A stretch of 64,000 nt of DNA, taken from positions 1,240,001 to 1,304,000 of the forward strand of contig NZ_FSQT01000001.1 of the NCBI RefSeq assembly GCF_900143515.1, given 5' to 3'. Below are positions 1 to 64,000 of this stretch, one piece after another. A program made the position numbers and the translations under genes. The notes beneath the pieces were generated by a model. It was not told the origin of the DNA and made no database searches. It saw only the letters and a program-made list of their open reading frames with translations. This DNA is from Micromonospora cremea. GTDB taxonomy: Bacteria > Actinomycetota > Actinomycetes > Mycobacteriales > Micromonosporaceae. Positions within the stretch are counted from its first letter, which is position 1. Each line of letters opens with the position of its first letter.

Positions 1-38
1 GGGCCCCTTCCCATACACCAGGCGATAAGAAGGGGCCC
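1..38. terminator. hairpin terminator at window edge
   Basis: A perfect 10-bp inverted repeat (GGGCCCCTTC at 1-10, GAAGGGGCCC at 29-38) with an 18-nt loop lies just beyond the 3' end of the minus-strand gene ending at 48. The arm is followed by a short T-containing tract (CTTCCTT). It probably ends that gene and may also serve a gene to the left of the window. Confidence 0.65.
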
Positions 39-47
39 TTCCTTCGG

Positions 48-620
48 TCACCACTTGTGGGCGACGTCGAGGACGATCCGGCTGTGGCCGGCGGGGCCGG
101 CCAGCACGAACGTGCGGAACGGCAGCCGGGCACGCACGCCGACCGCGAAGGTGCTGTAGCCCTCGAAGCTGCCGCCGAAGACGACGTCGCGCAGCGTCGG
201 GTAACGCAGCAGGTTCGCGGCGTGCTCACCGACCCGGTAGGGCACGGTGCCCACGTGGGAGTCGTCGTACGCGGGGGCCCGCAGCGAGACCCGCAGCAGG
301 GCGCCCCCGGCGGTGTACGGCGACAGCGCCAGCCCCTCGCCCTCGGTCCACGTCTCGCCGTAGCCGACCGCGTAGCCGTCCACCGGGCCGGCGAACTCGA
401 ACACCACCCGGTCGTAGCAGTCGTGCCGGCCGGTGCGCACGTCGACCAGCGGGGCGCTGCTCAACGCGCCGGCCGACTTCTCCGCGCTGCCCCAGGTGAT
501 ACCGCAGTACGGCGACGCGGTCGTCGCCATGGTGGTGCCCGCCGCGGCGCTGTTGCCCGCGCCGGCGACCAGCCCGGCGAGCACGACCGCCAGCGCCGTC
601 AGTGCGCTTCTGATCCTCAT
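48..620 (-). CDS. secreted AMIN-like domain protein
   Basis: This encodes a 190-residue exported protein. The start at 620 is chosen because GGAGG sits 8 nt upstream and the protein then opens with a classic signal peptide (MRIRSALTALAVVLAGLVAG, cleavage near AAAG). A longer in-frame reading to 713 adds only Arg/Gly-rich shadow sequence. The mature part has an early Cys (YCGITWG) and a second after it (HDCYDR), then the strand pattern RVVFEFAG...GYAVGYG typical of the AMIN-like domain found in actinobacterial cell-envelope proteins. No catalytic motif is visible, so binding to cell wall or polysaccharide is inference from the family. It is followed by a hairpin terminator and transcribed alone. 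Confidence 0.8.
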   Translation of the reverse strand: MRIRSALTALAVVLAGLVAGAGNSAAAGTTMATTASPYCGITWGSAEKSAGALSSAPLVDVRTGRHDCYDRVVFEFAGPVDGYAVGYGETWTEGEGLALSPYTAGGALLRVSLRAPAYDDSHVGTVPYRVGEHAANLLRYPTLRDVVFGGSFEGYSTFAVGVRARLPFRTFVLAGPAGHSRIVLDVAHKW

Positions 621-773
621 CGTGGTGCCTCCGTCCGGTGTTCGAGGGCCACGCCGTGGCGGCGTTGCCGGTGACCCTCTGCCGTGACGGTGGTCCCGCC
701 CCGGCACGACCACTTCGCCGCGGCGTAACAGCCACGTAACGGCGGTCGATGGTGGCGATGTGGACGGTGCCGG

Positions 774-2036
774 TCAGTTGGTCACGGGTGGCCGGCGCAG
801 CGTGCGCAGCGGCGAGCAGAACACCGGAAGCCAGGTCAGCGCGTTGGCGGCGGCGCCGACCACCAGCGCGGTGCGGACGTCCGCGTACTGGCCGAGCAGG
901 CCGGCGGCCACCGCGCCGATGGTGAGCGCTCCGGTGAGCAGGAACCGGAAGGTGGCGTTCATCCGGCCGAGCAGGGCGTCCGGGGTGGCGCCCTGGCGCA
1001 GGCTCACCCCGATGACGTTGCCGATCCCGGTCCGCCACGCCAGTGCCAGCCAGCCGAACGCGGCCAGCCAGAGCATCGGCCCGGTGTCGATGAGCGCGAC
1101 CAGCCCACCGAGCGGGGCGACGAGCAGGCCGGGCAGCCAGAGCGCGCGACCATGACCGATCCGCTCGGCGAGCGGGCGCGCGCTGAGCGCACCGAGCAGG
1201 GCGCCGACTCCGCCCGCGCCCAGGAAGAGGCCGAGGGCGGCGGCACCCAGTCCCAGCTCGCGTAGGAAGACCACCGGCAGCATGGTGGTGGTGAGCTGCA
1301 TGGTCAGGTTGATGCTCGCGGTGGAGAGGGCGAGCGGGCGCAGCAGAGGGTTGTCGAAGACGTGCCGGACGCCGGCGCTGAGCTGTCGGGCGAACCCGCC
1401 CGCCGCCGGAGACGGGAGCGGGCGGGGTGCGCTGCTGCGGATCCGGGCGAGAAGCGCCCCGGAGACCGCGAAGGTCACCGCGTCCAGCACGATCGCGACG
1501 GGCGCGGTGAGCGTCTGTACGACCAGACCGCCGAGCCCTCGCCCGGCGATCTGCATCGTTGCGTTCGTACTCATCATCAGCGAGTTGGCCGCGACCAGGC
1601 GGCTCCGGCCGACCAGTTCCGGTAGGTAGCTCTGCGCGGCTACGTCCGCGAAGACGGTGCCGACGCCGGTCAGCAGCACCACGAGGTAGAGCTGCGGGAT
1701 GCTCAGCCAACCGGCCCACCACGCCACCGGCACGGACGCGACCAGAGCCGCCCGGGCGAGGTCCGCGGTGATCAGCACCGCGCGGTGCGGCAACCGGTCG
1801 ACCCAGACCCCGGCCGGCAGGCCGATCAGCAGGAAGGCTGCCGTGCTCAGCGCGCCGAGCAGCCCCACCTGACCGGGACTGGCCGCGAGCAGGGTCACGG
1901 CGAGCACCGGCACGGCGAGCTGGCTGACGTAGAAGCCGATGCCGTCGACGAGGGCGGCGGCGTAGAGCAGCCGGAAGGAGCGGGGCCAGCGGCCCGCCCG
2001 GTGGTCGGGAACGGTCGCCGTCGGTGCGCTGGTCAT
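774..2036 (-). CDS. MFS efflux transporter
   Basis: This is a 420-residue polytopic membrane protein with about 12 hydrophobic segments and MFS layout. It begins LLYAAALVDGIGFYVSQLAVP (TM1), has the loop-2 motif GLPAGVWVDRLPHRAVL, and has a long central cytoplasmic loop (RIRSSAPRPLPSPAAGG) between the two halves. It is most like the drug/metabolite exporters related to Tet and enterobactin (EntS) efflux proteins. The start at 2036 (MTSAPTATVPD) is preferred to the track-length start at 2168 because the extra residues run through the operator region and look non-coding. It is divergent from the ArsR-type regulator at 2108, and the 71-bp gap holds an inverted repeat, so repression by that regulator is likely. 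Substrate unknown. Confidence 0.88.
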   Translation of the reverse strand: MTSAPTATVPDHRAGRWPRSFRLLYAAALVDGIGFYVSQLAVPVLAVTLLAASPGQVGLLGALSTAAFLLIGLPAGVWVDRLPHRAVLITADLARAALVASVPVAWWAGWLSIPQLYLVVLLTGVGTVFADVAAQSYLPELVGRSRLVAANSLMMSTNATMQIAGRGLGGLVVQTLTAPVAIVLDAVTFAVSGALLARIRSSAPRPLPSPAAGGFARQLSAGVRHVFDNPLLRPLALSTASINLTMQLTTTMLPVVFLRELGLGAAALGLFLGAGGVGALLGALSARPLAERIGHGRALWLPGLLVAPLGGLVALIDTGPMLWLAAFGWLALAWRTGIGNVIGVSLRQGATPDALLGRMNATFRFLLTGALTIGAVAAGLLGQYADVRTALVVGAAANALTWLPVFCSPLRTLRRPPVTN

Positions 2037-2067
2037 GCCGCCACGGTGCCGGCTGCTTCGCGCGGGA

Positions 2068-2099
2068 CCGATAGATTTGGCCCTCGTCAAATCTGTCGG
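2068..2099. promoter_or_regulatory. putative ArsR-family operator
   Basis: Two 12-bp arms with 11 of 12 matches (CCGATAGATTTG at 2068-2079 and CAAATCTGTCGG at 2088-2099) are separated by 8 bp. The repeat sits in the 71-bp gap between the divergent MFS gene and the ArsR-type regulator. AT-rich dyads of this kind are typical ArsR/SmtB operators, and this AT-rich patch stands out in GC-rich DNA. Binding is inferred. Confidence 0.6.
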
Positions 2100-2107
2100 G
2101 GGCGCCA

Positions 2108-3091
2108 ATGATGCTGGTCGGGCTGGAAGCGCGCGATCTGGCGATGACCCGGTTCGCCATCTCGCCACTGTGGGAGGTGATCGCGAGCGTTCGGATCATC
2201 AAGGAGCCGCACCTGTTTCCGGAGCACCTTGCCTGGTACGGGCGCGTCCGTCCCCGGCTGGCCGGCGTGGACTGGCGGCTTCTCGCCGACCTGGTGCAGA
2301 TACCGACCCTGGTCATTCCGACCTTCGTCTGCACGCCACCGGCCACGTCTCAACCCACCCTCGACGTGGAGCTGGCGACCCTTGTCACCACCCCACCCGA
2401 GGCGGTGCGGGCAAGTCTCGACACCCTGTCCGGCCCCCGTTCGGCGCGGCTGACCGCGCTGCACACCGAGCCGGTCGCCGGGCTGACCCGGCTGGCGGAG
2501 ACGATCCGGGCGTACGCCGACGCGGCCATCGGGCCCTACTGGCCCCGGATGCGCACGCTCCTGGAGCGGGAGGTGCTGCTCGGCGCGCAGCGAATGGCCA
2601 CCGAGGGGGTGCACGGCCTGCTCAACCACCTCGACCCGTACGTCCGGCTGGAGGCCGACACGCTTCGGGTGGATCACATCGTCCTGGCCGGCACGGTGCG
2701 ACTTGATGGGCGGGGCCTGCTGCTCGTCCCGTCGGTCTTCGGCGGCCCCCGGGTCTGGTCCAACTTCGGCTCCCCGGGGCAACCGGTGCTGCGCTACCCG
2801 GCCCGGGCGGTGGCGACCCTGTGGGAGCGGGACCCGGCGCCCCGTGGGCAGGGTCTGGCCCGGGTGCTGGGTCGAACCCGCGCCACCCTGTTGCACGAGC
2901 TGGCGGTGCCGACCTCGACCCTGGAGCTGGCCGAGCGCAGCGGGCTCACCCCGGGCACCGTGTCGCAGCACCTCGGCGCGCTGCGCGACGCCGGCCTGGT
3001 AGGTGCCCACCGTGCCGGACGCTTGGTGCTCTACGCCCGCACGACCGCGGGCGAGGCGGTGGTCACCGCCAGCGGTGTGACCACCCCCTGA
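2108..3091 (+). CDS. ArsR-type winged-helix regulator with DUF5937-like N-terminus
   Basis: This encodes a 327-residue regulator. The N-terminal region opens with a segment (LARDLAMTRFA-like, SPLWE) characteristic of the DUF5937 domain found in front of ArsR-type helices. The C-terminal part (about residues 255-320) is a winged helix: LAVPTSTLELAERSGLTPGTVSQHLGALRDAGLV is the HTH and recognition helix, followed by a wing (HRAGRLVLYARTTAGEA). No metal-binding Cys cluster is visible, so it is probably not a metal sensor. Start codons at 2108 and 2111 are adjacent, and the RBS is weak. It faces the MFS exporter, and probably represses it and itself through the repeat at 2068-2099. Confidence 0.85.
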   Translation: MMLVGLEARDLAMTRFAISPLWEVIASVRIIKEPHLFPEHLAWYGRVRPRLAGVDWRLLADLVQIPTLVIPTFVCTPPATSQPTLDVELATLVTTPPEAVRASLDTLSGPRSARLTALHTEPVAGLTRLAETIRAYADAAIGPYWPRMRTLLEREVLLGAQRMATEGVHGLLNHLDPYVRLEADTLRVDHIVLAGTVRLDGRGLLLVPSVFGGPRVWSNFGSPGQPVLRYPARAVATLWERDPAPRGQGLARVLGRTRATLLHELAVPTSTLELAERSGLTPGTVSQHLGALRDAGLVGAHRAGRLVLYARTTAGEAVVTASGVTTP

Positions 3092-3253
3092 CGCCGGTCG
3101 CCGTTTCGAGAGACCGGCCCTGCATCGGGGCGCCGGCATGGTCGCCGGTATGACGGTTCCGCTATGCCGGCAATCGACCGCCGTCACATTAACATTCACC
3201 TGCATCGATGACCGGCGGCCGGTGGCCGCCGGACTACCGCAGGGGAGTGCGTG

Positions 3254-4438
3254 ATGTTCCGACGACAAGTGCTGCGTGCGGCGCAGGCCGTGCTGGTGGC
3301 CGTGCTGGCGGCGGCCGGGGTGCAGCTCGCCACCGGCGCTCCGGCCGCCGCCGTACGGACCGTCTACTACGACGCGAGCCGGACCGGCGAGTTCCGCACC
3401 AACTTCGACCAGGCGGCGCAGATCTGGAACAGCCGGGTCAGCACCGTCCGGCTGCAACCCGGCACCCCGGCCAGCATCACCATCTACGTCGACGACGGCT
3501 GGCCCCGGGCGCAACCGACCGGGCTCGGTTCGGGTCGGATCTGGATGGGCCGAACGGCCGTGAACCAGGGCTACGACCGCAACCGGATCGCCGCCCACGA
3601 GCTCGGCCACATCCTGGGCCTGCCCGACCGGCGCACCGGCCTCTGCTCCGACCTGATGTCCGGCAGCAGCGCCCCGGTCTCCTGCCGCAACGCGTACCCC
3701 AGCTCGGCCGAGGCGTCCCGGGTGAACTCGCTGTTCGCCGGCACGCTCGCCGCGCCGGTCACTGGCGCGACGCACACCTGGGACGGCGCCGGGGACGTCG
3801 GGCCGACGGTGGTCGGAGGCCGGCCGGCCTCCGAGAACTACCCGTTCATGGTGTACGTCTCCGGCTGCACCGGAACGCTGATCAAGGCCAACTGGGCGGT
3901 CACCGCCAAGCACTGCTCGACGCCGTCCTCGGTCCGGGTGGGCAGCGTCAACCGCACCAGCGGCGGCACCGTGGTCCGGGTGGCCCGCGCGGTCAACCAC
4001 CCGAGCGTCGACGTCAAGCTGCTGCAACTGGCCAGCTCGGTCAGCTACGCCCCGGCACCGATCCCGACGACCTCCGGCGCGGTCGGCACCGCCACCCGGA
4101 TCATCGGCTGGGGCCAGACCTGTGCCCGCCCGGGCTGCGGCTCGGCGCCCGCGGTGGCCAACGAGCTGGACACGTCCATCGTGGCCGACAGCCGGTGCTC
4201 CGGCATCAACGGCCCGTACGAGATCTGCACCAACAACACCAACGGCACCTCCGGTGCCTGCTACGGCGACTCGGGTGGCCCGCAGGTGCGCCGGGTCAAC
4301 GGGGTGTGGAACCTGATCGGCGCGACCAGCCGCGCCGGCAACAACAACTTTACCTGCGCCACGGGCCCGTCGATCTACGTCGATCTGCCGTCCATCCGGT
4401 CCTGGATGTCCACTCAGGTCGGTGGCCTGCCGGTCTGA
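3254..4438 (+). CDS. secreted snapalysin-like metalloprotease / trypsin-like serine protease fusion
   Basis: A 394-residue exported protein carries two complete protease domains (numbers below count from the GTG at 3251, one residue earlier). After a signal peptide (about 1-34), residues 35-165 form a snapalysin (M7) domain with the zinc motif HELGHILGLPD at 116-126. Residues 187-390 form an S1 trypsin-like domain that starts VVGG, the usual mature N-terminus. It has His221 in AKHC, Asp254 in VDVKLLQL and Ser341 in GDSGGP, with six or more Cys for disulfides. The start at 3254 follows AGGGGAG by 6 nt; GTG at 3251 is an alternative. The VVGG site suggests the two domains may be separated on activation. 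It has a hairpin terminator and is transcribed alone. Confidence 0.9.
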   Translation: MFRRQVLRAAQAVLVAVLAAAGVQLATGAPAAAVRTVYYDASRTGEFRTNFDQAAQIWNSRVSTVRLQPGTPASITIYVDDGWPRAQPTGLGSGRIWMGRTAVNQGYDRNRIAAHELGHILGLPDRRTGLCSDLMSGSSAPVSCRNAYPSSAEASRVNSLFAGTLAAPVTGATHTWDGAGDVGPTVVGGRPASENYPFMVYVSGCTGTLIKANWAVTAKHCSTPSSVRVGSVNRTSGGTVVRVARAVNHPSVDVKLLQLASSVSYAPAPIPTTSGAVGTATRIIGWGQTCARPGCGSAPAVANELDTSIVADSRCSGINGPYEICTNNTNGTSGACYGDSGGPQVRRVNGVWNLIGATSRAGNNNFTCATGPSIYVDLPSIRSWMSTQVGGLPV

Positions 4439-4452
4439 TCACTTCGGACGCC

Positions 4453-4487
4453 CGAGGCGGGTACGCGCGACACGCGTGCCCGCCTCG
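4453..4487 (+). terminator. hairpin terminator after the dual protease
   Basis: Two 15-nt arms (4453-4467 and 4473-4487, 14 of 15 paired) with a 5-nt loop lie 15 nt after the protease stop. The stem is GC-rich with no T-run, as is usual in this genome. Confidence 0.65.
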
Positions 4488-4560
4488 CGTCGCCGGGTCA
4501 CCCACGCGTCACCGCGCTGGGGTAGCGTGCCTGGCACACAGACCGATCCGAGGTGATCTC

Positions 4561-5277
4561 ATGCCTGCCGTCGTCGCACTCGTGCTGACCCTCGCACTGT
4601 CGCCAGCGCCGTCGCCGTCCGCCCCCTCGGGCCCGGTCCGTGACCTCATCGGCGGCGTCGGTCAGATCGTCGACGACCTGCTCGGCGCTGGCAGCGCCCC
4701 GAGTGCTTCCCCGAACCCGACGCCGACCCAAACTCGGCCGCCGTCCGCCGGGCCGTCGGCACCGGCGGCGCCCACCCCGGGGACGCCTGCCCCGGTGGCG
4801 CCCGCACCGGTGGCGCCCGCACCGGTGGCGCCCGCACCGGTGGCGCCCGTACCGACCCCCACGCCCGCCGGATCGTCGGCCGGTTCCCGGCTACCTGCGG
4901 CACCCGCCGGACCGGACCGGACCGCCGGGGGCCGGGGCACCCGTGAGGCGGCCGTGCCGCTGACGAACGGTAACGACCCGGTCGCCCCGCCGACGCTCGC
5001 CGCTCCGGACCGGAGCGGCTGGCCGCTGCTGACCGCGTACCACCTGTTGGTCGCTGGCGTCCTCGCGGTGCTGGCGTTGCTGCTCCTGCGCCGCCGCCGG
5101 GCGGTCGGCACAGCCGGCTCCGCCGGTACCCCTGCGCCGGCGCCCGCACCGACCCCTGCGCCGGATCCCGGCCCGGTGCCGGACAATGTGAGCCGACTGC
5201 CGACCAACCTCAACGCCATCTACGAGCTGGGCCGGCTGGACGAGCGGCTCGAACAGGAGCGCCGCCAACGGTCCTGA
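4561..5277 (+). CDS. Pro/Ala-rich single-pass membrane protein
   Basis: This encodes a 238-residue protein. The start at 4561 follows GAGGTG by 5 nt. A short hydrophobic N-terminus (MPAVVALVLTLALSPAPSP) acts as a signal or anchor, followed by a Pro/Ala/Thr-rich stretch with four copies of the PVAPA unit (see repeat). One membrane helix follows at about residues 158-180 (LLVAGVLAVLALLLLRRRR), then a second Pro/Ala run and a charged C-terminus (NAIYELGRLDERLEQERRQ), which should be cytoplasmic. No enzymatic domain is visible. The extended PA-rich segment looks like a spacer through the cell wall. Function unknown. Confidence 0.75.
   Translation: MPAVVALVLTLALSPAPSPSAPSGPVRDLIGGVGQIVDDLLGAGSAPSASPNPTPTQTRPPSAGPSAPAAPTPGTPAPVAPAPVAPAPVAPAPVAPVPTPTPAGSSAGSRLPAAPAGPDRTAGGRGTREAAVPLTNGNDPVAPPTLAAPDRSGWPLLTAYHLLVAGVLAVLALLLLRRRRAVGTAGSAGTPAPAPAPTPAPDPGPVPDNVSRLPTNLNAIYELGRLDERLEQERRQRS
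4792..4851 (+). repeat. four 15-bp tandem repeats
   Basis: Four head-to-tail copies of CCGGTGGCGCCCGCA (the last ends GTA) lie within the Pro/Ala-rich gene and encode PVAPA repeats. The near-identity of the copies points to recent expansion or replication slippage. Confidence 0.9.
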
Positions 5278-5293
5278 CGCGCGGCGTCCGGCC

Positions 5294-5312
5294 GCCGGCT
5301 CAGCGAGCCGGC
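5294..5312. terminator. hairpin between convergent genes
   Basis: The perfect 8-bp repeat GCCGGCTC (5294-5301) / GAGCCGGC (5305-5312) with a 3-nt loop spans the stop region of the DUF3152 gene, 17 nt after the convergent plus-strand gene. It is a plausible shared terminator. Confidence 0.45.
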
Positions 5313-6142
5313 CGAGCGCCCTCGCGCGGCGGGATCTCGTCGTCGTACGCTCCGACTGGCCCGCGGTAGCGAACCCCGCCCGGGTACGGCCAGGCGTTGG
5401 CCGTGCACCCGTGCAGGCCCAACGTCTGTTGCTGCATCACCGGTGCCGTCCGGCCCCGCCCGGGGCACCGCTCGTGACCCAGGCCGAGCCGGTGCCCGAC
5501 CTCGTGGTTCACCATGTACTGCCGGTACGTGGACAGGTCAGCGCCGTAGCCCGGCACCGCCTTGACCCAGCGCGCCACGTTGAGCACCACCCGGTGGCCG
5601 TTGCGGCACGAAGTGTAGCCGTCCGGAACGTCCTGGCACAGTTCGTCACGGGTACCGGGGGTCGCCAGGTAGATGGTGAAGTCGGCCGGCGTGCCGGCGC
5701 CCACCCTGCGCAGCCGCCAGGTGCCACCGGCCGTCCACCCACGCGGGTCGTTGAGCGTCGCGGAGACCGCTGCGGCGACGTCCGCCACCGGCAGGCCGCG
5801 GATGTCGCGCTCCACGGCGACGCGGTAACGCAGCAGCCGCCCGCTGTCGCCGCGCCCGGACGCCGTCTCGGCGAGGGCCACCGACCAGCGGTTACCGCCG
5901 GTGGCGGGATAGCTGATCGCGACGGCCGGTGCGGGCGCGACACCGGCGCTCCCTGCGGCTCCCGCCGGTCGGCCGGTCGCGGCCTGCCCCGCCGCGGGTT
6001 GCCCGGCGGGGGCCGGCCCGGTCGTGACCGGGCCGGTGGCGGGCTGCCCGGCCGCCGGCAGGCCGCAGCCGGTGAGCAGCGCCACCACCAGCAGCAAGGC
6101 CGCAGAGGCGGCCTGTCCTCGACGGGTAGCCTTCGTCGACAT
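5300..6142 (-). CDS. DUF3152 lipoprotein, putative zinc metallopeptidase
   Basis: This encodes a 280-residue lipoprotein. An AGGGAGAG ribosome site precedes the ATG at 6142. The signal peptide ends in a lipobox (LLTGC, Cys about 26), followed by a Pro/Ala/Gly linker (about 27-75) and the DUF3152 domain. That domain has the extended zinc motif HEVGHRLGLGHERCPG and the family signature APVMQQQT followed by LHGCTANAWPYP. The HExxHxxGxxH pattern is metzincin-like, so a peptidase role is inferred, but no substrate is established for the family. Cysteines in ELCQDVP, YTSCRNG and near the motif probably form disulfides. It is divergent from the ECF sigma gene at 6281, and its promoter must lie in the same 138-bp gap. 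Confidence 0.88.
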   Translation of the reverse strand: MSTKATRRGQAASAALLLVVALLTGCGLPAAGQPATGPVTTGPAPAGQPAAGQAATGRPAGAAGSAGVAPAPAVAISYPATGGNRWSVALAETASGRGDSGRLLRYRVAVERDIRGLPVADVAAAVSATLNDPRGWTAGGTWRLRRVGAGTPADFTIYLATPGTRDELCQDVPDGYTSCRNGHRVVLNVARWVKAVPGYGADLSTYRQYMVNHEVGHRLGLGHERCPGRGRTAPVMQQQTLGLHGCTANAWPYPGGVRYRGPVGAYDDEIPPREGARPAR

Positions 6143-6225
6143 GTCTCTCCCTTCGCGCGCCGGTCTGCGGCGCCGCAGGGGAGGAGACGGGTGACCCTTC
6201 CGAAAAGTTGATCTCGAGGACGCTC

Positions 6226-6249
6226 AACCTTTCGTGGTCCTCGCCCGTC
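6226..6249 (+). promoter_or_regulatory. putative ECF sigma-dependent promoter
   Basis: AACC at 6226-6229 and CGTC at 6246-6249, spaced 16 nt, match the -35/-10 pattern of many actinobacterial ECF promoters. It lies about 32 nt ahead of the sigma gene start, as expected for self-activation. Confidence 0.45.
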
Positions 6250-6280
6250 CGTAACTGTGTGGGACGGGGGAGGGTTCGGC

Positions 6281-6784
6281 GTGGCGCGGGGTGACGCGGA
6301 GTTCGTCGAGTTCGCGCGGGCGGCGTCCGCGCGGCTGGTGCACGCCGCGTTCCTGATGACGGGCGACCATCACCAGGCCGAGGATGCCGCGCAGACCGCC
6401 CTGGCCCGCACCTATGCGTCCTGGTCCCGGATCCGCGACGACGACGCGTACGGCTACGCCCGCCGCATCCTGGTCAACCATCTCGTGGACGGATGGCGGC
6501 GCCCGATCCGGGAGTATCCGACCGAGGAGGTCCCGGAGCAACGGCGGGACGACGTGGCCGACGAGGTGGCCACCCGGCGCTGGTTGACGGCCATCCTCGG
6601 CGTGCTGAGCCCTCGCGAGCGGGCGATCGTCGTGCTGCGCTACTACTTCGACCTGCCCGAAGCGCAGGTGGCCCGGGAACTCGCCATCTCCGTGGGCACG
6701 GTCAAGAGCACCAGCTCGCGGGCCCTGGAGAAGCTGCGCGGCACCGGACCGCGTGCCGTCGACACCCAGGAGGCGTGCCGATGA
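6281..6784 (+). CDS. SigE-family ECF RNA polymerase sigma factor
   Basis: This encodes a 167-residue ECF sigma factor. Region 2 is at about 5-75 (FVEFARAASARLVHAAFLMTG, then AEDAAQTALARTYASW and the -10-binding ARRILVNHLVDGWRR). Region 4 is at about 105-155 (LSPRERAIVVLRYYFDLPEAQVARELAISVGTVKS). The GTG at 6281 is chosen because GGGAGG ends 7 nt upstream; an upstream GTG at 6257 has no ribosome site. The gene overlaps the following membrane protein by 4 nt (ATGA), which suggests that the partner is its regulator. A matching ECF promoter upstream suggests autoregulation. Confidence 0.9.
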   Translation: MARGDAEFVEFARAASARLVHAAFLMTGDHHQAEDAAQTALARTYASWSRIRDDDAYGYARRILVNHLVDGWRRPIREYPTEEVPEQRRDDVADEVATRRWLTAILGVLSPRERAIVVLRYYFDLPEAQVARELAISVGTVKSTSSRALEKLRGTGPRAVDTQEACR

Positions 6785-7542
6785 GCGAGCTGGACCGGCT
6801 CCGCCACGCCATGCGGGTGACCGAACGCTCCGGACCCACCCTCGACCTGGCTGCCGTCATGCGTGACGGGCGACGGTTGCGGACCCGCCGTCGGGTCGCC
6901 GGAGCCGGGGCGGCGACGCTGGCCACCGGCCTGGTCGCCGCCGTCGTCGCGGTGGTGGTCGGCGCGCTGCCGGGCGATCCGCGCACGGTCGAGCGTCCGC
7001 CGCAGGTCGCCGTCGCGCCCACGCCGCCGGCCGGTGTCTCCCCGACGCCGCCAAACCCGTTCGGACCCACGCCGGCGACCACGGCCGGCCCTGAGGAGCC
7101 GGTGCCGTCGCCACTGGGCCAGGTCGTGGACAGCGGAATCCGGTACGGGGTCGACCAGCGGGTGTACTACGTCGTCCAGGTATCGGTGCCCGGCGAGGCC
7201 GGGGTGAAGATCGGGCTGGCCGCCGGCCGCCGTGCCCCGGACGGCACGCTGACCACGGACCTCCTGGTCAACGACGTCGAGGGGTCCGACCGCAGCCCCG
7301 GATTCCATCAGATCGGCTACGACAGCGGGGGATCACCGGCGCCGGTGCCCACCTTCGGCTACTTCGTCGGCAAGGCGCAGCGGATCATCGGCACCGTGGA
7401 CGGCCGGCAGGTCGCTGCCCGGCTGGCCGGGTGGAGCGCCGACAAACAGGTGGTGATCTTCTGGTTCGACCCGGCCGAGCTGGCGCCGGGGGATCGGCTG
7501 GACGGCATCGTGGCCCGCGACGGCGGCAACCGCCGGTTGTGA
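6781..7542 (+). CDS. sigma-coupled single-pass membrane protein, candidate anti-sigma factor
   Basis: This encodes a 253-residue protein translated from ATG 6781, overlapping the sigma stop by 4 nt. A short cytoplasmic N-terminus (MSELDRLRHAMRVTERSGPT...MRDGRRLRTRRRV) precedes one membrane helix at about residues 40-62 (ATGLVAAVVAVVVGALPG). A Pro/Thr-rich linker and a beta-rich extracytoplasmic domain (about 115-253, YYVVQVSV...VVIFWFDPAEL) follow. No HxxxCxxC zinc motif is present, so it is not a canonical ZAS anti-sigma factor. The position and topology still support a role in holding or sensing for the sigma factor. That role is inferred from gene order. Confidence 0.8.
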   Translation: MSELDRLRHAMRVTERSGPTLDLAAVMRDGRRLRTRRRVAGAGAATLATGLVAAVVAVVVGALPGDPRTVERPPQVAVAPTPPAGVSPTPPNPFGPTPATTAGPEEPVPSPLGQVVDSGIRYGVDQRVYYVVQVSVPGEAGVKIGLAAGRRAPDGTLTTDLLVNDVEGSDRSPGFHQIGYDSGGSPAPVPTFGYFVGKAQRIIGTVDGRQVAARLAGWSADKQVVIFWFDPAELAPGDRLDGIVARDGGNRRL

Positions 7543-7571
7543 CGCGCTGGTCGCCGCGCAGGGCCGGCGGC

Positions 7572-10412
7572 TCAGGCCAGCCGACCCTCGATGGTCACCG
7601 TCGTCCCCTCACCGGTGGAGACCAGCCGCACGTCGCCGTAGGCGTTCATCAGCAGCGCGCCCCGGCCCCGGTCCATCGCCGGCCGGCGGTCCCGCCAGGT
7701 GCCGAAGTCGCGCACCGAGATCCGGACCAGGTCGCCGCCAGCCTGGAGCCGGACGCGCACCTCCGGGCGGGTGGGTCGCTGGGCGTGCTCGACGGCGTTG
7801 TTCATCGCCTCGGACGCGGCGAGCAGCAGGTCCTGCTGCACGTCCGGGTCGACGTCCAGGCCGCTCAGCGCCAGCCGGACGTCCCGGCGCATCGCCGCCG
7901 CCGAGGTGGGCGCGGAGGGGTACGTCCATCCGACGTCGAGGACACCGCCGGCCGGCCCGTTCCGGCCGGGCGCAGCCGCGCCGATCGCGACTGCATCGGC
8001 GACGGTGCTCTGGGTGGCCGGCGCGGGCATGGTCGGTTCCACGGCCGTCGGAGCCGGCGTGACGGTGGTGACCATGGCAGGTGGCGCCGCCGCCGGGGTG
8101 GTGTCGATTGCCGGTGCAATGCGGTCGGCCGAGGTCGGGGCCGCGTCGGACCGGGGTGCCATGCTGGCGCGGGACCTGCGGATGGCGGCCCGGATCCGGG
8201 CGATCAGCTCGGCCGCGGCGAACGGCTTCACCACGTAGTCGTCGGCGCCCAGGCTCAGGCCCACCACGCTGGCCTCCCCGCCGGCACGGGCGGAGAGGAC
8301 CAGCACCGCAAGCGCCCGGGTCGCCGGGTCCGCGCGCAGCCGGCGGACCAGCTCGAAGCCGTCCAGCACCGGCATCATCACGTCGGTGAGGACCAGGTCC
8401 GGGGGGTCGCGGTGGACCGCGTCGAGGGCCTGCCGGCCGTCGGTGACGGCCCGCACCCGCCAACCCTGCGCGGTGAGCAGCCGGCTCAGGTAGGCCCGCA
8501 TGTCGCTGTTGTCGTCGGCGACCAGGATCCGTGCCCCGGTCAGCTCGTCCCCGGCAAGGCCGGACGTCGGATCGGGCTCCGCGACGCCACCGCCCGGGTC
8601 GGCCAGCCAGGTCGACGCCTCCTGGACGGCCGCGCGGGCCGCGTCACCCCGTCCGTTGGGAGTTGATCCGGTCGCCACGGTGCGGCGCGCCGCCGACCAC
8701 GGCAGCGCCACGGTGAAGGTGCTGCCGACGCCGACCCGGCTGGTCACCCGGACCTCGCCACCCTCGAGCCGGGCCAGCGCGTGCACCAGGGCCAGGCCGA
8801 TGCCGGTGCCCTCGTGACTGCGCGAGAGGGCGCCCTGCACCCGGTGGAAGCGTTCGAAGAGCTTTGGCAGCTCCTGTTCGGCGATGCCGATGCCGGTGTC
8901 CGTGACGGTGAGCCGCACCTCCTCGTCGTCGGCCTCCAGGCCAACCCGGATCCGGCCGATGAACGTGTACTTCAGGGCGTTGGACAGCAGGTTGGTGACG
9001 ATGCGTTCCCAGTTGACCGGGTCCACCGTGACCGGCCGGGGCAGCGGCGGGCAGTCGACCTCCAGGGTCAGCCCGGCGCGCTCGACGGCGGCCCGGAAAA
9101 CGCCGGCCAGCTCGGCCGTGAGCGTGGCGAGATCGACCATCCGCGCGTCGCTGCGGGCCCGCCCAGCCTCCAGGCTGGAGAAGGTCAGCAGGCTGTTGAC
9201 CAGGGTCAACAGCCGGGTGGCGTTGCGCCAGGCGGTCTCCACCCGCTCGCGCTGCACCGGTGCCAGTGGCGCGGCGGAATCGCTGAGCGCGTCGGACAAC
9301 GGACCGAGCATGAGGGTGAGGGGGGTACGGAACTCGTGGCTGACATTGGTGAAGAAGTCGGTCTTCACCCGGTCCAGCTCGGCCAGCGCCTCGGCCCGGC
9401 GCCGCTCCTCCTCGTACGCCTGCGCGTTGCGTAGTGCCACCGAGACCTGCTGGGCCAGTAGTTGGTAGAAGGAGCGGTACGCCTCGTCCAGCCCTCGGCT
9501 GGGGCTGACTCCGACCAGCAGGACGCCGAGCGGCTGGTCCTCGGTGGCTGAGGGCAGCGGCAGCGCCAGCGCGGTTTCGACCGGGTCCTTCCACGGGCCG
9601 GCCGGCAGCGCCAGCCGACCGGTGACGTCGGTCACCTCGGTCGCTCGGCCCTCGGCGGCGGCCGGCAGACCCCAGGCGCGGGCGGCCGTGCTCGGGTCGG
9701 TCAGCTCGGTGGCCTCCGGCAGCGCCCCCGCCACGGTGGCGTCATCCGGGTCGCCCCCGGCCCAGGCAACCCGCCGCAGGACCATGCCGTCGCGCAGGTA
9801 GATCGCGGCGAACGGCACGTCTAGCGGGTGGGCGTCGATGGCGTCGATCAGCCGGGCGCAGGTGGCGTCCACGTCGATGGTGCGCCCGTCACCACGTACG
9901 GACAGGTCGCGCAGCAGCCGCAGCCGCCGTTCGCCGACCACCTGCTGGGTGACCTCGCTGCACACCGTCATGACGCCGACGGTGCGGCCCTCGTCGTCGC
10001 GGGCCGGGGCGTGCGAGACGCTGAAGTACGCCTCCTCGCGGTAGCCGGCCCGCTCCAGCAGCAGTTGCAGGGCGGGCACCCAGCTGGCCACACCGGTCGC
10101 CATGGCCTGCTGGATCAGCGGGGCGAGCACGTCCCAGCCCTCGGCGAGGGTCACCCGCACGTCGTCGCCGAGCGCGGCCGGGTGCTTGTCGCCGATCAGC
10201 GCGGAGTAGGCGTCGTTGTAGAGCTGGGAGAAGCGGTCGCCCCAGAGCAGCAGCATGGGGTAGCGGGAGGAGAGCACCATCCGCACCGCGGCGCGCAGGC
10301 TCTGCGGCCAGCCGGTCACGGGGCCGAGCGGGGTGGCGGTCCAGTCCAGCTCCGCCATCAACCGGCCGGTTTCACCGCCGCCGGTGAACAGGTCCGTGCT
10401 GGGTCGTCTCAC
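7572..10412 (-). CDS. hybrid sensor histidine kinase / response regulator with C-terminal RsbW-like ATPase domain
   Basis: A soluble multi-domain signalling protein of 946 residues from GTG 10412. In order it has: a PAS-like sensor (about 50-160), GAF (165-330), HisKA with the phosphoacceptor in NVSHEFRTP (His359), HATPase_c (455-575: [35 protein letters not shown]), a receiver domain (627-745: VADDNSDMR, phospho-Asp677 in LTDVMMP, Lys in VVKPF), a low-complexity Ala/Pro/Thr linker, and a second small GHKL domain (830-945: [17 protein letters not shown]) like RsbW anti-sigma kinases. No membrane helix is present. The start is uncertain: ATG at 10496 (974 residues) and ATG at 10358 are alternatives, none with a strong ribosome site. 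It is convergent with the sigma/anti-sigma pair. Confidence 0.9.
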
Positions 10413-10734
10413 GCTCGACCCGGCCCCATCGCAAGCCCCCCGTTCCGGGCCCGATGACCCCCTGCTGGCGTTACCTACCCATCCTGGCACCTTCACTCAC
10501 CTGTGCCGTCGCCGGCACCCGCCGATCCGGCCGCCCGGGTCCGCGAGCGCTCGGCGTTCGGAGCGGCGGCGGCGAAACGGGACGTTCCCTCCCCGTCGTG
10601 TCCGTTCCGACGGACCCGCTGGGCAGAGCGGATGCCGCCACCGAACCGGCGGGGGTTCCGGACGAACGACCGATGCCCAAGACATTGATATCTGTAAGTG
10701 GCTCGGTTATCTCTCCAACCCCCGAGGAGCCCCC
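10413..10734. other. 322-bp divergent intergenic region
   Basis: This gap separates the hybrid kinase and the M28 aminopeptidase, transcribed in opposite directions. Most of it is GC-rich and featureless, except for a less GC-rich stretch at 10680-10712 (around CATTGATATCTGTAAG) where the aminopeptidase promoter may lie. I see no convincing -35/-10 pair or operator. Confidence 0.4.
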
Positions 10735-12033
10735 ATGAGAGGCAGAACGCTGAGCGCGGGCATCGCGCTCGCCGTGTTCACCGGGATGACGGTGACGCTG
10801 GCCGCCCAGCCGGTGACCGCGTCACCCCCCGCCGGAACGGCAGTGGCCCGGCCGATCGCCGCACCCGCCGCCGTCCTGGCGGCGCCGGACATCTCCGTCA
10901 GCAACGTCCAGGCGCACCTGACCCAGTTCAACTCCATCGCCAGCAGCAACGGCGGCAACCGACGGGCCGGCTCGGCCGGCTACACCGCCTCGCTCACCTA
11001 CGTCAAGACCAGGCTCCAGGCAGCCGGCTACACGGTCAGCGAGCAGTACTGCTCCAGCTGCACGTACCCCTCGAACAACCTGATCGCGGAGTGGCGCGGC
11101 GGCCCGGCGGACCAGGTGGTCATGTTCGGCGCCCACCTCGACGGCGTCTCGGCCGGCCCGGGCATCAACGACAACGGCACCGGTTCGGCGACCCTGCTGG
11201 AGAACGCGCTGGTCCTTGCCGCACAGAACCCGACCATGACCAAGCGGGTCCGGTTCGCCTGGTGGACCGACGAGGAGCAGGGTCTCAACGGCTCCCGGTT
11301 CTACGTCAACTCGCTCAACGCCACCCAGCGCGGCTACATCAAGGGCTACTACAACTTCGACATGGTCGGCTCGACCAACGGTGGCTACTTCATCAACCGG
11401 GTCACCTCGACCACCGCGGCGCCGCTGAAGGCGTACTGGGACTCGTTGGGTCTGCAACCGGAGGAGAACGTCGAGGGGCAGGGACGCTCCGACGACTACT
11501 ACTTCCAGCAGGCCGGCATCCCCACCTCGGGCTACGCCGCGGGCGCAAGTGCCCGCAAGACCAGCGCACAGGCGGCCAAATGGGGCGGCACCGCCAACTT
11601 TGCGTACGACCCGTGCTACCACCGGGCCTGCGACACGACCGCCAACGTCAGCGCCACCGTGCTCAACCGCTCGGCGGACGGCGTCGCGTACGCGCTGTGG
11701 CAGCTCGCCATGGGCGGCGGCACCCCGACCAACGACTTCTCCGTCGCGGTCAACCCCACCTCGCGCTCGGTCGCGCGGGGTGCCAGCACCACCGTCACCG
11801 TGGCCACCGCCGGCTCGGCGCAGTCGGTCAGCCTCTCCGCCTCCGGCGCGCCCAGCGGCGTGAGTGTCTCTTTCAGCCCGTCCTCGGTGACCTCCGCCGC
11901 CGGCTACGCCCAGCGCACCGTCAACGTGGCGGCGTACGCCGGGCTGACGGTGACGCTGAGGTTCACCGGCACCGAGGACTCCTCGTTGCAGACCAGCTTC
12001 GTGATCGACGACGTGACGCTGCAGGCGAGTTGA
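10735..12033 (+). CDS. secreted M28 zinc aminopeptidase, short C-terminal domain
   Basis: This encodes a 432-residue exported enzyme of the Streptomyces griseus aminopeptidase type. GAGGAG lies 5 nt before the ATG. The signal peptide covers about 1-30, and the catalytic domain about 50-325. Zinc ligands and catalytic acid are all visible: His134 (FGAHLDG), Asp146 (INDNGTG), Glu180/181 (WTDEEQG), Asp209 (NFDMVG) and His296 (CYHRACDT). After a Gly/Thr linker a beta-rich domain begins ([17 protein letters not shown]) but switches at about residue 386 into the end of a different carbohydrate-binding-like module ([21 protein letters not shown] to VIDDVTL). The tail therefore looks internally deleted but in frame. 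It is expected to trim N-terminal hydrophobic residues from extracellular peptides. Confidence 0.92.
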
Positions 12034-12044
12034 CGTAGGTCGTC

Positions 12045-12072
12045 GGGTGGAGGTGGGCGACCGCCTCCACCC
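12045..12072 (+). terminator. hairpin terminator after the aminopeptidase
   Basis: Arms GGGTGGAGGTGG (12045-12056) and CCGCCTCCACCC (12061-12072) pair at 11 of 12 positions around a GCGA tetraloop, 11 nt after the stop. Confidence 0.75.
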
Positions 12073-12165
12073 GCACCTAGTCACGGCTGTCTATCTCTGG
12101 TAGAAATCCTTCAAGGCCGGCCCCTGGTTCGCAAATATTCCACCCATCCTGCGAACGGGAGTGCC

Positions 12166-12672
12166 ATGTCCGCCACCCGATCCATCCTGCGCCGCCGCGT
12201 GCTCACGCTGCTGGTGGCCACCCTCGCAACGGTCGGCGCCGCGCTCGGTCTCGCCGCCCCGGCCTTCGCCATCACCCACTCCAGCGCCACCTCGCAGCTG
12301 CGCGCCGCCAACATCTCCTGGACCTCCAGCGGCAACTGCAGCGACCGCAACGTGCCCACCTGCACCTCGTTCACCGGGGTCCGCCAGGCCACCATCGACG
12401 GCATCATCACCTTCAAGCGGGCCAGCGGCTGCGCGGTCACCATCACCGCCGGCACCGAGGTCGGGCATGCCGGCGGCACGTACAGCCACTGGAACGGCTA
12501 CAAGCTCGACATCGCGCTGAGCACCTGCATCCAGAACTACATCTCCGCGAACTACACCTACGTCGGCTACATCGCCGGCTTCGGCTACCAGTACCGCGCC
12601 CCCTCGGGCAACCTCTACACCAAGGAGGGCAGCCACTGGGACATCCTCTTCTACAGCTGCGGCGGTTGCTGA
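12166..12672 (+). CDS. small secreted protein, putative M15/LAS-type peptidase
   Basis: This encodes a 168-residue exported protein. The signal peptide is about 1-35 (cleavage at PAFA-IT). Six Cys in the mature part suggest disulfides. Two segments resemble the metal ligands of LAS enzymes (D-Ala-D-Ala peptidases and hedgehog fold): GHAGGTYSHWNGYKLDI (His and Asp spaced as H-x6-D) near residue 105-120, and GSHWDILFY close to the C-terminus. If so it may cut peptidoglycan peptides. I recognise the pattern but not a specific family member, so catalysis is inference. It sits between a terminator and a strong bidirectional terminator, and is transcribed alone. Confidence 0.7.
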   Translation: MSATRSILRRRVLTLLVATLATVGAALGLAAPAFAITHSSATSQLRAANISWTSSGNCSDRNVPTCTSFTGVRQATIDGIITFKRASGCAVTITAGTEVGHAGGTYSHWNGYKLDIALSTCIQNYISANYTYVGYIAGFGYQYRAPSGNLYTKEGSHWDILFYSCGGC

Positions 12673-12725
12673 CGCCTGCCCGCTGAGGCGGGTGCGCGGA
12701 CGGAGCTGACCGCGTACTCGACGAC

Positions 12726-12755
12726 GGGCCGCCGCCGGGAAGCCGGCGGCGGCCC
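12726..12755. terminator. strong bidirectional hairpin terminator
   Basis: A perfect 13-bp stem (GGGCCGCCGCCGG at 12726-12738, complement at 12743-12755) with a GAAG tetraloop lies between the convergent peptidase-like gene and the SDR gene. Confidence 0.8.
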
Positions 12756-12778
12756 GATCACGGCCGTGGTGTCGCAGG

Positions 12779-13477
12779 TCAGGGCAGCTGGGGGTAGAGC
12801 GCGGCCACGCCGCCGGAGAGGCCCGCCTGCACCTGCCGGCTGGTCTCGTCGGTCACGATCTCGTACGCGTCGGCCTCGATGCCGTCCACCCCGATCCGGG
12901 CGATCGCCGCTGGATCGGACTTCGGGGCGGTGACCGCCGCGGCCATGTCGGTGTCCATGTAGCCGACGTGCAGGCCGGCGACCCGGATGCCCCGCTCGGC
13001 GAGCTGGAGGCGCAGCGCGTTGGTCATCGCCCACTCGGCCGACTTGGCGGCGCCGTACGCCCCGTGCCTCGGGAAGTTCACCCAGGACAGGGCGGAGAGC
13101 ACGTTGAGGATCGTTCCGCCGCCGTTGCCCACGATGACCGGGGCGAACGCCCGGATCATCGACAGGTTGCCGATGTAGTGGGTCTCCAGCTCGAGCCGGA
13201 CGAGGTCCAGGTCGCCTTCCATCAGGTCGGTTCCGAGATCGATGCCGGCGTTGTTGACCAGCAGGTTCACGTCGCCGGCCAGCTCGGCGGCGGCGGCCAC
13301 CGAGGCGGGGTCGGTGATGTCCAGCCGGACCGGCGTCACGCCGGGCAGGTCGACGCTGTCCGGGTTGCGGGCGCCGGCGTAGACGGTCGCGCCGCGGGAG
13401 AGGAGTTCGGCGGCCAGGTGCCGGCCGAAGCCGCGGTTGGCGCCGGTGACGAGAGCGGTACTTCCAGCGATCTTCAT
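12779..13477 (-). CDS. SDR family oxidoreductase
   Basis: This encodes a 232-residue classical short-chain dehydrogenase. It has the cofactor loop TGANRGFGRHLA (about 10-21), the NNAG motif (LLVNNAGID), and a catalytic segment with Ser in VLSALSW and Tyr-x3-Lys in YGAAK. An Asp after strand 2 is not obvious; ARNPDS with Arg suggests NADP(H). The start at 13477 (MKIAGSTALVTG) is family-typical; ATG at 13513 would run into a dyad upstream. A near-perfect inverted repeat at 13495-13520 suggests regulation by a small repressor not encoded next to it. Substrate unknown. Confidence 0.88.
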   Translation of the reverse strand: MKIAGSTALVTGANRGFGRHLAAELLSRGATVYAGARNPDSVDLPGVTPVRLDITDPASVAAAAELAGDVNLLVNNAGIDLGTDLMEGDLDLVRLELETHYIGNLSMIRAFAPVIVGNGGGTILNVLSALSWVNFPRHGAYGAAKSAEWAMTNALRLQLAERGIRVAGLHVGYMDTDMAAAVTAPKSDPAAIARIGVDGIEADAYEIVTDETSRQVQAGLSGGVAALYPQLP

Positions 13478-13494
13478 GGGAGCCAGGCTATCGG

Positions 13495-13520
13495 GCTGAC
13501 TTACGATAACCAAAGTCAGC
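13495..13520. promoter_or_regulatory. inverted repeat upstream of SDR, candidate operator
   Basis: Perfect 8-bp arms GCTGACTT (13495-13502) and AAGTCAGC (13513-13520) flank an AT-richer 10-bp centre. The dyad ends 17 nt before the SDR start, where a repressor of the HxlR, MarR or TetR kind commonly binds. No cognate regulator is adjacent. Confidence 0.45.
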
Positions 13521-13638
13521 TACCTCACGGCGGCGCCACGCCCGGATCGGGAATACGACCCGGACGCGCCCACGACCCGGCCGGTGACGGCTCGTATCCT
13601 TTCCGCGAACCTCCGCATGAGCCGAGAAGGGAGACGGT

Positions 13639-15555
13639 GTGAGCAACCAGGCCGAGACGTTGGAATTCCAGGCCGAGGCGCGTCAGCTCCTCCAGTTGGT
13701 CGTCCACTCGATCTATTCGAACAAGGATGTCTTCCTGCGGGAACTCATCTCGAACGCGTCCGACGCGCTGGACAAGCTGCGGCTGGCGACCCTGGTCGAC
13801 AAGGACCTCGTCGCCGACACCAACGACCTGCACGTCGCCATCGAGGTCGACCGGGACGCCCGCACCCTGACCGTGCGGGACAACGGCATCGGGATGACCC
13901 GCGACGAGGTGATCCGGCTGATCGGCACCATCGCCAAGTCGGGCACCGCCGAGCTGCTGCGCCAGCTGCGCGAGTCCGCCGACGCCCGTGCCTCGCAGGA
14001 TCTGATCGGCCAGTTCGGTGTCGGCTTCTACGCCGCGTTCATGGTCGCCGACCGGGTCACCCTGCTGACCCGTAAGGCCGGCGAGACCGGCGGCACCCGC
14101 TGGGAGTCCACCGGCGAGGGCACGTACTCGATCGAGACCGTCGACGAGGCACCGCAGGGCACCACGGTGACCCTGCACCTCAAGCCGGCCGACACCGAGG
14201 ACAACCTGCACGACTACACCGCCGACTGGACCATCCGGGAGATCGTCAAGCGGTACTCCGACTTCATCGCCTGGCCGATCCGGATGCGCGTCGAGCGCCC
14301 CGGCGCCGACGAAGCAGCCGCCACCAGCGAGGTGCAGACGCTCAACTCGATGAAGGCGCTCTGGGCGCGGCCCCGCGACGAGGTCGACGCCACCGAGTAC
14401 CACGAGTTCTACAAGCACGTCAGCCACGACTGGGCCGACCCGCTCGAGGTCGTGCACATGAAGGGCGAGGGCACCTTCGAGTACGAGGCGCTGCTGTTCC
14501 TGCCCAGCCACGCCCCGCTGGACATGTTCGCCCCGCAGGGCCGCCGTGGCGTCCAGCTCTACGTCAAGCGCGTGTTCATCATGGACGACTGCGAGGCGCT
14601 GGTCCCCACCTACCTGCGCTTCGTCAAGGGTGTGGTCGACGCGCACGACCTGTCGCTGAACATCTCCCGGGAGATCCTCCAGCAGGACCGGCAGATCCAG
14701 ATCGTCCGCCGCCGGCTGGTCCGCAAGGTCCTCGCCACGGTCCGGGACCTCAAGGCCAACCACCCCGAGCGCTACCGCACCTTCTGGACGGAGTTCGGCG
14801 CGGTGGTCAAGGAGGGGCTGATCGACGACACCGACAACCGCGACACCCTGCTGGAGATCCTGTCGGCGGCCTCCACCCACGACCCGGCCGAGCCGACCGA
14901 CCTGGCCGGCTACGTGGCACGGATGAAGGACGGCCAGAGCGACATCTGGTACGCCACCGGCGACTCCCGGGCCACCATCGAGAACTCCCCGCACCTGGAG
15001 GCGTTCCGGGCCAAGGGCCACGAGGTGCTGCTGCTCACCGACCCGGTCGACGAGGTGTGGGTCGAGCGGGTCGGCCAGTACGACGGCCGCCCGCTGCGCT
15101 CGATCGCCAAGGGCGAGGTCGACCTGGACACCGACGAGGAGAAGCAGCAGGCCGAGACCGAGCGCGAGCAGCAGCGACAGGAATTCGCCGCGCTGCTCGA
15201 CTGGCTCGGCACGACCCTGGCCGACAGCGTCCGGGAGGTCCGCCTGTCGTCGCGCCTGACCACCTCACCGGCCTGCGTCGTCGGTGACGCGCACGATCTC
15301 ACCCCGACCCTGGAGAAGATGTACCGGGCGATGGGGCACGAGGTCCCGTCGGCGAAGCGGATCCTGGAGATCAATCCCGGTCACCCGCTGGTCGCCGGGC
15401 TGCGCAAGGCCCACGAGCAGAGCGGGGGCTCCGAGGCGCTGACCGAGACGGCCGAGCTGCTGTACGGCCTGGCGGTGCTCGCCGAGGGTGGCGAGCTGGC
15501 CGACCCGGCCCGCTTCACCCGGGCGCTGGCCGACCGGCTGGCGCGCAGCCTCTGA
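13639..15555 (+). CDS. htpG: molecular chaperone HtpG (Hsp90)
   Basis: This encodes a 638-residue cytoplasmic Hsp90. The GTG start at 13639 follows GGGAG. N-terminal ATPase motifs are intact: ELISNASDALDKLR (35-48, Mg-binding Asn), DNGIGMT (81-87) and GQFGVGFY (124-131). The middle domain has the conserved NISREILQQ segment and the family signature RRGVQLYVKRVFIMDD. The C-terminal dimerisation domain reaches KRILEINPGHPLV. Length equals the family norm. It is expected to act as a dimeric ATP-driven chaperone for stress-damaged clients. No HAIR or CIRCE element is visible in the 161-bp upstream gap. It is monocistronic, ending in a hairpin. Confidence 0.97.
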   Translation: MSNQAETLEFQAEARQLLQLVVHSIYSNKDVFLRELISNASDALDKLRLATLVDKDLVADTNDLHVAIEVDRDARTLTVRDNGIGMTRDEVIRLIGTIAKSGTAELLRQLRESADARASQDLIGQFGVGFYAAFMVADRVTLLTRKAGETGGTRWESTGEGTYSIETVDEAPQGTTVTLHLKPADTEDNLHDYTADWTIREIVKRYSDFIAWPIRMRVERPGADEAAATSEVQTLNSMKALWARPRDEVDATEYHEFYKHVSHDWADPLEVVHMKGEGTFEYEALLFLPSHAPLDMFAPQGRRGVQLYVKRVFIMDDCEALVPTYLRFVKGVVDAHDLSLNISREILQQDRQIQIVRRRLVRKVLATVRDLKANHPERYRTFWTEFGAVVKEGLIDDTDNRDTLLEILSAASTHDPAEPTDLAGYVARMKDGQSDIWYATGDSRATIENSPHLEAFRAKGHEVLLLTDPVDEVWVERVGQYDGRPLRSIAKGEVDLDTDEEKQQAETEREQQRQEFAALLDWLGTTLADSVREVRLSSRLTTSPACVVGDAHDLTPTLEKMYRAMGHEVPSAKRILEINPGHPLVAGLRKAHEQSGGSEALTETAELLYGLAVLAEGGELADPARFTRALADRLARSL

Positions 15556-15568
15556 CCGACGGACCCCT

Positions 15569-15610
15569 CCGGCCGGCGGGCCGCCCGCTCAGCGGGCCCC
15601 CGCCGGCCGG
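15569..15610. terminator. bidirectional hairpin between htpG and nitroreductase
   Basis: Arms CCGGCCGGCGGG (15569-15580) and CCCGCCGGCCGG (15599-15610) are perfectly complementary. A smaller stem (CCCGCT/AGCGGG) folds inside the loop. It lies between convergent stops. Confidence 0.7.
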
Positions 15611-15629
15611 GCCCGAGCCGTGGCACCTG

Positions 15630-16322
15630 CTACCAGCGATCCCAATGAGCGAAAGCTCCGGCGTCCGCGCGGGGCCCGGGCTTGAAGTCCGTGCCGAGGG
15701 TGTAGGCCACCGGGGTGAGGGCCACCTGCACGACGGTGTCGTAGGGGATGTCGAGCAGGTCGGCCATCTCCCGCTCGTAGCTGAGATGGCTCGTGGTCCA
15801 CGCGGTGCCCAGCCCGCGCTCCCGGGCGGCCAGCATGAAGCTCCAGAACGCTGGTATGACCGAACCCCAGGCCCCCGCCTGTCCGCGAACGCTGTCGAGC
15901 TCCGCGCGTGACTCGACGCGCAGACACGGAATGAGCAGCAGCGGAGCCTCGTGCAGGTGGTCCGCGAGGTGTTGCAGGCTGCCGGCGATGCGACCCCACT
16001 GCGCGGAGGCGAAGTCCATCCGGCTGAAGGCGGGACCGGCGCTCCCGGAGGCGGGTGGTGGGGCCATCAGGCCAAGCCGCCACAGCCGCGCGACGGCGGC
16101 GCGGGTCTCCTGGTCCTCGACGAAGATGAAGTCCCAGCGCTGCCTGTTCCGGCCACTGGGTGCCTGCAGGGCGATCCGGAGGCAGTCCTCGATGACGTCC
16201 CGGGGGACCGGGCGTCGCAGGTCGAGACGCTTCCGGACGGCGCGCGTCGTGGTCAGGACCTCGTCGGCGCTCAGGCCGAGCGTGCCCGTCGCGTCGGGCC
16301 GGGTAGATCTCGAGTCGGTCAT
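15630..16322 (-). CDS. nitroreductase family FMN oxidoreductase
   Basis: This encodes a 230-residue protein of the NfsA/FrdA-like nitroreductase superfamily. The N-terminal FMN phosphate-binding pattern TTRAVRKRLD (Arg-rich, as in TRRSVR) is followed by APSGRNRQRWDFIFV, where family members bind FMN. GLGTAWTTSHL (about 170) is the conserved GLG segment before the flavin. The C-terminus has PYDTVVQVALTPVAYTLGTDFKPGPR. It is expected to be a dimeric NAD(P)H-dependent reductase of quinones or nitro compounds. The ATG overlaps the stop of the upstream ArsR gene by 4 nt, so the two are translationally coupled and probably controlled by that regulator. Confidence 0.9.
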   Translation of the reverse strand: MTDSRSTRPDATGTLGLSADEVLTTTRAVRKRLDLRRPVPRDVIEDCLRIALQAPSGRNRQRWDFIFVEDQETRAAVARLWRLGLMAPPPASGSAGPAFSRMDFASAQWGRIAGSLQHLADHLHEAPLLLIPCLRVESRAELDSVRGQAGAWGSVIPAFWSFMLAARERGLGTAWTTSHLSYEREMADLLDIPYDTVVQVALTPVAYTLGTDFKPGPRADAGAFAHWDRW

Positions 16323-16663
16323 GCCGGTGCTCCCGTGCGCTGGGGAATCTCAAGGTTCGCAGTGATCGCGGGAAGGACACCGGGAAACCGCTCATTGATC
16401 TCGTCGGCGCGCAATTCGTGACGGCGGAAACTGCCGTTCGGCGTGACGCGGAGGACGCCGGCCTCTCGCAGGACCTTCAGATGGTGCGAGAGCGTCGACA
16501 TGCTGACCTCGGACAACGCCTCGAACTTTCCGCAGACGACGCCACCGGCCCGGGCCAGCTGCCGTACGACGCTCAGGCGCACCGGGTCCGCGAGGGCGCC
16601 GAGCAGCGTGGCCAGGTCGACCGAGGCGAGATCGGGATGATGCAGGGCTCTCATGGACACCAT
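16319..16663 (-). CDS. ArsR/SmtB family transcriptional regulator
   Basis: This encodes a 114-residue winged-helix repressor. LGALADPVRLSVVRQLA is the family opening helix, and SMSTLSHHLKVLREAGVLRV is the HTH and recognition helix, then a wing (PNGSFRRHELR). There is one Cys (GVVCGKF) in the position of the metal-sensing ELCVC motif but no Cys pair, so metal sensing is unlikely; redox or ligand sensing is possible. Start choice is open: ATG at 16675, 16663 and 16654 are in frame and none has a strong ribosome site. It is coupled to the nitroreductase and divergent from the ThuA gene. Confidence 0.85.
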   Translation of the reverse strand: MVSMRALHHPDLASVDLATLLGALADPVRLSVVRQLARAGGVVCGKFEALSEVSMSTLSHHLKVLREAGVLRVTPNGSFRRHELRADEINERFPGVLPAITANLEIPQRTGAPA

Positions 16664-16682
16664 GCTAGCTTTCATTTCGGGA

Positions 16683-16700
16683 TTTCGGGAATCATCGAAA
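16683..16700. promoter_or_regulatory. weak dyad in ArsR/ThuA divergent gap
   Basis: TTTCG (16683-16687) and CGAAA (16696-16700) flank 8 nt, next to a directly repeated TTTCGGGA. It lies in the 105-bp divergent gap and may be the ArsR operator. The arms are short, so confidence is low. Confidence 0.3.
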
Positions 16701-16768
16701 CGAAGGTCCGGCGAGCGCCGGCTCGGCCGGCGAGTAACGCAGCCCACGATCACGAACGGAGCAGCGTC

Positions 16769-17431
16769 ATGTCCGTCGACACCGTCATCTTCAGCGGCGA
16801 AGGCCCGCACGCCGATCCCTGGCACCCATTGGCCGAGACCAGCGCCAAGATCGCCAGCCTGATCGGCGACACCGACCCGGTGGCGACCGTGACCTCCGTC
16901 GGCCAGCTCGACGCCGCACTCGACGGCACCCGCCTGCTGGTGGTCAACGCGAGCGCCAACCGCTCGACCCCGATTTCCGAGGACGAGGACTTCGCGCGCA
17001 TCCTCGACGCCTTCCTGGCCCGCGGCGGCAGTCTGCTCGCCACCCACAGCGCCACCATCGCGTTTCCCCGGCTGCCGAGCTGGCGATCCACGATCGGCGC
17101 CGCCTGGGACCCCGGCCGGACCTACCACCCGCCGATCGGCCCGAGCCTGATCCGCCGCTCCGGCGTCGCGCATCCGCTCACCGAGGGGCTCGGTGACTTC
17201 GAGGTCTACGACGAGCGCTACACCGACCTGGAGTTGATCGCCGACGCGAAGATCGAGCCTCTCTACGTCCACGAGGAAGGCGGCGCCATCCACCCGCTGA
17301 TCTGGGCGCGCACGGTAGGGGATGGCCGGGCCGTCTACAACGCACTCGGCCATGACGTCCGGTCGTACGAGTCGCCGGCGCACGTGGAGCTGCTGGGCCG
17401 CATCGTGGCCTGGCTCCGGCGCGACGCCTGA
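16769..17431 (+). CDS. ThuA-domain protein
   Basis: This encodes a 220-residue protein with the ThuA (trehalose-utilisation, glutamine-amidotransferase-like) fold. It has DTVIFSGEGPHADPWHPL at the N-terminus, GGSLLATHSATIAFPRLPSW in the nucleophile-elbow region (where no Cys is present, as in other ThuA proteins), HPLTEGLGDFEVYDERYTDL, and the C-terminal GDGRAVYNALGHDVRSYESP (His conserved in the family). A CGGAG site precedes the ATG. Members are often sugar-related, but the reaction is not established. It is divergent from the ArsR/nitroreductase pair, and may be co-regulated with it. Confidence 0.85.
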   Translation: MSVDTVIFSGEGPHADPWHPLAETSAKIASLIGDTDPVATVTSVGQLDAALDGTRLLVVNASANRSTPISEDEDFARILDAFLARGGSLLATHSATIAFPRLPSWRSTIGAAWDPGRTYHPPIGPSLIRRSGVAHPLTEGLGDFEVYDERYTDLELIADAKIEPLYVHEEGGAIHPLIWARTVGDGRAVYNALGHDVRSYESPAHVELLGRIVAWLRRDA

Positions 17432-17519
17432 AATCCGACCCGATCGGAAACGGTCCATCGTGGTCACTGCACAGTCTCGGGACACCCGCAACCGCTGCGC
17501 GGGTCGTCCCGCGTGCCCC

Positions 17520-17535
17520 GGTGAAGAAGTTCACA
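17520..17535 (+). promoter_or_regulatory. Crp-like binding site upstream of rpfA
   Basis: The sequence GGTGAAGAAGTTCACA matches TGTGA-N6-TCACA at 9 of 10 defined positions. Mycobacterial Crp is known to control rpfA through this motif. The site lies 30 nt upstream of a possible -10 (TAACGT, 17565-17570), with the riboswitch beginning just after. Confidence 0.55.
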
Positions 17536-17584
17536 GGGGGTGGGCGACCGTCACCAACCGTGCCTAACGTCGGTCGGGTTCGCC

Positions 17585-18438
<854 letters not shown>

Positions 18439-18444
18439 CGCACG

Positions 18445-18483
18445 CCGCGGGCGCCCGACCGGATTCCGGTCGGGCGCCCGCGG
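18445..18483 (+). terminator. long perfect hairpin terminator after rpfA
   Basis: An 18-bp uninterrupted stem (18445-18462 with 18466-18483) with an ATT loop begins 6 nt after the stop. It could also end the convergent gene at 18506. Confidence 0.85.
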
Positions 18484-18505
18484 GCGTGTCGAGGAGGGGT
18501 GGGCG

Positions 18506-18865
18506 TCAGGCGGCCGACGCGGCAGCATCGGGACGCGCCGGCACCGACCCGGACCAGGCGCGGCGCGCGGCCGGAACGCCGTCACCGGGCCGGTCAGCGC
18601 GGTCGGCGGCGTCCTCGCCCCGCTCCGGACTGACTGTGGACGGTGTGTCGGCCGCACCACGGGCCAGCCGCAGTGACTGTTCAGCGGAGCGGCGGGCCGC
18701 GCACGGCCACGGCTGGCCGGCACAGAGCAGGTTGTGGCAGGCGCCGTCCTCGTCCGGCTCGTGGGCGCTGAGCACGTCGATCGCGAGCTGCCAGAGCAGC
18801 GGGTCGGTCACGTCGCCGGGACGCTGCTCGCGCCGGCTCGGACGGTTGCTGGTGTCGTCGGACAT
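18506..18865 (-). CDS. small conserved hypothetical protein
   Basis: This encodes a 119-residue soluble protein preceded by a GGGGGG ribosome site. The first 65 residues look conserved and structured (DPLLWQLAIDVLSAHEPDEDGACHNLLCAGQPWPCAARRSAEQSLRLA reads as two short helices around a Cys cluster with three Cys: GACHN, LLCAG, WPCAA). The rest is charged and disordered. A three-Cys knot with nearby His could bind zinc. I recognise it as an actinobacterial hypothetical type but know no function. Confidence 0.7.
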   Translation of the reverse strand: MSDDTSNRPSRREQRPGDVTDPLLWQLAIDVLSAHEPDEDGACHNLLCAGQPWPCAARRSAEQSLRLARGAADTPSTVSPERGEDAADRADRPGDGVPAARRAWSGSVPARPDAAASAA

Positions 18866-18976
18866 GGTGGTCCCCCCTGGTAAGGCTGAATCTTCATTAC
18901 GTCACCGCTCAGGTAATCGCTAAACCCTCGCGGCCTGTGATGTCCGGCGCAGCCGCCACGCCGCCACCCGGTGCGG

Positions 18977-20170
18977 TCAGTCCGGCAGCAGCGGCATCTC
19001 GACGCCTGGATCCCGGCCGAGCAGCACCGCGCGGGTGAGCGCCGCCGATCCGAACCGGTCGCGGACCGCGTCCACCGCGGCGTCCAGCTCGGCCCCCGGG
19101 TCGTGGTGGAACGGCAGCTCCGGCTGGACCGGGTTGTCGTCCAGGTTGCCGACCGACACGCCGATCAGCGTGACGCCCCGCCGGCCGATCTCGGGCAGGG
19201 CGACCCGCAGCAGCGTCCGCGCGGCGGCCAGCAGCGGCGTGGTGTCCGCGGTCGCCTTGCCGATGGTGTGGGAGCGGGTCGCCCGGGTGTAGTCGCCGAA
19301 GCGCAGCCGCAGCACCACCGTGCGCCCGGACCGCCCGGCCGCCCGCATCCGCCGGGTGACCCGGTCGACCAGGCCGGCCAGGACGGCGTCCAGCTCCGCC
19401 GGTGCGTGTGGCGTCCGGCTCAGCGCGTGCTGCGCGCCCATCGAGCCGCGCCGGCGGCCGACCTGCACCGCCCGAGGGTCGCGGTTGTGCGCCAGGGCGT
19501 GCAGGTGCCGGCCGGCGCCGGCGCCGAGCAGTGACACCAGCGCCGCCTCGCCGAGCCGGGCCACCTCGCCGACGGTACGGATCCGTCGTTCCCGCAGCTT
19601 CGCGGCGGTGATCGGGCCGACGCCCCAGAGCCGTTCCACCGGCAGCGGGTGCAGGAACGCCAGCTCGGCGTCGGGCGCGACGACCAGCAGCCCGTCCGGC
19701 TTCGCCACCCCGCTGGCCACCTTCGCCAGGAACTTCGTCCGGGCCACGCCGACCGTGATGGGCAGGCGGACCCGTTCGCGGACCTCCCGGCGCAGCCGCT
19801 CGGCGATGTCGGCCGGCGGCCCGGCCAGCCGGCGCAGGCCGCCCACGTCCAGGAACGCCTCGTCGATGGAGAGCCCCTCGACCAGCGGGGTGGTCTGCCG
19901 GAAGATCTCGAACACCGCCCGGCTGGCCGCCGTGTACGCCGACATCCGAGGCGGCACCACGATCGCGTCCGGGCAGAGCCGGCGCGCCTGCTGGCCGCCC
20001 ATCGCGCTGCGTACGCCCCGCGCCTTCGCCTCGTAGCTGGCCGCCAAAACCACACCGCCGCCGACGATCACCGGCCGCCCCCGCAGGCGTGGATCGTCGC
20101 GTTGCTCGACCGACGCGTAGAAGGCGTCCAGGTCGGCGTGCAGGATGCTGGCCCCGGGTGACACGTACAT
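18977..20170 (-). CDS. dinB: DNA polymerase IV (Y-family translesion polymerase)
   Basis: This encodes a 397-residue Y-family polymerase. The palm has both catalytic acid sets: ASILHADLDAFYASVEQ (Asp near the N-terminus) and SIDEAFLDV (about residue 105). Helix-hairpin-helix segments LWGVGPITAAKLRERRIRTVGEVARLG follow, and the little-finger domain reaches the C-terminus. The C-terminal tail lacks the beta-clamp motif in a clear form, although QPELPF (near 355) fits QxxLF loosely. ATG 20170 is preferred over a TTG at 20188. A LexA-like box overlaps the start, implying damage induction. It copies past lesions at low fidelity. Confidence 0.95.
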   Translation of the reverse strand: MYVSPGASILHADLDAFYASVEQRDDPRLRGRPVIVGGGVVLAASYEAKARGVRSAMGGQQARRLCPDAIVVPPRMSAYTAASRAVFEIFRQTTPLVEGLSIDEAFLDVGGLRRLAGPPADIAERLRREVRERVRLPITVGVARTKFLAKVASGVAKPDGLLVVAPDAELAFLHPLPVERLWGVGPITAAKLRERRIRTVGEVARLGEAALVSLLGAGAGRHLHALAHNRDPRAVQVGRRRGSMGAQHALSRTPHAPAELDAVLAGLVDRVTRRMRAAGRSGRTVVLRLRFGDYTRATRSHTIGKATADTTPLLAAARTLLRVALPEIGRRGVTLIGVSVGNLDDNPVQPELPFHHDPGAELDAAVDAVRDRFGSAALTRAVLLGRDPGVEMPLLPD

Positions 20171-20176
20171 ATGTTC
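20165..20176 (-). promoter_or_regulatory. imperfect SOS (LexA) box on dinB start codon
   Basis: On the minus strand GAACATATGTAC matches the actinobacterial GAAC-N4-GTTC core at 7 of 8 positions, within GCGAACATATGTACGT. The ATG of dinB lies inside it. LexA bound there would block initiation, or loading of a leaderless message. Confidence 0.5.
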
Positions 20177-20252
20177 GCATGGCGTCAACGATCACCACAG
20201 TGACCTGGGCCAACACGACCGGCGTGGCCGCCGGTCCCGGCGGCGCCTAGCC

Positions 20253-20759
20253 CTACGGCGCGGCATCGGTTGACAGGATGTAACGGCGCAGCGACACCGC
20301 GCCACCGTCGGGGGCGGTCCACTGCGCCGTGCTGGTGCCGGTGCACCGCCACCCGGTCCGCTCGTACAGGGCGGCGGCCGCGGTGTCGCCGGCGGCCACC
20401 TCGAGCGCCAGGTCCATCCCGCGTTCGCTCGCCCACCGCCGGGCCCGGGTCAGCAGCGCGCCGCCCAGCCCAGCCCCGCGGGCGGCCGGCGACACGAACA
20501 GGCGAGCCACCTCGGCGGTCGGCCGGGCGAGCGACCCGTCCGCCGGGTCGGGCAGCCGGTGCACCGCCACATGCCCGACGATCGTCGAGTCGGCGTCGAC
20601 GGCCACCCACGCGCGTGCCGGACGGGGCTCGCGCAGCCAGCGGTGCGGGTCGGTGGGCCAGTTCAGCGGGTACCGGTCGGCCTGGTGGACGAGGGCGAGC
20701 GCCGCGACGCATCCGTCGAGGTCGGTGGCTCGCCGCCGCCGGATACGCGGTGGGGTCAC
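20253..20759 (-). CDS. GNAT family N-acetyltransferase
   Basis: This encodes a 168-residue acetyltransferase. It has the GNAT core: a beta-4 strand (TAEVARLFVSPAARGAGLGGALLTRA) with the acetyl-CoA pyrophosphate loop RGAGLGG, and a C-terminal ALYERTGWRCTG. It starts at a GTG that overlaps the stop of the upstream GNAT gene by 4 nt (GTGA), so the pair is translationally coupled. Acceptor substrate unknown. Confidence 0.88.
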   Translation of the reverse strand: MTPPRIRRRRATDLDGCVAALALVHQADRYPLNWPTDPHRWLREPRPARAWVAVDADSTIVGHVAVHRLPDPADGSLARPTAEVARLFVSPAARGAGLGGALLTRARRWASERGMDLALEVAAGDTAAAALYERTGWRCTGTSTAQWTAPDGGAVSLRRYILSTDAAP

Positions 20760-21274
20760 AGCTCGTCGAACGGGCCGGCGTACCGGAACCCGCCCCGGAT
20801 CGACTCCCGCCAGGCGCTCAACGGGCGGGCCTGGAAGTACTGCGGGCCCCAGGGCTGTGGCGGAGTGACGCCCAGCTCAACGGCCGGTCGGAACCCGAAT
20901 CGCGGGTAGTAGTCGGGGTGGCCGAGCAGCACCACCAGCGGCTCGTCCCGGGCGTCGGCCGCGCCGAGCACCGCGTGCATCAGCGCCGAGCCGACCCCGC
21001 GCCGCTGCCAGTCGGGAAGCACGCCGAGCGGCCCCAGGCCGAGCGCGACCGGCTGACCGGCCACCTGACCGCGGGTGGCCACCACATGCCCCACCACCTG
21101 CCCGTCCGGGTCGGTCGCCACCAGGGAGTACGCGGGCAGCCAGCCCTCGTCGGCGCGCAGCGCGTCGACCAGCGTCGCCTCGATCGGTACGCCGTCGTCC
21201 GGCGCGGCGAAGGCGGCGGCGTGCACCGCGCGGATGGCGTCGACATCGGCGGGCGTCTCGCGTCTGATCAGCAC
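20756..21274 (-). CDS. GNAT family N-acetyltransferase (YhbS-like)
   Basis: This encodes a 172-residue acetyltransferase from the GTG at 21274 (MLIRRETPADVDAIRAVHAAAF, a typical family opening). A GTG at 21310 would add 12 residues without a ribosome site. ALGLGPLGVLPDWQRRGVGSALM is the acetyl-CoA loop, and LVVLLGHPDYYPRFGFRPA is the signature of the YhbS-like subgroup that includes predicted acetyltransferases of small amines. It is the first gene of the coupled GNAT pair. Confidence 0.87.
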   Translation of the reverse strand: MLIRRETPADVDAIRAVHAAAFAAPDDGVPIEATLVDALRADEGWLPAYSLVATDPDGQVVGHVVATRGQVAGQPVALGLGPLGVLPDWQRRGVGSALMHAVLGAADARDEPLVVLLGHPDYYPRFGFRPAVELGVTPPQPWGPQYFQARPLSAWRESIRGGFRYAGPFDEL

Positions 21275-21330
21275 CGCGCCACGATACGGCCCCCCGGCGT
21301 CCGGCTCCACGTGTTATCGGCGGGCGCCGG

Positions 21331-22905
21331 TCAGCCGACGGCGGTGGGGGAGGGAGTCGCGCTGCCGCCCTGCGGCGCCTCCGGTGCCATCAACCGGACG
21401 ATCTCCGCCCGGTCGGCCGGCGAGGGCAGGCCCCACTCCGGCCGGTAGCCGTACACCTCGTGCAGTCCGGTGGAGCCGGTGCGGCCGTCCAGGATCTCCA
21501 CCGCGTCGGTGCCGATCAGGCCGGGGTGCTCCACGCCGCACGCCTCGGCCACCTTCACCAGGTCGCGGCGCAGCGTCCGCAGGTAGTTGGCCGCGCGCAC
21601 CGACTTCAGCGTCGGGTCCAGCCCCCGGGCCAGCCAGGCGTTCTGGGTCGCCACCCCGGTGGGGCAGGTGTCGGTGTGGCACTTCTGCGCCTGGATGCAG
21701 CCGATCGACAGCATCGCCTCCCGACCCACGTTGACCAGGTCGCAGCCGAGCGCGAAGGCCACGATGGCGTTGTCCGGCAGGCCGAGCTTGCCGCCGCCGA
21801 CGAAGACCACCCGCTCGTGCAGGTTGTGCTCGGCGAAGACCTTGTAGACCCGGGAGAAGCCCTGCTGGAACGGGAGCGACACTGAGTCGGTGAAGATCAG
21901 CGGGGCGGCGCCGGTGCCGCCCTCGCCGCCGTCGATCGTCACGAAGTCGACGCCCCGGCCGGTGTCCCGCATCAGGGTGGCCAGATCCTGCCAGAAGCCC
22001 AGATCGCCGACCGCCGACTTGATGCCGACCGGCAGGCCGGTCTCGGTGGCCAGCAGTTCCACCCAGTCGAGAAGGCTGTCGCAGTCGGAGAACTCGGCGT
22101 GCCGGGAGGGGCTGACGCAGTCCTGCCCGGCGGGGATGCCCCGGGTGGCGGCGATCTCGGCGGACACCTTCGCACCGGGCAGCAGCCCGCCGAGGCTGGG
22201 CTTGGCGCCCTGGCTCAGCTTGATCTCCAGCGCTTTCACCGGCGCGCTGGCGACCAGGTCCCGCAACCGGTCCAGGCTGAACCGGCCGTGCTCGTCCCGG
22301 CAGCCGAAATACGCCGTGCCGAGCTGGAAGACCAGCTCACCACCGTTGCGGTGGTACGGCGACAGGCCACCCTCGCCGGTGTTCTGCAGGCAGCCGGCGA
22401 GCGCCGCACCCCTGTTCAGCGCCGCCACCGCGTTGCCAGAGAGCGAGCCGAAGCTCATCCCGGAGATGTTGACCACCGACTCCGGTCGGAACGCGCGGGC
22501 CCGTCCCCGGGCCGCGCCGAGCACCTTGGCGCAGGGCAGCCGCACGTCGTGCCCGGCGGTCGGTGTCGACGGCGGCACGGCCCGGCCGAACGTGCGGTGC
22601 TTGATGATCGGATAGCCGGGGGTGTACTCGATGTCGTTGTCGGTGCCGAAGCCGAAGTTGTTGTTCTGCTGCTTCGCCGACGCGTACACCCAGCGGCGTT
22701 GGTCCCGGGTGAACGGCCGCTCCTCGTTGTTGCCGGCCACGATGTACTGCCGAAGCTCCGGCCCGACCGCCTCCAGCAGGTACCGGGCGCGCCCGAGCAC
22801 CGGGAAGTTGCGCAGCAGCGCGTGGTCGCGCTGGATCAGGTCCCGCGCGGCGAGCGCGGCGACGGCGGCGGCGACGGCGGGTACGGCTCGACGGGCCCAT
22901 CTCAT
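21331..22905 (-). CDS. FMN-binding glutamate synthase family protein (GltB-like, single domain)
   Basis: This encodes a 524-residue protein equal to the synthase (FMN) barrel of glutamate synthase, without the amidotransferase or GXGXG domains. The start at 22905 (MRWARRAV) gives an N-terminal hydrophobic anchor (AVPAVAAAVAALAARDLIQ). Landmarks are NISGMSFGSLSGNAVAALNRGA, NTGEGGLSPYH, KLSQGAKPSLGGLLPG, TIDGGEGGTGAAPL, and the 3Fe-4S type Cys set CIQAQKCHTDTCPTGV. Free-standing forms are widespread in bacteria and their electron donor and substrate are unclear, so glutamate synthesis should not be assumed. A reading that extends to 23484 crosses the VOC gene in another frame and is not real. 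Confidence 0.93.
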   Translation of the reverse strand: MRWARRAVPAVAAAVAALAARDLIQRDHALLRNFPVLGRARYLLEAVGPELRQYIVAGNNEERPFTRDQRRWVYASAKQQNNNFGFGTDNDIEYTPGYPIIKHRTFGRAVPPSTPTAGHDVRLPCAKVLGAARGRARAFRPESVVNISGMSFGSLSGNAVAALNRGAALAGCLQNTGEGGLSPYHRNGGELVFQLGTAYFGCRDEHGRFSLDRLRDLVASAPVKALEIKLSQGAKPSLGGLLPGAKVSAEIAATRGIPAGQDCVSPSRHAEFSDCDSLLDWVELLATETGLPVGIKSAVGDLGFWQDLATLMRDTGRGVDFVTIDGGEGGTGAAPLIFTDSVSLPFQQGFSRVYKVFAEHNLHERVVFVGGGKLGLPDNAIVAFALGCDLVNVGREAMLSIGCIQAQKCHTDTCPTGVATQNAWLARGLDPTLKSVRAANYLRTLRRDLVKVAEACGVEHPGLIGTDAVEILDGRTGSTGLHEVYGYRPEWGLPSPADRAEIVRLMAPEAPQGGSATPSPTAVG

Positions 22906-22967
22906 GCCCGGCACTCTTTCCGCCCGCGCCGTCGGCCAAACCGGCACACCGCCGACGGGTGCGCTGG

Positions 22968-23381
22968 TCAGGCCTGGGGCTGAACGATGTCGACCATCCA
23001 ATTGACGCCGTACGGGTCGACGCACATGCCGAACTCGTCGCCCCACATCTGCTTCTCCAGTGGCATCGTCACCGACCCGCTCGCGGAGAGCTGCTCCCAG
23101 TAGCCGCGCAGCTCGTCGGCGTCGTCGCCGCTGAGGCTGATCGCGATGGTGGTGCCCGGTACGTGGTTCATCCCGGGCGCGGTGTCCGACGCCATCAGGA
23201 CGAAGCCGTTGGCGGATTCCAGCTGCGCGTGCATGATCTGGTCCGCCAGGCCCGGATCCGGGCTGCCGAACTCGCCGAAGGTGTTCATCTTCAGCTCGCC
23301 GCCGAACACGCGGTGGTAGAACTCCATCGCCGCACGGGCCGTGCCGGGGAAGTTGAGGTACGGGTTGAGTCGCGTCTGCAC
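22968..23381 (-). CDS. VOC family protein (PhnB-like)
   Basis: This encodes a 137-residue vicinal-oxygen-chelate protein. An AGGAGGGG ribosome site precedes the GTG. RLNPYLNFPGTARAAMEFYHRVFGGELKMNTFGEFG is the PhnB-type first module, and MWGDEFGMCVDPYGVNWMVDI is the C-terminal module. The residues that bind metal in glyoxalases are not all present. It precedes the GltB-like gene by 62 nt, and the two may be co-transcribed. Function unknown. Confidence 0.88.
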   Translation of the reverse strand: MQTRLNPYLNFPGTARAAMEFYHRVFGGELKMNTFGEFGSPDPGLADQIMHAQLESANGFVLMASDTAPGMNHVPGTTIAISLSGDDADELRGYWEQLSASGSVTMPLEKQMWGDEFGMCVDPYGVNWMVDIVQPQA

Positions 23382-23473
23382 AGCACCCCTCCTTGGTCCT
23401 GGTCGCCGTTATCGTCGCAGACCGGTGGAGGGCGAACAACGAGGCGCGCCGCGTTTCCGCTGGTGCCGGGCCT

Positions 23474-23507
23474 GGCGGCGGCACGGGTACGCGCCCGTGC
23501 CGCCGCC
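23474..23507 (-). terminator. hairpin terminator after the amidase
   Basis: Perfect 14-bp arms (23474-23487, 23494-23507) with a 6-nt loop start 15 nt after the minus-strand amidase stop. Confidence 0.75.
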
Positions 23508-23521
23508 GGTGTTCCGGAGGA

Positions 23522-24652
23522 TCAGCGGTGCCGGAACGACTGGCGGACCGTTCCGCCGACGATCGCGCACCACGTGCTCGTGCTGAGCTTGCCGTTGCGC
23601 GGCAGCCCGTGCAGCGCCTGCAGGTCCTTCACGGCCGCCCGGGTGGCGGGGTCGTACGCCCCGGTGACGGTGACGGCGTACCCCTTGGTGGCGAGGATCT
23701 CCTGCACCGCGATCACCGGCAGGCCGGTGGCGTCCTCGTCCAGCTCGGGCGCCAGGGTCTCCCAGGTCGGCGTGGTGAGCGTGGCGTCCACGTCCACCGG
23801 GATGCCGTTGCGCGCCTGCCAGTCTTGCACGGCGGTCACGGTCGCGGCGTCGAACGTGCCGCTGACCGTCACCGGGTAGCCGCGGAAGGCGAGCAGGTAC
23901 TGCACCACCCGGACCGACGGGGAGTTGACGAAGCGCCACAGGTCCGGCCAGCGGCGGGCCGGGACGTCGGCCAGGTCGGTGCCGAGCTCCGCGAACACCC
24001 GCCGGCGCAGCGCCGGGAACTCGCGGTAGAAGGCGGCGCCGGGGCACTGCGTGGTGCGGAAGTCCCAGTGGCCGAAGATGTCGTGCGCGTGCAGCCCGTA
24101 CTGCCGGCACACGGCGACGCAGAGCTTGACCAGCGAGTCGGTCAGCGCCTTCGGCGGGGTCTCGGTGACGTAGGTGCCCTCGTTCTCGATTCCGATGGCC
24201 CGGCCGTTCTCGCCCGGGCAGTGCGCCGAGATCATCTGCCGGTCGCCGGCTTCCAGCCGCTCCAGGCTGCCCCGTCGGCCCTCCAGCACGTAGCCGCCCC
24301 GGCTCACCGTGAAGTGCTGGCCGGTGTCCGACCAGCCGTTGCCGTCCATGTGCAGGTCCTGGCAGTCGTGGGCCAGCTTGACCGCCTGCTCCTGGGAGTA
24401 GTCGGTGACGTTCGGGAACGCCATGTGGTGCACGATGATCTTGTTGGTCGCGATGGCGCTGACCGCCAGCGGGTCCTTCGGCGGGCGGGCCGCCCACTCG
24501 TCGCAGCTGATGATCCAGTCGAGGTCGGCGCCGGGGGCGGCCTGCGCGGCGCCCGGGAAGGCGAGTTCGCTCCCGACCACGGCGACCGTGGCGGCGCCGA
24601 GACCGGCTCGTAGCAGCGTCCGGCGGTCCACTTCGGAATGGTCGACGTGCAT
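23522..24652 (-). CDS. Tat-exported N-acetylmuramoyl-L-alanine amidase with two peptidoglycan-binding domains
   Basis: This encodes a 376-residue exported enzyme. AGGAGGAG is 7 nt before the ATG at 24652. A twin-arginine signal (VDRRTLLRAGLGAATVAVVG, cleaved near AQA-AP about 39) leads into an Amidase_2/PGRP domain (about 45-215). Zinc ligands are visible as IIVHHMAF (His75/76) and FGHWDFRTTQCPG (His195, Cys203), with Glu in AIGIENEGTY. Two PG_binding_1 repeats follow (about 245-305 and 312-362: VVQYLLAFRGYPVTVSGTFD and AVQEILATKGYAVTVTGAYD). It is expected to cleave the amide between MurNAc and the stem peptide. It is downstream of the RraA-like gene with a 162-nt gap. Confidence 0.92.
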   Translation of the reverse strand: MHVDHSEVDRRTLLRAGLGAATVAVVGSELAFPGAAQAAPGADLDWIISCDEWAARPPKDPLAVSAIATNKIIVHHMAFPNVTDYSQEQAVKLAHDCQDLHMDGNGWSDTGQHFTVSRGGYVLEGRRGSLERLEAGDRQMISAHCPGENGRAIGIENEGTYVTETPPKALTDSLVKLCVAVCRQYGLHAHDIFGHWDFRTTQCPGAAFYREFPALRRRVFAELGTDLADVPARRWPDLWRFVNSPSVRVVQYLLAFRGYPVTVSGTFDAATVTAVQDWQARNGIPVDVDATLTTPTWETLAPELDEDATGLPVIAVQEILATKGYAVTVTGAYDPATRAAVKDLQALHGLPRNGKLSTSTWCAIVGGTVRQSFRHR

Positions 24653-24814
24653 GGTTTCTCCTCCTGCGGCCGGCGGCGGGGGAATGAAAAGTAGCTCCAA
24701 TGGCCGCACTTTCCCCGGAGGATATTGCCAAGAGTCGCCCGTGCGCTAGAGGTTCTCCACGCCGCTTCATCGCTCGGCACGCCGCTCATACCGGCCCGCG
24801 TCGCCGGTCGCCGC

Positions 24815-25504
24815 TCACTCCTCGATGGCGCCGCCGATCCGTCGCAGGTGCCGGCGGAAGGTGTAGCTCGGGTCCTCCGCGCGCCGCCGCAGGTAGTCGG
24901 CGAACACGGTCTGCCGTCGCAGCGTCTCCCCGGCCGGGATCCGCGCGGCCTGCTCCCGCTCCACCCGCCGGATCTCCGCCGCCGTGGCCAGCACCTCGCC
25001 GCCCCGGTCGGCGGGCACGAACAGCACCCCGTCGTCGTCCCCGAACACCAGGTCGACCCGGTCCACCTCGTACCCACCGAAACGGGCACTGGCCAACGCG
25101 GCCGGCTCCCGATCGTCCAGCCGGGACGGCCCGAGCGGGCAGCTGCCGTAGCTGAACACCGGCAGCCCGATCTCGATCAGCTCCGCCGTGTCCCGGTGCA
25201 GCCCCCAGATCACCACACCGGACACCCCGGCCGCGCCCGCCTCCAGTACCGCGAGGTCACCCACGCAGGCCTCGTCCGACCGTCCGCCGTTGTCGATCAC
25301 CAGCACGTCGCCCGGCTCGGCCCGCTCGAACGCCTCCAGGAACACGTCCACACTGCCGTAGTGCCGTGCCGGGAGCACCCGCCCCGCCACCCGTTCACCG
25401 GACACGACCGCCCGGATGCCCGGAGGCGCCACCCGCACCGGCACCCCCAGCCGCACGCACGCGTCCGCCACCAGCGCCGTCGACAACTCGCCAAACCCGT
25501 CCAC
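24815..25504 (-). CDS. RraA-like family protein
   Basis: This encodes a 229-residue protein with the RraA / HMG-aldolase fold. It has the N-terminal LSTALVADACVRLG, the glycine-rich EPGDVLVIDNGGRSDEACVGDLAVLEA, and GVSGVVIWGLHRDTAELIEIGLPVFSYG. The metal-site sequence of HMG/CHA aldolases (GD...R..D) is only partly kept: GLHRDTAEL has the Arg-Asp pair. It could be a class II pyruvate aldolase or an RNase E-regulator-like protein. The length includes a C-terminal extension (about 190-229) typical of the larger members. GTG start after GAGG. Confidence 0.85.
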   Translation of the reverse strand: MDGFGELSTALVADACVRLGVPVRVAPPGIRAVVSGERVAGRVLPARHYGSVDVFLEAFERAEPGDVLVIDNGGRSDEACVGDLAVLEAGAAGVSGVVIWGLHRDTAELIEIGLPVFSYGSCPLGPSRLDDREPAALASARFGGYEVDRVDLVFGDDDGVLFVPADRGGEVLATAAEIRRVEREQAARIPAGETLRRQTVFADYLRRRAEDPSYTFRRHLRRIGGAIEE

Positions 25505-25602
25505 CCTCGGCCCCCTCCACGCTCCGGCGAGCCGTCATCGTAGGGATCCCACCCGCCGCCTCCACGACGGCCAATCCCCACTGCCTGGCCCACGCCGAGC
25601 TC

Positions 25603-25662
25603 GATCACTTGATGCTTCGCAGGTCGAAACCATCCCCTGCAACTACTCAGCATCAAGTGATC
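25603..25662. repeat. 60-bp palindromic intergenic element (REP-like)
   Basis: Perfect 14-bp arms GATCACTTGATGCT (25603-25616) and AGCATCAAGTGATC (25649-25662), with an inner GCAGG/CCTGC stem (25619-25623, 25636-25640). The element is much less GC-rich than its surroundings, and lies downstream of the response regulator (stop side at 25685) and upstream of the RraA gene. It resembles a dispersed palindromic repeat, or possibly a terminator. Confidence 0.6.
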
Positions 25663-25684
25663 ATGGAGCGCTGTGCGAGGCTGC

Positions 25685-26359
25685 TCAGCTTTCGCCGGCG
25701 GTGATCAGGCCGGTCTCATAGGCGCAGATCACCGCTTGGGCGCGGTCTCGGAGGCCGAGCTTGGTCAGCACGTTGCTGACGTGGGTCTTCACGGTGTGCT
25801 CGCTCACCACCAGGGTCTGGGCGATCGCCGCGTTGGACAGGCCTCGGCCCAGCAGGCGCAGGGTCTCCCGTTCGCGTGTGGTGAGCACGCCGAGGCGGGC
25901 GTCGGGCGTGTCGGGCAGCCGGGTCGCACCGGGCCGGTGGCGGCCGGTGATGCCGGCGATGATCTGTCGGGTCACCGAGGGGGCCAGCAGCGAATCGCCG
26001 GCGGACACGACCCTGACGGCGTGGACGAGGTCGTCGCGGCGCACGTCCTTGAGCAGGAAACCGCTGGCACCGGCATAGAGCGCCTCGTAAATATAGTCGT
26101 CCTGATCAAAGGTGGTGAGCATGATCACTCGGCTGCCGGTGTCCGCACAGATGCGACGGGCGGCCTCGATGCCGTCCATCGTCGGCATTCGGATGTCCAG
26201 GAGCGCCACATCCGGCCGGTACTCCCGGACGGCGGCCACGGCCGCCTCGCCATCACCGGCTTCGGCAACGACGGTAATGTCCGGCTGGGCGTCAAGGATC
26301 ATGGAGAATCCGCTGCGCACAAGCTCTTGGTCGTCCGCGATCACCACCCGAATCGTCAC
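25685..26359 (-). CDS. NarL/LuxR-family response regulator
   Basis: This encodes a 224-residue DNA-binding response regulator. The receiver domain (1-120) has acidic residues in VIADDQELVR, phospho-Asp in VALLDIRMP (about 54), Thr in MLTTFD and Lys in FLLKDV. The LuxR HTH (about 155-215) reads LTTREREVL-like then LGRGLSNAAIAQTLVVSEHTVKTHVSNVLTKLGL. The GTG start overlaps the upstream kinase stop by 4 nt, so it is the cognate partner. Target genes are not evident, though the membrane protein at 27563 is adjacent. Confidence 0.93.
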   Translation of the reverse strand: MTIRVVIADDQELVRSGFSMILDAQPDITVVAEAGDGEAAVAAVREYRPDVALLDIRMPTMDGIEAARRICADTGSRVIMLTTFDQDDYIYEALYAGASGFLLKDVRRDDLVHAVRVVSAGDSLLAPSVTRQIIAGITGRHRPGATRLPDTPDARLGVLTTRERETLRLLGRGLSNAAIAQTLVVSEHTVKTHVSNVLTKLGLRDRAQAVICAYETGLITAGES

Positions 26360-27492
26360 GCCGGGAACGGTAGCCGAGCCTCGACGGTGAACCCGCGTCC
26401 ACCCACGCCCGGTCCGGTTCTCGCCGTACCGCCGCAGGCGGTCGCGCGTTCCCGGATGCCGACGAGGCCATGCCCGCCGCCCGGGCCGCCGGTTCCAACA
26501 CCGTCGTCGCTCACGGTGATCGTGAGGGCGTCGGGCGACCAGTCGAGGTCTACGTCGACCTTGCTGGCCGCCGCGTGCTTGACGGCATTGGTCAGGGCCT
26601 CCTGGACGATGCGGTACGCGGCCAGCTCCACGTCGGCCGACACCGCGCGCGGCTCGCCGGTCACCCGGAGGCTGGCCACCGGGACGCCGTCGATCAGCGG
26701 CGGCAGCTGGGCCAGGGTGGGCTGCGGCCCGCGGGGGCCGGCCTCCGAGCGCAGCAGGCCGAGCATGCCGCGCAGCTGCACCATGGCGTCGCGGCCGGCG
26801 GCGGCGATCGCGTCGAACGCCGCCTCGGCCCGGTGCGGGGCGGTGCGCACCGCAACCGGCCCCGCCTCGGCCTGCACGATCATGAGGCTCACCGCGTGGG
26901 ACAGCACGTCGTGCATCTCCCGGGCGATCCGGGCCCGCTCGCCCGCGGCGGCCCGATCGGCCTCGAACTCGCGCTCGCGCTCGGCCCGGAGTGCCCGGTC
27001 CTCTAGGACGGTCGCGCGTTCCTGGCGGGCGTGGCTGAGCCGACCCAGGACGTACGCGGTGAAGAAGACCAGGAAGGTGTAGAAGTACTCGCTCATGCGG
27101 TTGGTGTTGAACGCCACTCCTGCCGCCACACCTGGGAAGGTCGCGGCGAGCGCGCCCCAGCGCTGCCGGCGACCGCCGATTGCGGCGACCGTGTAGAGCG
27201 CGACCAGCCCGCCGTACGCGAGGGGCTGTCCTGGCGCGTCCACAGCTTTGCCCGCGATCGTGGCCAGTGCGACCACCACCAACACGGTGAACGGCACCCG
27301 CCTGCGCCAGATCAGCGGGATCGCCGTACCCGCGGTGAGCAGGTACGCCAGCAGCCCCGGTGTGCCGCCCGGCCGGGGAAACACGAACGGCAGTGACACC
27401 GCGACGAGGACGAACACGGTGATCGCAGCATCGACCGCGTACGGATTGGTGGTGCGCACGAAGCGGGCGAGCGACATCGCGACAGTATGCAT
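26356..27492 (-). CDS. NarL-type sensor histidine kinase
   Basis: This encodes a 378-residue membrane kinase. Four to five membrane segments lie in the first 150 residues (for example AVDAAITVFVLVAVSLPFVF, PFTVLVVVALATIAG). A coiled linker rich in Glu/Arg (155-185) leads to the HisKA_3 helix with ERARIAREMHDVLSHAVSLM (His194). The ATPase domain has EALTNAVKHA and DDGVGTGGPGGGHGLVGIRERA. It phosphorylates the coupled response regulator. ATG 27492 is chosen; ATG 27477 has no ribosome site. Confidence 0.92.
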   Translation of the reverse strand: MHTVAMSLARFVRTTNPYAVDAAITVFVLVAVSLPFVFPRPGGTPGLLAYLLTAGTAIPLIWRRRVPFTVLVVVALATIAGKAVDAPGQPLAYGGLVALYTVAAIGGRRQRWGALAATFPGVAAGVAFNTNRMSEYFYTFLVFFTAYVLGRLSHARQERATVLEDRALRAEREREFEADRAAAGERARIAREMHDVLSHAVSLMIVQAEAGPVAVRTAPHRAEAAFDAIAAAGRDAMVQLRGMLGLLRSEAGPRGPQPTLAQLPPLIDGVPVASLRVTGEPRAVSADVELAAYRIVQEALTNAVKHAAASKVDVDLDWSPDALTITVSDDGVGTGGPGGGHGLVGIRERATACGGTARTGPGVGGRGFTVEARLPFPA

Positions 27493-27518
27493 AGCCCCTT
27501 GAGCTCCTCCCCATGGGC

Positions 27519-27549
27519 AACCGATCCCCCCGGCCCGGGGGGATCGGTT
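27519..27549 (-). terminator. hairpin between membrane protein and kinase
   Basis: A perfect 13-bp stem (AACCGATCCCCCC 27519-27531, complement 27537-27549) with a GGCCC loop lies 13 nt after the membrane protein stop. It should separate that gene from the kinase/regulator pair. Confidence 0.75.
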
Positions 27550-27562
27550 CCGGACTCTGTGC

Positions 27563-28156
27563 TCAGGCGAGCGCGGGCACCGGGTTTGCCGGGGTGGCGG
27601 CGGCAGTGCCGCGGGCCAGCGGGAGGAAGGAGACCAGCAACAGGACCGCGCCCAGCGGAATCAGGTCCTTGTCGATGAACGGCGTGGCGAGGTCGGCCAG
27701 CACCAGGACCGGCGTCCACAGCTTGATCCGGCGCTGCACGGCGAGCAGGACGACCAGCGCGAGCTGGCCGAGATAGAAGGCGTAGGGCCCGAAGTCGTAG
27801 GCCAGCTGCGAGATTCCCGGCAGAGTGCGTACCTGGTGGACGATCATGCTCATGCCGTAGTTGTCGGTGGCCAGAAAGCCGGCTGCGATGTCGATCGAGA
27901 ACTGGATGATCAGCGCCACCGCTCCGAAAGTGCCGGCCGTGGCGCTCACCGTCGCCAGGACCCGGCCGCCAGCCATGCGGCGCATCTGCCAGAACGCAAA
28001 GATGAACGCGATGAGCGCGCCGAGGAACGCGAGGTGCCCGATGGTCCAGGCCGGGCCGGGACCACGAATGCCGTCCAGGCCGTCGACGAGACGGATGATC
28101 CCATAGCCCATGACCAGGACCGGAGCGGCGATGAAAGCCGGGCGGCGGAACTTCAT
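27563..28156 (-). CDS. six-helix membrane protein, unknown function
   Basis: This encodes a 197-residue integral membrane protein with about six hydrophobic segments (MKFRRPAFIAAPVLVMGYGIIRL, TIGHLAFLGALIAFIFAFWQM, TFGAVALIIQFSIDIAAGFLA, AFYLGQLALVVLLAVQ, LVLADLATPFI, LIPLGAVLLLVSFLPLARG). GAGGAGA precedes the ATG. I do not recognise a family. It lies upstream of the two-component genes and may be their target. Confidence 0.8.
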   Translation of the reverse strand: MKFRRPAFIAAPVLVMGYGIIRLVDGLDGIRGPGPAWTIGHLAFLGALIAFIFAFWQMRRMAGGRVLATVSATAGTFGAVALIIQFSIDIAAGFLATDNYGMSMIVHQVRTLPGISQLAYDFGPYAFYLGQLALVVLLAVQRRIKLWTPVLVLADLATPFIDKDLIPLGAVLLLVSFLPLARGTAAATPANPVPALA

Positions 28157-28430
28157 TGTGGTGTCTCCTCGGGGTGTTTGCGCCGTGTGTTCAACGTGAT
28201 CGAGCCTGCCGTTTCGCCGCCCCGCAAGCATCGCTCCGCCGGGCGATCTTGCCCGCACCCGGCACCTCCCTCGCACGCATGAGCGCCTCCTCCGCGCGGG
28301 CGAGACACCAGGCTCCGCGCGGCACCAACGATCCCGCTCGCCGGGTGTTGCGAGCGGGGCGGCATGGCGGGGATCGGAACGGGTACCCGGCGCTCCGGGA
28401 GGCGGGCGCCTCCGGGGGAGCGCGGATGTC

Positions 28431-29306
28431 ATGGGAGCTGTCGTCGGCCTGGTCGTCGTGGCCGTGGTCGTGGTGCTGGTGTTGTCGCTCAGCGTCCGGC
28501 TGGTGCAGCAGTACCAGCGCGGCATCGTGTTCCGGTTCGGCCGGGTGCTGGAGCGGGTCCGCCAGCCGGGCCTGCAACTGATCGTCCCGGTCGCCGACCG
28601 GATGGTGCGGGTCAGCATGCAGACCACCGTGATCGGCGTACCGCAGCAGGGCGCGATCACCCGGGACAACGTCACGCTCACCGTCGACGCGGTGGTCTAC
28701 TACCGGGTGGTGGACCCGGTGAAGGCGCTGGTGAACGTGCACGACTATCCCTCGGCGGTGCTCCAGGTCGCCCAGACCGCGCTGCGCTCGGTGATCGGGC
28801 GGGCCGACCTGGACACCGTGCTGGGCGACCGGGAACGGGTCAACGCCGAGCTGAAGTCCGTCATCGACGCGCCCACCGAGAAGCCGTGGGGCCTGCTCAT
28901 CGAGCGGGTGGAGGTCAAGGACGTCTCGCTGCCGGAAGGGATGAAGCGGTCGATGTCCCGGCAGGCCGAGGCGGAACGGGAACGCCGGGCCCGGGTGATC
29001 GCCGCGGACGGCGAGTTCCAGGCATCGCGACGCCTCGCCGACGCGTCCCGGGCGATGGAGGCCACTCCCGGTGCGTACCAGCTGCGTCTGTTGCAGACGG
29101 TGGTGGACGTGGCGGCGGAGAAGAACAGCACGCTGGTCATGCCGTTCCCGGTCGAGCTGTTGCGCTTCTTCGACCAGTTGGCCCCGCACGCCGCCGGGTC
29201 GGGACGGCCGGCGACACCCGCCGCGCCCGATCTGGGGCCGGTGACGGAGCAGGTGGCCACCGCCGCCGAACAGGGCGACGACCACCCGGAAGCCTCGGGG
29301 CGCTGA
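28431..29306 (+). CDS. SPFH-domain (slipin/stomatin-like) membrane protein
   Basis: This encodes a 291-residue protein. One N-terminal membrane helix (GLVVVAVVVVLVLSLSVRLV) is followed by an SPFH/Band 7 domain: QQYQRGIVFRFGRVLERVRQPGLQLIVP, ITRDNVTLTVDAVVYYRVVDP, QTALRSVIGRADLDTVL, GLLIERVEVKDVSLPEGMKR. A helical region (MSRQAEAERERRARVI) and QTVVDVAAEKNSTLVMPFPVELLRF close the stomatin core. GGGGAG lies about 10 nt before the ATG. Such proteins oligomerise in membrane microdomains, often with NfeD or other membrane partners. Here the neighbour is an MscS-like protein 79 nt downstream. Confidence 0.93.
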   Translation: MGAVVGLVVVAVVVVLVLSLSVRLVQQYQRGIVFRFGRVLERVRQPGLQLIVPVADRMVRVSMQTTVIGVPQQGAITRDNVTLTVDAVVYYRVVDPVKALVNVHDYPSAVLQVAQTALRSVIGRADLDTVLGDRERVNAELKSVIDAPTEKPWGLLIERVEVKDVSLPEGMKRSMSRQAEAERERRARVIAADGEFQASRRLADASRAMEATPGAYQLRLLQTVVDVAAEKNSTLVMPFPVELLRFFDQLAPHAAGSGRPATPAAPDLGPVTEQVATAAEQGDDHPEASGR

Positions 29307-29385
29307 GCGGCCGGCGTTTCCGCGCATGTCGGCGGGGGTAGGTCGGGGCCGACCGTCCCGGCTGCCCCGCATGGAGGAAAACCCG

Positions 29386-30465
29386 ATGAGTGACAACGTC
29401 AGCGACGCGGTGGGCGACGCCCTCCGCTCGGTGATGCTCTTCCTGCCCAAGGCCGTCGCCTTTCTGGCGATCCTGGTGGCGGGATGGCTGATCGCCAAGG
29501 CCGTGCTCAAAATTATCGAGAAGGTGCTGGAACGGGTGGGCTTCGACCGCGCCGTCGAACGCGGCGGCGTCCGTCGGGCGCTGAGCCGCTCCCGGTACGA
29601 CGCCAGCGACATCGTGGCGAAGCTCGTCTACTACGCGGTGCTGCTGCTCACCCTTCAGCTCGCCTTCGGCATCTGGGGCCCGAACCCGATCTCCGACCTG
29701 ATCGCCGCGGTGATCTCGTGGTTGCCCCGCGCCTTCGTCGCGATCGTCATCGTCGTGGTCGCCGCCGCCATCGCCAACGCCGTCAAGGACATCATCAGTG
29801 GCGCGCTCGGCGGGCTGTCGTATGGCCAGGTGCTGGCCGGCATCGCCTCGGTGTTCATCCTCGGCCTCGGTGTCATCGCCGCGTTGAACCAGATCGGCGT
29901 GGCCACCGCGGTCACCACGCCTGTGCTGATCGCCGTGCTGGCCACCGTCGGCGGCATCCTCGTCGTCGGGGTCGGCGGCGGCCTGATCCGTCCGATGCAG
30001 AGCCGCTGGGAGACGTGGCTGAGCCGTGCGGAGCAGGAGTCGCAGCTGATCGCCACGCACGCCCGCGCCTACCGGGCGGGCCGCCGGGACACCGAGGCCG
30101 AACTGGCCCGGCAGTCGACCGCCGGCTCCGACCCGGAGGCCACCCAGGTGGTCACCCGCCCGGTCGACCCGGACGCCACCCAGGTGGTGCGTCCCTCAGC
30201 CGACGCGGACGCCACCCAGGTGGTCACCCGGGGCGTCGATGCCGAGACGTCGCCGGTGCTCACCCGGGCTCCGGTCGACGACACGACGCAGGTGGTCCCT
30301 CGGCCGGCCGACCCGGACGCGACGCAGGGGGTCGGCCGCGGCGTCGACGCCGAAGCCACCCAGGTGGTGAGCACCGGCACCGACCGCGTGGCGCCCGACC
30401 AGCGAACCAGCGACGACAGCGAGACCACCACGGTCATTCCGCCGGTCGACCCGCACCGTCGCTGA
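29386..30465 (+). CDS. MscS-like TM-helix protein with repetitive ATQVV tail
   Basis: This encodes a 359-residue protein. Residues 1-210 hold about five membrane helices in the pattern of the conserved-TM-helix / small mechanosensitive channel family (AVAFLAILVAGWLIAKAVLKIIEKVLERVGFDRAVERGG, ISDLIAAVISWLPRAFVAIVIVVVAAAIANAVKDIISGAL). No MscS beta domain follows, so channel activity is not assured. The cytoplasmic tail (about 245-350) repeats a 12-14 residue unit with (E/D)ATQVV about seven times, and ends SETTTVIPPVD. ATG 29386 follows GGAGG. It is downstream of the SPFH gene, suggesting a membrane-domain complex. Confidence 0.88.
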   Translation: MSDNVSDAVGDALRSVMLFLPKAVAFLAILVAGWLIAKAVLKIIEKVLERVGFDRAVERGGVRRALSRSRYDASDIVAKLVYYAVLLLTLQLAFGIWGPNPISDLIAAVISWLPRAFVAIVIVVVAAAIANAVKDIISGALGGLSYGQVLAGIASVFILGLGVIAALNQIGVATAVTTPVLIAVLATVGGILVVGVGGGLIRPMQSRWETWLSRAEQESQLIATHARAYRAGRRDTEAELARQSTAGSDPEATQVVTRPVDPDATQVVRPSADADATQVVTRGVDAETSPVLTRAPVDDTTQVVPRPADPDATQGVGRGVDAEATQVVSTGTDRVAPDQRTSDDSETTTVIPPVDPHRR

Positions 30466-30478
30466 CGACGAGCGGGAC

Positions 30479-30512
30479 AGCGGGGCGGGGTCCGCGAGGC
30501 TCCCGCCCCGCT
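30479..30512 (+). terminator. hairpin terminator after the MscS-like gene
   Basis: Perfect 11-bp arms AGCGGGGCGGG (30479-30489) and CCCGCCCCGCT (30502-30512) begin 13 nt after the stop, with a 12-nt loop. Confidence 0.75.
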
Positions 30513-30674
30513 TCGCGTCGTCCGCCGCGCCGAAAGCGCTGGCCGGCGCCGCGCGGCGCGTCTAGCATTTCCGGCATGACCTGGCGACATTGATCCAATA
30601 CCCTAGGCCAATCCCGTGGGCCACCGCGGGCACCGCACGTCCGGTGTCCGTCTCCACTCCCACGGGAAGGCCTC

Positions 30675-31970
30675 ATGACCCGCATCGCCGCACGCGTGCC
30701 CGACCCGCCGGTCCGCCGGCTGACGATCACCCTCTACGGGTACGCGTTCCTCAGCGACCTCGTCCTGCTCTACCCGGTGTACGCGCTGCTCTTCGCCGAC
30801 ACCGGGCTGTCGGTGGGGCAGATCTCCTCGCTCTTCGTCATCTGGTCGGCCGCCGGCATTCTGTTCGAGGTGCCCTCCGGCGCCTGGGCCGACGCGGTGT
30901 CCCGCCGGCTGCTGCTGCGCCTCGCTCCGCTGGTGACCGCCGCCGCGTACGCCCTCTGGGTCGTGGTTCCGTCGTACCCGGCGTTCGCGGTCGGGTTCCT
31001 GCTCTGGGGCGCCGGCGGAGCGTTGGTCTCCGGCGCCCTGGAGGCGCTGGTCTGGACCGAACTGGACCGGCTCGGGGCGGTCGGACGGTTTCCCCGGGTG
31101 CTCGGCCGCGCCCGAACGGCCGGTGTGCTGGGCGTGCTGGTCTCCGGGGTGCTCGCCGGCCCGGTGCTCGCCGCCGGCGGCTACCCGGCGGTCGGCGTGG
31201 CCAGCGTGCTCGCCTGTCTGCTCGCCGCCGCTGTCGCCGCCTGCTTCCCGGAGCACCGTCCACCGTCGACCGCGCCCGCCGTTGCCGGAGAGCGCGACCC
31301 GGAAGCACCGTCCGGTGTGGACGCTGACGATCCGGGCTGGTGGGACACGCTGTGCGCGGGGGTGGCGCAGGTCCGCGCACATCCGCCGGTACGCGCCACC
31401 GTGCTGCTGGTCGCGGTGGTGGCCGCCGACTGGGGCGCCCTGGACGAGTACACCCCGCTGCTGGCCCTGGACACCGGCGTCGGGGCGCAGGTCGTGCCGC
31501 TGCTGCTCCTGCTGCTCTGGGCCGGGGTGACCACCGGCGGGCTGCTCGCCCCGGCGGGGGAGCGGCTGAGCGGGCTCGGCTACGCCGCCCTGCTGGTCGT
31601 CGTCGCCGGTGCGCTGGCCGGGGGAGCGCTCATCGCGCACCCGGCCGGGTTCGTGCTGCTCGCGGTGGCGTTCGGGGCCGCGCAACTGGCCACCGTGCTG
31701 GCCGACGCGCGGCTCCAGGCGCGGATCACCGGGAGCAGCCGCGCCACCGTCACCTCGCTCGCCGGGATGGCCACCGACGTGCTGATCATCGTGACCTACA
31801 TCGGCTACGGTCTCGTCGCCACGGCGGCCGGCAACGCGGTGGCGTTCGCGGTGGCGGCCGGACCGTACCTCATCGTGGCGCTGGTGCTGGTGGCCCGCCG
31901 CCGGCGCCGCACGGCCAGCGCGGGCGCGCGCGGCGGCAGCGCGGCGGTCGGCGCACGCGGCCCGAAGTGA
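30675..31970 (+). CDS. MFS transporter
   Basis: This encodes a 431-residue polytopic protein with 12 predicted helices. TLYGYAFLSDLVLLYPVYALLF is TM1; FEVPSGAWADAVSRRLLLRLAP is the MFS loop-2 motif with Asp and Arg; a central Pro-rich loop (about 195-225) separates the halves. It closely follows the pattern of actinobacterial drug/metabolite exporters of unknown substrate. GGAAGGCC precedes the ATG. It is transcribed alone, between two terminators. Confidence 0.9.
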   Translation: MTRIAARVPDPPVRRLTITLYGYAFLSDLVLLYPVYALLFADTGLSVGQISSLFVIWSAAGILFEVPSGAWADAVSRRLLLRLAPLVTAAAYALWVVVPSYPAFAVGFLLWGAGGALVSGALEALVWTELDRLGAVGRFPRVLGRARTAGVLGVLVSGVLAGPVLAAGGYPAVGVASVLACLLAAAVAACFPEHRPPSTAPAVAGERDPEAPSGVDADDPGWWDTLCAGVAQVRAHPPVRATVLLVAVVAADWGALDEYTPLLALDTGVGAQVVPLLLLLLWAGVTTGGLLAPAGERLSGLGYAALLVVVAGALAGGALIAHPAGFVLLAVAFGAAQLATVLADARLQARITGSSRATVTSLAGMATDVLIIVTYIGYGLVATAAGNAVAFAVAAGPYLIVALVLVARRRRRTASAGARGGSAAVGARGPK

Positions 31971-31993
31971 CCGGGGCGACGTGCGGTACGAGC

Positions 31994-32022
31994 CCGGCGG
32001 CGGTCGCACCGACCGCCGCCGG
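31994..32022. terminator. bidirectional hairpin between MFS and VOC genes
   Basis: Perfect 12-bp arms CCGGCGGCGGTC (31994-32005) and GACCGCCGCCGG (32011-32022) with a 5-nt loop lie between convergent stops. Confidence 0.8.
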
Positions 32023-32030
32023 ACCCCGGC

Positions 32031-32417
32031 TCAACCGTGCATGTGCAGGAACGACCACTGGTGGCCGTCGAGGTCACGGAAGCCGCGCATGTACAGCCGG
32101 CCGTCGGTCGTCCCCGGCCCGAGCGACTCCCCGCCTGCCACCGCTGCCCGGTCGACCAGCTCGTCGACCTGCTCCCGGCTCTCCGCCGTCAGCCCCACGA
32201 TGACCTCCCGGTTGCTCGCCGTGTCCGTCACGGCGACCCCGGTGTACTCCTCGAAGGCCGAGCGGAGGTGCAACATCAGCCGGGTGCTGTCGGAGATCGT
32301 GAGTGCCAGGCTGTCGCCCTCCAGCTCGGCCTGCTCGCTGGTGAAGCCGAGCGCCCGGTAGAACTCGGCGGCGGTGGTCAGGTCACGCACCGGAAGATTG
32401 ATGAATGTCATGGTCAT
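32031..32417 (-). CDS. VOC family protein (glyoxalase/bleomycin-resistance-like)
   Basis: This encodes a 128-residue protein with the VOC pairing: INLPVRDLTTAAEFYRALGF in the first module and YMRGFRDLDGHQWSFLHM in the second (the final Glu of glyoxalase I is replaced by Gln-Trp-Ser). ATG at 32417 or 32411; CGGAGA precedes the first. It may bind or sequester a small ligand; function not established. Confidence 0.87.
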   Translation of the reverse strand: MTMTFINLPVRDLTTAAEFYRALGFTSEQAELEGDSLALTISDSTRLMLHLRSAFEEYTGVAVTDTASNREVIVGLTAESREQVDELVDRAAVAGGESLGPGTTDGRLYMRGFRDLDGHQWSFLHMHG

Positions 32418-32567
32418 CCGTGGTCTCCGTCCGATTCCAGCGGAGAAGCCGCCGCCGCAGCGCTGACCGGGCCTCCGCAGACCGCGGGCCTGGGCGTGCG
32501 ACGGTGAGGTGCGGCGCAGGACTACGCCACCGTCATCCTACGACCGAACCGGCCGTCGGGGCGGCCG

Positions 32568-32987
32568 TCAGGGCTGTTCGCCGTCGAGGTAGACCCACCG
32601 GCCGTCCTCGCGGACGAACCGGCTGCGTTCGGTCAGCGTGCCCGGGCGCCCCGCGTCCCGGTAGTGGGCGTGGAAGGTGACGGTGCCGGCGGTGTCGAGC
32701 AGGCCGCCCCGCTCGGTCTCGACGACCTCCAGGCGGGTCCACCGCTGCCCCGGGTCGAGCTCCAGCCGGGCCGGCCGGGTCGAGGAGTGCCAGCTGCGCA
32801 GCAGGTGGCCGGTCTCGCCGAGGGCGAAGGCGCTGAACCGGGAGCGCATCAGCGCCTCGGCGGTCTGCGCCTGCGCCACACCGCCGTGTACCGGCGCGCA
32901 GCAGTCGGCGTACGCCTGACCGGAGCCGCACGGGCAGGCCCGTCCCGTCGTCGCGTCCGCCCGCCGGCGCCCCGCTCCCTTGCCCAC
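32568..32987 (-). CDS. YchJ/UPF0225 family SEC-C zinc protein
   Basis: This encodes a 139-residue protein from the GTG at 32987. Residues 15-35 are a SEC-C zinc motif (CPCGSGQAYADCCAPVHGG). The YchJ core follows: AEALMRSRFSAFALGETGHLLRSWHSSTRP, then LDPGQRWTRLEVV, FHAHYRDAGRPGTLTERSRFVREDGRWVYLDG. Length is normal for the family. Function of YchJ is not established. Longer in-frame readings upstream are unsupported. Confidence 0.9.
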   Translation of the reverse strand: MGKGAGRRRADATTGRACPCGSGQAYADCCAPVHGGVAQAQTAEALMRSRFSAFALGETGHLLRSWHSSTRPARLELDPGQRWTRLEVVETERGGLLDTAGTVTFHAHYRDAGRPGTLTERSRFVREDGRWVYLDGEQP

Positions 32988-33117
32988 GTCGCCATCCTGC
33001 CGCACCACCTGCCGGCGCCGGGCACCGACCGTCGCCAGGGCGTGTCTCAGAAGTGCTGGCTGGCCATCGACCAGGGGCTGATTCCGCGATCGGGACCTTC
33101 GGCAGTCGAAGACCACG

Positions 33118-33948
33118 TCAGGTCCGGGGCGGCTCCGTGGGAAGGCGCAGCGTTCGCAGGTATTCGCCGGGAGTCGTGAAGACGGCGGAGCGGAAGTCGT
33201 TGACCAGGTGCGACTGATCGGCGTAGCCGAGGCGGGCCGCGATCTCGGCTGCGCAGCCCGCGCCGTTCGTCGCGAACTGCCGGGCGACCTCCTGGAGCCG
33301 TACCCACCGCCTGACCCACGCCGGACCACGACCGATCGTCTCCCGCAGGGCCCGTTGCACGGTCCGCGCCGACGGGCTGGCCGGCAGCGGGTCACCTCGG
33401 ACGATCGCGGCCACCACATCGTTGGCGAGCAGTTGTCTCGGGGTCAAGGGTCGTTCGGCGGCCATCTCGCCGATGAGCGTGGTCGCTCGGGCGATCCGGG
33501 ACTCGACGCCCGGTGCGCCGGCGACCGCCCGCATCAGCGCGTACAGCCGGGCGTCCAGTTCGGGAACGACCGGAAGTGTCCGGTCGGCGACCGCCTCGGG
33601 GGTCAGGTCGCTCACGACGGCGAGTCCGGCCGGGCGGAGCCGGATCGCGAACACGGTGCCCCACCCGGCGATCTCGCGCGTCCACGCCCTCCGGTGGACC
33701 CCGGTCACGACGAGTTCGGCGGGGACGTGCCCGGCCTCGACGGTGAGGGTCACCGCCGGATCGGTGATGATCTGCTGCTCGATGCGCTCTGCGCTGGGAA
33801 GGTTCCACGCCACGGTCCAGAAATGGTCGACCAGCGCGGCGACGGAGGCATCGGCTTCGTGGATCGTGGCCGAGTAGCGCGCGAGATTCTTCGGGTGCAG
33901 GACACCCGACCGGTCGGTCTGTCCGATCGGCCGCGGCGTGTTCGTCAT
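33118..33948 (-). CDS. AraC family transcriptional regulator
   Basis: This encodes a 276-residue regulator. The N-terminal sensing domain (about 1-150: FWTVAWNLPSAERIEQQIITDPAVTLTVEAG, TREIAGWGTVFAIRLRPAG) is of the type preceding AraC helices in actinobacteria. The C-terminal double HTH (about 190-276) reads SARTVQRALRETIGRGPAWVRRWVRLQEVARQF and ARLGYADQSHLVNDFRSAVFTTPGEYLR. Start at ATG 33948. It is divergent from the DUF6157 gene (70-bp gap), a likely target. Confidence 0.88.
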   Translation of the reverse strand: MTNTPRPIGQTDRSGVLHPKNLARYSATIHEADASVAALVDHFWTVAWNLPSAERIEQQIITDPAVTLTVEAGHVPAELVVTGVHRRAWTREIAGWGTVFAIRLRPAGLAVVSDLTPEAVADRTLPVVPELDARLYALMRAVAGAPGVESRIARATTLIGEMAAERPLTPRQLLANDVVAAIVRGDPLPASPSARTVQRALRETIGRGPAWVRRWVRLQEVARQFATNGAGCAAEIAARLGYADQSHLVNDFRSAVFTTPGEYLRTLRLPTEPPRT

Positions 33949-34018
33949 GGCGCCAGGCTGACAGCCCGTGTCGCGAATCTCCAAGACCCTCCGTGCCACT
34001 GCGGAGAGGATGGCGTCC

Positions 34019-34450
34019 ATGCACAGCACCAACTACGTGGACACCTTCATCCAGGTCGCCGAGGACAGCACGGCGTCGAGCGCTGCCGCTCCGCCGGCGC
34101 GGGCCACGCCCGGTATCGCGGAGCTCACGTTCCGGATGATCTTCGAAGCGCCATACCGCTACACCTCGGACGAGGTGGTCTTCACCGTCTGGGCCGAGCG
34201 GCGTGGGATACCAGAGGCCGAGCGTGCGGCCGCGAGGGAGGAGTTCTTCGCCAAGGGTCAGCCGTGCCTGCGTGCGAGCGACCTCGGCAAGCGGTACGGC
34301 TGGGGCGTCCACGCGGACTCCGCCGGCCGGGTCGCGCTGGTGCCCCTGGGCTCGACCGAGTACGCGCAGCTGGCCGGTGGCGGCGCAGCGGACGGACGGT
34401 CCGTCACCGTGACCCGTGCCATGCGCACCAGCCGGCGAGGTAGCCGGTAG
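34019..34450 (+). CDS. DUF6157 family protein
   Basis: This encodes a 143-residue soluble protein. ATG 34019 follows GGAGAGG by 9 nt. The sequence matches the DUF6157 pattern along its length: STNYVDTFIQVAEDS at the N-terminus, MIFEAPYRYTSDEVVFTVWAER, EFFAKGQPCLRASDLGKRYGWGVH and HADSAGRVALVPLGSTEYAQL. No catalytic motif is recognised; the fold and role are unknown. It may be under the divergent AraC regulator. Confidence 0.87.
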   Translation: MHSTNYVDTFIQVAEDSTASSAAAPPARATPGIAELTFRMIFEAPYRYTSDEVVFTVWAERRGIPEAERAAAREEFFAKGQPCLRASDLGKRYGWGVHADSAGRVALVPLGSTEYAQLAGGGAADGRSVTVTRAMRTSRRGSR

Positions 34451-34536
34451 GTCGTTGGCGTCAGACCGCGGTCCACCGGGTTTGCGCCCATGGCCAGCCA
34501 GGGCCGATCTGAACCCTCCGACGGTTGAAGATCAAG

Positions 34537-35304
34537 CTAGTCCAGTAGCACCGGCAGCGGCACGGGCCGCTTCGCGACCCGGTCGTCGCCCGACGAACGG
34601 CCGCGCAGGTGCCGGGCCAGCCAGGGCAGCAGGTGCCGTCGGGTCCAGGCCAGCTCGGCGCCGAACACCTCGCCCCGGCGACGCCGTGGCGGCGGCGGCA
34701 ACGGCCGTGTCCACGAGTCGTCGAACCCGGGCAGGCCCGCCGTGTACGCCAGGGCGCCGGCGATCCGCTCGTGCCCGGCGCTGTTGGCGTGCAGCCGGTC
34801 GTCGCTCCACAGCCGGGGATCGGAGGAGACCGGGTGGGCGCCCAGGTCGAGCAGAGTCGCCCCGGTCCGCGCGGTTGCGGCCCGCAGCGCCTCGTTGAGT
34901 GCCAGCATCCGACCCCGCAGCGGCCGGGCCAGCGGCATCACCGGCGCCGGGTCCGGCATCGTGAACGTCAGCACGGTGGCGCCCTGCCCGACCAGTGCCC
35001 GCTGCATCGCCGCGACATCCTCGGCGACCTGGTCGGCGTCGAAGGAGGGGCGCAGCACGTCGTTCATGCCGGCGACCACGGTGGCCAGGTTGGGGGCCAG
35101 GTCGAGGGCGGGCTGGAGCTGCTCGGCGCGGATCCGCGCGGTGGTCCGGCCACGGATCGCCAGGTTCGCGTACTCCAGGCCGCCCTGGGCGCGTGCCACC
35201 GCCAGGGCGAACCGGTCGGCCCAACCCCGGTAGCCGCCAGCGCCGTCCGGGTCGTCGAGCCCCTCGGTGGTGCTGTCGCCGATCGCCACGTACCGCTGCC
35301 ACAT
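34537..35304 (-). CDS. SGNH/GDSL hydrolase
   Basis: This encodes a 255-residue cytoplasmic esterase-like enzyme. All four blocks are present: GDSTTEG (Ser nucleophile, about 10), NLAIRGRTT (Gly), VVAGMNDVL (Asn), and WSDDRLHANSAGH (Asp-x2-His, about 190). No signal peptide is present. Start at ATG 35304 (GTG at 35307 is directly upstream). It is expected to hydrolyse an ester or carbohydrate acetyl group; substrate unknown. A palindromic element lies just upstream. Confidence 0.92.
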   Translation of the reverse strand: MWQRYVAIGDSTTEGLDDPDGAGGYRGWADRFALAVARAQGGLEYANLAIRGRTTARIRAEQLQPALDLAPNLATVVAGMNDVLRPSFDADQVAEDVAAMQRALVGQGATVLTFTMPDPAPVMPLARPLRGRMLALNEALRAATARTGATLLDLGAHPVSSDPRLWSDDRLHANSAGHERIAGALAYTAGLPGFDDSWTRPLPPPPRRRRGEVFGAELAWTRRHLLPWLARHLRGRSSGDDRVAKRPVPLPVLLD

Positions 35305-35375
35305 CACCCGCGCGAGGTTAGCCGCCCGCCACGACCGCCGGACCGCCGGCCGGGCCGCCAGTGACAGTTCGCGAT

Positions 35376-35444
35376 CGATCTTGCACTTTCTGCCCCCGCG
35401 TTCCGGGCAAACGGCACCTTTCAGCGACCCAAACTGCAAGATCG
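35376..35444. repeat. palindromic intergenic element with TGCAAGATCG arms
   Basis: Arms CGATCTTGCACTTT (35376-35389) and AAACTGCAAGATCG (35431-35444) pair at 13 of 14 positions. An inner TGCCC/GGGCA stem (35391-35395, 35405-35409) gives a double hairpin. It sits between the CorA stop and the SGNH start. The AT-rich arms differ from local composition, and look like a dispersed repeat. Confidence 0.6.
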
Positions 35445-35463
35445 CGGGGGAGGGGGCGGGGGG

Positions 35464-36570
35464 TCACAGCCAGCCTGAGCGGCGGAACAGGCGGTACAGG
35501 GCGAGGGCGGCCACCGCCATCAGGGTGAGCGCGCCGGCGTAGCCGTAGCGCCAGCCCAGCTCCGGCATGTGCGAGAAGTTCATGCCGTACACGCCGGCGA
35601 TGCCGGTCTGGGTGGCCGCGATGGCCGCCCACGCCGCGATCTTGCGCATGTCGTTGTTCTGCTCCACGGCGAGCTGCGCCAGCCGGGACTGGACGATCGA
35701 GGTGAGCAGGTCGTCGTACGCGGCCACCCGGTCCACCGCCCGGCTCAACCGACCGTCCACGTCGACGAACCAGCGCTGCAAGGTGCGCGGCGGCCCGTCG
35801 GAACCCGGGTCGAGCAGCGTACGCAGGGGCGCCTGCAACGGCAGCACCGCCCGCTTGAACTCCACCACCTCCCGCTTGAGCTGGTAGATGTGCTGGATGT
35901 CGGCGGAGCGGTCACGGGCGAACAACGACTCCTCGACGCGTTCCAGATCCCGCTCCACGTGCCCGGCCACCTCCAGGTAGGAGTCGACCATCCGGGCGCA
36001 GACCGCGTACGCCACCGCCCACGGTCCCGCGGCCAGCAGCGCCGGTCGGCGCTCGATGTCGGCGCGGACGCTGCGCAGCGCCCCGGCGGCGCCGTGCCGC
36101 ACGGTGATGGCGAACCGGTCACCCAGCAGCACCATCACGTCCCCGGTGTCGATCACCTCGGAGGTGTCGGTCAACTCGTCGTGCTCCACGTACCCGGCGG
36201 TGCGCAGCACCAGCAGAGTGACCGGCCCGTGGCGTTGCACGGTGGGCCGGTGCCCGTCGGCGAGCGCCTGTTCGACGGTCAGCTCGTCGAGCCCGAAGGT
36301 CCGGCCCACCGCGGCGAGCACCGCCGGCCCGGGGTCGTGCAGTCCCAGCCAGACGAAGGCATCCCGGCTGCGCTGGGCGTGGGCGTACGCGTCGGCGTAG
36401 TGCGGGCGGCCGGGTTCGCGCCGGCCGTTGACGTACACGGCGCAGTCGACCACGGCGTCCGGGTTGGACCGGCGCGGAGCGGGCGATTGATCCTCGGCCC
36501 GACCGAGCAGCCGACGGGTCAGGGCGCGTACGCCTCGGCCGGCCCGGTCCCGTACGGACTGCTGATCCAC
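35464..36570 (-). CDS. corA: CorA-type magnesium/cobalt transporter
   Basis: This encodes a 368-residue membrane transporter. GGGGAGG precedes the GTG at 36570 (a GTG/ATG reading to 36627 is less likely). The large N-terminal cytoplasmic domain contains FVWLGLHDPG, FGLDELTVEQALADGHRPTVQ. The long helix (REVVEFKRAVLPLQAPLRTL) leads to two C-terminal membrane helices with the selectivity signature YGMNFSHMPEL (about 330) and a short C-terminal basic tail. It is expected to be a pentameric Mg2+ channel. Confidence 0.95.
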   Translation of the reverse strand: MDQQSVRDRAGRGVRALTRRLLGRAEDQSPAPRRSNPDAVVDCAVYVNGRREPGRPHYADAYAHAQRSRDAFVWLGLHDPGPAVLAAVGRTFGLDELTVEQALADGHRPTVQRHGPVTLLVLRTAGYVEHDELTDTSEVIDTGDVMVLLGDRFAITVRHGAAGALRSVRADIERRPALLAAGPWAVAYAVCARMVDSYLEVAGHVERDLERVEESLFARDRSADIQHIYQLKREVVEFKRAVLPLQAPLRTLLDPGSDGPPRTLQRWFVDVDGRLSRAVDRVAAYDDLLTSIVQSRLAQLAVEQNNDMRKIAAWAAIAATQTGIAGVYGMNFSHMPELGWRYGYAGALTLMAVAALALYRLFRRSGWL

Positions 36571-36675
36571 GTGTGCCTCCCCGTCGCCGGCGCACCGCCC
36601 CACGGTGCCCGGAGGGGATGGTGCCACCGCATTCTGCCGAGCAGGGTCCGGCTCGCGACAGCCGGGCGGCCCGGC

Positions 36676-37287
36676 TCAGGCCGTGCGGGTGGCGAAGACG
36701 ACGATGTTGTCCACGTAGTTCCCGGTCCCGGCGTCGAACCGGCCGCCGCAGGTGATCAGACGGAGCCCGGCGATGTCCGCCGAGCCGTAGACCAGGGTGG
36801 TGGGGAAGTGGTCCTTCGGGTACGACCGCACACCGTCCACAGTGAACGTCGTGACCCGTGCGTCAGCGCGGGTGATCTGGATCTCCTGGCCGGCGCGTAG
36901 CCGCCCGAGGTCGAAGAAGACCGCCGGGCCGGCCGGGGAGTCGACGTGCCCGACCACGACGGCGTTGCCGGTCTCGCCCGGGCTGACCCCGTGCCGGTAC
37001 CAGCCGGCGAGGGTCGGCCGGTCCAGTGGTGGCACCTCCAGCACCCCGGCGGCGTCCGCGCCAACCGGGACGACCTCGGCGCGTACGCCGATGGCCGGGA
37101 TCTGCACCCGGACGGGCGCGGCGCGGGGCAGCGGCGCCAGGTCCGGTGCGGGGTGGGTGCGTGTCGGCGCGTCGGCTGGCGGCCGTGGTGGCCGCGCCGG
37201 GTCGGCGGTGACGCCGACGGTGATGAACCCCAGCCCGCTCACGACGAGCAGGGCGACCACGGCCGGAAGGGTCCGCCGTCTCCACAC
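36676..37287 (-). CDS. class F sortase
   Basis: This encodes a 203-residue membrane-anchored transpeptidase. One N-terminal helix (about 6-28), a Pro-rich linker (30-57), and the sortase barrel: IPAIGVRAEVVPVG, His114 in VVVGHVDSP, Cys180 in LRLITCGGRFD and Arg183 just after. The LITC-GGRFD arrangement is the class F pattern. CGGAGG precedes the GTG. Class F sortases are common in actinobacteria and their substrates are usually poorly defined. The protein upstream (37376) is a possible client, although a hairpin lies between the genes. Confidence 0.93.
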   Translation of the reverse strand: MWRRRTLPAVVALLVVSGLGFITVGVTADPARPPRPPADAPTRTHPAPDLAPLPRAAPVRVQIPAIGVRAEVVPVGADAAGVLEVPPLDRPTLAGWYRHGVSPGETGNAVVVGHVDSPAGPAVFFDLGRLRAGQEIQITRADARVTTFTVDGVRSYPKDHFPTTLVYGSADIAGLRLITCGGRFDAGTGNYVDNIVVFATRTA

Positions 37288-37313
37288 GTGCCGACCTCCG
37301 TACGGAATCGTCA

Positions 37314-37348
37314 GGGTGCCCGCGCCGGTGTCACCGGTGCGGGCACCC
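37314..37348 (-). terminator. hairpin between Ig-like protein and sortase
   Basis: Arms GGGTGCCCGC (37314-37323) and GCGGGCACCC (37339-37348) are perfectly complementary, and lie 28 nt after the Ig-like gene stop on the minus strand. Confidence 0.65.
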
Positions 37349-37375
37349 GTCCTCAGGGATGGAGCGGGTCGCCGG

Positions 37376-37861
37376 TCAGGCGACGGCGGACACCGGACGA
37401 CGCCGGCGGAACAGGATCACCGCGCCCACGGCGGCGGTGCCGAGCAGCGTGCCGCCGGCGGCGAGGGCACCGTTGTCGCGGTTGCCGCCGCCGGAGCCGG
37501 CGGGGGCGCCGCCGATCGGTGTGACGGTGAACGTGGCGCTGCCGGCGGAGCTGCCGTCGCCGCAGGTGGCCGTCACGGTGTACGTGCCCAGGGTGAACCC
37601 GGCGGTGAAGAGTTCGGCGCTGAGACCGCCGCCGGCCGCGGCCGTGGTGGACCGGACGTTCTGGTCGCGGTTGGGGCCGGTGACGCGGAAGATGGCGTCA
37701 CCAGATTTCGGGTTGCAGGTCGTCGCGGTGAGCACGACGGTCCCACCGACCGGGGTGGTGGCTGGTGACACGGTCGTGTCGGCCAGTGCGGCGCCCGGCA
37801 GCAGGAGCGTGCCGAGGCCCACGCCGAGCGCCGCCGAACAGAGTGCTGTTGAGACCTTCAT
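37376..37861 (-). CDS. secreted Ig-like surface protein with C-terminal anchor
   Basis: This encodes a 161-residue exported protein. The signal peptide is about 1-27 (ending ALA-DT). A single Ig-like beta domain follows (about 30-115: TTVSPATTPVGGTVVLTATTC, GTYTVTATCGDGSSAGSATFTVTP) with two Cys. Then comes a Gly/Ser linker, a hydrophobic helix (ALAAGGTLLGTAAVGAVILF) and RRRRPV. That is cell-wall anchor architecture, but no LPxTG-like motif precedes the helix (GGGNRDNG instead). GAGGGA precedes the ATG. The adjoining sortase makes a sorting relationship possible. Confidence 0.82.
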   Translation of the reverse strand: MKVSTALCSAALGVGLGTLLLPGAALADTTVSPATTPVGGTVVLTATTCNPKSGDAIFRVTGPNRDQNVRSTTAAAGGGLSAELFTAGFTLGTYTVTATCGDGSSAGSATFTVTPIGGAPAGSGGGNRDNGALAAGGTLLGTAAVGAVILFRRRRPVSAVA

Positions 37862-38154
37862 ACGCGTCTTCCCTCATTTCGTCCGCTGACTGCGTGGGAC
37901 GTCGTTCGGGTGGCCAACTCCGTGACTAGCACCGGTGTGCCCAACACTAGGTGCGTTGGGACCTCGATCCGGTGAAAATGAGAAATCCTCATTGCCGTCA
38001 CGTGTCCACCCGAAGGCGGGGAGAGCTGCGGAAAGGCCCGCACGGCCCGCCCGGCGCCGCTGATCCGATCGATGTCCGTCCGGCCGGGCTGTCACGGGTG
38101 GGTCGATGGCGAGGTATTGCCGGCGACGGCGGTAATGCACCACCGGCAGGCGGC
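37862..38154. other. 293-bp intergenic region with two small dyads
   Basis: This is the promoter side of the Ig-like gene. It contains CCCAAC/GTTGGG (37940-37945, 37955-37960) and AATGAG/CTCATT (37977-37982, 37988-37993), the latter in an AT-richer patch. No gene or clear promoter is seen. Confidence 0.4.
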
Positions 38155-38439
38155 TCAGCCGGCCCGCTGCGCCGGGGTCGGCTCGCGCATCGGCTCGCCT
38201 GTCTCCACCAGCGTCTTGAGGCTGGCCAGCAGCTCCGGCCAGCCACCGCTGCCGTCGAGCTGCCCGCTGATCGCCCGGTGCATCTCGCTGTCGGGGGAGA
38301 AGCCGTCGTGTACCAACCGGACCGCCGACCGGCCGTGCGGCTCGATCTCGAAGGTTACGGTCGACCGGCGCTCGTCGAGCCGGGAGGCCAGCTCCTCGGC
38401 GGTCCAGCCGAAGTGCTCGGCGTGCTCCGGCCCACGGAT
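38155..38439 (-). pseudogene. SRPBCC/AHSA1 domain remnant, N-terminus missing
   Basis: About 94 codons encode the C-terminal half of an SRPBCC protein: FGWTAEELASRLDERRS, TVTFEIEPHGRSAVRLVHDG, the C-terminal helix GGWPELLASLKTLVETGEP. No in-frame start codon with ribosome site exists, and the expected N-terminal 60-70 residues (the first strands and helix of the fold) are absent. The sequence that should encode them is occupied by the start of the divergent MFS gene. It looks like a gene truncated by a rearrangement. Confidence 0.65.
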
Positions 38440-38482
38440 AAGTCGGGGGGAGCCCGGAGGGGCGCTGGTAGGTTCCGTGCCC

Positions 38483-39754
38483 GTGACACGGGACAGGGAC
38501 GCCGGACTGGGCACGCGGTTCGCTCGGCTATGGGCGGCCAGCACCCTCTCCGCCCTGGGCAGCGGCCTGGCCACCGTCGCCGCGCCGCTCTTCGTCGCCT
38601 CGCGGACGGACGACCCGCTCGTGGTGGCTGCGGCATCCGCCGTGGCCTGGCTGCCCTGGTTGCTCTTCGCGCTGCCCGGCGGAGTGCTGGTGGACCGGAT
38701 GGACCGACGTCGTTTGATGATCGTCATCGACCTGGTGCGAGTGGTCGCGCTGGCCGTGCTGGCCGCTGCGATCATGACCGGGACAGCCGGCGTGGTGCTG
38801 CTGTACGCGGTGCTGTTCGTGGTCAACACCGGTGAGATCGTGTTCCGTGCGGCCAGCCAGGCCATGCTCCCGACCGTGGTGCCCCGGCACCGTCTGGAGC
38901 GCGCCAACGGCTGGCTCGGCGGCGGCACCACCCTCATGCACGGCATGCTCGCCGGGCCGCTGGGCGGTCTCCTGTTCGTGCTCGCGGCGAGCAGCCCGTT
39001 CCTGGTCAACGCCGTCACGTACGCCCTCAGCGCGGTGCTGGTGGCGCTCATCGGAGGCGATTTCCGGGCCGCCGCCACCGACGTGAGCGCACGCCGGACC
39101 CGCTCGATCCGGGGGGAGATCGTCGAAGGGCTGCGCTGGCTGGCCCACCAGCGGCTGCTCCGGACGATGGCCGTGCTCATCGGCCTGCTCAACGTGACCC
39201 TGACCGCCGCGCTGGCGGTGCTGGTGCTGCTCGCCGACGAGCGACTGCGGCTCGGGTCCGTCGGCTACGGGCTGCTGTTCACCTGCATGGCCTGCGGCGG
39301 GGTGCTCGGCGCGCTCCTCGGCGATCGGCTCATCGCCTGGTCCGGCGCCACCTGGACGATACGGATCGGCCTGCTGATCGAGGCGGGGCTGCACCTGGCG
39401 CTGGCCGCCTCCCGCAGCACGGTCGTGGTCGGGTTCGCGCTCTTCGCCTTCGGCGTACACAGCGCACTGTGGAACATCGTGGCGAACTCGCTGCGCCAAC
39501 GGCTCACCCCGCCGGCGCTGCAGGGCCGGGTGGCCAGCACCACGCTCTTCGTGGCGGCGGGCGGCAACTGCGTGGGTGCCCTGCTCGGCGGTCTGCTCGC
39601 CGCCCGGTTCGGCATCACCGCGCCGTACTGGGTCGGACTGGTGGTGGCGATCGGCGTCTCCGCCGCCACCTGGCGGGTCTTCACCCGCGCGGCGGTCGCC
39701 CGCGCCTACGCCGACCCGCCCCCGGCCGTACCCGAGCCCGCCCGGGCGGGTTGA
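38483..39754 (+). CDS. MFS transporter
   Basis: This encodes a 423-residue 12-helix membrane protein. FARLWAASTLSALGSGLATVAAPLFV is TM1; ALPGGVLVDRMDRRRLMIVIDLVR is the loop-2 motif; QAMLPTVVPRHRLERANGWLGGG is the conserved segment of actinobacterial exporters of this subgroup. The start is at GTG 38483 or 38477, with GGTAGG upstream. The gene begins within the space expected for the N-terminus of the truncated SRPBCC gene, so its 5' end may have been reshaped by the same event. Substrate unknown. Confidence 0.88.
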   Translation: MTRDRDAGLGTRFARLWAASTLSALGSGLATVAAPLFVASRTDDPLVVAAASAVAWLPWLLFALPGGVLVDRMDRRRLMIVIDLVRVVALAVLAAAIMTGTAGVVLLYAVLFVVNTGEIVFRAASQAMLPTVVPRHRLERANGWLGGGTTLMHGMLAGPLGGLLFVLAASSPFLVNAVTYALSAVLVALIGGDFRAAATDVSARRTRSIRGEIVEGLRWLAHQRLLRTMAVLIGLLNVTLTAALAVLVLLADERLRLGSVGYGLLFTCMACGGVLGALLGDRLIAWSGATWTIRIGLLIEAGLHLALAASRSTVVVGFALFAFGVHSALWNIVANSLRQRLTPPALQGRVASTTLFVAAGGNCVGALLGGLLAARFGITAPYWVGLVVAIGVSAATWRVFTRAAVARAYADPPPAVPEPARAG

Positions 39755-39813
39755 CGACGCGCCGCGTCGGTGGCGGCGCGTGCTGTGGTGGGCAGGTGTG
39801 GCAGCGTGGGGTG

Positions 39814-41106
39814 GTGACCGAACGCGCGCCGCTGGACGTCGACCTCGCGCTGCTCGGCGGCGGCGGCGCCGCGTCGCTGCTGCTCGCCGCGCTGGACCGG
39901 CACGGCGTACGCGACCTGCGGATCGCGGTCGTCGACCCGGTGCGCCGGCGCGGCCAGGACCGCACCTGGGCGTTCTGGGGCCGCCCGGACAGTGACCTGG
40001 ACCCGCTACTCAGCGCGAGCTGGCGACAGGTCGAGGTGGCCACGCCGGCGCGGCGTCGGGTGCTGGACCTGGCCCCGCTGCGGTACGCCATGCTCCGCTC
40101 CGGCCCGGTCTACGACCGGGCTGCCGAGGCCGAGCGCCGCCTCGGCGCCACCCGGATCGTCGCGCCCGCCGAGTCGGTGGCCGACGACGGCACGCGGGTG
40201 GTGGTGCGCACCGGCGCCGGGCCCACCGTCCGGGCCGGCTGGGTGCTCGACTCCCGGCCCCGCCCACCGGCCCGACCCGGGCGGACCACCTGGTTGCAAC
40301 ACTTCCGGGGCTGGTGGCTCGAAGCCGACCGGCCGGTGTTCGACCCGGCGCGGGCGGTGCTGATGGACTTCCGCACCCCGCAGCCATCCCGGGGCGTCTC
40401 GTTCGGGTACGTGCTCCCGGTGAGCGACCGCTACGCCCTGGTCGAGTACACCGAGTTCTCGCCGGCCCTGCTCACCGATTCCGGGTACGACGCGGCGCTG
40501 GCCGGCTACCGGGACCTGCTCGGGCTCGACCCGGTCGGGCTGCGGGTGCGCGAGGTGGAGAACGGGGTGATTCCGATGACCGACGCGCCGTTCCCGGCCC
40601 GGCCCTCGCCCCGGGTGGTTCGCCTCGGCACGGCCGGCGGCGCGACCCGCCCCTCCACCGGCTTCACTTTCTCCGCGATGTACCGCCAGGCCGACCAGGT
40701 GGCCCGCGCCCTCGCCGCCGGCCGGCCGCCGGTGCCCGCGCCGGCGTACCCGCGCCGGCACCGCTGGATGGACGCGGTCGCGCTGCGCGCGCTGGACCGG
40801 GGCGGTGTCGGCGGCCCGGACTTCTTCGACCGGCTCTTCGACCGCAACCCGGCCGAACGGGTGCTGCGCTTCCTTGACGGCGTCACCACCCCCGCCGAGG
40901 AGGTCGCGGTGATGAACTCCACCCGGCTGCTGCCGATGATCGCGGCCACCGCCGGCGACGCGGCGGACCGGGTCCGCGACCGGCTGCGCCCGACCCGACC
41001 CGCCCCGGCCATCCCGGCAGCCGTGGTGGGCGTCCCGCCCTCCGGCGGAGCGGGCGATGCCGTGCCGGACGTCGCCGGATCGGAGCCCGGCGTGCCGCCC
41101 CGCTGA
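39814..41106 (+). CDS. lycopene cyclase family protein
   Basis: This encodes a 430-residue FAD-dependent cyclase of the CrtY/CrtL type. The N-terminal dinucleotide fold is VDLALLGGGGAASLLLAAL; then WAFWGRPDSDL, TWLQHFRGWWLEADRPVFDP, VLMDFRTPQPSRGVSFGYVLPVSDRYALVEYTEFSP, and RLGTAGGATRPSTGFTF (the typical cyclase motifs), ending in a helical domain (DFFDRLFDRNPAERVLRFLDG). It would close the beta-rings of lycopene. No other carotenoid gene (crtE, crtB, crtI) is in the window, so it acts in a pathway encoded elsewhere. GTG 39814 or 39811. Confidence 0.92.
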   Translation: MTERAPLDVDLALLGGGGAASLLLAALDRHGVRDLRIAVVDPVRRRGQDRTWAFWGRPDSDLDPLLSASWRQVEVATPARRRVLDLAPLRYAMLRSGPVYDRAAEAERRLGATRIVAPAESVADDGTRVVVRTGAGPTVRAGWVLDSRPRPPARPGRTTWLQHFRGWWLEADRPVFDPARAVLMDFRTPQPSRGVSFGYVLPVSDRYALVEYTEFSPALLTDSGYDAALAGYRDLLGLDPVGLRVREVENGVIPMTDAPFPARPSPRVVRLGTAGGATRPSTGFTFSAMYRQADQVARALAAGRPPVPAPAYPRRHRWMDAVALRALDRGGVGGPDFFDRLFDRNPAERVLRFLDGVTTPAEEVAVMNSTRLLPMIAATAGDAADRVRDRLRPTRPAPAIPAAVVGVPPSGGAGDAVPDVAGSEPGVPPR

Positions 41107-41115
41107 CCGGGCGGG

Positions 41116-42222
41116 TCAGCGCTGGGCGGTCACCGCATCACGGATCAGGACCCGCAGGTCCTCCATCGGGTCACCGTCGCCGGCCCCGAGCAGCGTCTTC
41201 GTCGCCGCGACCGTCAGCCCCAGCTCCGGATAGGCGTACGCAAGGCTGCCACCGCTGCCAGCCGCGCCGAACGCCCCGTCGGAGTCCACCGCGTACCCGA
41301 GGCCCCAGGTCGTCTCCTGCCCGAACACCCACTCCCGACCCGGGCCGGCGGGCGTGGTTGCGGTGCGCAGCCGCGCCGGCGAGATCAGCCGAACGCCGTC
41401 CACCTCGCCGATCAGCGCGGCGAGCATCCGGGCCGCCGCGCGGGCGGTCATGGTGCCGGTGGCCGGCACATCGGCGGTGAGGACGTCGGCGCGGCTGCCG
41501 ATCTCCGCGCCCGGCCGGACGCCGGGCGGGGCGACCCGGTCGAAGTTCGGCAGGTTGGCGCTGGCGTAGTCGAACAGCGCCGACAGGTTGCGGTCCTCGA
41601 CCCGGGCCAGCCGCCCCAGCTCGGCCGCGGGCACCCCGACGTACAGCTCGCCCGGCACTCCGAGCGGGCCGGCCACGTCCTCGGCGAGGACCTGCGAGAC
41701 GCGCCGGCCGGTCACCCGGCGGACCACTTCGCCGACCAGCCAGCCGAAGGTCCACGCGTGGTACGCCTTCACCTCGCCGGGCGGGGCGATCGGCTCAGCG
41801 TCGGCGACCATCGCGCACATCCGGTCCCAGTCGGTGAAGTCCTCCGGCGTCACGTCCGCCGGCAGGGCGGGCACGCCAGCGGTGTGGGTGAGCGCGTGCC
41901 GCAGGGTGACCCCCTCCTTGCCGTGCCGGGCGAACTCCGGCCACACCTCGACGATCCGCAGGTCGTAGTCCAGTTCGCCGTGCTCGGCCAGCACGTGCAC
42001 CACGGTCGCGGTGAGCGCCTTGCCCGTCGACACGCTCCAGACGGGGGTGTCGGCGGTCAGCGGCCGGCCGGTGGTCCGGTCGGCGGCCCCGGCGTGCACC
42101 TCCAGGATCGCCTCGCCGTCGAGGTACGCGGCGACCTGCACGCCACCTTCCCGCCCGGCGGCGATCAGTTCGTCGATCCGCCGCCGCACCTCGGCCCGCA
42201 GGCCGTCCCAGTCTCCGCCCAT
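41116..42222 (-). CDS. class C beta-lactamase-like serine hydrolase
   Basis: This encodes a 368-residue cytoplasmic member of the beta-lactamase/D-aminopeptidase family. The SxxK nucleophile is in [14 protein letters not shown] (about 68). The Tyr motif (YxN) is replaced by [14 protein letters not shown] (Tyr present, Asn not), a variant seen in esterase-like members. A C-terminal block [18 protein letters not shown] has the HxG-like strand (GSGGS). It is convergent with the cyclase, 9 nt apart. Esterase or peptidase activity is inferred. Confidence 0.9.
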
Positions 42223-42340
42223 GGTGATCGACTCTGGCAGACCGCGCCGGGGCGGCGCGCGGGATTTTCGGCCGGCGCCGGTCCGGCGTGGCGGCCCCCG
42301 AGCGCGGGGCGCGGCGTCGCCGCCCGGTAGGTTGCCAGGC

Positions 42341-42817
42341 ATGGTGGACGCGGCGGCCGGCAGAGGTGTGCAGATCTGGACCGACGGGGCGTGCAGCGGC
42401 AACCCCGGACCGGGCGGTTGGGGCGCCCTGCTGCGCTACGGCGACCACGAGCGGGAGCTGTGCGGCGGTGAGGCCACCCCGACCACCAACAACCGGATGG
42501 AGCTGATGGCGGCCATCCAGGCGTTGGAGAGCCTGACCCGGCCGGTCACCGTGGAGCTGCACACCGACAGCACGTACGTGCGCAACGGCATCACCAGCTG
42601 GCTGGCGTCCTGGAAGCGCAACGGCTGGCTCACCGCCGCGAAGCAGCCGGTGAAGAACGCCGACCTGTGGCAGCGGCTGGAGGCGGCCTGCGAGCGGCAC
42701 CAGGTCACCTGGCTGTGGGTCAAGGGGCACAACGGGCACCCGGAGAACGAGCGGGCCGACGCGCTGGCCAACAAGGGCATGACCGAGGCGCGGGCAGCCG
42801 CGCTGGCCAGCCGCTGA
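42341..42817 (+). CDS. rnhA: ribonuclease HI
   Basis: This encodes a 158-residue RNase HI with an intact active site: [19 protein letters not shown] (first Asp), NNRMELMA (Glu), [11 protein letters not shown] (Asp) and [13 protein letters not shown] (last Asp, with the catalytic-loop His in KGHNGH). GGTAGG precedes the ATG. It removes RNA from RNA/DNA hybrids such as R-loops and primers. It is divergent from the serine hydrolase. Confidence 0.96.
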
Positions 42818-42835
42818 ACCGACGCTGAGCCCGCG

Positions 42836-43072
42836 TCAGCGGGTCGCGTCCGGATGCCCGGGCATGTTGGACCCGCCACCGCTGCTGCCGGAGGAGCCCC
42901 CGGCGACACCCGAGTTGTCGTCCTCGGTCACGATGTCCGGCCGTACGTCGGTGCCCTCCGGCGCCGGGACCTCGGTGTCCGCCTCGACCTGCACCAACCG
43001 GGCCTGCCCGGCCTCGTCCTCGCTGTGCTGCGGGTCGCCCGGCAGCTCACCGTCGCGCTTTCGGAAACCCAC
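42836..43072 (-). CDS. small acidic hypothetical protein
   Basis: This encodes a 78-residue protein from a GTG after a GGGGGG ribosome site. The N-terminus is charged (MGFRKRDGELPGDPQHSEDEAGQ) and the middle acidic (QVEADTEVPAPEGTD). The C-terminus is Gly/Ser-rich (SGVAGGSSGSSGGGSN). It looks disordered. Coding is supported by the ribosome site and by the free space between rnhA and the MFS gene, not by homology. Confidence 0.5.
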   Translation of the reverse strand: MGFRKRDGELPGDPQHSEDEAGQARLVQVEADTEVPAPEGTDVRPDIVTEDDNSGVAGGSSGSSGGGSNMPGHPDATR

Positions 43073-43111
43073 GCCGTGCCCCCCGTCGGTGCCGTTCCGC
43101 GTCGGCGGTGG

Positions 43112-44328
43112 CTACCCGGCGTCGTCACCGGCGAAACCTCGCCCGACCGTGGCGACCGGGGGTTGCTTGGCCGCGCTCCCGTCCGGCGCGGCGGACGCCA
43201 GGCGCAGGGTGCGGCGACGGATGAGCGCGACGACCAGGGCCAGCGCCAGCGCGCCGGAGACCACCAGGAACGCCGGGGTGTTGCCAAGGTGGTCGTTGAC
43301 CGCGCCGCTGGTCGACGAGCCGACGGCGATACCCAGCTGCCCGGCGGTCTGCAACCAGCCGTACGTCTCGGCGAGCCGGGTCGCCGGGGTGGACAGGGCC
43401 AGGATCTCGTCGGTGACCGCCAGGAACGGCGCCAGCGCGAGCCCGAAGACCGCCAGCGCCACGGCCATCTGCGGCACGGACCGGGGCAGCAGCAGCGCGA
43501 GCGAGGTGGCGGCCAACGTGCCGACCAGTGCCAGGTACGCCCCGGCGGGGCTGCCGGGCCGGCCGAGGCGGGCCAGCAGCAGGCCACCGGCCAGGCTGCC
43601 CACCGACCACACGGTGACCAGCAACCCGGCCTGCTCCGGATGCCCGACCGCGCTGGCGAAGGCGGGGACCAGCACCCACATGGCGCCGATGCCGACCATG
43701 TAGCCGACGTGGGTGGCCAGGACGGTGCGGCGGATGGCCCGACCGGGGGCCGCGGACCGGCTCCCCGCGGGTCGGCATCGCGGCGAGGTGTCACGACGGC
43801 GGTGCCGACCAGCCCGGCGGTGCCGATCGCGGCGAAGGTCACCAGCGCCCCGGCCGGACCGCCGATCAGCAGGCTCAGCGTCACCGCGAGCGGGCCGCCC
43901 ACGTAGAGCAGCTCCTGCCCGACCGCGTTGACGGCGTACGCGCGACTCAACGCGGGGGAGGGAACCATCCGGGCGAGCTGGGCGCGCCCGCTGCCCATCG
44001 CCGGTGGGGTGCTGAGCCCGGCCGCGGTGGCCAGCGCGACGAACGCCACCGGACTGGTGACCACCGCCAGCCCGAGCAGGGCGAGCAGGTGGACGAGGCC
44101 GGTGGCGAGCAGCACCGGCCGGTCGTCGAGCCGGCCCAGTAGCCGGCCGACCAGCGGTGCGGTGAGTGCCAGCCCGATCCCGCAGCCGGCGCTGGCCGCC
44201 CCGGCCGTGGCGAAACTGCCGGTGTTCTCGTGACCGAGCAGCACGACGAGCAGCTGGCGCATGGCGACCGGTAGCTGCGCCACGGTCATCAACACGATGA
44301 GCAGCGCCGCCCGCCGGGGTAGATTCAT
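43112..44328 (-). pseudogene. MFS transporter with a mid-gene frameshift
   Basis: An MFS exporter is encoded in two frames. The N-terminal half (44328 to about 43770) reads MNLPRRAALLIVLMTVAQLP... with GLALTAPLVGRLLGRLDDRPVLL (loop-2 motif). The C-terminal half (about 43790 to 43112) resumes in another frame with RAIRRTVLATHVGYMVGIGAMWVLVPAFA through the last helix. Reading must shift by one nucleotide between about 43740 and 43790, near C/G runs (43745-43749, 43763-43766); adding one base would restore it. Without the shift the N-terminal frame runs on into non-membrane Pro/Arg/Ser sequence. This may be a true mutation or a sequence error. It is divergent from the MarR gene and would be its target. 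Confidence 0.85.
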
Positions 44329-44345
44329 GACTTATGAATCTACCC
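44317..44345. promoter_or_regulatory. MarR operator palindrome containing both divergent start codons
   Basis: Perfect 12-bp arms GGGTAGATTCAT (44317-44328) and ATGAATCTACCC (44334-44345) flank GACTT. The MFS start codon is the last three bases of the left arm (reverse strand) and the MarR start codon is the first three of the right arm, so both proteins begin MNLP. No ribosome site can lie upstream of either, so the messages should be leaderless. Confidence 0.8.
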
Positions 44346-44855
44346 GAGGAGAGCTCTGCCAACCTGCTCGGTGCGCTCGCACTGCTCGCCGGCTCCCGGA
44401 TGCGCGCCTCGGTCAACGCATCGATCGGGGCCAGCGGCGCACTCGCGGAGGCGCTCGTCGTCCTCAAGGACCAGCCGGGAGTGACGGCCGAGTGGCTGGG
44501 CCAGGTGCTGGGGCTCACTCAGCCCGGTGCCGCGCACCTGGTCCGGCGGCTGCGGGAGCAGGGCTGGGTGGAGCGGCGGGCCGGCGCCGACGCGCGCAGC
44601 CGAGCGCTGCACCTCACGCCGGAGGGCGCGAGCGCCGCCGCCCGGATCCTGCGCGCCCGGGCGGAGGCGCTGACCGCTCTGCTCGCCCCGCTGACCGCCG
44701 AGCAACGCCTCCAGCTCGCCGACATCGCCCGGGCCCTGCTGCACGACGAGGTGACGGACGCCCGCAGCCTCGCGCACCTGTGCCGGCTCTGCGACCGTGC
44801 CCGCTGTCCGCAGTGCCCGGTCCACGCCGGCTTCCAGGAGCGGTCCGCCGACTGA
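44334..44855 (+). CDS. MarR family transcriptional regulator
   Basis: This encodes a 173-residue regulator. It opens with MNLPEESSANLLGALALLAG, then a winged helix (EWLGQVLGLTQPGAAHLVRRLREQGWVERRAGADARSRALHLTPEG is the HTH, recognition helix and wing), then helices for dimerisation. The C-terminus carries a Cys-rich segment (LAHLCRLCDRARCPQCPVH), four or five Cys, which is unusual and may be a zinc or redox sensor. It starts inside the palindrome, 6 nt from the divergent MFS start. Confidence 0.9.
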   Translation: MNLPEESSANLLGALALLAGSRMRASVNASIGASGALAEALVVLKDQPGVTAEWLGQVLGLTQPGAAHLVRRLREQGWVERRAGADARSRALHLTPEGASAAARILRARAEALTALLAPLTAEQRLQLADIARALLHDEVTDARSLAHLCRLCDRARCPQCPVHAGFQERSAD

Positions 44856-44898
44856 CGCCACGTGCCATGGCCGAGCCGACCGACGCGGCGGCGCCGCG

Positions 44899-45795
44899 TC
44901 AGCGGCGCCGACCCCGGCGGGTGGGGACGGCGGCGCGGGCCGGCCGGCGGACCGGGGTGAGCGTCAGCGCCGTCCAGTGCGCCGGCCGGGTGAGCGTCGC
45001 CGGCAGCCCGGTGCGCGCGTCACCACGAGCGGCGTCCAGCTGGGCCTGGTGCAGGAAGAGGGTGGCCCGCAGGTCCGCGCCGCGCAGATCGGCGCCACGC
45101 AGGTCCGCGCCCGTGACGTCGGCCAGGCTCAGGTCGACACCGCGCAGGTCCGCACCGATCAGCAGCGCCCCGCGCAGGTTGGCCCGGCGCAGGTCCACCC
45201 CGCGCAGGTCCGCCCCCAGCAGCTGGGCACCCCGGCGGTCGGGGCCGGCGGTGCCGCCCCGGGATCGGGCCGCGTCCCCGGCCCGCGACAGCAGCGGGTT
45301 GACCCGGTCGCGGTGCGCGGCCACGTCCACCGCGCGCAGCTGCGCCGGGTCGCCCCCGGTGAGCGCCGCCGTCTCGGCGCGGGCGCGCTCCAGCTCGACG
45401 CGCAGCTCGGCCGGCGGGCGCAGCGCCAACGCCTCGGTGAGATACCAGAGCAGCTCGTGCAGCGGGCGCAGCACGGTGAACGCCGCGGCCATCTCCGGCA
45501 GCGTCTCCGGTGCGGCCCGCCAGTCCCGCCCACCGAAGGTCACCTGGGCGACCTGCTGGCCGGCGCCGAAGCAGTCGAACACCGTGCAGCCGGGAAACCC
45601 CCGCTCCCGCAGCTCGGTGTGGATGCCGCAGCGGTGGTCGGGACGCAGGTTGGCGCAGGGCTGACCGGCCGGCTTGTCGACGGCGAAGTCCGCCGACGCG
45701 GCGAAGGCGGGCACCACGCAGCACAGCCCGAAGCAGCGCCCACAGTCGGCGCGCAGCTGCGTCGGCCCGGACGGGGAAGCGGGGCTGGGCGACAC
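44899..45795 (-). CDS. pentapeptide-repeat protein with Cys-rich N-terminal domain
   Basis: This encodes a 298-residue soluble protein. AGGAGGA lies 8 nt before the GTG. The first 80 residues have nine Cys in a zinc-finger-like arrangement ([36 protein letters not shown]). Residues 85-185 are helical. Residues 190-255 hold about ten pentapeptide repeats of the A(D/N)LRG kind ([20 protein letters not shown] and onward), which form a right-handed beta helix. Such helices sometimes mimic DNA and block gyrase, but most have unknown roles. Convergent with the MarR gene. Confidence 0.9.
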
Positions 45796-45886
45796 GCGGG
45801 CGGTCCTCCTGACGATCGGGCACGGCGACCACCATTGTCGCGCGCGCCGCCCCGACCGAGCGGGTCGGGGTCACCGTCTGTGCCTG

Positions 45887-46963
45887 TCACTGCCCGCCGC
45901 GGAGCGGGGTACGGGGGCCGCCCGGCTGCTGCGGCGCCAACCGGCGGATCGCCCGCTCCCCGTTGCCGGGCCCGTACTTCTGGTCGAAGTGCCGGACCAC
46001 GGTGGCAGCCGGCGTACGGTCTCCATCGGCCGGCTCGGCCAGGGCGAACACTCCCGGCGCCGCCCCGGGCGCCCGTGGCGGCAGCACGGCCCGCACGGTC
46101 AGCGGCCGGGCCAACCGGAACGCGTGGCAGTCGACGTAGTGCTGCCCGTCCACCGTCACGTAGGGCACCTGCACCTCGACCACGTCGGAGTCGTCGTGGC
46201 GCAGCGTGACCGTGACCGACCAGTACCGTTCCAGGTCCAAGGTCGCCTGCTCGTGCTCCCACAGCTCCTCGAACCGGGCGTGCACGAACCCGCCCCACGG
46301 GCTGTCCATGTCCACCTCGAGCTGGGGCACGTTGAACGACAGCTTTCCGATCGGGAAGAACGAGATCAGCGCCCGACCGTCCCACTGGTAGAGCTGGATC
46401 GACGGGGAGGCGTCGTAGAGCCGGACCTGCAACCGGTGCCGCAGCCGGGGTTCGAGGGCGTCGGAGAAGGCGGCCAGGTGGCGCAGGTTGGTGCGGATCT
46501 GCCGCGGCACGTTCACCCGCTGCCGTTCCAGCTCCTCGGAGCGCTGCTGCGCGGCGGTGCAGTCCGGGTCGAGCAGGAGCAACTGCACCTGGGAGCCGTT
46601 GGCCAGCGCTGCGCGGACCGCCCCCAGCGTCTCCTCGCGGTGGCGCTGCTCCAGCAGGATCGTCCAGGTGTCGAGGATCCGTACCCGGCGGCCGGCGCGG
46701 TGCAGCCGCGCCACGAACGCCTGCTGATCGAAGCTCAGGTGCTCCTGCACCCGCGCCTTGCGGGCCTCCTCGAACAGCGGGTCGAAGATGACGTACGAGA
46801 TGGCCGCGAGCACCACGCTGGCGCCGAGGTTGAGCAGCAGGTCGCTGAGGAAACCCGCGCTGCGCCAGGCGGCCAGCAGCATCACGGCGGCGATGCCGAG
46901 CAGCGCCCCACCGACGACGAAGGCGCGCCGTTGCCGGCCGCCCCGACCAGCCCACCTGGGCAT
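45887..46963 (-). CDS. membrane protein with PLD-like/DUF5919-like cytoplasmic domain, unknown function
   Basis: This encodes a 358-residue protein. A GGAGGGGG ribosome site precedes the ATG. Two N-terminal membrane helices (about 14-32, and 38-60: FLSDLLLNLGASVVLAAISYVIFD) lead to a cytoplasmic domain. In it RILDTWTILLEQ, LANGSQVQLLLLDPDC, RLQVRLYDASPSIQLYQWDGRALISFFPIGK and GGFVHARFEELWEH match the pattern of phospholipase-D-like sensor domains that lack the HKD catalytic motif. The C-terminal 100 residues are a separate beta-rich domain (YWSVTVTLRHDDSDVVEVQVPYVTVDG). I do not recognise a named family with confidence. Confidence 0.78.
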   Translation of the reverse strand: MPRWAGRGGRQRRAFVVGGALLGIAAVMLLAAWRSAGFLSDLLLNLGASVVLAAISYVIFDPLFEEARKARVQEHLSFDQQAFVARLHRAGRRVRILDTWTILLEQRHREETLGAVRAALANGSQVQLLLLDPDCTAAQQRSEELERQRVNVPRQIRTNLRHLAAFSDALEPRLRHRLQVRLYDASPSIQLYQWDGRALISFFPIGKLSFNVPQLEVDMDSPWGGFVHARFEELWEHEQATLDLERYWSVTVTLRHDDSDVVEVQVPYVTVDGQHYVDCHAFRLARPLTVRAVLPPRAPGAAPGVFALAEPADGDRTPAATVVRHFDQKYGPGNGERAIRRLAPQQPGGPRTPLRGGQ

Positions 46964-47085
46964 CCGGTCCCCCTCCGTCGCCGGCCGGCCTCACCGCCGC
47001 CGCTGATCACCGGAATGGGGAAGGATACGTGCCCGGTTTGCCGCTCGCTGTCCCGTTCGAGACCGAGGGTGTCTTCCGCCGGCGA

Positions 47086-47892
47086 TCAGACCGACCGCCA
47101 GTCGTCGGTGGTCAGCGCGGCGGCCTGCGGGCCCATCAGCAGCATGCCGCCGTCGACCGGCCAGGAGGCCCCGGTGACGTAGCTGGCGGCGGGGGAGGCG
47201 AGCAGCGCGACCACGGCGGCGACCTCCCGGGCGTCGCCCGGCCGCCCCACCGGTACGCCGGGACGCTCCAGGGTGAACGGGTCGACGTCCTCCTGACCGG
47301 TCATCGGCGTGGCGATCTCGCCCGGGGCGACCGCGTTGACGGTGATCCCGTCCGCAGCCAACTCCTGTGCCATCACTTGGGTGAGCAGCCCCAGCCCACC
47401 CTTGGCGGCACAGTACGCGGCCGAGCCGACCCGGGGCGCGTGCTCGTGCACGCTGGTGATGTTGATGATCCGCCCGCCGGCGCCGGTGGCCCGCATCCGC
47501 CGCGCGGCCCGCTGCGCACACAGGAACGGCGCGTCCAGGTCGACGGCGAGCACCTCGCGCCACTGCTCCCACCCGGTGTCGACGAATGGAGCCGACGCGC
47601 CGGTGCCCGCGTTGTTGACCAGCACCCCGATGCCGCCCAGCCGGTCGGCCAACTCGTCCACCACCGCCGCCGCCTCCGGCAGCCGGGTCAGGTCCACCTC
47701 GGCGACCTCGCAGCGCCGCCCGGTGGCGCGGACCTCGGTGGCGGTCCGCTCCGCGCCGTCCGGGTCGCCGTACCAGGTGATGCCGATCTCGAAGCCGGCC
47801 TCGGCCAGGGCGACCGCGCAGGCCTTGCCGATGCCGGAGTCCGCGCCGGTGACGACCGCGATTCGCGGGTAGTTCTCGTATCGCTGGGGCAT
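47086..47892 (-). CDS. SDR family oxidoreductase
   Basis: This encodes a 268-residue classical SDR. The cofactor loop is VVTGADSGIGKACAVALAEAG; D in VAEVDLTR contacts the cofactor; NNAG is in VLVNNAGTGAS; catalytic Ser in NITSVHEH; Tyr and Lys in YCAAKGG; and APGEIATPMT follows. It most resembles 3-oxoacyl-ACP reductase / glucose-1-dehydrogenase type SDRs (YVTGASWPVDGGML at the end). GGGAG precedes the ATG. It is divergent from rtcB, 71 bp apart. Confidence 0.93.
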   Translation of the reverse strand: MPQRYENYPRIAVVTGADSGIGKACAVALAEAGFEIGITWYGDPDGAERTATEVRATGRRCEVAEVDLTRLPEAAAVVDELADRLGGIGVLVNNAGTGASAPFVDTGWEQWREVLAVDLDAPFLCAQRAARRMRATGAGGRIINITSVHEHAPRVGSAAYCAAKGGLGLLTQVMAQELAADGITVNAVAPGEIATPMTGQEDVDPFTLERPGVPVGRPGDAREVAAVVALLASPAASYVTGASWPVDGGMLLMGPQAAALTTDDWRSV

Positions 47893-47963
47893 GCTCCCGC
47901 ACTACCCGGACCGGACCGACCCCAATCGGGTGTAGCAGTGGGCGCGGCGGGTAGCCGCCGGGT

Positions 47964-49382
47964 ATGGAACTGGTCCAGGAGTCGCCGTACCGGTTCCGGA
48001 TCGACCGGGAGGCGCCGATGCAGGTGCCCGGGGTCGTGTTCGCCGTGCCGGAGCTGCTGCCCGACGTCGGTGCCGACCGGTCGCTGGACCAGGTGGCGAA
48101 CGTGGCCACGCTGCCCGGCATCGTGGAGGCGTCGTACGCCATGCCCGACGTGCACTGGGGTTACGGCTTTCCGATCGGTGGCGTCGCGGCCACCGACGTC
48201 GCCGCCGGCGGTGTGGTCTCGCCCGGCGGGGTGGGCTTCGACATCTCCTGCGGGGTCCGACTGCTCACCGCCGAGCTGGACCGGGCGGAGCTTCCCCGGG
48301 TCATCGACGCGCTGATGGACGGTCTGGATCCGGCCATCCCGCGTGGCATGGGCCGGGGCGCGGTCTGGCAGCTCGCGGACCGCGCCGAGCTGGACGCGGT
48401 CCTGCGCGGAGGCTCCCGGTACGCCGTCGAGCAGGGGTACGGGGTGCCCCGGGACCTGGCCCGCTGCGAGGACGGCGGCGCGGTGACCGACGCCGATCCG
48501 GCGCAGGTCAGCGAGCGTGCCGTGCAGCGGGGGCAGGGCCAGGTCGGCAGCCTCGGCTCCGGCAACCACTTCCTCGAGGTGCAGGCCGTCGAGGAGGTGT
48601 ACGACGAGCCGGTCGCCGCCGCGTTCGGGCTGCGCCAGGGGCAGGTCTGCGTCATGATCCACTGTGGCTCCCGCGGGCTGGGTCACCAGATCTGCACGGA
48701 TTACGTGCGGGTCATGGAGCGGGTGATGCCCCGGCACGGCATCGAGGTGCCGGACCGGCAGCTGGCCTGCGCACCGGTCGATTCGTCGGAGGGACGGGCC
48801 TACCTGGCCGCGATGGCCGCCGCGGCGAACTACGCCCGGGCCAACCGGCAGCTGCTCACCGACGCGGCCCGCCGGGTCTTCACCCGGGTCGCCGGGACCG
48901 ATCTGGATCTGGTGTACGACGTGTCGCACAATCTCGCCAAGATCGAGGAGCACGAGCTGGACGGCGGCGCCCGGCGGCTCTGCGTGCACCGCAAGGGCGC
49001 CACCCGGGCGTTGCCGCCGGGTCACCCGGACCTCCCCGCCGACCTGCTCGACGCGGGCCAGCCGGTGCTGATTCCCGGCTCGATGGGCACCTCGTCGTAC
49101 GTGCTCACCGGCGTCGCCGGCAATCCGGCCTTCGCGTCCACCTGTCACGGCGCCGGCCGTACCCGCAGCCGGGGCGAGGCCAGCCGCGCCGTGCGGGGCC
49201 AGGACGTGCGGCGCGACCTGGCGGCGCGGGGCGTGGCCGTGCGCGGCGCGTCCTGGAAGGGGTTGGCCGAGGAGATGCCGGATGCGTACAAGGACGTGTC
49301 GGCAGTGGTGGAGGCGTCCCGGGGCGCGGGGCTGTGCCGGCTGGTCGCCCGGCTCACGCCGCTCGGCGTGGTCAAGGGCTGA
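47964..49382 (+). CDS. rtcB: RNA-splicing ligase RtcB
   Basis: This encodes a 472-residue RNA 3'-phosphate ligase. All key residues are visible: metal ligands Asp93/Cys96 in [20 protein letters not shown] (His202), [10 protein letters not shown] (His233) and SHN (His322), plus the guanylated His395 in [26 protein letters not shown] is the family signature near the N-terminus. It joins RNA 2',3'-cyclic phosphate or 3'-phosphate ends to 5'-OH ends using GTP and Mn2+. The gene for its activator archease is convergent just downstream (49429). Confidence 0.96.
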
Positions 49383-49428
49383 CCGCCCGTCCAGGGTGTG
49401 CACAGCGCGGGTCGCCGACCGCCGGCGC

Positions 49429-49857
49429 TCAGACGTCCAGGGTCACCGCGCACGACCAACCAGCGCCGTCCGGACCGACGCGCAGCGCGTGCAGCGACAC
49501 CGCCTTCGGCACCGCGCCGACCAGTTCCACCGTGTCGGTGCTGGTCGATTGCCAGCGCGCCCGTAGGCCGCCGTCCTCGGTCGCCCGCACGTCGCAGTCC
49601 AGCGGCAGGGTGCCCTCGGTGTCCAGCCGGAAGATCACCTCGTCCAGCAGGCCGACAAGCATCTCGCCGTCGTCGCCGGGCGGCAGGTGGAACTCGGTGT
49701 CCGCCTGCGGCCGGGCGCCGCCGGTGTCGGCGAACGTCTCGACCAGCGCGGCGACCGCCTCGGCCAGGCATCCCTCCCGGTCCGGCGCCCACGCCTCGAT
49801 CCGTACGTCGGCGGTGTGCGGCACGCTCCGGTGCCCCCGTTGCGTCGAGCGCTGCAT
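49429..49857 (-). CDS. archease
   Basis: This encodes a 142-residue archease, the cofactor that speeds RtcB turnover. Motifs are HRSVPHTADVRIEAWAPD (His-Thr-Ala-Asp near the N-terminus), DDGEMLVGLLDEVIFRLDTEGTLP, VELVGAVPKAVSLHALRV and the C-terminal AVTLDV (Asp conserved at the end of the family). ATG 49857 or 49869; neither has a strong ribosome site. It faces rtcB with 46 nt between stops. Confidence 0.9.
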   Translation of the reverse strand: MQRSTQRGHRSVPHTADVRIEAWAPDREGCLAEAVAALVETFADTGGARPQADTEFHLPPGDDGEMLVGLLDEVIFRLDTEGTLPLDCDVRATEDGGLRARWQSTSTDTVELVGAVPKAVSLHALRVGPDGAGWSCAVTLDV

Positions 49858-49982
49858 GCCCCCGATCATGCCGGTCCGTGGCCCGGCGCCCGACCCACCG
49901 CCCGGATTCGCCTCCGGGACATCCCGGAACGGTCCCGGAGAGAGGGCCGCCCGGCTGGCCGCCGCGCCAATAAGAAGGGAGG

Positions 49983-49992
49983 CTACATGTAG
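49983..49992. promoter_or_regulatory. palindrome CTACATGTAG, possible BlaI/CopY-type operator
   Basis: A perfect 10-bp palindrome lies 22 nt upstream of the multicopper oxidase start. BlaI/CopY-type repressors in Gram-positives use TACA...TGTA dyads. No regulator of that family is adjacent, so this is suggestive only. Confidence 0.35.
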
Positions 49993-50014
49993 TGACCCTT
50001 CTGGAGGTGGATCC

Positions 50015-51547
50015 GTGCCAACCCGACGACGACCCCGGCTCCGGGTGCTCATCGGCGTGCTCGCCGGCGTACTGGTGCTCTGCGGCGGCGGCGTCGCCGT
50101 GGCCACCTGGACGCTCGTCCGCGCCACCGACACCGTCGGCGAGGTGGACTTCGTCCGCCCGCTGGCCGTACCACCGCTGGCCGACTCCCGGCTCGACGAC
50201 CAGGGCCGGCGGGTCTTCGACCTCATCGCGCGTGAGGGCCGGCGGGACTTCCGCGGCGATGGGCGGCTGACCCGCACCGCCGGCTTCGACGGCGACTTCC
50301 TCGGCCCCACCCTGCGCGCCAAGCGCGGCGAGCAGGTGCGGGTGAACGTCGTGAACAAGCTGGGCGAGGAGACCAACGTGCACTGGCACGGCATGCACCT
50401 GCCGGCGCGGATGGACGGCGGGCCGCACCAACTGGTCCGCCCCGGCGCCACCTGGTCGCCGACCTGGCGGGTGGACCAGCCGGCGGCCACCCTCTGGTAC
50501 CACCCGCACCCCCACGGCGCCACCGAGGAGCAGGTGTACCGGGGCCTGGCCGGTATGTTCATCCTCGACGACGACCGGGAGGCGGCGCTGCCACTGCCCC
50601 GCACCTACGGGGTGGACGACGTGCCGGTGATCGTGCAGGACCGCAGCTTCTCGCGTAGCGGCCAGTTCAGCAAGACCCGCAACTCGATCGCCAGTATCGG
50701 CGTGCTCGGCGACACGTTGCTGGTCAACGGCACCGTCGGCCCCTATTTGGACGTGCGCACCGAACGGGTCCGCCTGCGGCTGCTCAACGCCTCCACCGCC
50801 CGCACCTACAACTTCGGCCTCTCCGACGACCGGCCGTTCGCGCTGATCGGCACCGACGGAGGGCTGCTGGCCCGCACCGCCCGGCTGACCCGGATACGGC
50901 TCTCACCGGGGGAGCGGGCGGAGATCGTGGTCGACGTCCGTCCTGGGGAGCGGGTGACGCTGCGCAGCACCCCGCCGGATCTGGGCATCGGTGGTCTGTC
51001 CCGGCGCTCGGCCGGCGGCGCCGACCGGCTCGACGTGCTGCAACTGCGCGCGGCCAGCACCCTGACCCCCGCCCCGCCGGTGCCGGACACGCTGGTGCCG
51101 GTGGACCGGTTGGACCCATCCGCCGCGGCCACCACCCGGACGCTGGAGTTCCAGGGTCGGGGCATCAACGGCCGGTCGATGCGGATGGACCGGATCGACT
51201 TCGCCGCCACCCGGGACACCACCGAGGTCTGGGAGGTGCTCAACTCCGACGGCACCCCGCACAACTTCCACGTCCACGACGTGCAGTTCCAACTGCTCTC
51301 GGTGGACGGCGCTGCGCCACCGCCCGAGCTGGGCGGCTGGAAGGACACCATCTACCTGCCGCCGCACCGGCCGATGCGGATCGTGCTGCGGTTCACCGAC
51401 CACAGTGACCCGAACCTGCCCTACATGTACCACTGCCACCTGCTCTGGCACGAGGACAGCGGGATGATGGGCCAGTTCGTGGTGGTCGAGCCGGGCCAGG
51501 CGCCGGGGCGCCCGCCGACGCACGCCGGCCACGGCGAACACAACTGA
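50015..51547 (+). CDS. multicopper oxidase
   Basis: This encodes a 510-residue membrane-anchored oxidase. GGAGGTGG lies 4 nt before the GTG. One N-terminal helix (about 9-32) anchors it outside the cell; there is no twin-Arg motif beyond an RRR start. Three cupredoxin domains carry all copper motifs: HWHGMHL (123), YHPHPHG (162), HNFHVHDVQF (about 410) and YHCHLLWHEDSGMM (472-485). The last holds the trinuclear His-Cys-His and the type 1 Met ligand. It is most like laccase/CueO-type bilirubin or copper oxidases. A GEHN-like His-rich tail could bind copper. The MBL gene follows by 23 nt. Confidence 0.95.
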   Translation: MPTRRRPRLRVLIGVLAGVLVLCGGGVAVATWTLVRATDTVGEVDFVRPLAVPPLADSRLDDQGRRVFDLIAREGRRDFRGDGRLTRTAGFDGDFLGPTLRAKRGEQVRVNVVNKLGEETNVHWHGMHLPARMDGGPHQLVRPGATWSPTWRVDQPAATLWYHPHPHGATEEQVYRGLAGMFILDDDREAALPLPRTYGVDDVPVIVQDRSFSRSGQFSKTRNSIASIGVLGDTLLVNGTVGPYLDVRTERVRLRLLNASTARTYNFGLSDDRPFALIGTDGGLLARTARLTRIRLSPGERAEIVVDVRPGERVTLRSTPPDLGIGGLSRRSAGGADRLDVLQLRAASTLTPAPPVPDTLVPVDRLDPSAAATTRTLEFQGRGINGRSMRMDRIDFAATRDTTEVWEVLNSDGTPHNFHVHDVQFQLLSVDGAAPPPELGGWKDTIYLPPHRPMRIVLRFTDHSDPNLPYMYHCHLLWHEDSGMMGQFVVVEPGQAPGRPPTHAGHGEHN

Positions 51548-51570
51548 CCGTCCAGGCGTACCGTCGCCGG

Positions 51571-52173
51571 ATGCGGATCACCCGGTTCACCCACTCCTGC
51601 GTCCGCGTCGAGCACGACGGCGGGGTGTTGGTCGTCGACCCGGGCACGTGGAGCGAACCGCGCGCCCTGGTCGGCGCGGACGCCGTCCTCGTCACCCACG
51701 AGCACACCGACCACGTGGACGTGCTGCGGCTGGCCGGCCTGGGCGTCCCGGTGTACGCCCCACAGGGCGCCCGGCTGCCCGATCTCGCCCCGCTGCCGGT
51801 GACCCGGGTCCACGCCGGGCAGCGCTTCACCGCGGCGGGCATCACGGTCACCGCCTACGGCGGCCGGCACGCCGCCATCCACGAGGGTCAGCCGGACTGT
51901 GCCAATCTCGGCTACCTGATCGGCGACGGGCTCTACCACCCGGGCGACGCGCTGCACGTGCCGGACGAGCCGGTGCGCACGCTGCTGGTCCCGGCGCAGG
52001 GGTCCTGGCTGCGCCTCGACGAGGCGATCCGGTTCGCCCGGGAGGTGGGCGCCGAACGGGCGTACCCGATCCACGACGCGCAGCTCAACGAGCGCGGCCT
52101 GGCCAGCGTCGCCGGCTGGTTCGCTGAGACGATTCCCGGCTACCGTCACCTCGTCCCCGGCGACACCGCCTGA
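51571..52173 (+). CDS. MBL-fold metallo-hydrolase (UlaG-like)
   Basis: This encodes a 200-residue metallo-beta-lactamase-fold protein. THEHTDHVDVLRL (about 47-57) is the metal motif HxHxDH; HAAIHEG holds the next His; GDALHVPDEP has the bridging Asp; YPIHDAQ the final His. The opening (MRITRFTHSCVRVEHDGGVLVVDPG) is typical of the UlaG/L-ascorbate-6-P lactonase-like subgroup of small hydrolases. Substrate unknown. Its 3' end overlaps the convergent B3/4 gene by 28 nt. Confidence 0.92.
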   Translation: MRITRFTHSCVRVEHDGGVLVVDPGTWSEPRALVGADAVLVTHEHTDHVDVLRLAGLGVPVYAPQGARLPDLAPLPVTRVHAGQRFTAAGITVTAYGGRHAAIHEGQPDCANLGYLIGDGLYHPGDALHVPDEPVRTLLVPAQGSWLRLDEAIRFAREVGAERAYPIHDAQLNERGLASVAGWFAETIPGYRHLVPGDTA

Positions 52174-52919
52174 CCGGCCGAGCGAGTCGAGGCGCCACCG
52201 GCGGCCGTCACCGCGCCACCGGCGGCCGTCACGTCGAACCGAGGTGCGGCGGCGGTGAGCACGGCGGCCCGGGTCGCTGCGGACCACCCGTCGGCCAGCT
52301 CCGCCAGCAGCGCCGCGACCAGTCGGGTCACGTCCGCCTCGGCGCCGGAGTGCAGCGCCTCGGCGACGATCAGCACGGACGAGGTGCCCTCCCGCACGGC
52401 CGACCAGCCGCTCTGCCGGTTCGTCCAGCGTCGGGCGTGGGCACGGCCGGAGGCGTCCACGAAGGTCACCTCACCCGGGTCGGGGTGCTCGGTGTCGCCG
52501 GCGAAGGTCAGGTACTCCTCGTCGCCCCGGGCCGGCCGCACCACCAGGTCGCCGTCGACCCGGTCCAGGTCGAGCACCGCGACCGGGATCGCGTACGCGG
52601 CCGAGACGGCGTTGCAGAGGTCGACCAGGGGGTGCAGCCGGGGCAGGTCGCCGTCCAGGCGCAACCGGCGCAACAGCGCCTCCGCCGCGCACCGGTACCG
52701 GGTGGGTCGCAGCCCCATGGCCGCGTACGCCCGCCGCCACGCCTGGATCTCCGGGAACCCGCTCTCGGCGCCGCCGGCCAACCGCTCACGGGCGCCGGCG
52801 AGATGGCTGGCGGTCCGCTGCGCCACGTCGGCCGTGGCGGTGATCCCGGTGGCTCGCACCACGCCGGCGACGAGATCGGGGTACGCGGCACGGAGTTGCG
52901 CGGAATGCTCGAACTGCAC
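52146..52919 (-). CDS. B3/B4 tRNA-binding-domain protein
   Basis: This encodes a 257-residue protein with the B3/4 domain found in phenylalanyl-tRNA synthetase beta subunits and in free-standing actinobacterial proteins. The N-terminal VQFEHSAQLRAAYPDLVAGVV, AWRRAYAAMGLRPTRYRCAAEALLRRLRLDGDLPRLHPLVDLCNAVSAAYAIPVAV matches this family. FAGDTEHPDPGEVTFVDASGRAHARRWTNRQ follows. AGGAAA precedes the GTG. Free-standing forms may hydrolyse mischarged tRNA, but that is inference. It lies 8 nt after the LysE stop, in an operon with it. Its C-terminus has a duplicated VTAAGGA. Confidence 0.88.
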   Translation of the reverse strand: MQFEHSAQLRAAYPDLVAGVVRATGITATADVAQRTASHLAGARERLAGGAESGFPEIQAWRRAYAAMGLRPTRYRCAAEALLRRLRLDGDLPRLHPLVDLCNAVSAAYAIPVAVLDLDRVDGDLVVRPARGDEEYLTFAGDTEHPDPGEVTFVDASGRAHARRWTNRQSGWSAVREGTSSVLIVAEALHSGAEADVTRLVAALLAELADGWSAATRAAVLTAAAPRFDVTAAGGAVTAAGGASTRSAGQAVSPGTR

Positions 52920-52927
52920 GGGATTTC

Positions 52928-53539
52928 CTATCGTTCGGTGAGGGCGAGCGTCACGCCGAGCGCGACGAACGTGCCAGCGACGGACCGGCGCAGCCAGTCG
53001 GTGACCCGCGGCCGGGTCAGCACCCGCTCGCGGAGGCGTGCCGCGAAGATGCCGTAGCCGCTGAACACCAGGAAGGTGAGCAGCATGAACACCGCGCCGC
53101 AGGCGAGCATCGATCGGGTCGAGCCCGGGGCGGTGGTGTCCACGAACTGCGGCAGGAACGCGACGAAGAACAGCGTCGGCTTCGGGTTGAGCAGGTTGAC
53201 CAGCACCCCGGAGACGATCACCCGGGCCGCCGAGCGGGGTGGCGCGGCGGTGGTCGCCGCGAAGGCGCTGCGGTCCCGCGCGGTCGACCAGCCCAGGTAG
53301 AGCAGGTACGCGACGCCGAGGTACCGGACCACCTCGAACGCCGCCGCGCTCGCCTGCAACAGCGCGGCCAGCCCGGTCAACGCCGCCAGCAGGTGCGGCA
53401 CCACCCCCAGGGTGCAGGCGAACGCGGCCAGCACGCCGGCTCGGGCGCCCCGGGACAGCCCGGCGGAGAGGGTGAAGAACACCCCGGTGCCCGGGGTGAC
53501 CACCACGATCAGCGTGGTGACCAGGAACGGGATCGTCAC
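52928..53539 (-). CDS. LysE/RhtB family amino-acid exporter
   Basis: This encodes a 203-residue membrane protein with six helices. VTPGTGVFFTLSAGLSRGARAGVLAAFACTLG is the family N-terminal motif, VSGVLVNLLNPKPTLFFVAFLPQFV the central signature. GGAGGA precedes the GTG at 53539. It exports a small metabolite, often an amino acid. It is divergent from the MocR regulator at 53601 and coupled with the B3/4 gene. The regulator probably controls both. Confidence 0.92.
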   Translation of the reverse strand: MTIPFLVTTLIVVVTPGTGVFFTLSAGLSRGARAGVLAAFACTLGVVPHLLAALTGLAALLQASAAAFEVVRYLGVAYLLYLGWSTARDRSAFAATTAAPPRSAARVIVSGVLVNLLNPKPTLFFVAFLPQFVDTTAPGSTRSMLACGAVFMLLTFLVFSGYGIFAARLRERVLTRPRVTDWLRRSVAGTFVALGVTLALTER

Positions 53540-53600
53540 GTCGTCCTCCGATGGCCTTGGCGGTGTTCCCTGATCCCCACTCTGCTGCCAGGATGGTCCG

Positions 53601-55097
53601 GTGAGCAGGGCCAAACCGAGAGCACCCGAGAGGTCCATAACGGCCGGCTCGGACTACCTGCACCTGACCATCACCGACGCTCCGCCGGGTGGGCGGGCCG
53701 ACTGGCTGGCCGGCCGGCTGCGCCAGGCCATCGCCGACGGGCGGGTGCCGGTCGGCGGGCGGCTGCCGGCCACCCGGGTGCTCGCCGCCGACCTCGGTGT
53801 CTCCCGGGGCGTGGTCACCGAGGCGTACCAGCGGCTGACCGAGGAGGGGCATGTCACCGGTCGGGGCCGCGCCGGCACGGTGGTCGTCGCCGCCCCGCCC
53901 GCGCCCGCCCCGCCGTCGCCCGCCCCGACCGCCGCGTCGGCGCCGGCCGCGCTCTTCCCTCCCGCTCCGGGCAGCGACATCTTCGACGCGGTACGCGCGG
54001 CGAGCGCGACCATCGACCTGACGCCCGGCGTACCCGATCTGGCCGCTTTTCCGCGCGCGGACTGGCTGCGCGCCGAACGGACCGTGCTGCGCCACCTCGC
54101 CGCCGCCGACCTGGGCTACGGCGACCCGTGCGGCACGCCCGCGCTGCGTCGGGCCGTGGCCGCCTGGCTCGCCCGCAGCCGGGGCGTCGCCGTCGACCCC
54201 GTCGAGGTGATCATCGTGGCGGGCGTGTCCCAGGCGCTCGGGCTGCTCGCCCAGGCGCTCGGCCCGGCCGGCATCGGCCGCATCGCGGTCGAGGACCCCG
54301 GCTCGTTGGGCGTACGGCAGCACCTGAACAACTGGGGGGTCGACACCCCGCCGATCGCGGTGGACGGCGCGGGGCTGCGCGTCGACGAGTTGGCCGCCAG
54401 CGGCGCGCCCGCCGTGATGCTCACCCCCGCGCACCAGTTCCCGACCGGCGTGGTGCTCGACGGCGACCGCCGCCGCCAGCTCGTCGACTGGGCCCGGTCC
54501 GGCGGTCTGATCATCGAGGACGACTACGACGCCGAGCACCGCTACGACCGGCCCCCGGTGCCGGCGCTGCGCGGCCTGCTGCCCGAGCAGGTCTGCTACG
54601 CCGGCAGCGTGTCCAAGCTGCTCGCCCCGGCGCTGCGGGTCGGCTGGCTGCTCGTGCCGGCCCGCCACCGGGAGGCGGTGGTGGCCGCCAAGCGCAACGC
54701 CGACCTGGGCAACGCGGTGCTACCGCAACTGGTGCTGGCGGAGCTGATGACCTCCGGCGCGTTGGAGCGACAACTGCGGCTGCTGCGCCGCCGACACATC
54801 CGCCGCCGGGACGCGATGATCGCCGCGCTGACCCGGCACCTGCCCGGCGCGACCGTGCATGGCGCGGCGGCCGGGCTGCACCTGATGATCACACTGGACT
54901 CCGAGCTGGCCGACACCGAGCTGGCGGCGGCGACGTTGGCCCGCGGGGTGAAGGTGCAGCCGCTGTCCTGGCACTGCCAGCGGCCACACCGGCCAGGTCT
55001 GGTGCTCGGCTACGCGGCGAACACCGCATCGGACATCGAAGAGGGTGTCGCGACGATCGCCACCGCGCTCCGCCAGCTCCGCCGCCGGAACGGCTGA
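53601..55097 (+). CDS. MocR/PdxR-type GntR regulator with aminotransferase domain
   Basis: This encodes a 498-residue regulator. The N-terminal GntR winged helix (about 28-95: LAGRLRQAIADGRVPVGGRLPATRVLAADLGVSRGVVTEAYQRLTEEGHV) and Pro/Ala linker lead to a fold-type I PLP domain (about 125-495). In it the PLP Lys is in AGSVSKLLAPALRVGW and the phosphate site DYDAEHRY is present. RRHIRRRDAMIAAL and LHLMI follow. Effectors are amino acids or vitamin B6. It is divergent from LysE, 61 bp apart, so that exporter is the likely target. Confidence 0.94.
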   Translation: MSRAKPRAPERSITAGSDYLHLTITDAPPGGRADWLAGRLRQAIADGRVPVGGRLPATRVLAADLGVSRGVVTEAYQRLTEEGHVTGRGRAGTVVVAAPPAPAPPSPAPTAASAPAALFPPAPGSDIFDAVRAASATIDLTPGVPDLAAFPRADWLRAERTVLRHLAAADLGYGDPCGTPALRRAVAAWLARSRGVAVDPVEVIIVAGVSQALGLLAQALGPAGIGRIAVEDPGSLGVRQHLNNWGVDTPPIAVDGAGLRVDELAASGAPAVMLTPAHQFPTGVVLDGDRRRQLVDWARSGGLIIEDDYDAEHRYDRPPVPALRGLLPEQVCYAGSVSKLLAPALRVGWLLVPARHREAVVAAKRNADLGNAVLPQLVLAELMTSGALERQLRLLRRRHIRRRDAMIAALTRHLPGATVHGAAAGLHLMITLDSELADTELAAATLARGVKVQPLSWHCQRPHRPGLVLGYAANTASDIEEGVATIATALRQLRRRNG

Positions 55098-55109
55098 AGG
55101 TCCGGGGCC

Positions 55110-55130
55110 GACCGGGCGGTCCGCCCGGTC
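55110..55130. terminator. hairpin between MocR and the ABC partner gene
   Basis: GACCGGGCGG (55110-55119) and CCGCCCGGTC (55121-55130) are complementary with almost no loop, lying between convergent stops. Confidence 0.45.
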
Positions 55131-56550
55131 AGCCCACGAGCAGGCGGACCAGGACCAGCACGGCGAGCAGCGCCGGCCCCCGCGCGCCCTGGCGCAGCAG
55201 GTCGACCGGGATCATCCCGAACGGCGTGTTCACCGTCGCCCCGCCGTAGTCGATCGCCGGTCGGGTGGCGGACCGCCAGGCGGCGGCCACCACTCCGAGC
55301 GCCAGCGTCGGCGCGAGCCACGCCGGCCCGCCGTCGACGGTCGACAGGGTCAGCAGCCACCACAGGCCCGCGCCGACTGCCGGCACGACCACGTGGATCC
55401 CGCGCAGCGCCGCGTCACTGCCACCGAGCGCCCGGCGCAACCCGGGCGACCGGCTGACCGACCGCAGGCCACCGGTCAACCGGTCGGCGGCGAGGTAGCC
55501 GAACACCACCTGCGCGGCACCGGCCAGCCCGGGCAGGGCGAGCGCCGTGGCGTACTGGACTCCGATCAGCGCCGCCCAGATCAGCAGGGCGCTGGGGTGG
55601 CGGCGGAGCCGGCGCACGTCGGCCTGGAGCAGCGCCCACCAGCCGGGGCCGGGCAGGAACCGGCTGCTGCGCACCCGGCCGATGCGGCGCCAGCGCCGGC
55701 TCTCCACCAAGCCGGTGAGCAGGCTCGGGTCGAGCAGGATCGTGGCCGTGGCGGCGGCGTTGGCGAACTGCGCGCCGGTGGTCAGGGTGGCCCGGTCCAC
55801 CCGGGGCAGCGCGCGGACCGCGAGGACGGTGGCGACGACCGCGAGAGGCACCGCGACGGCCACCAGGGCGGCGGTCGGTGTCGCCGCCGGCCGGGGCAGT
55901 CCGTCGCCGAGACGACCGACGAGCACCACCAGCCCCGTGATGATGGCGGCCGCCAGCAGCGGCACCGCCCCCGCCACGGCCGGCCACCGCCGGCCCGCCC
56001 GGCTGCTCTGGGCGACGACGCTCAGCGCCAGCGCGGCCGCTCCCCACCCCGCGCCGGCCGCCGCCGCCCAGCCCAGCGCGGTCGGGTCGCTGACGCCGCC
56101 GAGCGCCGCCACGGCCACCCCGAGCAGCGCGGTGCCGGCCGCCGCGGCCGTCAGCAGGACGCCGAGGCGTGGCGTCAGCCAGGTCCGCCGGTCGACCGGC
56201 GCGCTGGTCACCCAGCTCTGGGTCGCCGGGGTGACCAGCAGCGGACCGAGCGCCCGCAGGCCGCGCCAGGCGAGCCCGGCGCCGGCCAGCAGCGCGGCGA
56301 CCGCCAGCCACCAGCGCACCCCCGGATCGGCCCGGCCGACGGTGGGGGAGTTCAGCATGTCGCGGCTGGCGCTGATCGCGAACCAGCCGTACATGCCCAC
56401 GAAGAGGACCATGACGTACGCGTCGCCCAGCACGTCGCCCAGGGAGTGGTCGTGATGCCGGCGGCGGGCCTGGCGCAGGCGCGTACGCACCTGCCGGGCG
56501 GTGGGCACCCCGGCCGGCGCGTCGGCGACGGTTGCCGGCGGGGCGGTCAC
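55129..56550 (-). CDS. ABC-associated multi-membrane protein (DUF6297-like)
   Basis: This encodes a 473-residue protein with about ten membrane helices and a GTG start at 56550. That start overlaps the stop of the ABC ATPase by 4 nt (GTGA), so the two are partners. The N-terminus has a basic Arg/His region (RTRLRQARRRHHDHSLGD). Repeated Ala/Leu helices follow, and a central soluble region (SRRWRRIGRVRSSRFLPGPGWWALLQADVRRLRRHP). It has no EAA loop, so it is not a sugar-type permease; it resembles large actinobacterial exporters of unknown substrate. I recall this pair (ABC ATPase plus DUF6297) from Micromonospora-type genomes. Confidence 0.85.
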   Translation of the reverse strand: MTAPPATVADAPAGVPTARQVRTRLRQARRRHHDHSLGDVLGDAYVMVLFVGMYGWFAISASRDMLNSPTVGRADPGVRWWLAVAALLAGAGLAWRGLRALGPLLVTPATQSWVTSAPVDRRTWLTPRLGVLLTAAAAGTALLGVAVAALGGVSDPTALGWAAAAGAGWGAAALALSVVAQSSRAGRRWPAVAGAVPLLAAAIITGLVVLVGRLGDGLPRPAATPTAALVAVAVPLAVVATVLAVRALPRVDRATLTTGAQFANAAATATILLDPSLLTGLVESRRWRRIGRVRSSRFLPGPGWWALLQADVRRLRRHPSALLIWAALIGVQYATALALPGLAGAAQVVFGYLAADRLTGGLRSVSRSPGLRRALGGSDAALRGIHVVVPAVGAGLWWLLTLSTVDGGPAWLAPTLALGVVAAAWRSATRPAIDYGGATVNTPFGMIPVDLLRQGARGPALLAVLVLVRLLVG

Positions 56551-57170
56551 CGGCCGATCTCGATGCGCTCGTCGACCACCGCGTCGATCAGCTCCGGGTC
56601 GTGCGAGGCCAGCAGCACGGCGGTGCCCGCCTCCCGCTCCCGACGCAGCCGGTCGGCCAACCACTGCCGGCCGCGTACGTCCAGCCGCTGCTCCGGCTCG
56701 TCCAGGATCAGCACCCGGCGCGGGCGGACGAAGCAGGACGCCAGCGCCAGCCGGCGGCGCTGCCCGCTGGACAGGGTCACCGGCAGTTGGTCGCGGGCCG
56801 GTTCCAGGCCCAGCTCGGCGAGCACCTCCTCGACCGGCTCGGCGTTGCCGCCGTGCGCGTACGCGACCAGCTCCAGGTGCTCGACCACGGACAGGTCGGG
56901 AAAGAAGTCGATGTCGTCCAGGGCGGCCGCCATCAGCGCCCGGACCTGGGGATCGGTCTCGTCGGCCCGGCGCCCCTGCACCCGCACCTCGCCCGCGTCC
57001 GGCCGGTCGGCGCCGACCACGCAGCGCAGGAGGGTGGTCTTGCCGCTGCCGTTGGGGCCCAGCACCACCGCGATCCGGCCCGCCTGGAGCGTGAAGCTCA
57101 CGTCGTCGAGCACGACCAGGTTGCCGAAGTTGCGGCTAAGTCCCCGCACCGAGAGCGCATCCACGGTCAC
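56547..57170 (-). CDS. ABC transporter ATP-binding protein
   Basis: This encodes a 207-residue ATPase, complete and canonical: Walker A VLGPNGSGKTTLL, Q-loop segment about AAALDDIDFFPDLSVVEHL, signature LSSGQRRRLALASCFVRPRR, Walker B VLILDEPEQRLD and switch His in VLLASHD. GGGAGAG precedes the GTG at 57170. It powers the membrane partner at 55129. By contrast the ABC homologue at 62671 lacks these motifs. Confidence 0.94.
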   Translation of the reverse strand: MTVDALSVRGLSRNFGNLVVLDDVSFTLQAGRIAVVLGPNGSGKTTLLRCVVGADRPDAGEVRVQGRRADETDPQVRALMAAALDDIDFFPDLSVVEHLELVAYAHGGNAEPVEEVLAELGLEPARDQLPVTLSSGQRRRLALASCFVRPRRVLILDEPEQRLDVRGRQWLADRLRREREAGTAVLLASHDPELIDAVVDERIEIGR

Positions 57171-57255
57171 ACACTCTCCCAGACCCCTGCAACCGGCCAA
57201 CCTGAGCGACCCACATCACGCGGACTCCCCGTGCCCAGGGTGGGCCGAGCGCGGA

Positions 57256-59634
57256 TCACCGACCGGCGGCCGGCAGGTCGCTGTCGTCCTCCAGCCGGCT
57301 GTCCGCGGCGGCCTGCCCGTCGGCGTCGCCGACCTCCTCGGCCACCGCAGCCGCGTCCGCCCAGTGTCGCCGCGCCTCGGCCGGGTCGCCCAGCGCGGCG
57401 GCGGCATCGCCCAGGTACAGCAGGGTGCGCGCCAGCCCCGCGGTGGGCCGGCTCTCCTCGCGCAACCGCCGGCCCTCGGCCAGCAGCTCGTACGCCGCCC
57501 GCGCCTGCCCGGGCGCGGCGGCCAGCAGCGTCGCCCCGGCGTTGAGCAGCGCCGCCGCCCGGCTCGTCGGGTCGCTGACCGACTCGTACTCGCGCAGCGC
57601 GGCCCGCCACGCCTGCGCGGCGTCCAGGTGCTCGCCGAGGGCGGCGTGCACCAGCACCAGGTTGGTCAGCGCCGCCGCGTAGCCGCGGGCGTCACCCACC
57701 GACCGGAACGTGTTCGCCGCCCGCACCAGATGGTGGTGCGCGGTGTCCAGCTCCCCCCGGGCCAGCTGCGCCGCGCCGAGGCCCAGGTCGGTGAGCGCGT
57801 GCCCGGCCCGGTCCGCCCCCGAGCGGTGCCGGCGGGACAGCTCCAGGTGCTCCACCGCGTCGTCGAGCTGGCCCAGGTCGAGCAGGGCCAGCCCGAGGTT
57901 CATCCGGGCCTGGGCGGTGCCCCGCCGGCCGCGCTCGGCCACCGCGAGGGTGAGCGCGGCGGCGGCGCCCTGCGGGTCGTGCCGGCGCCGGCGCAGCACG
58001 CCCAGCTCGTTGTGCGCCCACCCGGCGATCTCCGGTCGGTCGTCGGCGGTCGGGGTGGCCAGCACGGTGCGGCAGACCTGCTCCCACTCGTCCAGCCGCT
58101 CGACGTGCGCCAGCCATCCGCACAGCGCCACGGCCAGCCGGAACCACCACCGGCGCACCCGGCGGGGCAGCGTCTCGGCCGCGCCGGCCGGCACCCGGAC
58201 CACCGCCAGCAGCAGCTCCTGGTGCAGGTCGAACCAGCCGTACGGGTCGTCGTCCAGCGGCAGTGACCACTCCCGGTCCGGTGGGGAGCCGAGGACGGCC
58301 AGGTTGGCCGCGTGCCGTTCCGCCCGGCGGGCCAGGTGCCGGGTCAGCCGGGCCTGCGCGGCGACCCGGGCCCGGGCCGGATCGGCGTCCCGCAGGTGTA
58401 GCCGGGCGTTGCCGGCCAGCAGCGGACGGATCTCGTACCGGTCGCCGGGCGCGCCCACCACGAACGCCGCGGCGGCCAACTGGTCGAGCAGCGCGGTCAC
58501 CCGTTCCGGGTGCCGGCCGGCCAGCGCGGCGATGGCCGGCCGGTCCACCGGGGCGGGGGCCAGCGACATCAGCCGGTACAGCCGGCGGGCCTCCCGGGTC
58601 AACGCCCGGTACGCGGTGTCCCGCTCGGTGACCAGCCGGGCCGCCGGCGAGACGGTGACCCGCTGGTGCGGGGGCGTCTGCACCGCGCGGCGCAGCGCGT
58701 CGAGCACGTCGGCGTGCCGCCAGCCGTGCTGGGCGGTGCGGTAGCCGAGCGCCCGGACGGTGCGGGGCTGCCGCCCGCACAGCTCGACGATCTCGCCGAC
58801 GGCGGGATCGGTGCGTGGGTCGGCGCGGCGGGCCCGCGCGGCCGGGGCGGCCCCCCCGGCGGCGGCGAACAGCTCGACCGCCTCGGCCGGGCCCGGCTCG
58901 GCGATCCAGTGCGCGACCACGCCCTCCAGCCCACTCAGCGCCGGACCGCCGGCGAGCAGCAGCCGGCAGGTCCGTGCGGTGGGCGGCAGCAGCGGCCGGA
59001 CCTGCTCGGGTCGGTCGACGTTGTCCAGCACCAGCAGGATCTTGCGGCCGTCGAGCTGGCCACGCAGCGCGTCGGCGGCGACCGCGAGGGCGTCCGGCCG
59101 GCCGGAGATCGGCGGAGCGGTGCCCAGCACCCCGGCCAGCGCGGTGAGCACCTGCCGGGCGGACCGGGGCCGACCGCCGCGGCGCAGGTCGAGGTAGTAC
59201 TGCCCGTCCGGGAAGTCCTCCCGGCACAGGTTCGCCGCCTGCACGGCGCAGGCGGAGGTGCCCACCGCCCGCCGGCCCAGCACGGCCACCGCATGCTCCC
59301 GGGTGAGCAGCGCGAGCACCGCCTCGACGTGCTCGTCGCGGCCGGTGAAGCCGGCCGGATAGGGCAGCGTCGGCGCACCGGTGGCCGGTGCGGCGACGAC
59401 CTCGGTGGGCTCCGGGCTCACCTCCCGACCGGCACGGCGCCGGCGCATCTCGAACACCACGAACCCGATCGCGCCGCTGACCACCAGCGCGATGCTGGCC
59501 GGCCCGAGCACGCTGGCCGCCAGCTCGGAGAGCATGTTGCTGGCCAGGTTGCCGAGCACCCCGCTGACCAGCGTGCCGACCGCGATCAGCACCGGCCAGC
59601 GCGGCCCCCGGCCGCTGCCGGTGGGGCCGGTCAC
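57256..59634 (-). CDS. membrane-anchored NB-ARC/TPR protein with degenerate P-loop
   Basis: This encodes a 792-residue protein, translationally coupled (GTGA) to the fused permease upstream. Two N-terminal helices (about 13-32, 45-62) are followed by RRRR and an NTPase domain of the STAND/NB-ARC type (about 92-340). The opening GFTGRDEHVEAVLALL is typical. The Walker A is GRRAVGTSA (120-128) and lacks the Lys and usual GK(S/T); Walker B ILLVLDNVD (199-207) is kept; the usual TSR sensor is replaced by LLAGGPAL. Residues 340-575 are helical. Eight or so TPR-like repeats lie at 580-775 (WAHNELGVLRRRRHDPQG, ARMNLGLALLDLGQLDDAVEHL, HALTDLGLGAAQLARGELDTA). It is probably a membrane-proximal scaffold or sensor; NTP hydrolysis is doubtful. 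Confidence 0.85.
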   Translation of the reverse strand: MTGPTGSGRGPRWPVLIAVGTLVSGVLGNLASNMLSELAASVLGPASIALVVSGAIGFVVFEMRRRRAGREVSPEPTEVVAAPATGAPTLPYPAGFTGRDEHVEAVLALLTREHAVAVLGRRAVGTSACAVQAANLCREDFPDGQYYLDLRRGGRPRSARQVLTALAGVLGTAPPISGRPDALAVAADALRGQLDGRKILLVLDNVDRPEQVRPLLPPTARTCRLLLAGGPALSGLEGVVAHWIAEPGPAEAVELFAAAGGAAPAARARRADPRTDPAVGEIVELCGRQPRTVRALGYRTAQHGWRHADVLDALRRAVQTPPHQRVTVSPAARLVTERDTAYRALTREARRLYRLMSLAPAPVDRPAIAALAGRHPERVTALLDQLAAAAFVVGAPGDRYEIRPLLAGNARLHLRDADPARARVAAQARLTRHLARRAERHAANLAVLGSPPDREWSLPLDDDPYGWFDLHQELLLAVVRVPAGAAETLPRRVRRWWFRLAVALCGWLAHVERLDEWEQVCRTVLATPTADDRPEIAGWAHNELGVLRRRRHDPQGAAAALTLAVAERGRRGTAQARMNLGLALLDLGQLDDAVEHLELSRRHRSGADRAGHALTDLGLGAAQLARGELDTAHHHLVRAANTFRSVGDARGYAAALTNLVLVHAALGEHLDAAQAWRAALREYESVSDPTSRAAALLNAGATLLAAAPGQARAAYELLAEGRRLREESRPTAGLARTLLYLGDAAAALGDPAEARRHWADAAAVAEEVGDADGQAAADSRLEDDSDLPAAGR

Positions 59635-61397
59635 CGGACGCCACCGGAGACCAGCCCGGCGACGAGCTGCCGCCGGGCGAGCACCACCAGCAGCACCGGC
59701 AACACCGAGGCGAGCACCGAGCTGGCGGCCAGCACGCCGCTGTTGGACACGAAGCCACGCGACTGCCCGGCCAGGAACAGCCCCAGCGGGGTGGCCTCCG
59801 GCCCGCTGAACAGCAGGCCCACCACCAGGTCGTTCCAGACCTGGACGAACTCCAGCACGCAGACCGCGACCACCGCGGGCAGGTTGTGCCGGGCCAGCCG
59901 GCGCAGCGTGTCCCACCAGCGCCGCCCGCCCAGCCGGGCGCCGCGCACCTGCTCGGCGGGCAGGTCGGCGAACGCGTTGCGCAGCACCAGCACCGCGAAC
60001 GGCACGCCCAACGCCACGTGCACCAGGGCCAGGCCGCGGGAGGTCCCGGAGGAGAGCACCAGGCCCAGCACCTCGTTGACCGGCCCGGCGATGACCTGGA
60101 TCGGCACGACGCTGGCGGCCAGCAGCAGCAGCCCGGTGGCCTGCGCGGCCGGCCCGGTCAACCAGGCCAGCGGGTACGCGGCCAGCAGCGCGACCACCAG
60201 CACCGTGGCGGTCACCACGGTGGCCAGCAGCAGTGTGAAGCCCAGCGTCCGCCACAGCTCGCCGCCGGTGACCAGGTCACGGTAGGAGCCGACCCCCGGC
60301 GGGGCCGACCACCAGCCGCGCGCCGCAGCGTCCACCTGCCCGTGCAGCGAGGTGGCGACCAGCACCACCAGCGGCACCAGCCAGGCCACCGCGGCACCCG
60401 CCGCGAGCAGCCGGAACACCCGCCGGGGCGGCGCCACCCGGTCCGGGTCCGGTGGTGTCTCGGCCCGCGGTGGCGGCCACGCCTGCCGCACGAACAGCGC
60501 CGCCACGAGGATCCCGCCGATGACCGCCACCAGCCACACCACACCGAGCGCGGCGCCCTCGCCGGTGGTCGTGCCACCCGAGGTCTGCCAGACCCGCAGC
60601 GCGAGCACGGCGGCCTCGTCGCGAACCGAGCCGGGGGTCATCACCAGGATCAGGTCGAAGGTGCGGCTGGTGCCCACCGCGACCAGCGCGAAGACCACCG
60701 CCACGGTACGCAGCAGCAACGGGCGCCACTGCGCGTCCCACAGCACGTGCCGGCGACCGCCGCCGTAGGCGCGTACCGCGTCGGCCAGGCTCGGCGGCAC
60801 CGCGTCCAACGCGGCCCGGAAGACCAGCACGGCCAGCCCGACCCAGGCCCAGACGAACGCCGACATCAGCGCCACCGTGACCAGGCCCGGCCCGAGCAGA
60901 TGCGGGGCGTCCTCGGCGGACCGGCCGGTCAGCCGCGCCGCGATCAGCGTGGCCAGGCCCCTGCTCGGGTCGGGGTCGTACATCAGCCGGAAGGTCACGC
61001 CGGTGACGACCAGCGGCAACGCCACCGGCACCAGCAGGATCAGGCGGACCAGCCCGCCCTCCTGGGAGCGGCGCGACGCGGCGGCGAGCAGGTAGCCCAG
61101 CGCCGTCACCACCGCCGGCACCAGCACCGCCCAGAGGACCGTGCGGCCGACCACCGCGCCGGTGTCCGGCGCGTCGAGCGCGGCGCGGAAGTGCTCTGCG
61201 CCGACCCAGTGACCGTCGGTGGTGACGCTGGCGTGCACGGTCCGCAGAACCGGCCACAGCACCAGACCGCCGAGCAGCAGGATCGCCGGCAGCAGCAGTG
61301 CGGAGGTCGCTCCGGCCGCCGGGTAGGCCCGGCCGCGCCGGGGCGGCCCCACGTCGTCGAGCACGGCCAGCTCGCCGAGCACGCGAACCTGGCTCAT
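59631..61397 (-). CDS. fused sugar-type ABC permease (MalF and MalG halves in one chain)
   Basis: This encodes a 588-residue membrane protein with two permease halves. Each has an EAA-loop-like segment: first DAVRAYGGGRRHVLWDAQWRPLLLRT (about 200-225), second LPAEQVRGARLGGRRWWDTLRRLARHNLP (about 480-510). The halves are joined by a charged linker about residue 285-315 (RQAWPPPRAETPPDPDRVAPP). The first half begins with the TM signature of MalF-type (LLLGGLVLWPVLRTVHASVT), the second with VPLVVLVATSLHG. ATG 61397 overlaps the upstream SBP stop by 4 nt. Normally two separate proteins supply these halves; the fusion is in frame and complete. The loops still could dock an ATPase, but the encoded partner ATPase is degenerate. 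Confidence 0.88.
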   Translation of the reverse strand: MSQVRVLGELAVLDDVGPPRRGRAYPAAGATSALLLPAILLLGGLVLWPVLRTVHASVTTDGHWVGAEHFRAALDAPDTGAVVGRTVLWAVLVPAVVTALGYLLAAASRRSQEGGLVRLILLVPVALPLVVTGVTFRLMYDPDPSRGLATLIAARLTGRSAEDAPHLLGPGLVTVALMSAFVWAWVGLAVLVFRAALDAVPPSLADAVRAYGGGRRHVLWDAQWRPLLLRTVAVVFALVAVGTSRTFDLILVMTPGSVRDEAAVLALRVWQTSGGTTTGEGAALGVVWLVAVIGGILVAALFVRQAWPPPRAETPPDPDRVAPPRRVFRLLAAGAAVAWLVPLVVLVATSLHGQVDAAARGWWSAPPGVGSYRDLVTGGELWRTLGFTLLLATVVTATVLVVALLAAYPLAWLTGPAAQATGLLLLAASVVPIQVIAGPVNEVLGLVLSSGTSRGLALVHVALGVPFAVLVLRNAFADLPAEQVRGARLGGRRWWDTLRRLARHNLPAVVAVCVLEFVQVWNDLVVGLLFSGPEATPLGLFLAGQSRGFVSNSGVLAASSVLASVLPVLLVVLARRQLVAGLVSGGVR

Positions 61398-62674
61398 CGG
61401 CCGCCACCCGCCCTGCGGGCCGCCGCGGCGAGGTGCCCGGTGGCCCGGCGCACCGCCTCGCCGGCGGGCACGCCGTCGGTGACGTCGGCGAAGAAGTCCT
61501 GCATGATCCGCCAGATGCCCACGCCGTCGGAGCCGGTGAACGGGCCGGGCAGCTGGTCGGAGAGGTCGAAGCGCAGGGTGCCGGGGGCGCGCATCTCGCC
61601 GGCGAGCTTGTGGCGGACCGGGTCGGTGTAGCTGTCCAGGGTGATCGTGGTGTTCGGCGACAGGTAGCCGCCGGCGTCCACCCAGGGCTGGAACGAGTCG
61701 GCCCGGGTGAGCCACTCGACCAGCTCCACCCCGCCCCGGGCGTCGGCGAACGCCACCGCCGCATCACCGCCGACGATCAGCGGGCCGCCGCCGCCCGGCC
61801 TGGCGCTCGGGAACCGGAAGGTGGCCGGCTCCTCCGGGCCACGCCGGAACCTGCCGACCACCTCGTCGGTGAAGTCGGCCTCGAAGACCATCACCGCCCG
61901 GCGGGAGCGCACCACCTGGATCACCGACTCCTCGTACTGGGTGAGCAGGGCACGGCGGCCGCCGCCGGGGAACGCGCCGTCGATGCTCCACAGCTCGGCG
62001 AGCTGGTCCAGGGCGTCGCGCACGGGCCGCCCCTGCCAGTCCGCGTCCGGCGCGGCGAGCGCGTCGTAGGCGTCGGGCGCCAGGTCGGCGAGGACGTTCT
62101 CGAACCAGTCGGTGAGCACCCAGCCGTCCGCCGCGCCGATCGCCAGCGGCGCCGGGCCGGACCCGCGCCGGGCGAGCGCGCCGAGATCGCGGGTCCGCGT
62201 GACCAGCTCGTCCCAGCTGCGCGGCGGGTTGGGCAGCACCGACGGCAGGTGCCAGATCAGGGACTTGTGCGCCGCCTTCACCCAGACGCCGTAGCGCCGC
62301 CCGCGGGTCATCAGCAGGTCGCTCAGCCCGGTCGGCACCGCGTACTCGGTCGACGGGCGCACCGGGCTCAGCCAGCCCCGCAGCGCGTACTCGGTGACCA
62401 GGCCGGGGCGCGGCAGGATCGCCACGTCGGGGCTGGTGCCGGCGAGGTGCCGGGCGCGCAGGAACGCGTCGATGTCGTTGCCGGCGCTGACCACGTGCAC
62501 CGGGGCGGGGTAGCCGGCGACGACCCGCCGGAACCGGTCCAGCTCACTCCCGCTCCAGACCACCGCCACCTGCACCGACCGGGTGCCGCCGGCGCAGCCG
62601 GTCGCGGTGGCCGCAGCGCCGGCCGCGGCGGCGCACAGCAGGGTACGCCGGGTCGCCCGGCCTCCGGCCGTCAC
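61394..62674 (-). CDS. extracellular solute-binding lipoprotein (sugar type)
   Basis: This encodes a 426-residue binding protein. The signal region is GRATRRTLLCAAAAG with a lipobox at about ATATGC (Cys27), and a twin-Arg pair. Features of the family follow: DVAILPRPGLVTEYALRGWLSPV, GLSDLLMTRGRRYGVWVKAAHKSLIW, RSWDELVTRTRDL, WFENVLADLAPDAYDALAA, and AFADARGGVELVEWLTRADSFQPWV. Ligand is likely a carbohydrate or similar, judged only by family. GTG 62674 overlaps the pseudo-ATPase stop by 4 nt. Confidence 0.9.
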   Translation of the reverse strand: MTAGGRATRRTLLCAAAAGAAATATGCAGGTRSVQVAVVWSGSELDRFRRVVAGYPAPVHVVSAGNDIDAFLRARHLAGTSPDVAILPRPGLVTEYALRGWLSPVRPSTEYAVPTGLSDLLMTRGRRYGVWVKAAHKSLIWHLPSVLPNPPRSWDELVTRTRDLGALARRGSGPAPLAIGAADGWVLTDWFENVLADLAPDAYDALAAPDADWQGRPVRDALDQLAELWSIDGAFPGGGRRALLTQYEESVIQVVRSRRAVMVFEADFTDEVVGRFRRGPEEPATFRFPSARPGGGGPLIVGGDAAVAFADARGGVELVEWLTRADSFQPWVDAGGYLSPNTTITLDSYTDPVRHKLAGEMRAPGTLRFDLSDQLPGPFTGSDGVGIWRIMQDFFADVTDGVPAGEAVRRATGHLAAAARRAGGGR

Positions 62675-63303
62675 CGGACCGTCCCCTCGGGCTCGGTGAC
62701 CAGGTCGTGCCGGCGCGGGATCTCGACCAGGGTGGCCGGGTCGGCGGTGCACACCAGCACGGCCACCCCCGGCGCGTCCGGTGGGGACAGTCGGGGCAGC
62801 AGGTCGCCGAGGCGGCTGCCGCCGGCCGGCTCGGCGGGCAGGTCGACGACGAGGACCTCGGGCAGGCAGACCGCGGCCCGGGCCAGCGCCACCCGGAACC
62901 GCTGGGCGTCGGAGAGCAGGTGCGGCAGCAGGGCCAGCGTCGGGGCCAGCTCCAGCCGGTCCACCACGGTGGCCGTCCAGTCGTCGGCCACCTCGTGCAC
63001 CCGTTCGCGTTTGCGCTGGCCGTACTCGATGTTGCGACGCACGGTGAGCTGCGGCAGCAGAGCGCCGCCGGCGGGCACGTAGCCGATCTGCCGGCGCGGC
63101 GGCGGCAGGGCGGTGACGTCCCGCTCGCCGACGATGACCCGCCCGGTGACCGGGGCGGCGAGCCCGGCCAGCACCCGGGCCACGGCCGTGCCGACCCGGG
63201 GCGGCGCCACCAGGGCGGCGGTCGTGCCGGCCGGAACCTCGAGGGTCACCGGCCCGGTGCCGGGGACGGCGACCAGTGCGCGTAGCCGTAACGTGACCCT
63301 CAC
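62671..63303 (-). CDS. ABC-ATPase homologue with degenerate catalytic motifs (pseudo-ATPase)
   Basis: This encodes a 210-residue protein with the overall ABC nucleotide-binding domain layout. Walker A is replaced by VAPPRVGTAV (33-40, no Lys), the Q-loop Gln is missing (IGYVPAGGALLPQLTV), the signature is LSDAQRFRVALARA (130-143), and Walker B keeps Asp154 but not the catalytic Glu (VLVVDLPAEP). The switch His is replaced (VLVCTADPATL). The LTVRRNIEYG helix is retained. Five of five motifs are altered, so ATP hydrolysis is unlikely. The start is uncertain: GTG 63303, GTG 63339 and ATG 63375 are in frame, none with a clear ribosome site. First gene of the coupled operon. Confidence 0.8.
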   Translation of the reverse strand: MRVTLRLRALVAVPGTGPVTLEVPAGTTAALVAPPRVGTAVARVLAGLAAPVTGRVIVGERDVTALPPPRRQIGYVPAGGALLPQLTVRRNIEYGQRKRERVHEVADDWTATVVDRLELAPTLALLPHLLSDAQRFRVALARAAVCLPEVLVVDLPAEPAGGSRLGDLLPRLSPPDAPGVAVLVCTADPATLVEIPRRHDLVTEPEGTVR

Positions 63304-63406
63304 CTCCGGTGACCGCTGGTGACCGTCCCAGGGTGGCACACCGCGCCGACAGTCGATGCCCCGTGGATCCTCCATTGTGGAAGACGTGAACGGTGGCGCG
63401 GGCCCG

Positions 63407-64000
63407 CTACCGGGCCGGCTGGTCGGTGGGGGCGTAGAGGGCGGCCAGCCCGGCCGCCGTGGCGGAGAGCCGCTCGCGCAGCGCGACCGGGGTCAGCACC
63501 TCCACGTCGGCTCCGAGACGCAGCAGGTCACCGTGCGCGTGGGTGAGCGACTCGATCGGCAGCACCGCGGTCACCCAGCCCTGGGCGTCCGGCGGCCCGG
63601 CGGTGGCGTCCACCGCGGCCACCACCGGATCGCTGCCGATCTCCCGCAGCCGCTCCCGGCCGCCCGGGGAGAGCCGCACGGTGGCCTCGTCCTGGTGCAG
63701 CCGGGCCCGGAACTGCGCCACGTGCGCCCGCCACCAGGCCGGCAGGTCGAAGTCGGCCGGCCGGTCGAACTCCTGCGCGAGGGGGGTCAGCGCGAGGATC
63801 TGGTTGACCCGGTACGTCGCCGGGGCGCCGCGGCCGGGCCGGTCGGCCACCACGTACCACCGGCCGCCCTTGAGCACCAGCCCGTACGGCTCCAGCACCC
63901 GGGTCACCTCGCCGCGCCAGCTGCGGTAGCGCACCTCGATGCGGTGCTGCCGCCAGACCGCCTCGGCCGTGCGGGCCAGCTCGGGGGAGGCGTCGCCGTC
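63407..64000 (-). CDS. WYL-domain transcriptional regulator, 5' part outside window
   Basis: This is the 3' portion (at least 197 codons) of a YafY-type regulator. It contains the WYL-domain strand [35 protein letters not shown] and [27 protein letters not shown], then the C-terminal extension ([36 protein letters not shown]). The reading frame stays open to the window edge, and its N-terminal HTH must lie beyond 64000. WYL proteins bind nucleic-acid ligands or small molecules, and often sit next to transport, DNA-repair or defence genes. It is 103 nt upstream of the pseudo-ATPase operon on the same strand. Confidence 0.88.

Follow-up and report, generated by a model that had tools for sequence, protein, structure and literature searches.

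The maltose importer of E. coli, MalEFGK2, and its regulator MalT bring together a sugar-binding protein, a MalF/MalG-type permease, a MalK-fold subunit and a STAND protein whose sensor consists of repeats, and the same kinds of component are found at the locus described here. MalK hydrolyses ATP, however, and MalT is an ATP/ADP-binding transcription factor, whereas in the present module both P-loops are without Lys, the permease halves are fused and all four genes are in one operon. Passages of the published work describe MalT as sequestered by MalK and held at the membrane during idle transport (PMC10427625, PMC6468293), and passages of the latter place the MalT-contacting patches of MalK on its C-terminal domain and name PH0952 as the template that served for modelling MalT (PMC6468293). 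The STAND protein of our locus (gene 4) differs from MalT in its hydrophobic hairpin, and no DNA-binding-domain match above cut-offs was obtained for it.

In the mycobacterial trehalose importer LpqY-SugABC, SugB and SugA are the best solved relatives of the two permease halves, and the binding protein and ATPase are also related; its permeases are separate, however, SugC is functional, and we know of no STAND protein in that system. AfsR, a SARP-STAND regulator of Streptomyces, has a NOD and TPR core that aligns to residues 88-645 of gene 4 (E 8e-40), but AfsR carries an N-terminal SARP DNA-binding region where gene 4 has the hairpin, and the P-loop of gene 4 is without Lys. The MsiK-dependent importers of actinobacteria resemble our locus in having a sugar-binding lipoprotein, MalF/G-type permeases and no working ATPase gene in the operon; they differ in that, to our knowledge, their operons hold neither a dead ATPase nor a STAND protein, and nearby relatives retain EAA loops. 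The canonical relative L055 (ATPase, binding protein, two permeases) shares the gene order, 4-nt overlaps at two junctions and a binding protein about 35% identical to gene 2, but has intact ATPase motifs, separate permeases and no STAND match in the locus; its first permease contains an inserted CarboxypepD_reg/SdrD_B domain. No published description of the four-gene set was found in the open-access full-text literature, and the original prediction likewise knew of no described system with this combination.

Gene content and conservation of the operon

The window is the whole stretch of DNA analysed, 64,000 nucleotides in length, and its relevant features are the following.

57256-63303, minus strand: four-gene operon, neighbouring pairs each sharing 4 nt
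62671..63303, minus strand: gene 1, pseudo-ABC ATPase of 210 aa with a MalK/SugC-like nucleotide-binding-domain fold without catalytic motifs
63184..63207, minus strand: degenerate P-loop of gene 1, residues 33-40, APPRVGTA, no Lys
63022..63093, minus strand: most conserved stretch of gene 1, residues 71-94, post-Q-loop GYVPAGGALLPQLTV..NI
61394..62674, minus strand: gene 2, sugar-type solute-binding lipoprotein of 426 aa with RR signal and lipobox-like Cys
59631..61397, minus strand: gene 3, fused two-half permease of 588 aa (PF00528), halves similar to SugA and SugB
60705..60800, minus strand: first coupling (EAA) loop of gene 3, residues 200-231
59868..59963, minus strand: second coupling (EAA) loop of gene 3, residues 479-510
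57256..59634, minus strand: gene 4, STAND (NB-ARC/NOD and TPR) protein of 792 aa without P-loop Lys
59437..59595, minus strand: hydrophobic hairpin at the N-terminus of gene 4, residues 14-66, ending in RRRR
59254..59277, minus strand: altered P-loop of gene 4, residues 120-127, GRRAVGTS
63407..64000, minus strand: WYL/WCX regulator (Pfam WYL and WCX), upstream neighbour, cut by the window end

Re-reading of the open reading frames bore out the coordinates, strand and 4-nt overlaps at every junction that had been claimed for the operon, together with the loss of the P-loop Lys from both NTPase homologues and the fusion of the permease, which is one ORF whose two halves match SugA and SugB.

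The fused permease was found in 62 of the 300 genomes of the source family and, in a second order searched with a single Streptosporangiales permease, in 36 of 345 genomes; within the genus the module is patchy (16/37 genomes), one of its carriers being Micromonospora lupini Lupac 08 (L112). The same four-gene order was sought in other genomes, as proposed with the original prediction, and all four genes are present in 52 of the 53 loci that were retrieved with the permease or the binding protein as query. The set is complete in 15/15 same-genus loci selected by the binding protein, in 20/20 second-order loci selected by permease and in 17/18 family loci selected by permease, where the exception (L105) is cut by a contig end. 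Purifying selection acts on all four genes: dN/dS against the window gene, over nine pairs each, was 0.18-0.43 for gene 1, 0.25-0.39 for gene 2, 0.13-0.24 for gene 3 and 0.09-0.31 for gene 4. Pairwise identities correlate between genes at 0.87-0.96 (32 loci), and with their common order, overlaps and correlated divergence the four genes behave as one module.

The WYL regulator does lie 103 nt upstream of the gene-1 start codon, as had been noted, but it is not conserved with the module and no part of it; as a candidate member it was rejected, being present at 10/15 same-genus loci but at 1/20 further loci, that one again same-genus. By a simple GC3 script, which made some wrong calls and missed some module genes, flanking ORF families were each confined to at most 5 of 24 loci, so that no conserved fifth gene, and thereby no signalling target, is suggested. 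Upstream of the operon no RNA family was found, nor a sigma-70-type promoter, for which the consensus may not fit actinobacterial promoters.

Altered motifs in the four proteins

The motif counts draw on 109 loci, the 53 fetched by permease or binding protein and 56 fetched by ATPase patterns; the latter are biased to altered Q-loops and the former are without that bias. Start codons were chosen by an overlap-preferring script in the sets from L089 on, and without it in L039-L053. A 100-aa fragment of gene 1 with an apparent frameshift (L092) was left out by the 150-aa cut. Among 24 further ATPase-pattern loci, L133 stops short of the permease, and in the other 23 neither a binding protein nor a permease was matched; the ATPases of these 23 keep GxxxxGK[ST] in 19 cases and lack it in 4, and the ATPase pattern alone therefore does not select P-loop loss.

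Beyond the P-loop Lys, the gene 1 product is also without the Walker-B Glu, the LSGGQ signature, the Q-loop Gln and the H-loop His, so the Walker A/B, LSGGQ and H-loop ATPase of a type I importer is not provided by it. The original prediction had named catalytic motifs kept in orthologous operons as evidence against itself, and they are kept in none of the 81 distinct ATPases and none of the 79 distinct STAND proteins. GxxxxGK[ST] is absent from every protein in both sets, as is hhhDE[PA] or LSGG[QE] from the ATPases, where a [TS]HD string, counted regardless of position, occurs in 2/81. These P-loop losses are not due to chance, because they recur in every orthologue counted. Elsewhere in the same genome the P-loop Lys is kept in 27/27 scored ABC ATPases among the best 30 of 67 matches (the other three being gene 1 itself and two without a local hit) and in 5/5 other NB-ARC matches.

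What gene 1 conserves best is the post-Q-loop stretch, with a mean column identity of 0.74 against 0.50 overall (alignment A5) and its motif kept in 80/81 distinct proteins; this is the part that faces the permease coupling helix in MalK-type subunits. The signature helix reaches 0.68 on the same scale, and the former H-loop stretch, at 0.54, is slightly over the average. The window protein lacks the C-terminal domain of MalK, and the orthologues of L101-L103 carry a C-terminal extension, one of which was scanned against Pfam and gave no further match.

Gene 2 provides the extracellular solute-binding component of a type I sugar importer, its closest solved relatives being NagB2 (7eho, E 2e-12) and LpqY by profile matches, and its match to PF13416 lies below the family cut-off. 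A conserved GAADGWVLTDWFEN motif is kept across orthologues, of which 75/85 distinct proteins have an RR signal and 72/85 a lipobox-like Cys.

Two MalF/MalG-type permease halves are present in gene 3, which shows 12 hydrophobic segments by hydropathy and matches SugB (E 9e-30) and SugA (E 8e-18) as well as MalF/MalG. An EAA coupling motif with Glu is absent from both halves (0/80 each). In the first loop the Glu position holds D in 53, R in 24 and S in 3 of 80 sequences, and the loop Gly is kept in 75/80; in the second it holds R in 61/80, and the Gly is present in 53/80 and gapped in 14/80. The second permease of the nearest four canonical relatives retains EAA. Four distinct permeases contain EAAxxxG in strings unlike the coupling loops. 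In databases the permease is often named an alpha-glucoside transporter (best 120 of 231 matches listed), a label which is probably misleading.

The assignment of gene 4 to the NB-ARC/TPR proteins holds through matches to AfsR and plant NLRs and through the predicted fold, while Pfam makes no NB-ARC call in this protein (P0004). A NOD (NBD-HD-WHD), modelled with high confidence, is combined with a repeat sensor. The best Foldseek match of the model is PH0952 at a low TM-score (0.33, rmsd 22.9); the domains are alike and their arrangement is different. At the Lys position Thr stands in 100 of 104 readable rows, Ser in 2 and Ala in 2 (L208, read from an inner start that cuts its P-loop row, is left out), and Walker-B D204 and the following N205 are invariant (alignment A6, 35 sequences). 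Two hydrophobic segments form the hairpin in the window protein and in 67/77 distinct orthologues, in a part of the model that is partly of low confidence. Judged from its sequence, the hairpin is likely a membrane anchor, and by the positive-inside rule the NOD and TPR regions would be cytoplasmic. No DNA-binding-domain family was found in gene 4 with Pfam at E up to 0.1, residues 1-88 being largely a low-confidence model, and the NCBIfam matches, which span 52-781, include no DNA-binding-domain stretch.

Readings of the module

We regard it as about an even bet that the locus is a conserved four-protein membrane module derived from a type I sugar ABC importer and a STAND protein, and that active transport has here been abandoned in favour of sensing. 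The best reading remains the transport-derived sensory complex of the original prediction, here a non-hydrolysing receptor built from an ABC importer and coupled to a STAND-fold adaptor, comparable to MalK holding MalT. In its favour are the constancy of the gene set, the motif losses in both NTPase homologues, the selection and correlated divergence, the well conserved post-Q-loop stretch and signature helix, the missing EAA Glu and PH0952 as best Foldseek match. Beyond the gene set, order, motif losses, folds, conservation and selection set out above, we infer ligand binding, complex formation and a direction of signalling. The lipoprotein would bind an extracellular sugar-like ligand and dock on the fused permease, and the permease would change shape. 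The pseudo-ATPase would remain docked under the permease as a structural element, and together with the membrane-anchored NB-ARC/TPR protein it would relay the shape change by contact, neither of them hydrolysing ATP; output may pass through a TPR-bound partner encoded elsewhere. More tentatively, at somewhat below an even chance, this amounts to a nucleotide-independent importer-to-NLR pathway, in which the importer is an ATP-free receptor read by a Lys-less, membrane-bound STAND protein in two orders. Against the MalT-like part stands the missing C-terminal domain of the window pseudo-ATPase, the site of MalT contacts in MalK. The slightly raised conservation of the former H-loop stretch, the frameshifted gene 1 of L092, the low TM-score of the PH0952 match and the want of a conserved flanking family also count against the sensor reading.

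The original prediction relied on the operon having no working ATPase. None is encoded, but the argument is weaker than stated: actinobacterial sugar importers often have no dedicated ATPase and rely on MsiK, so its absence alone proves little, and the telling fact is the conserved dead ATPase. The module might still be a sugar importer, on whose permease a trans-acting MsiK-type ATPase docks at one half at least, with the STAND protein as regulator and the pseudo-ATPase as an inactive second subunit. Such an importer would find an intact UgpC/MsiK-like ATPase in the genome (L005, above the NF008653 cut-off), which also counts against the sensor reading, and the Gly kept in the first coupling loop suggests that this site may still accept some working NBD. 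The related loci L057 and L058 consist of a binding protein and two permeases with no directly adjacent ATPase (no ATPase match in L058, a 33% match 5.4 kb upstream in L057), and the binding protein retains its GAADGWVLTDWFEN motif. We nevertheless think continued import unlikely: neither coupling loop has the EAA Glu and the second mostly has Arg there, every locus counted also holds a dead NBD whose docking stretch is conserved and which would take up a docking site, and known degenerate ABC heterodimers usually retain the Walker-A Lys.

The STAND protein may not be dead, its GxxxxGTS P-loop binding nucleotide in an unusual way as a receptor-gated atypical switch, which would be compatible with the sensor reading. 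The near-constant Thr, the invariant Walker-B Asp and Asn and the confidently predicted NOD fold are consistent with this, but phosphate is normally contacted by the P-loop Lys, which is missing from all 79 distinct proteins, and we consider such a switch distinctly improbable. An ATP-independent gated pore or facilitator, in which the permease would allow downhill passage once opened by the binding protein, with the pseudo-ATPase serving as a structural plug, would account for a well conserved permease and binding protein under constrained dN/dS with no working ATPase; it leaves the accompanying STAND/TPR protein without a role, no binding-protein-dependent type I permease is known to us to let sugar flow downhill without ATP, and the chance of it is slim. 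Decay of the operon towards loss, at which the patchy occurrence in the genus and the single frameshifted gene 1 might hint, is already largely refuted and was rejected on the dN/dS evidence, the ORFs being intact, the overlaps kept and the losses identical in two taxonomic orders, so its probability is negligible and the module is not a local decay.

Importance of a possible importer-derived receptor

The conservation of an importer-like complex with a dead ATPase and a Lys-less STAND protein in many soil actinobacteria suggests an importer converted to a sensor. ATP binding is the defining property of ABC importers and of STAND/NLR proteins alike, yet here members of both families are conserved together, in two orders, without the residue that grips ATP. 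Should the module act as a receptor, we know of no earlier case of an importer complex converted entirely to sensing, and the module would offer a natural separation of signalling from transport, which have long been entangled in MalFGK2-MalT and other signalling transporters. Its NLR-fold protein would likewise allow conformational signalling to be examined separately from the nucleotide cycle that usually accompanies it.

Organization and Co-occurrence of the Four Genes

The four genes of the operon lie head to tail on the minus strand, each overlapping its neighbour by 4 nt, and a WYL/WCX regulator gene ends 103 nt upstream.

63303-62671, minus strand: gene 1, pseudo-ABC ATPase of the MalK type (210 aa)
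62674-61394, minus strand: gene 2, sugar-binding lipoprotein (426 aa)
61397-59631, minus strand: gene 3, fused permease (588 aa)
59634-57256, minus strand: gene 4, STAND (NB-ARC/TPR) protein (792 aa)

The host genome comprises 7.76 Mb in two contigs, and the named sequences most closely related to gene 1 come from Micromonospora. Directly downstream of the operon, positions 55129-57200 of the window encode an ABC ATPase whose P-loop is intact, together with a membrane-protein-like ORF; 7 of 15 same-genus loci have this pair beside the operon.

The complete four-gene set was recovered in all 15 loci selected by the binding protein, in 17/18 and 20/20 loci selected by the permease, and in 52 of the 56 ATPase-pattern loci in which the binding protein and the permease were both matched. 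These 56 belong to a group of 80, of which one further locus is cut by a contig end and 23 are without such partners; the P-loop is kept in 19 of these 23. Four ATPase-pattern loci outside the module (L169, L174, L179, and L187) lack GxxxxGK[ST] as translated, but the open frame chosen may be wrong. When start codons were picked without preference for overlap, the three junctions showed the 4-nt overlap in 13/15, 15/15, and 15/15 loci. The corresponding counts in the Streptosporangiales set, where the start-picking script prefers overlaps, are 0/20 for the junction of genes 1 and 2, and 18/20 and 20/20 for the remaining two.

Distribution and Origin

Orthologues of the binding protein (at least 71% identity) occur in 16 of 37 genus genomes including our own, and the four-gene set is present in all 15 others. 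At the family level, a count from the search table gave a permease match of at least 41% identity in 62 of 300 genomes including our own, 45 within the genus and 17 across 12 other genera, a few of these matches being split or in pieces on separate contigs. One such match (G846:C257:40357-42129) consists of two adjacent pieces inside one 726-aa open frame, possibly reflecting an insertion between the halves. L054, from a different family of our own genome's order, carries the binding protein, the fused permease and a STAND gene without the lysine on a contig that stops short of the ATPase. Among 394 genomes sampled across the class, the permease was detected at E<=1e-40 only in our own genome and in G652, whose order is Streptosporangiales according to the taxonomy of A. 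spadix and to loci whose proteins are identical to those in records of Actinoallomurus spadix and Nonomuraea glycinis; in this order 36 of 345 genomes carry the permease.

Among the nearest canonical relatives, L055 is an ordinary transporter (ATPase, binding protein, permease, permease) with intact motifs and 4-nt overlaps at two junctions. In the simplest history, gene 1 would have become catalytically dead, the permeases would have fused and a STAND gene would have been captured. The first permease of three such relatives contains an inserted CarboxypepD_reg/SdrD_B-like domain (L055:8701-10131, L057:8335-9588, and L058:8850-10259), which is unexpected for a sugar ABC permease.

The dN/dS ratios of the operon against nine same-genus relatives are 0.18–0.43, 0.25–0.39, 0.13–0.24, and 0.09–0.31 for genes 1 to 4, respectively. 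Pairwise identities correlate between the four genes at 0.87–0.96 across 32 loci, in part because of shared ancestry. In L092 (genome G090), either an error or a genuine loss has left gene 1 with an apparent frameshift near the conserved GGGLLP stretch, and the other three ORFs are full-length.

Motif Loss and Apparently Retained Surfaces

None of GxxxxGK[ST], hhhDE[PA] or LSGG[QE] was found in gene 1 among 109 loci (81 distinct proteins, some genomes being represented twice), and the most canonical-looking copy seen, in L104, reads GPSGFGGTT with one lysine replaced. As a control, the best 30 of 67 ABC ATPase matches in our own genome comprised gene 1, two proteins without a local hit and 27 scored ATPases, all of which keep the P-loop lysine, as do 5/5 other NB-ARC matches. 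Gene 4 likewise lacks GxxxxGK[ST] among 106 loci (79 distinct proteins); the lysine position is threonine in 100 of 104 readable rows and the next residue is serine in 102. Judged from these sequences, the P-loop has been rewritten to a conserved GTS rather than randomized, which leaves room for gene 4 still binding nucleotide in an unusual manner.

Conservation of gene 1 (36 aligned sequences, overall 0.50) peaks at residues 71–94 (0.74) and the signature helix (0.68), with 0.47 at the P-loop, 0.46 at Walker B and 0.54 at the former H-loop stretch. The post-Q-loop region of MalK-type subunits faces the permease coupling helix. Of 80 permeases, the EAA glutamate position in coupling loop 1 is occupied by D in 53, R in 24 and S in 3, and in loop 2 by R in 61 and E in none; the loop glycine is present in 75 and 53, respectively. 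EAA is intact in the second permeases of the nearest canonical relatives, L055–L058. Taken together, the conservation of gene 1 and the altered loops suggest that one dead subunit has seemingly kept its docking surface while the power-stroke parts were lost, with more apparent erosion at the second docking site. Three loci of a single genus (L101, L102, and L103) encode pseudo-ATPases that are extended at the C-terminus by a long stretch (372 aa in all), each directly preceded by a lipoprotein-like gene of ~410 aa, the L102 copy of which has no Pfam match.

Receptor or Importer

The chief rival to a receptor is an importer powered by MsiK, and the genome does encode an intact UgpC/MsiK-like ATPase (L005). 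The permease itself is often named alpha-glucoside permease among the best 120 of 231 database matches listed. The component kinds are already known, as are transporters doubling as signallers; no published description of the four-gene set was found in searches of the open-access full-text literature. According to passages in PMC10427625 and PMC6468293 on MalFGK2-MalT, a MalK-fold subunit can tether a STAND protein at the membrane, releasing MalT during transport. Here a single operon encodes the four protein kinds of that system; in contrast to it, the STAND protein has its own likely membrane anchor and both NTPases lack the phosphate-gripping lysine. Gene composition, lost motifs, conservation and predicted folds are what the analysis shows, and function is inferred at each step. 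Given this precedent, the co-encoded set, the anchor and the loss of both lysines, we favour the receptor, in which ligand would be captured by the binding protein and reported through the permease to the pseudo-ATPase and STAND protein, and from these to a TPR partner.
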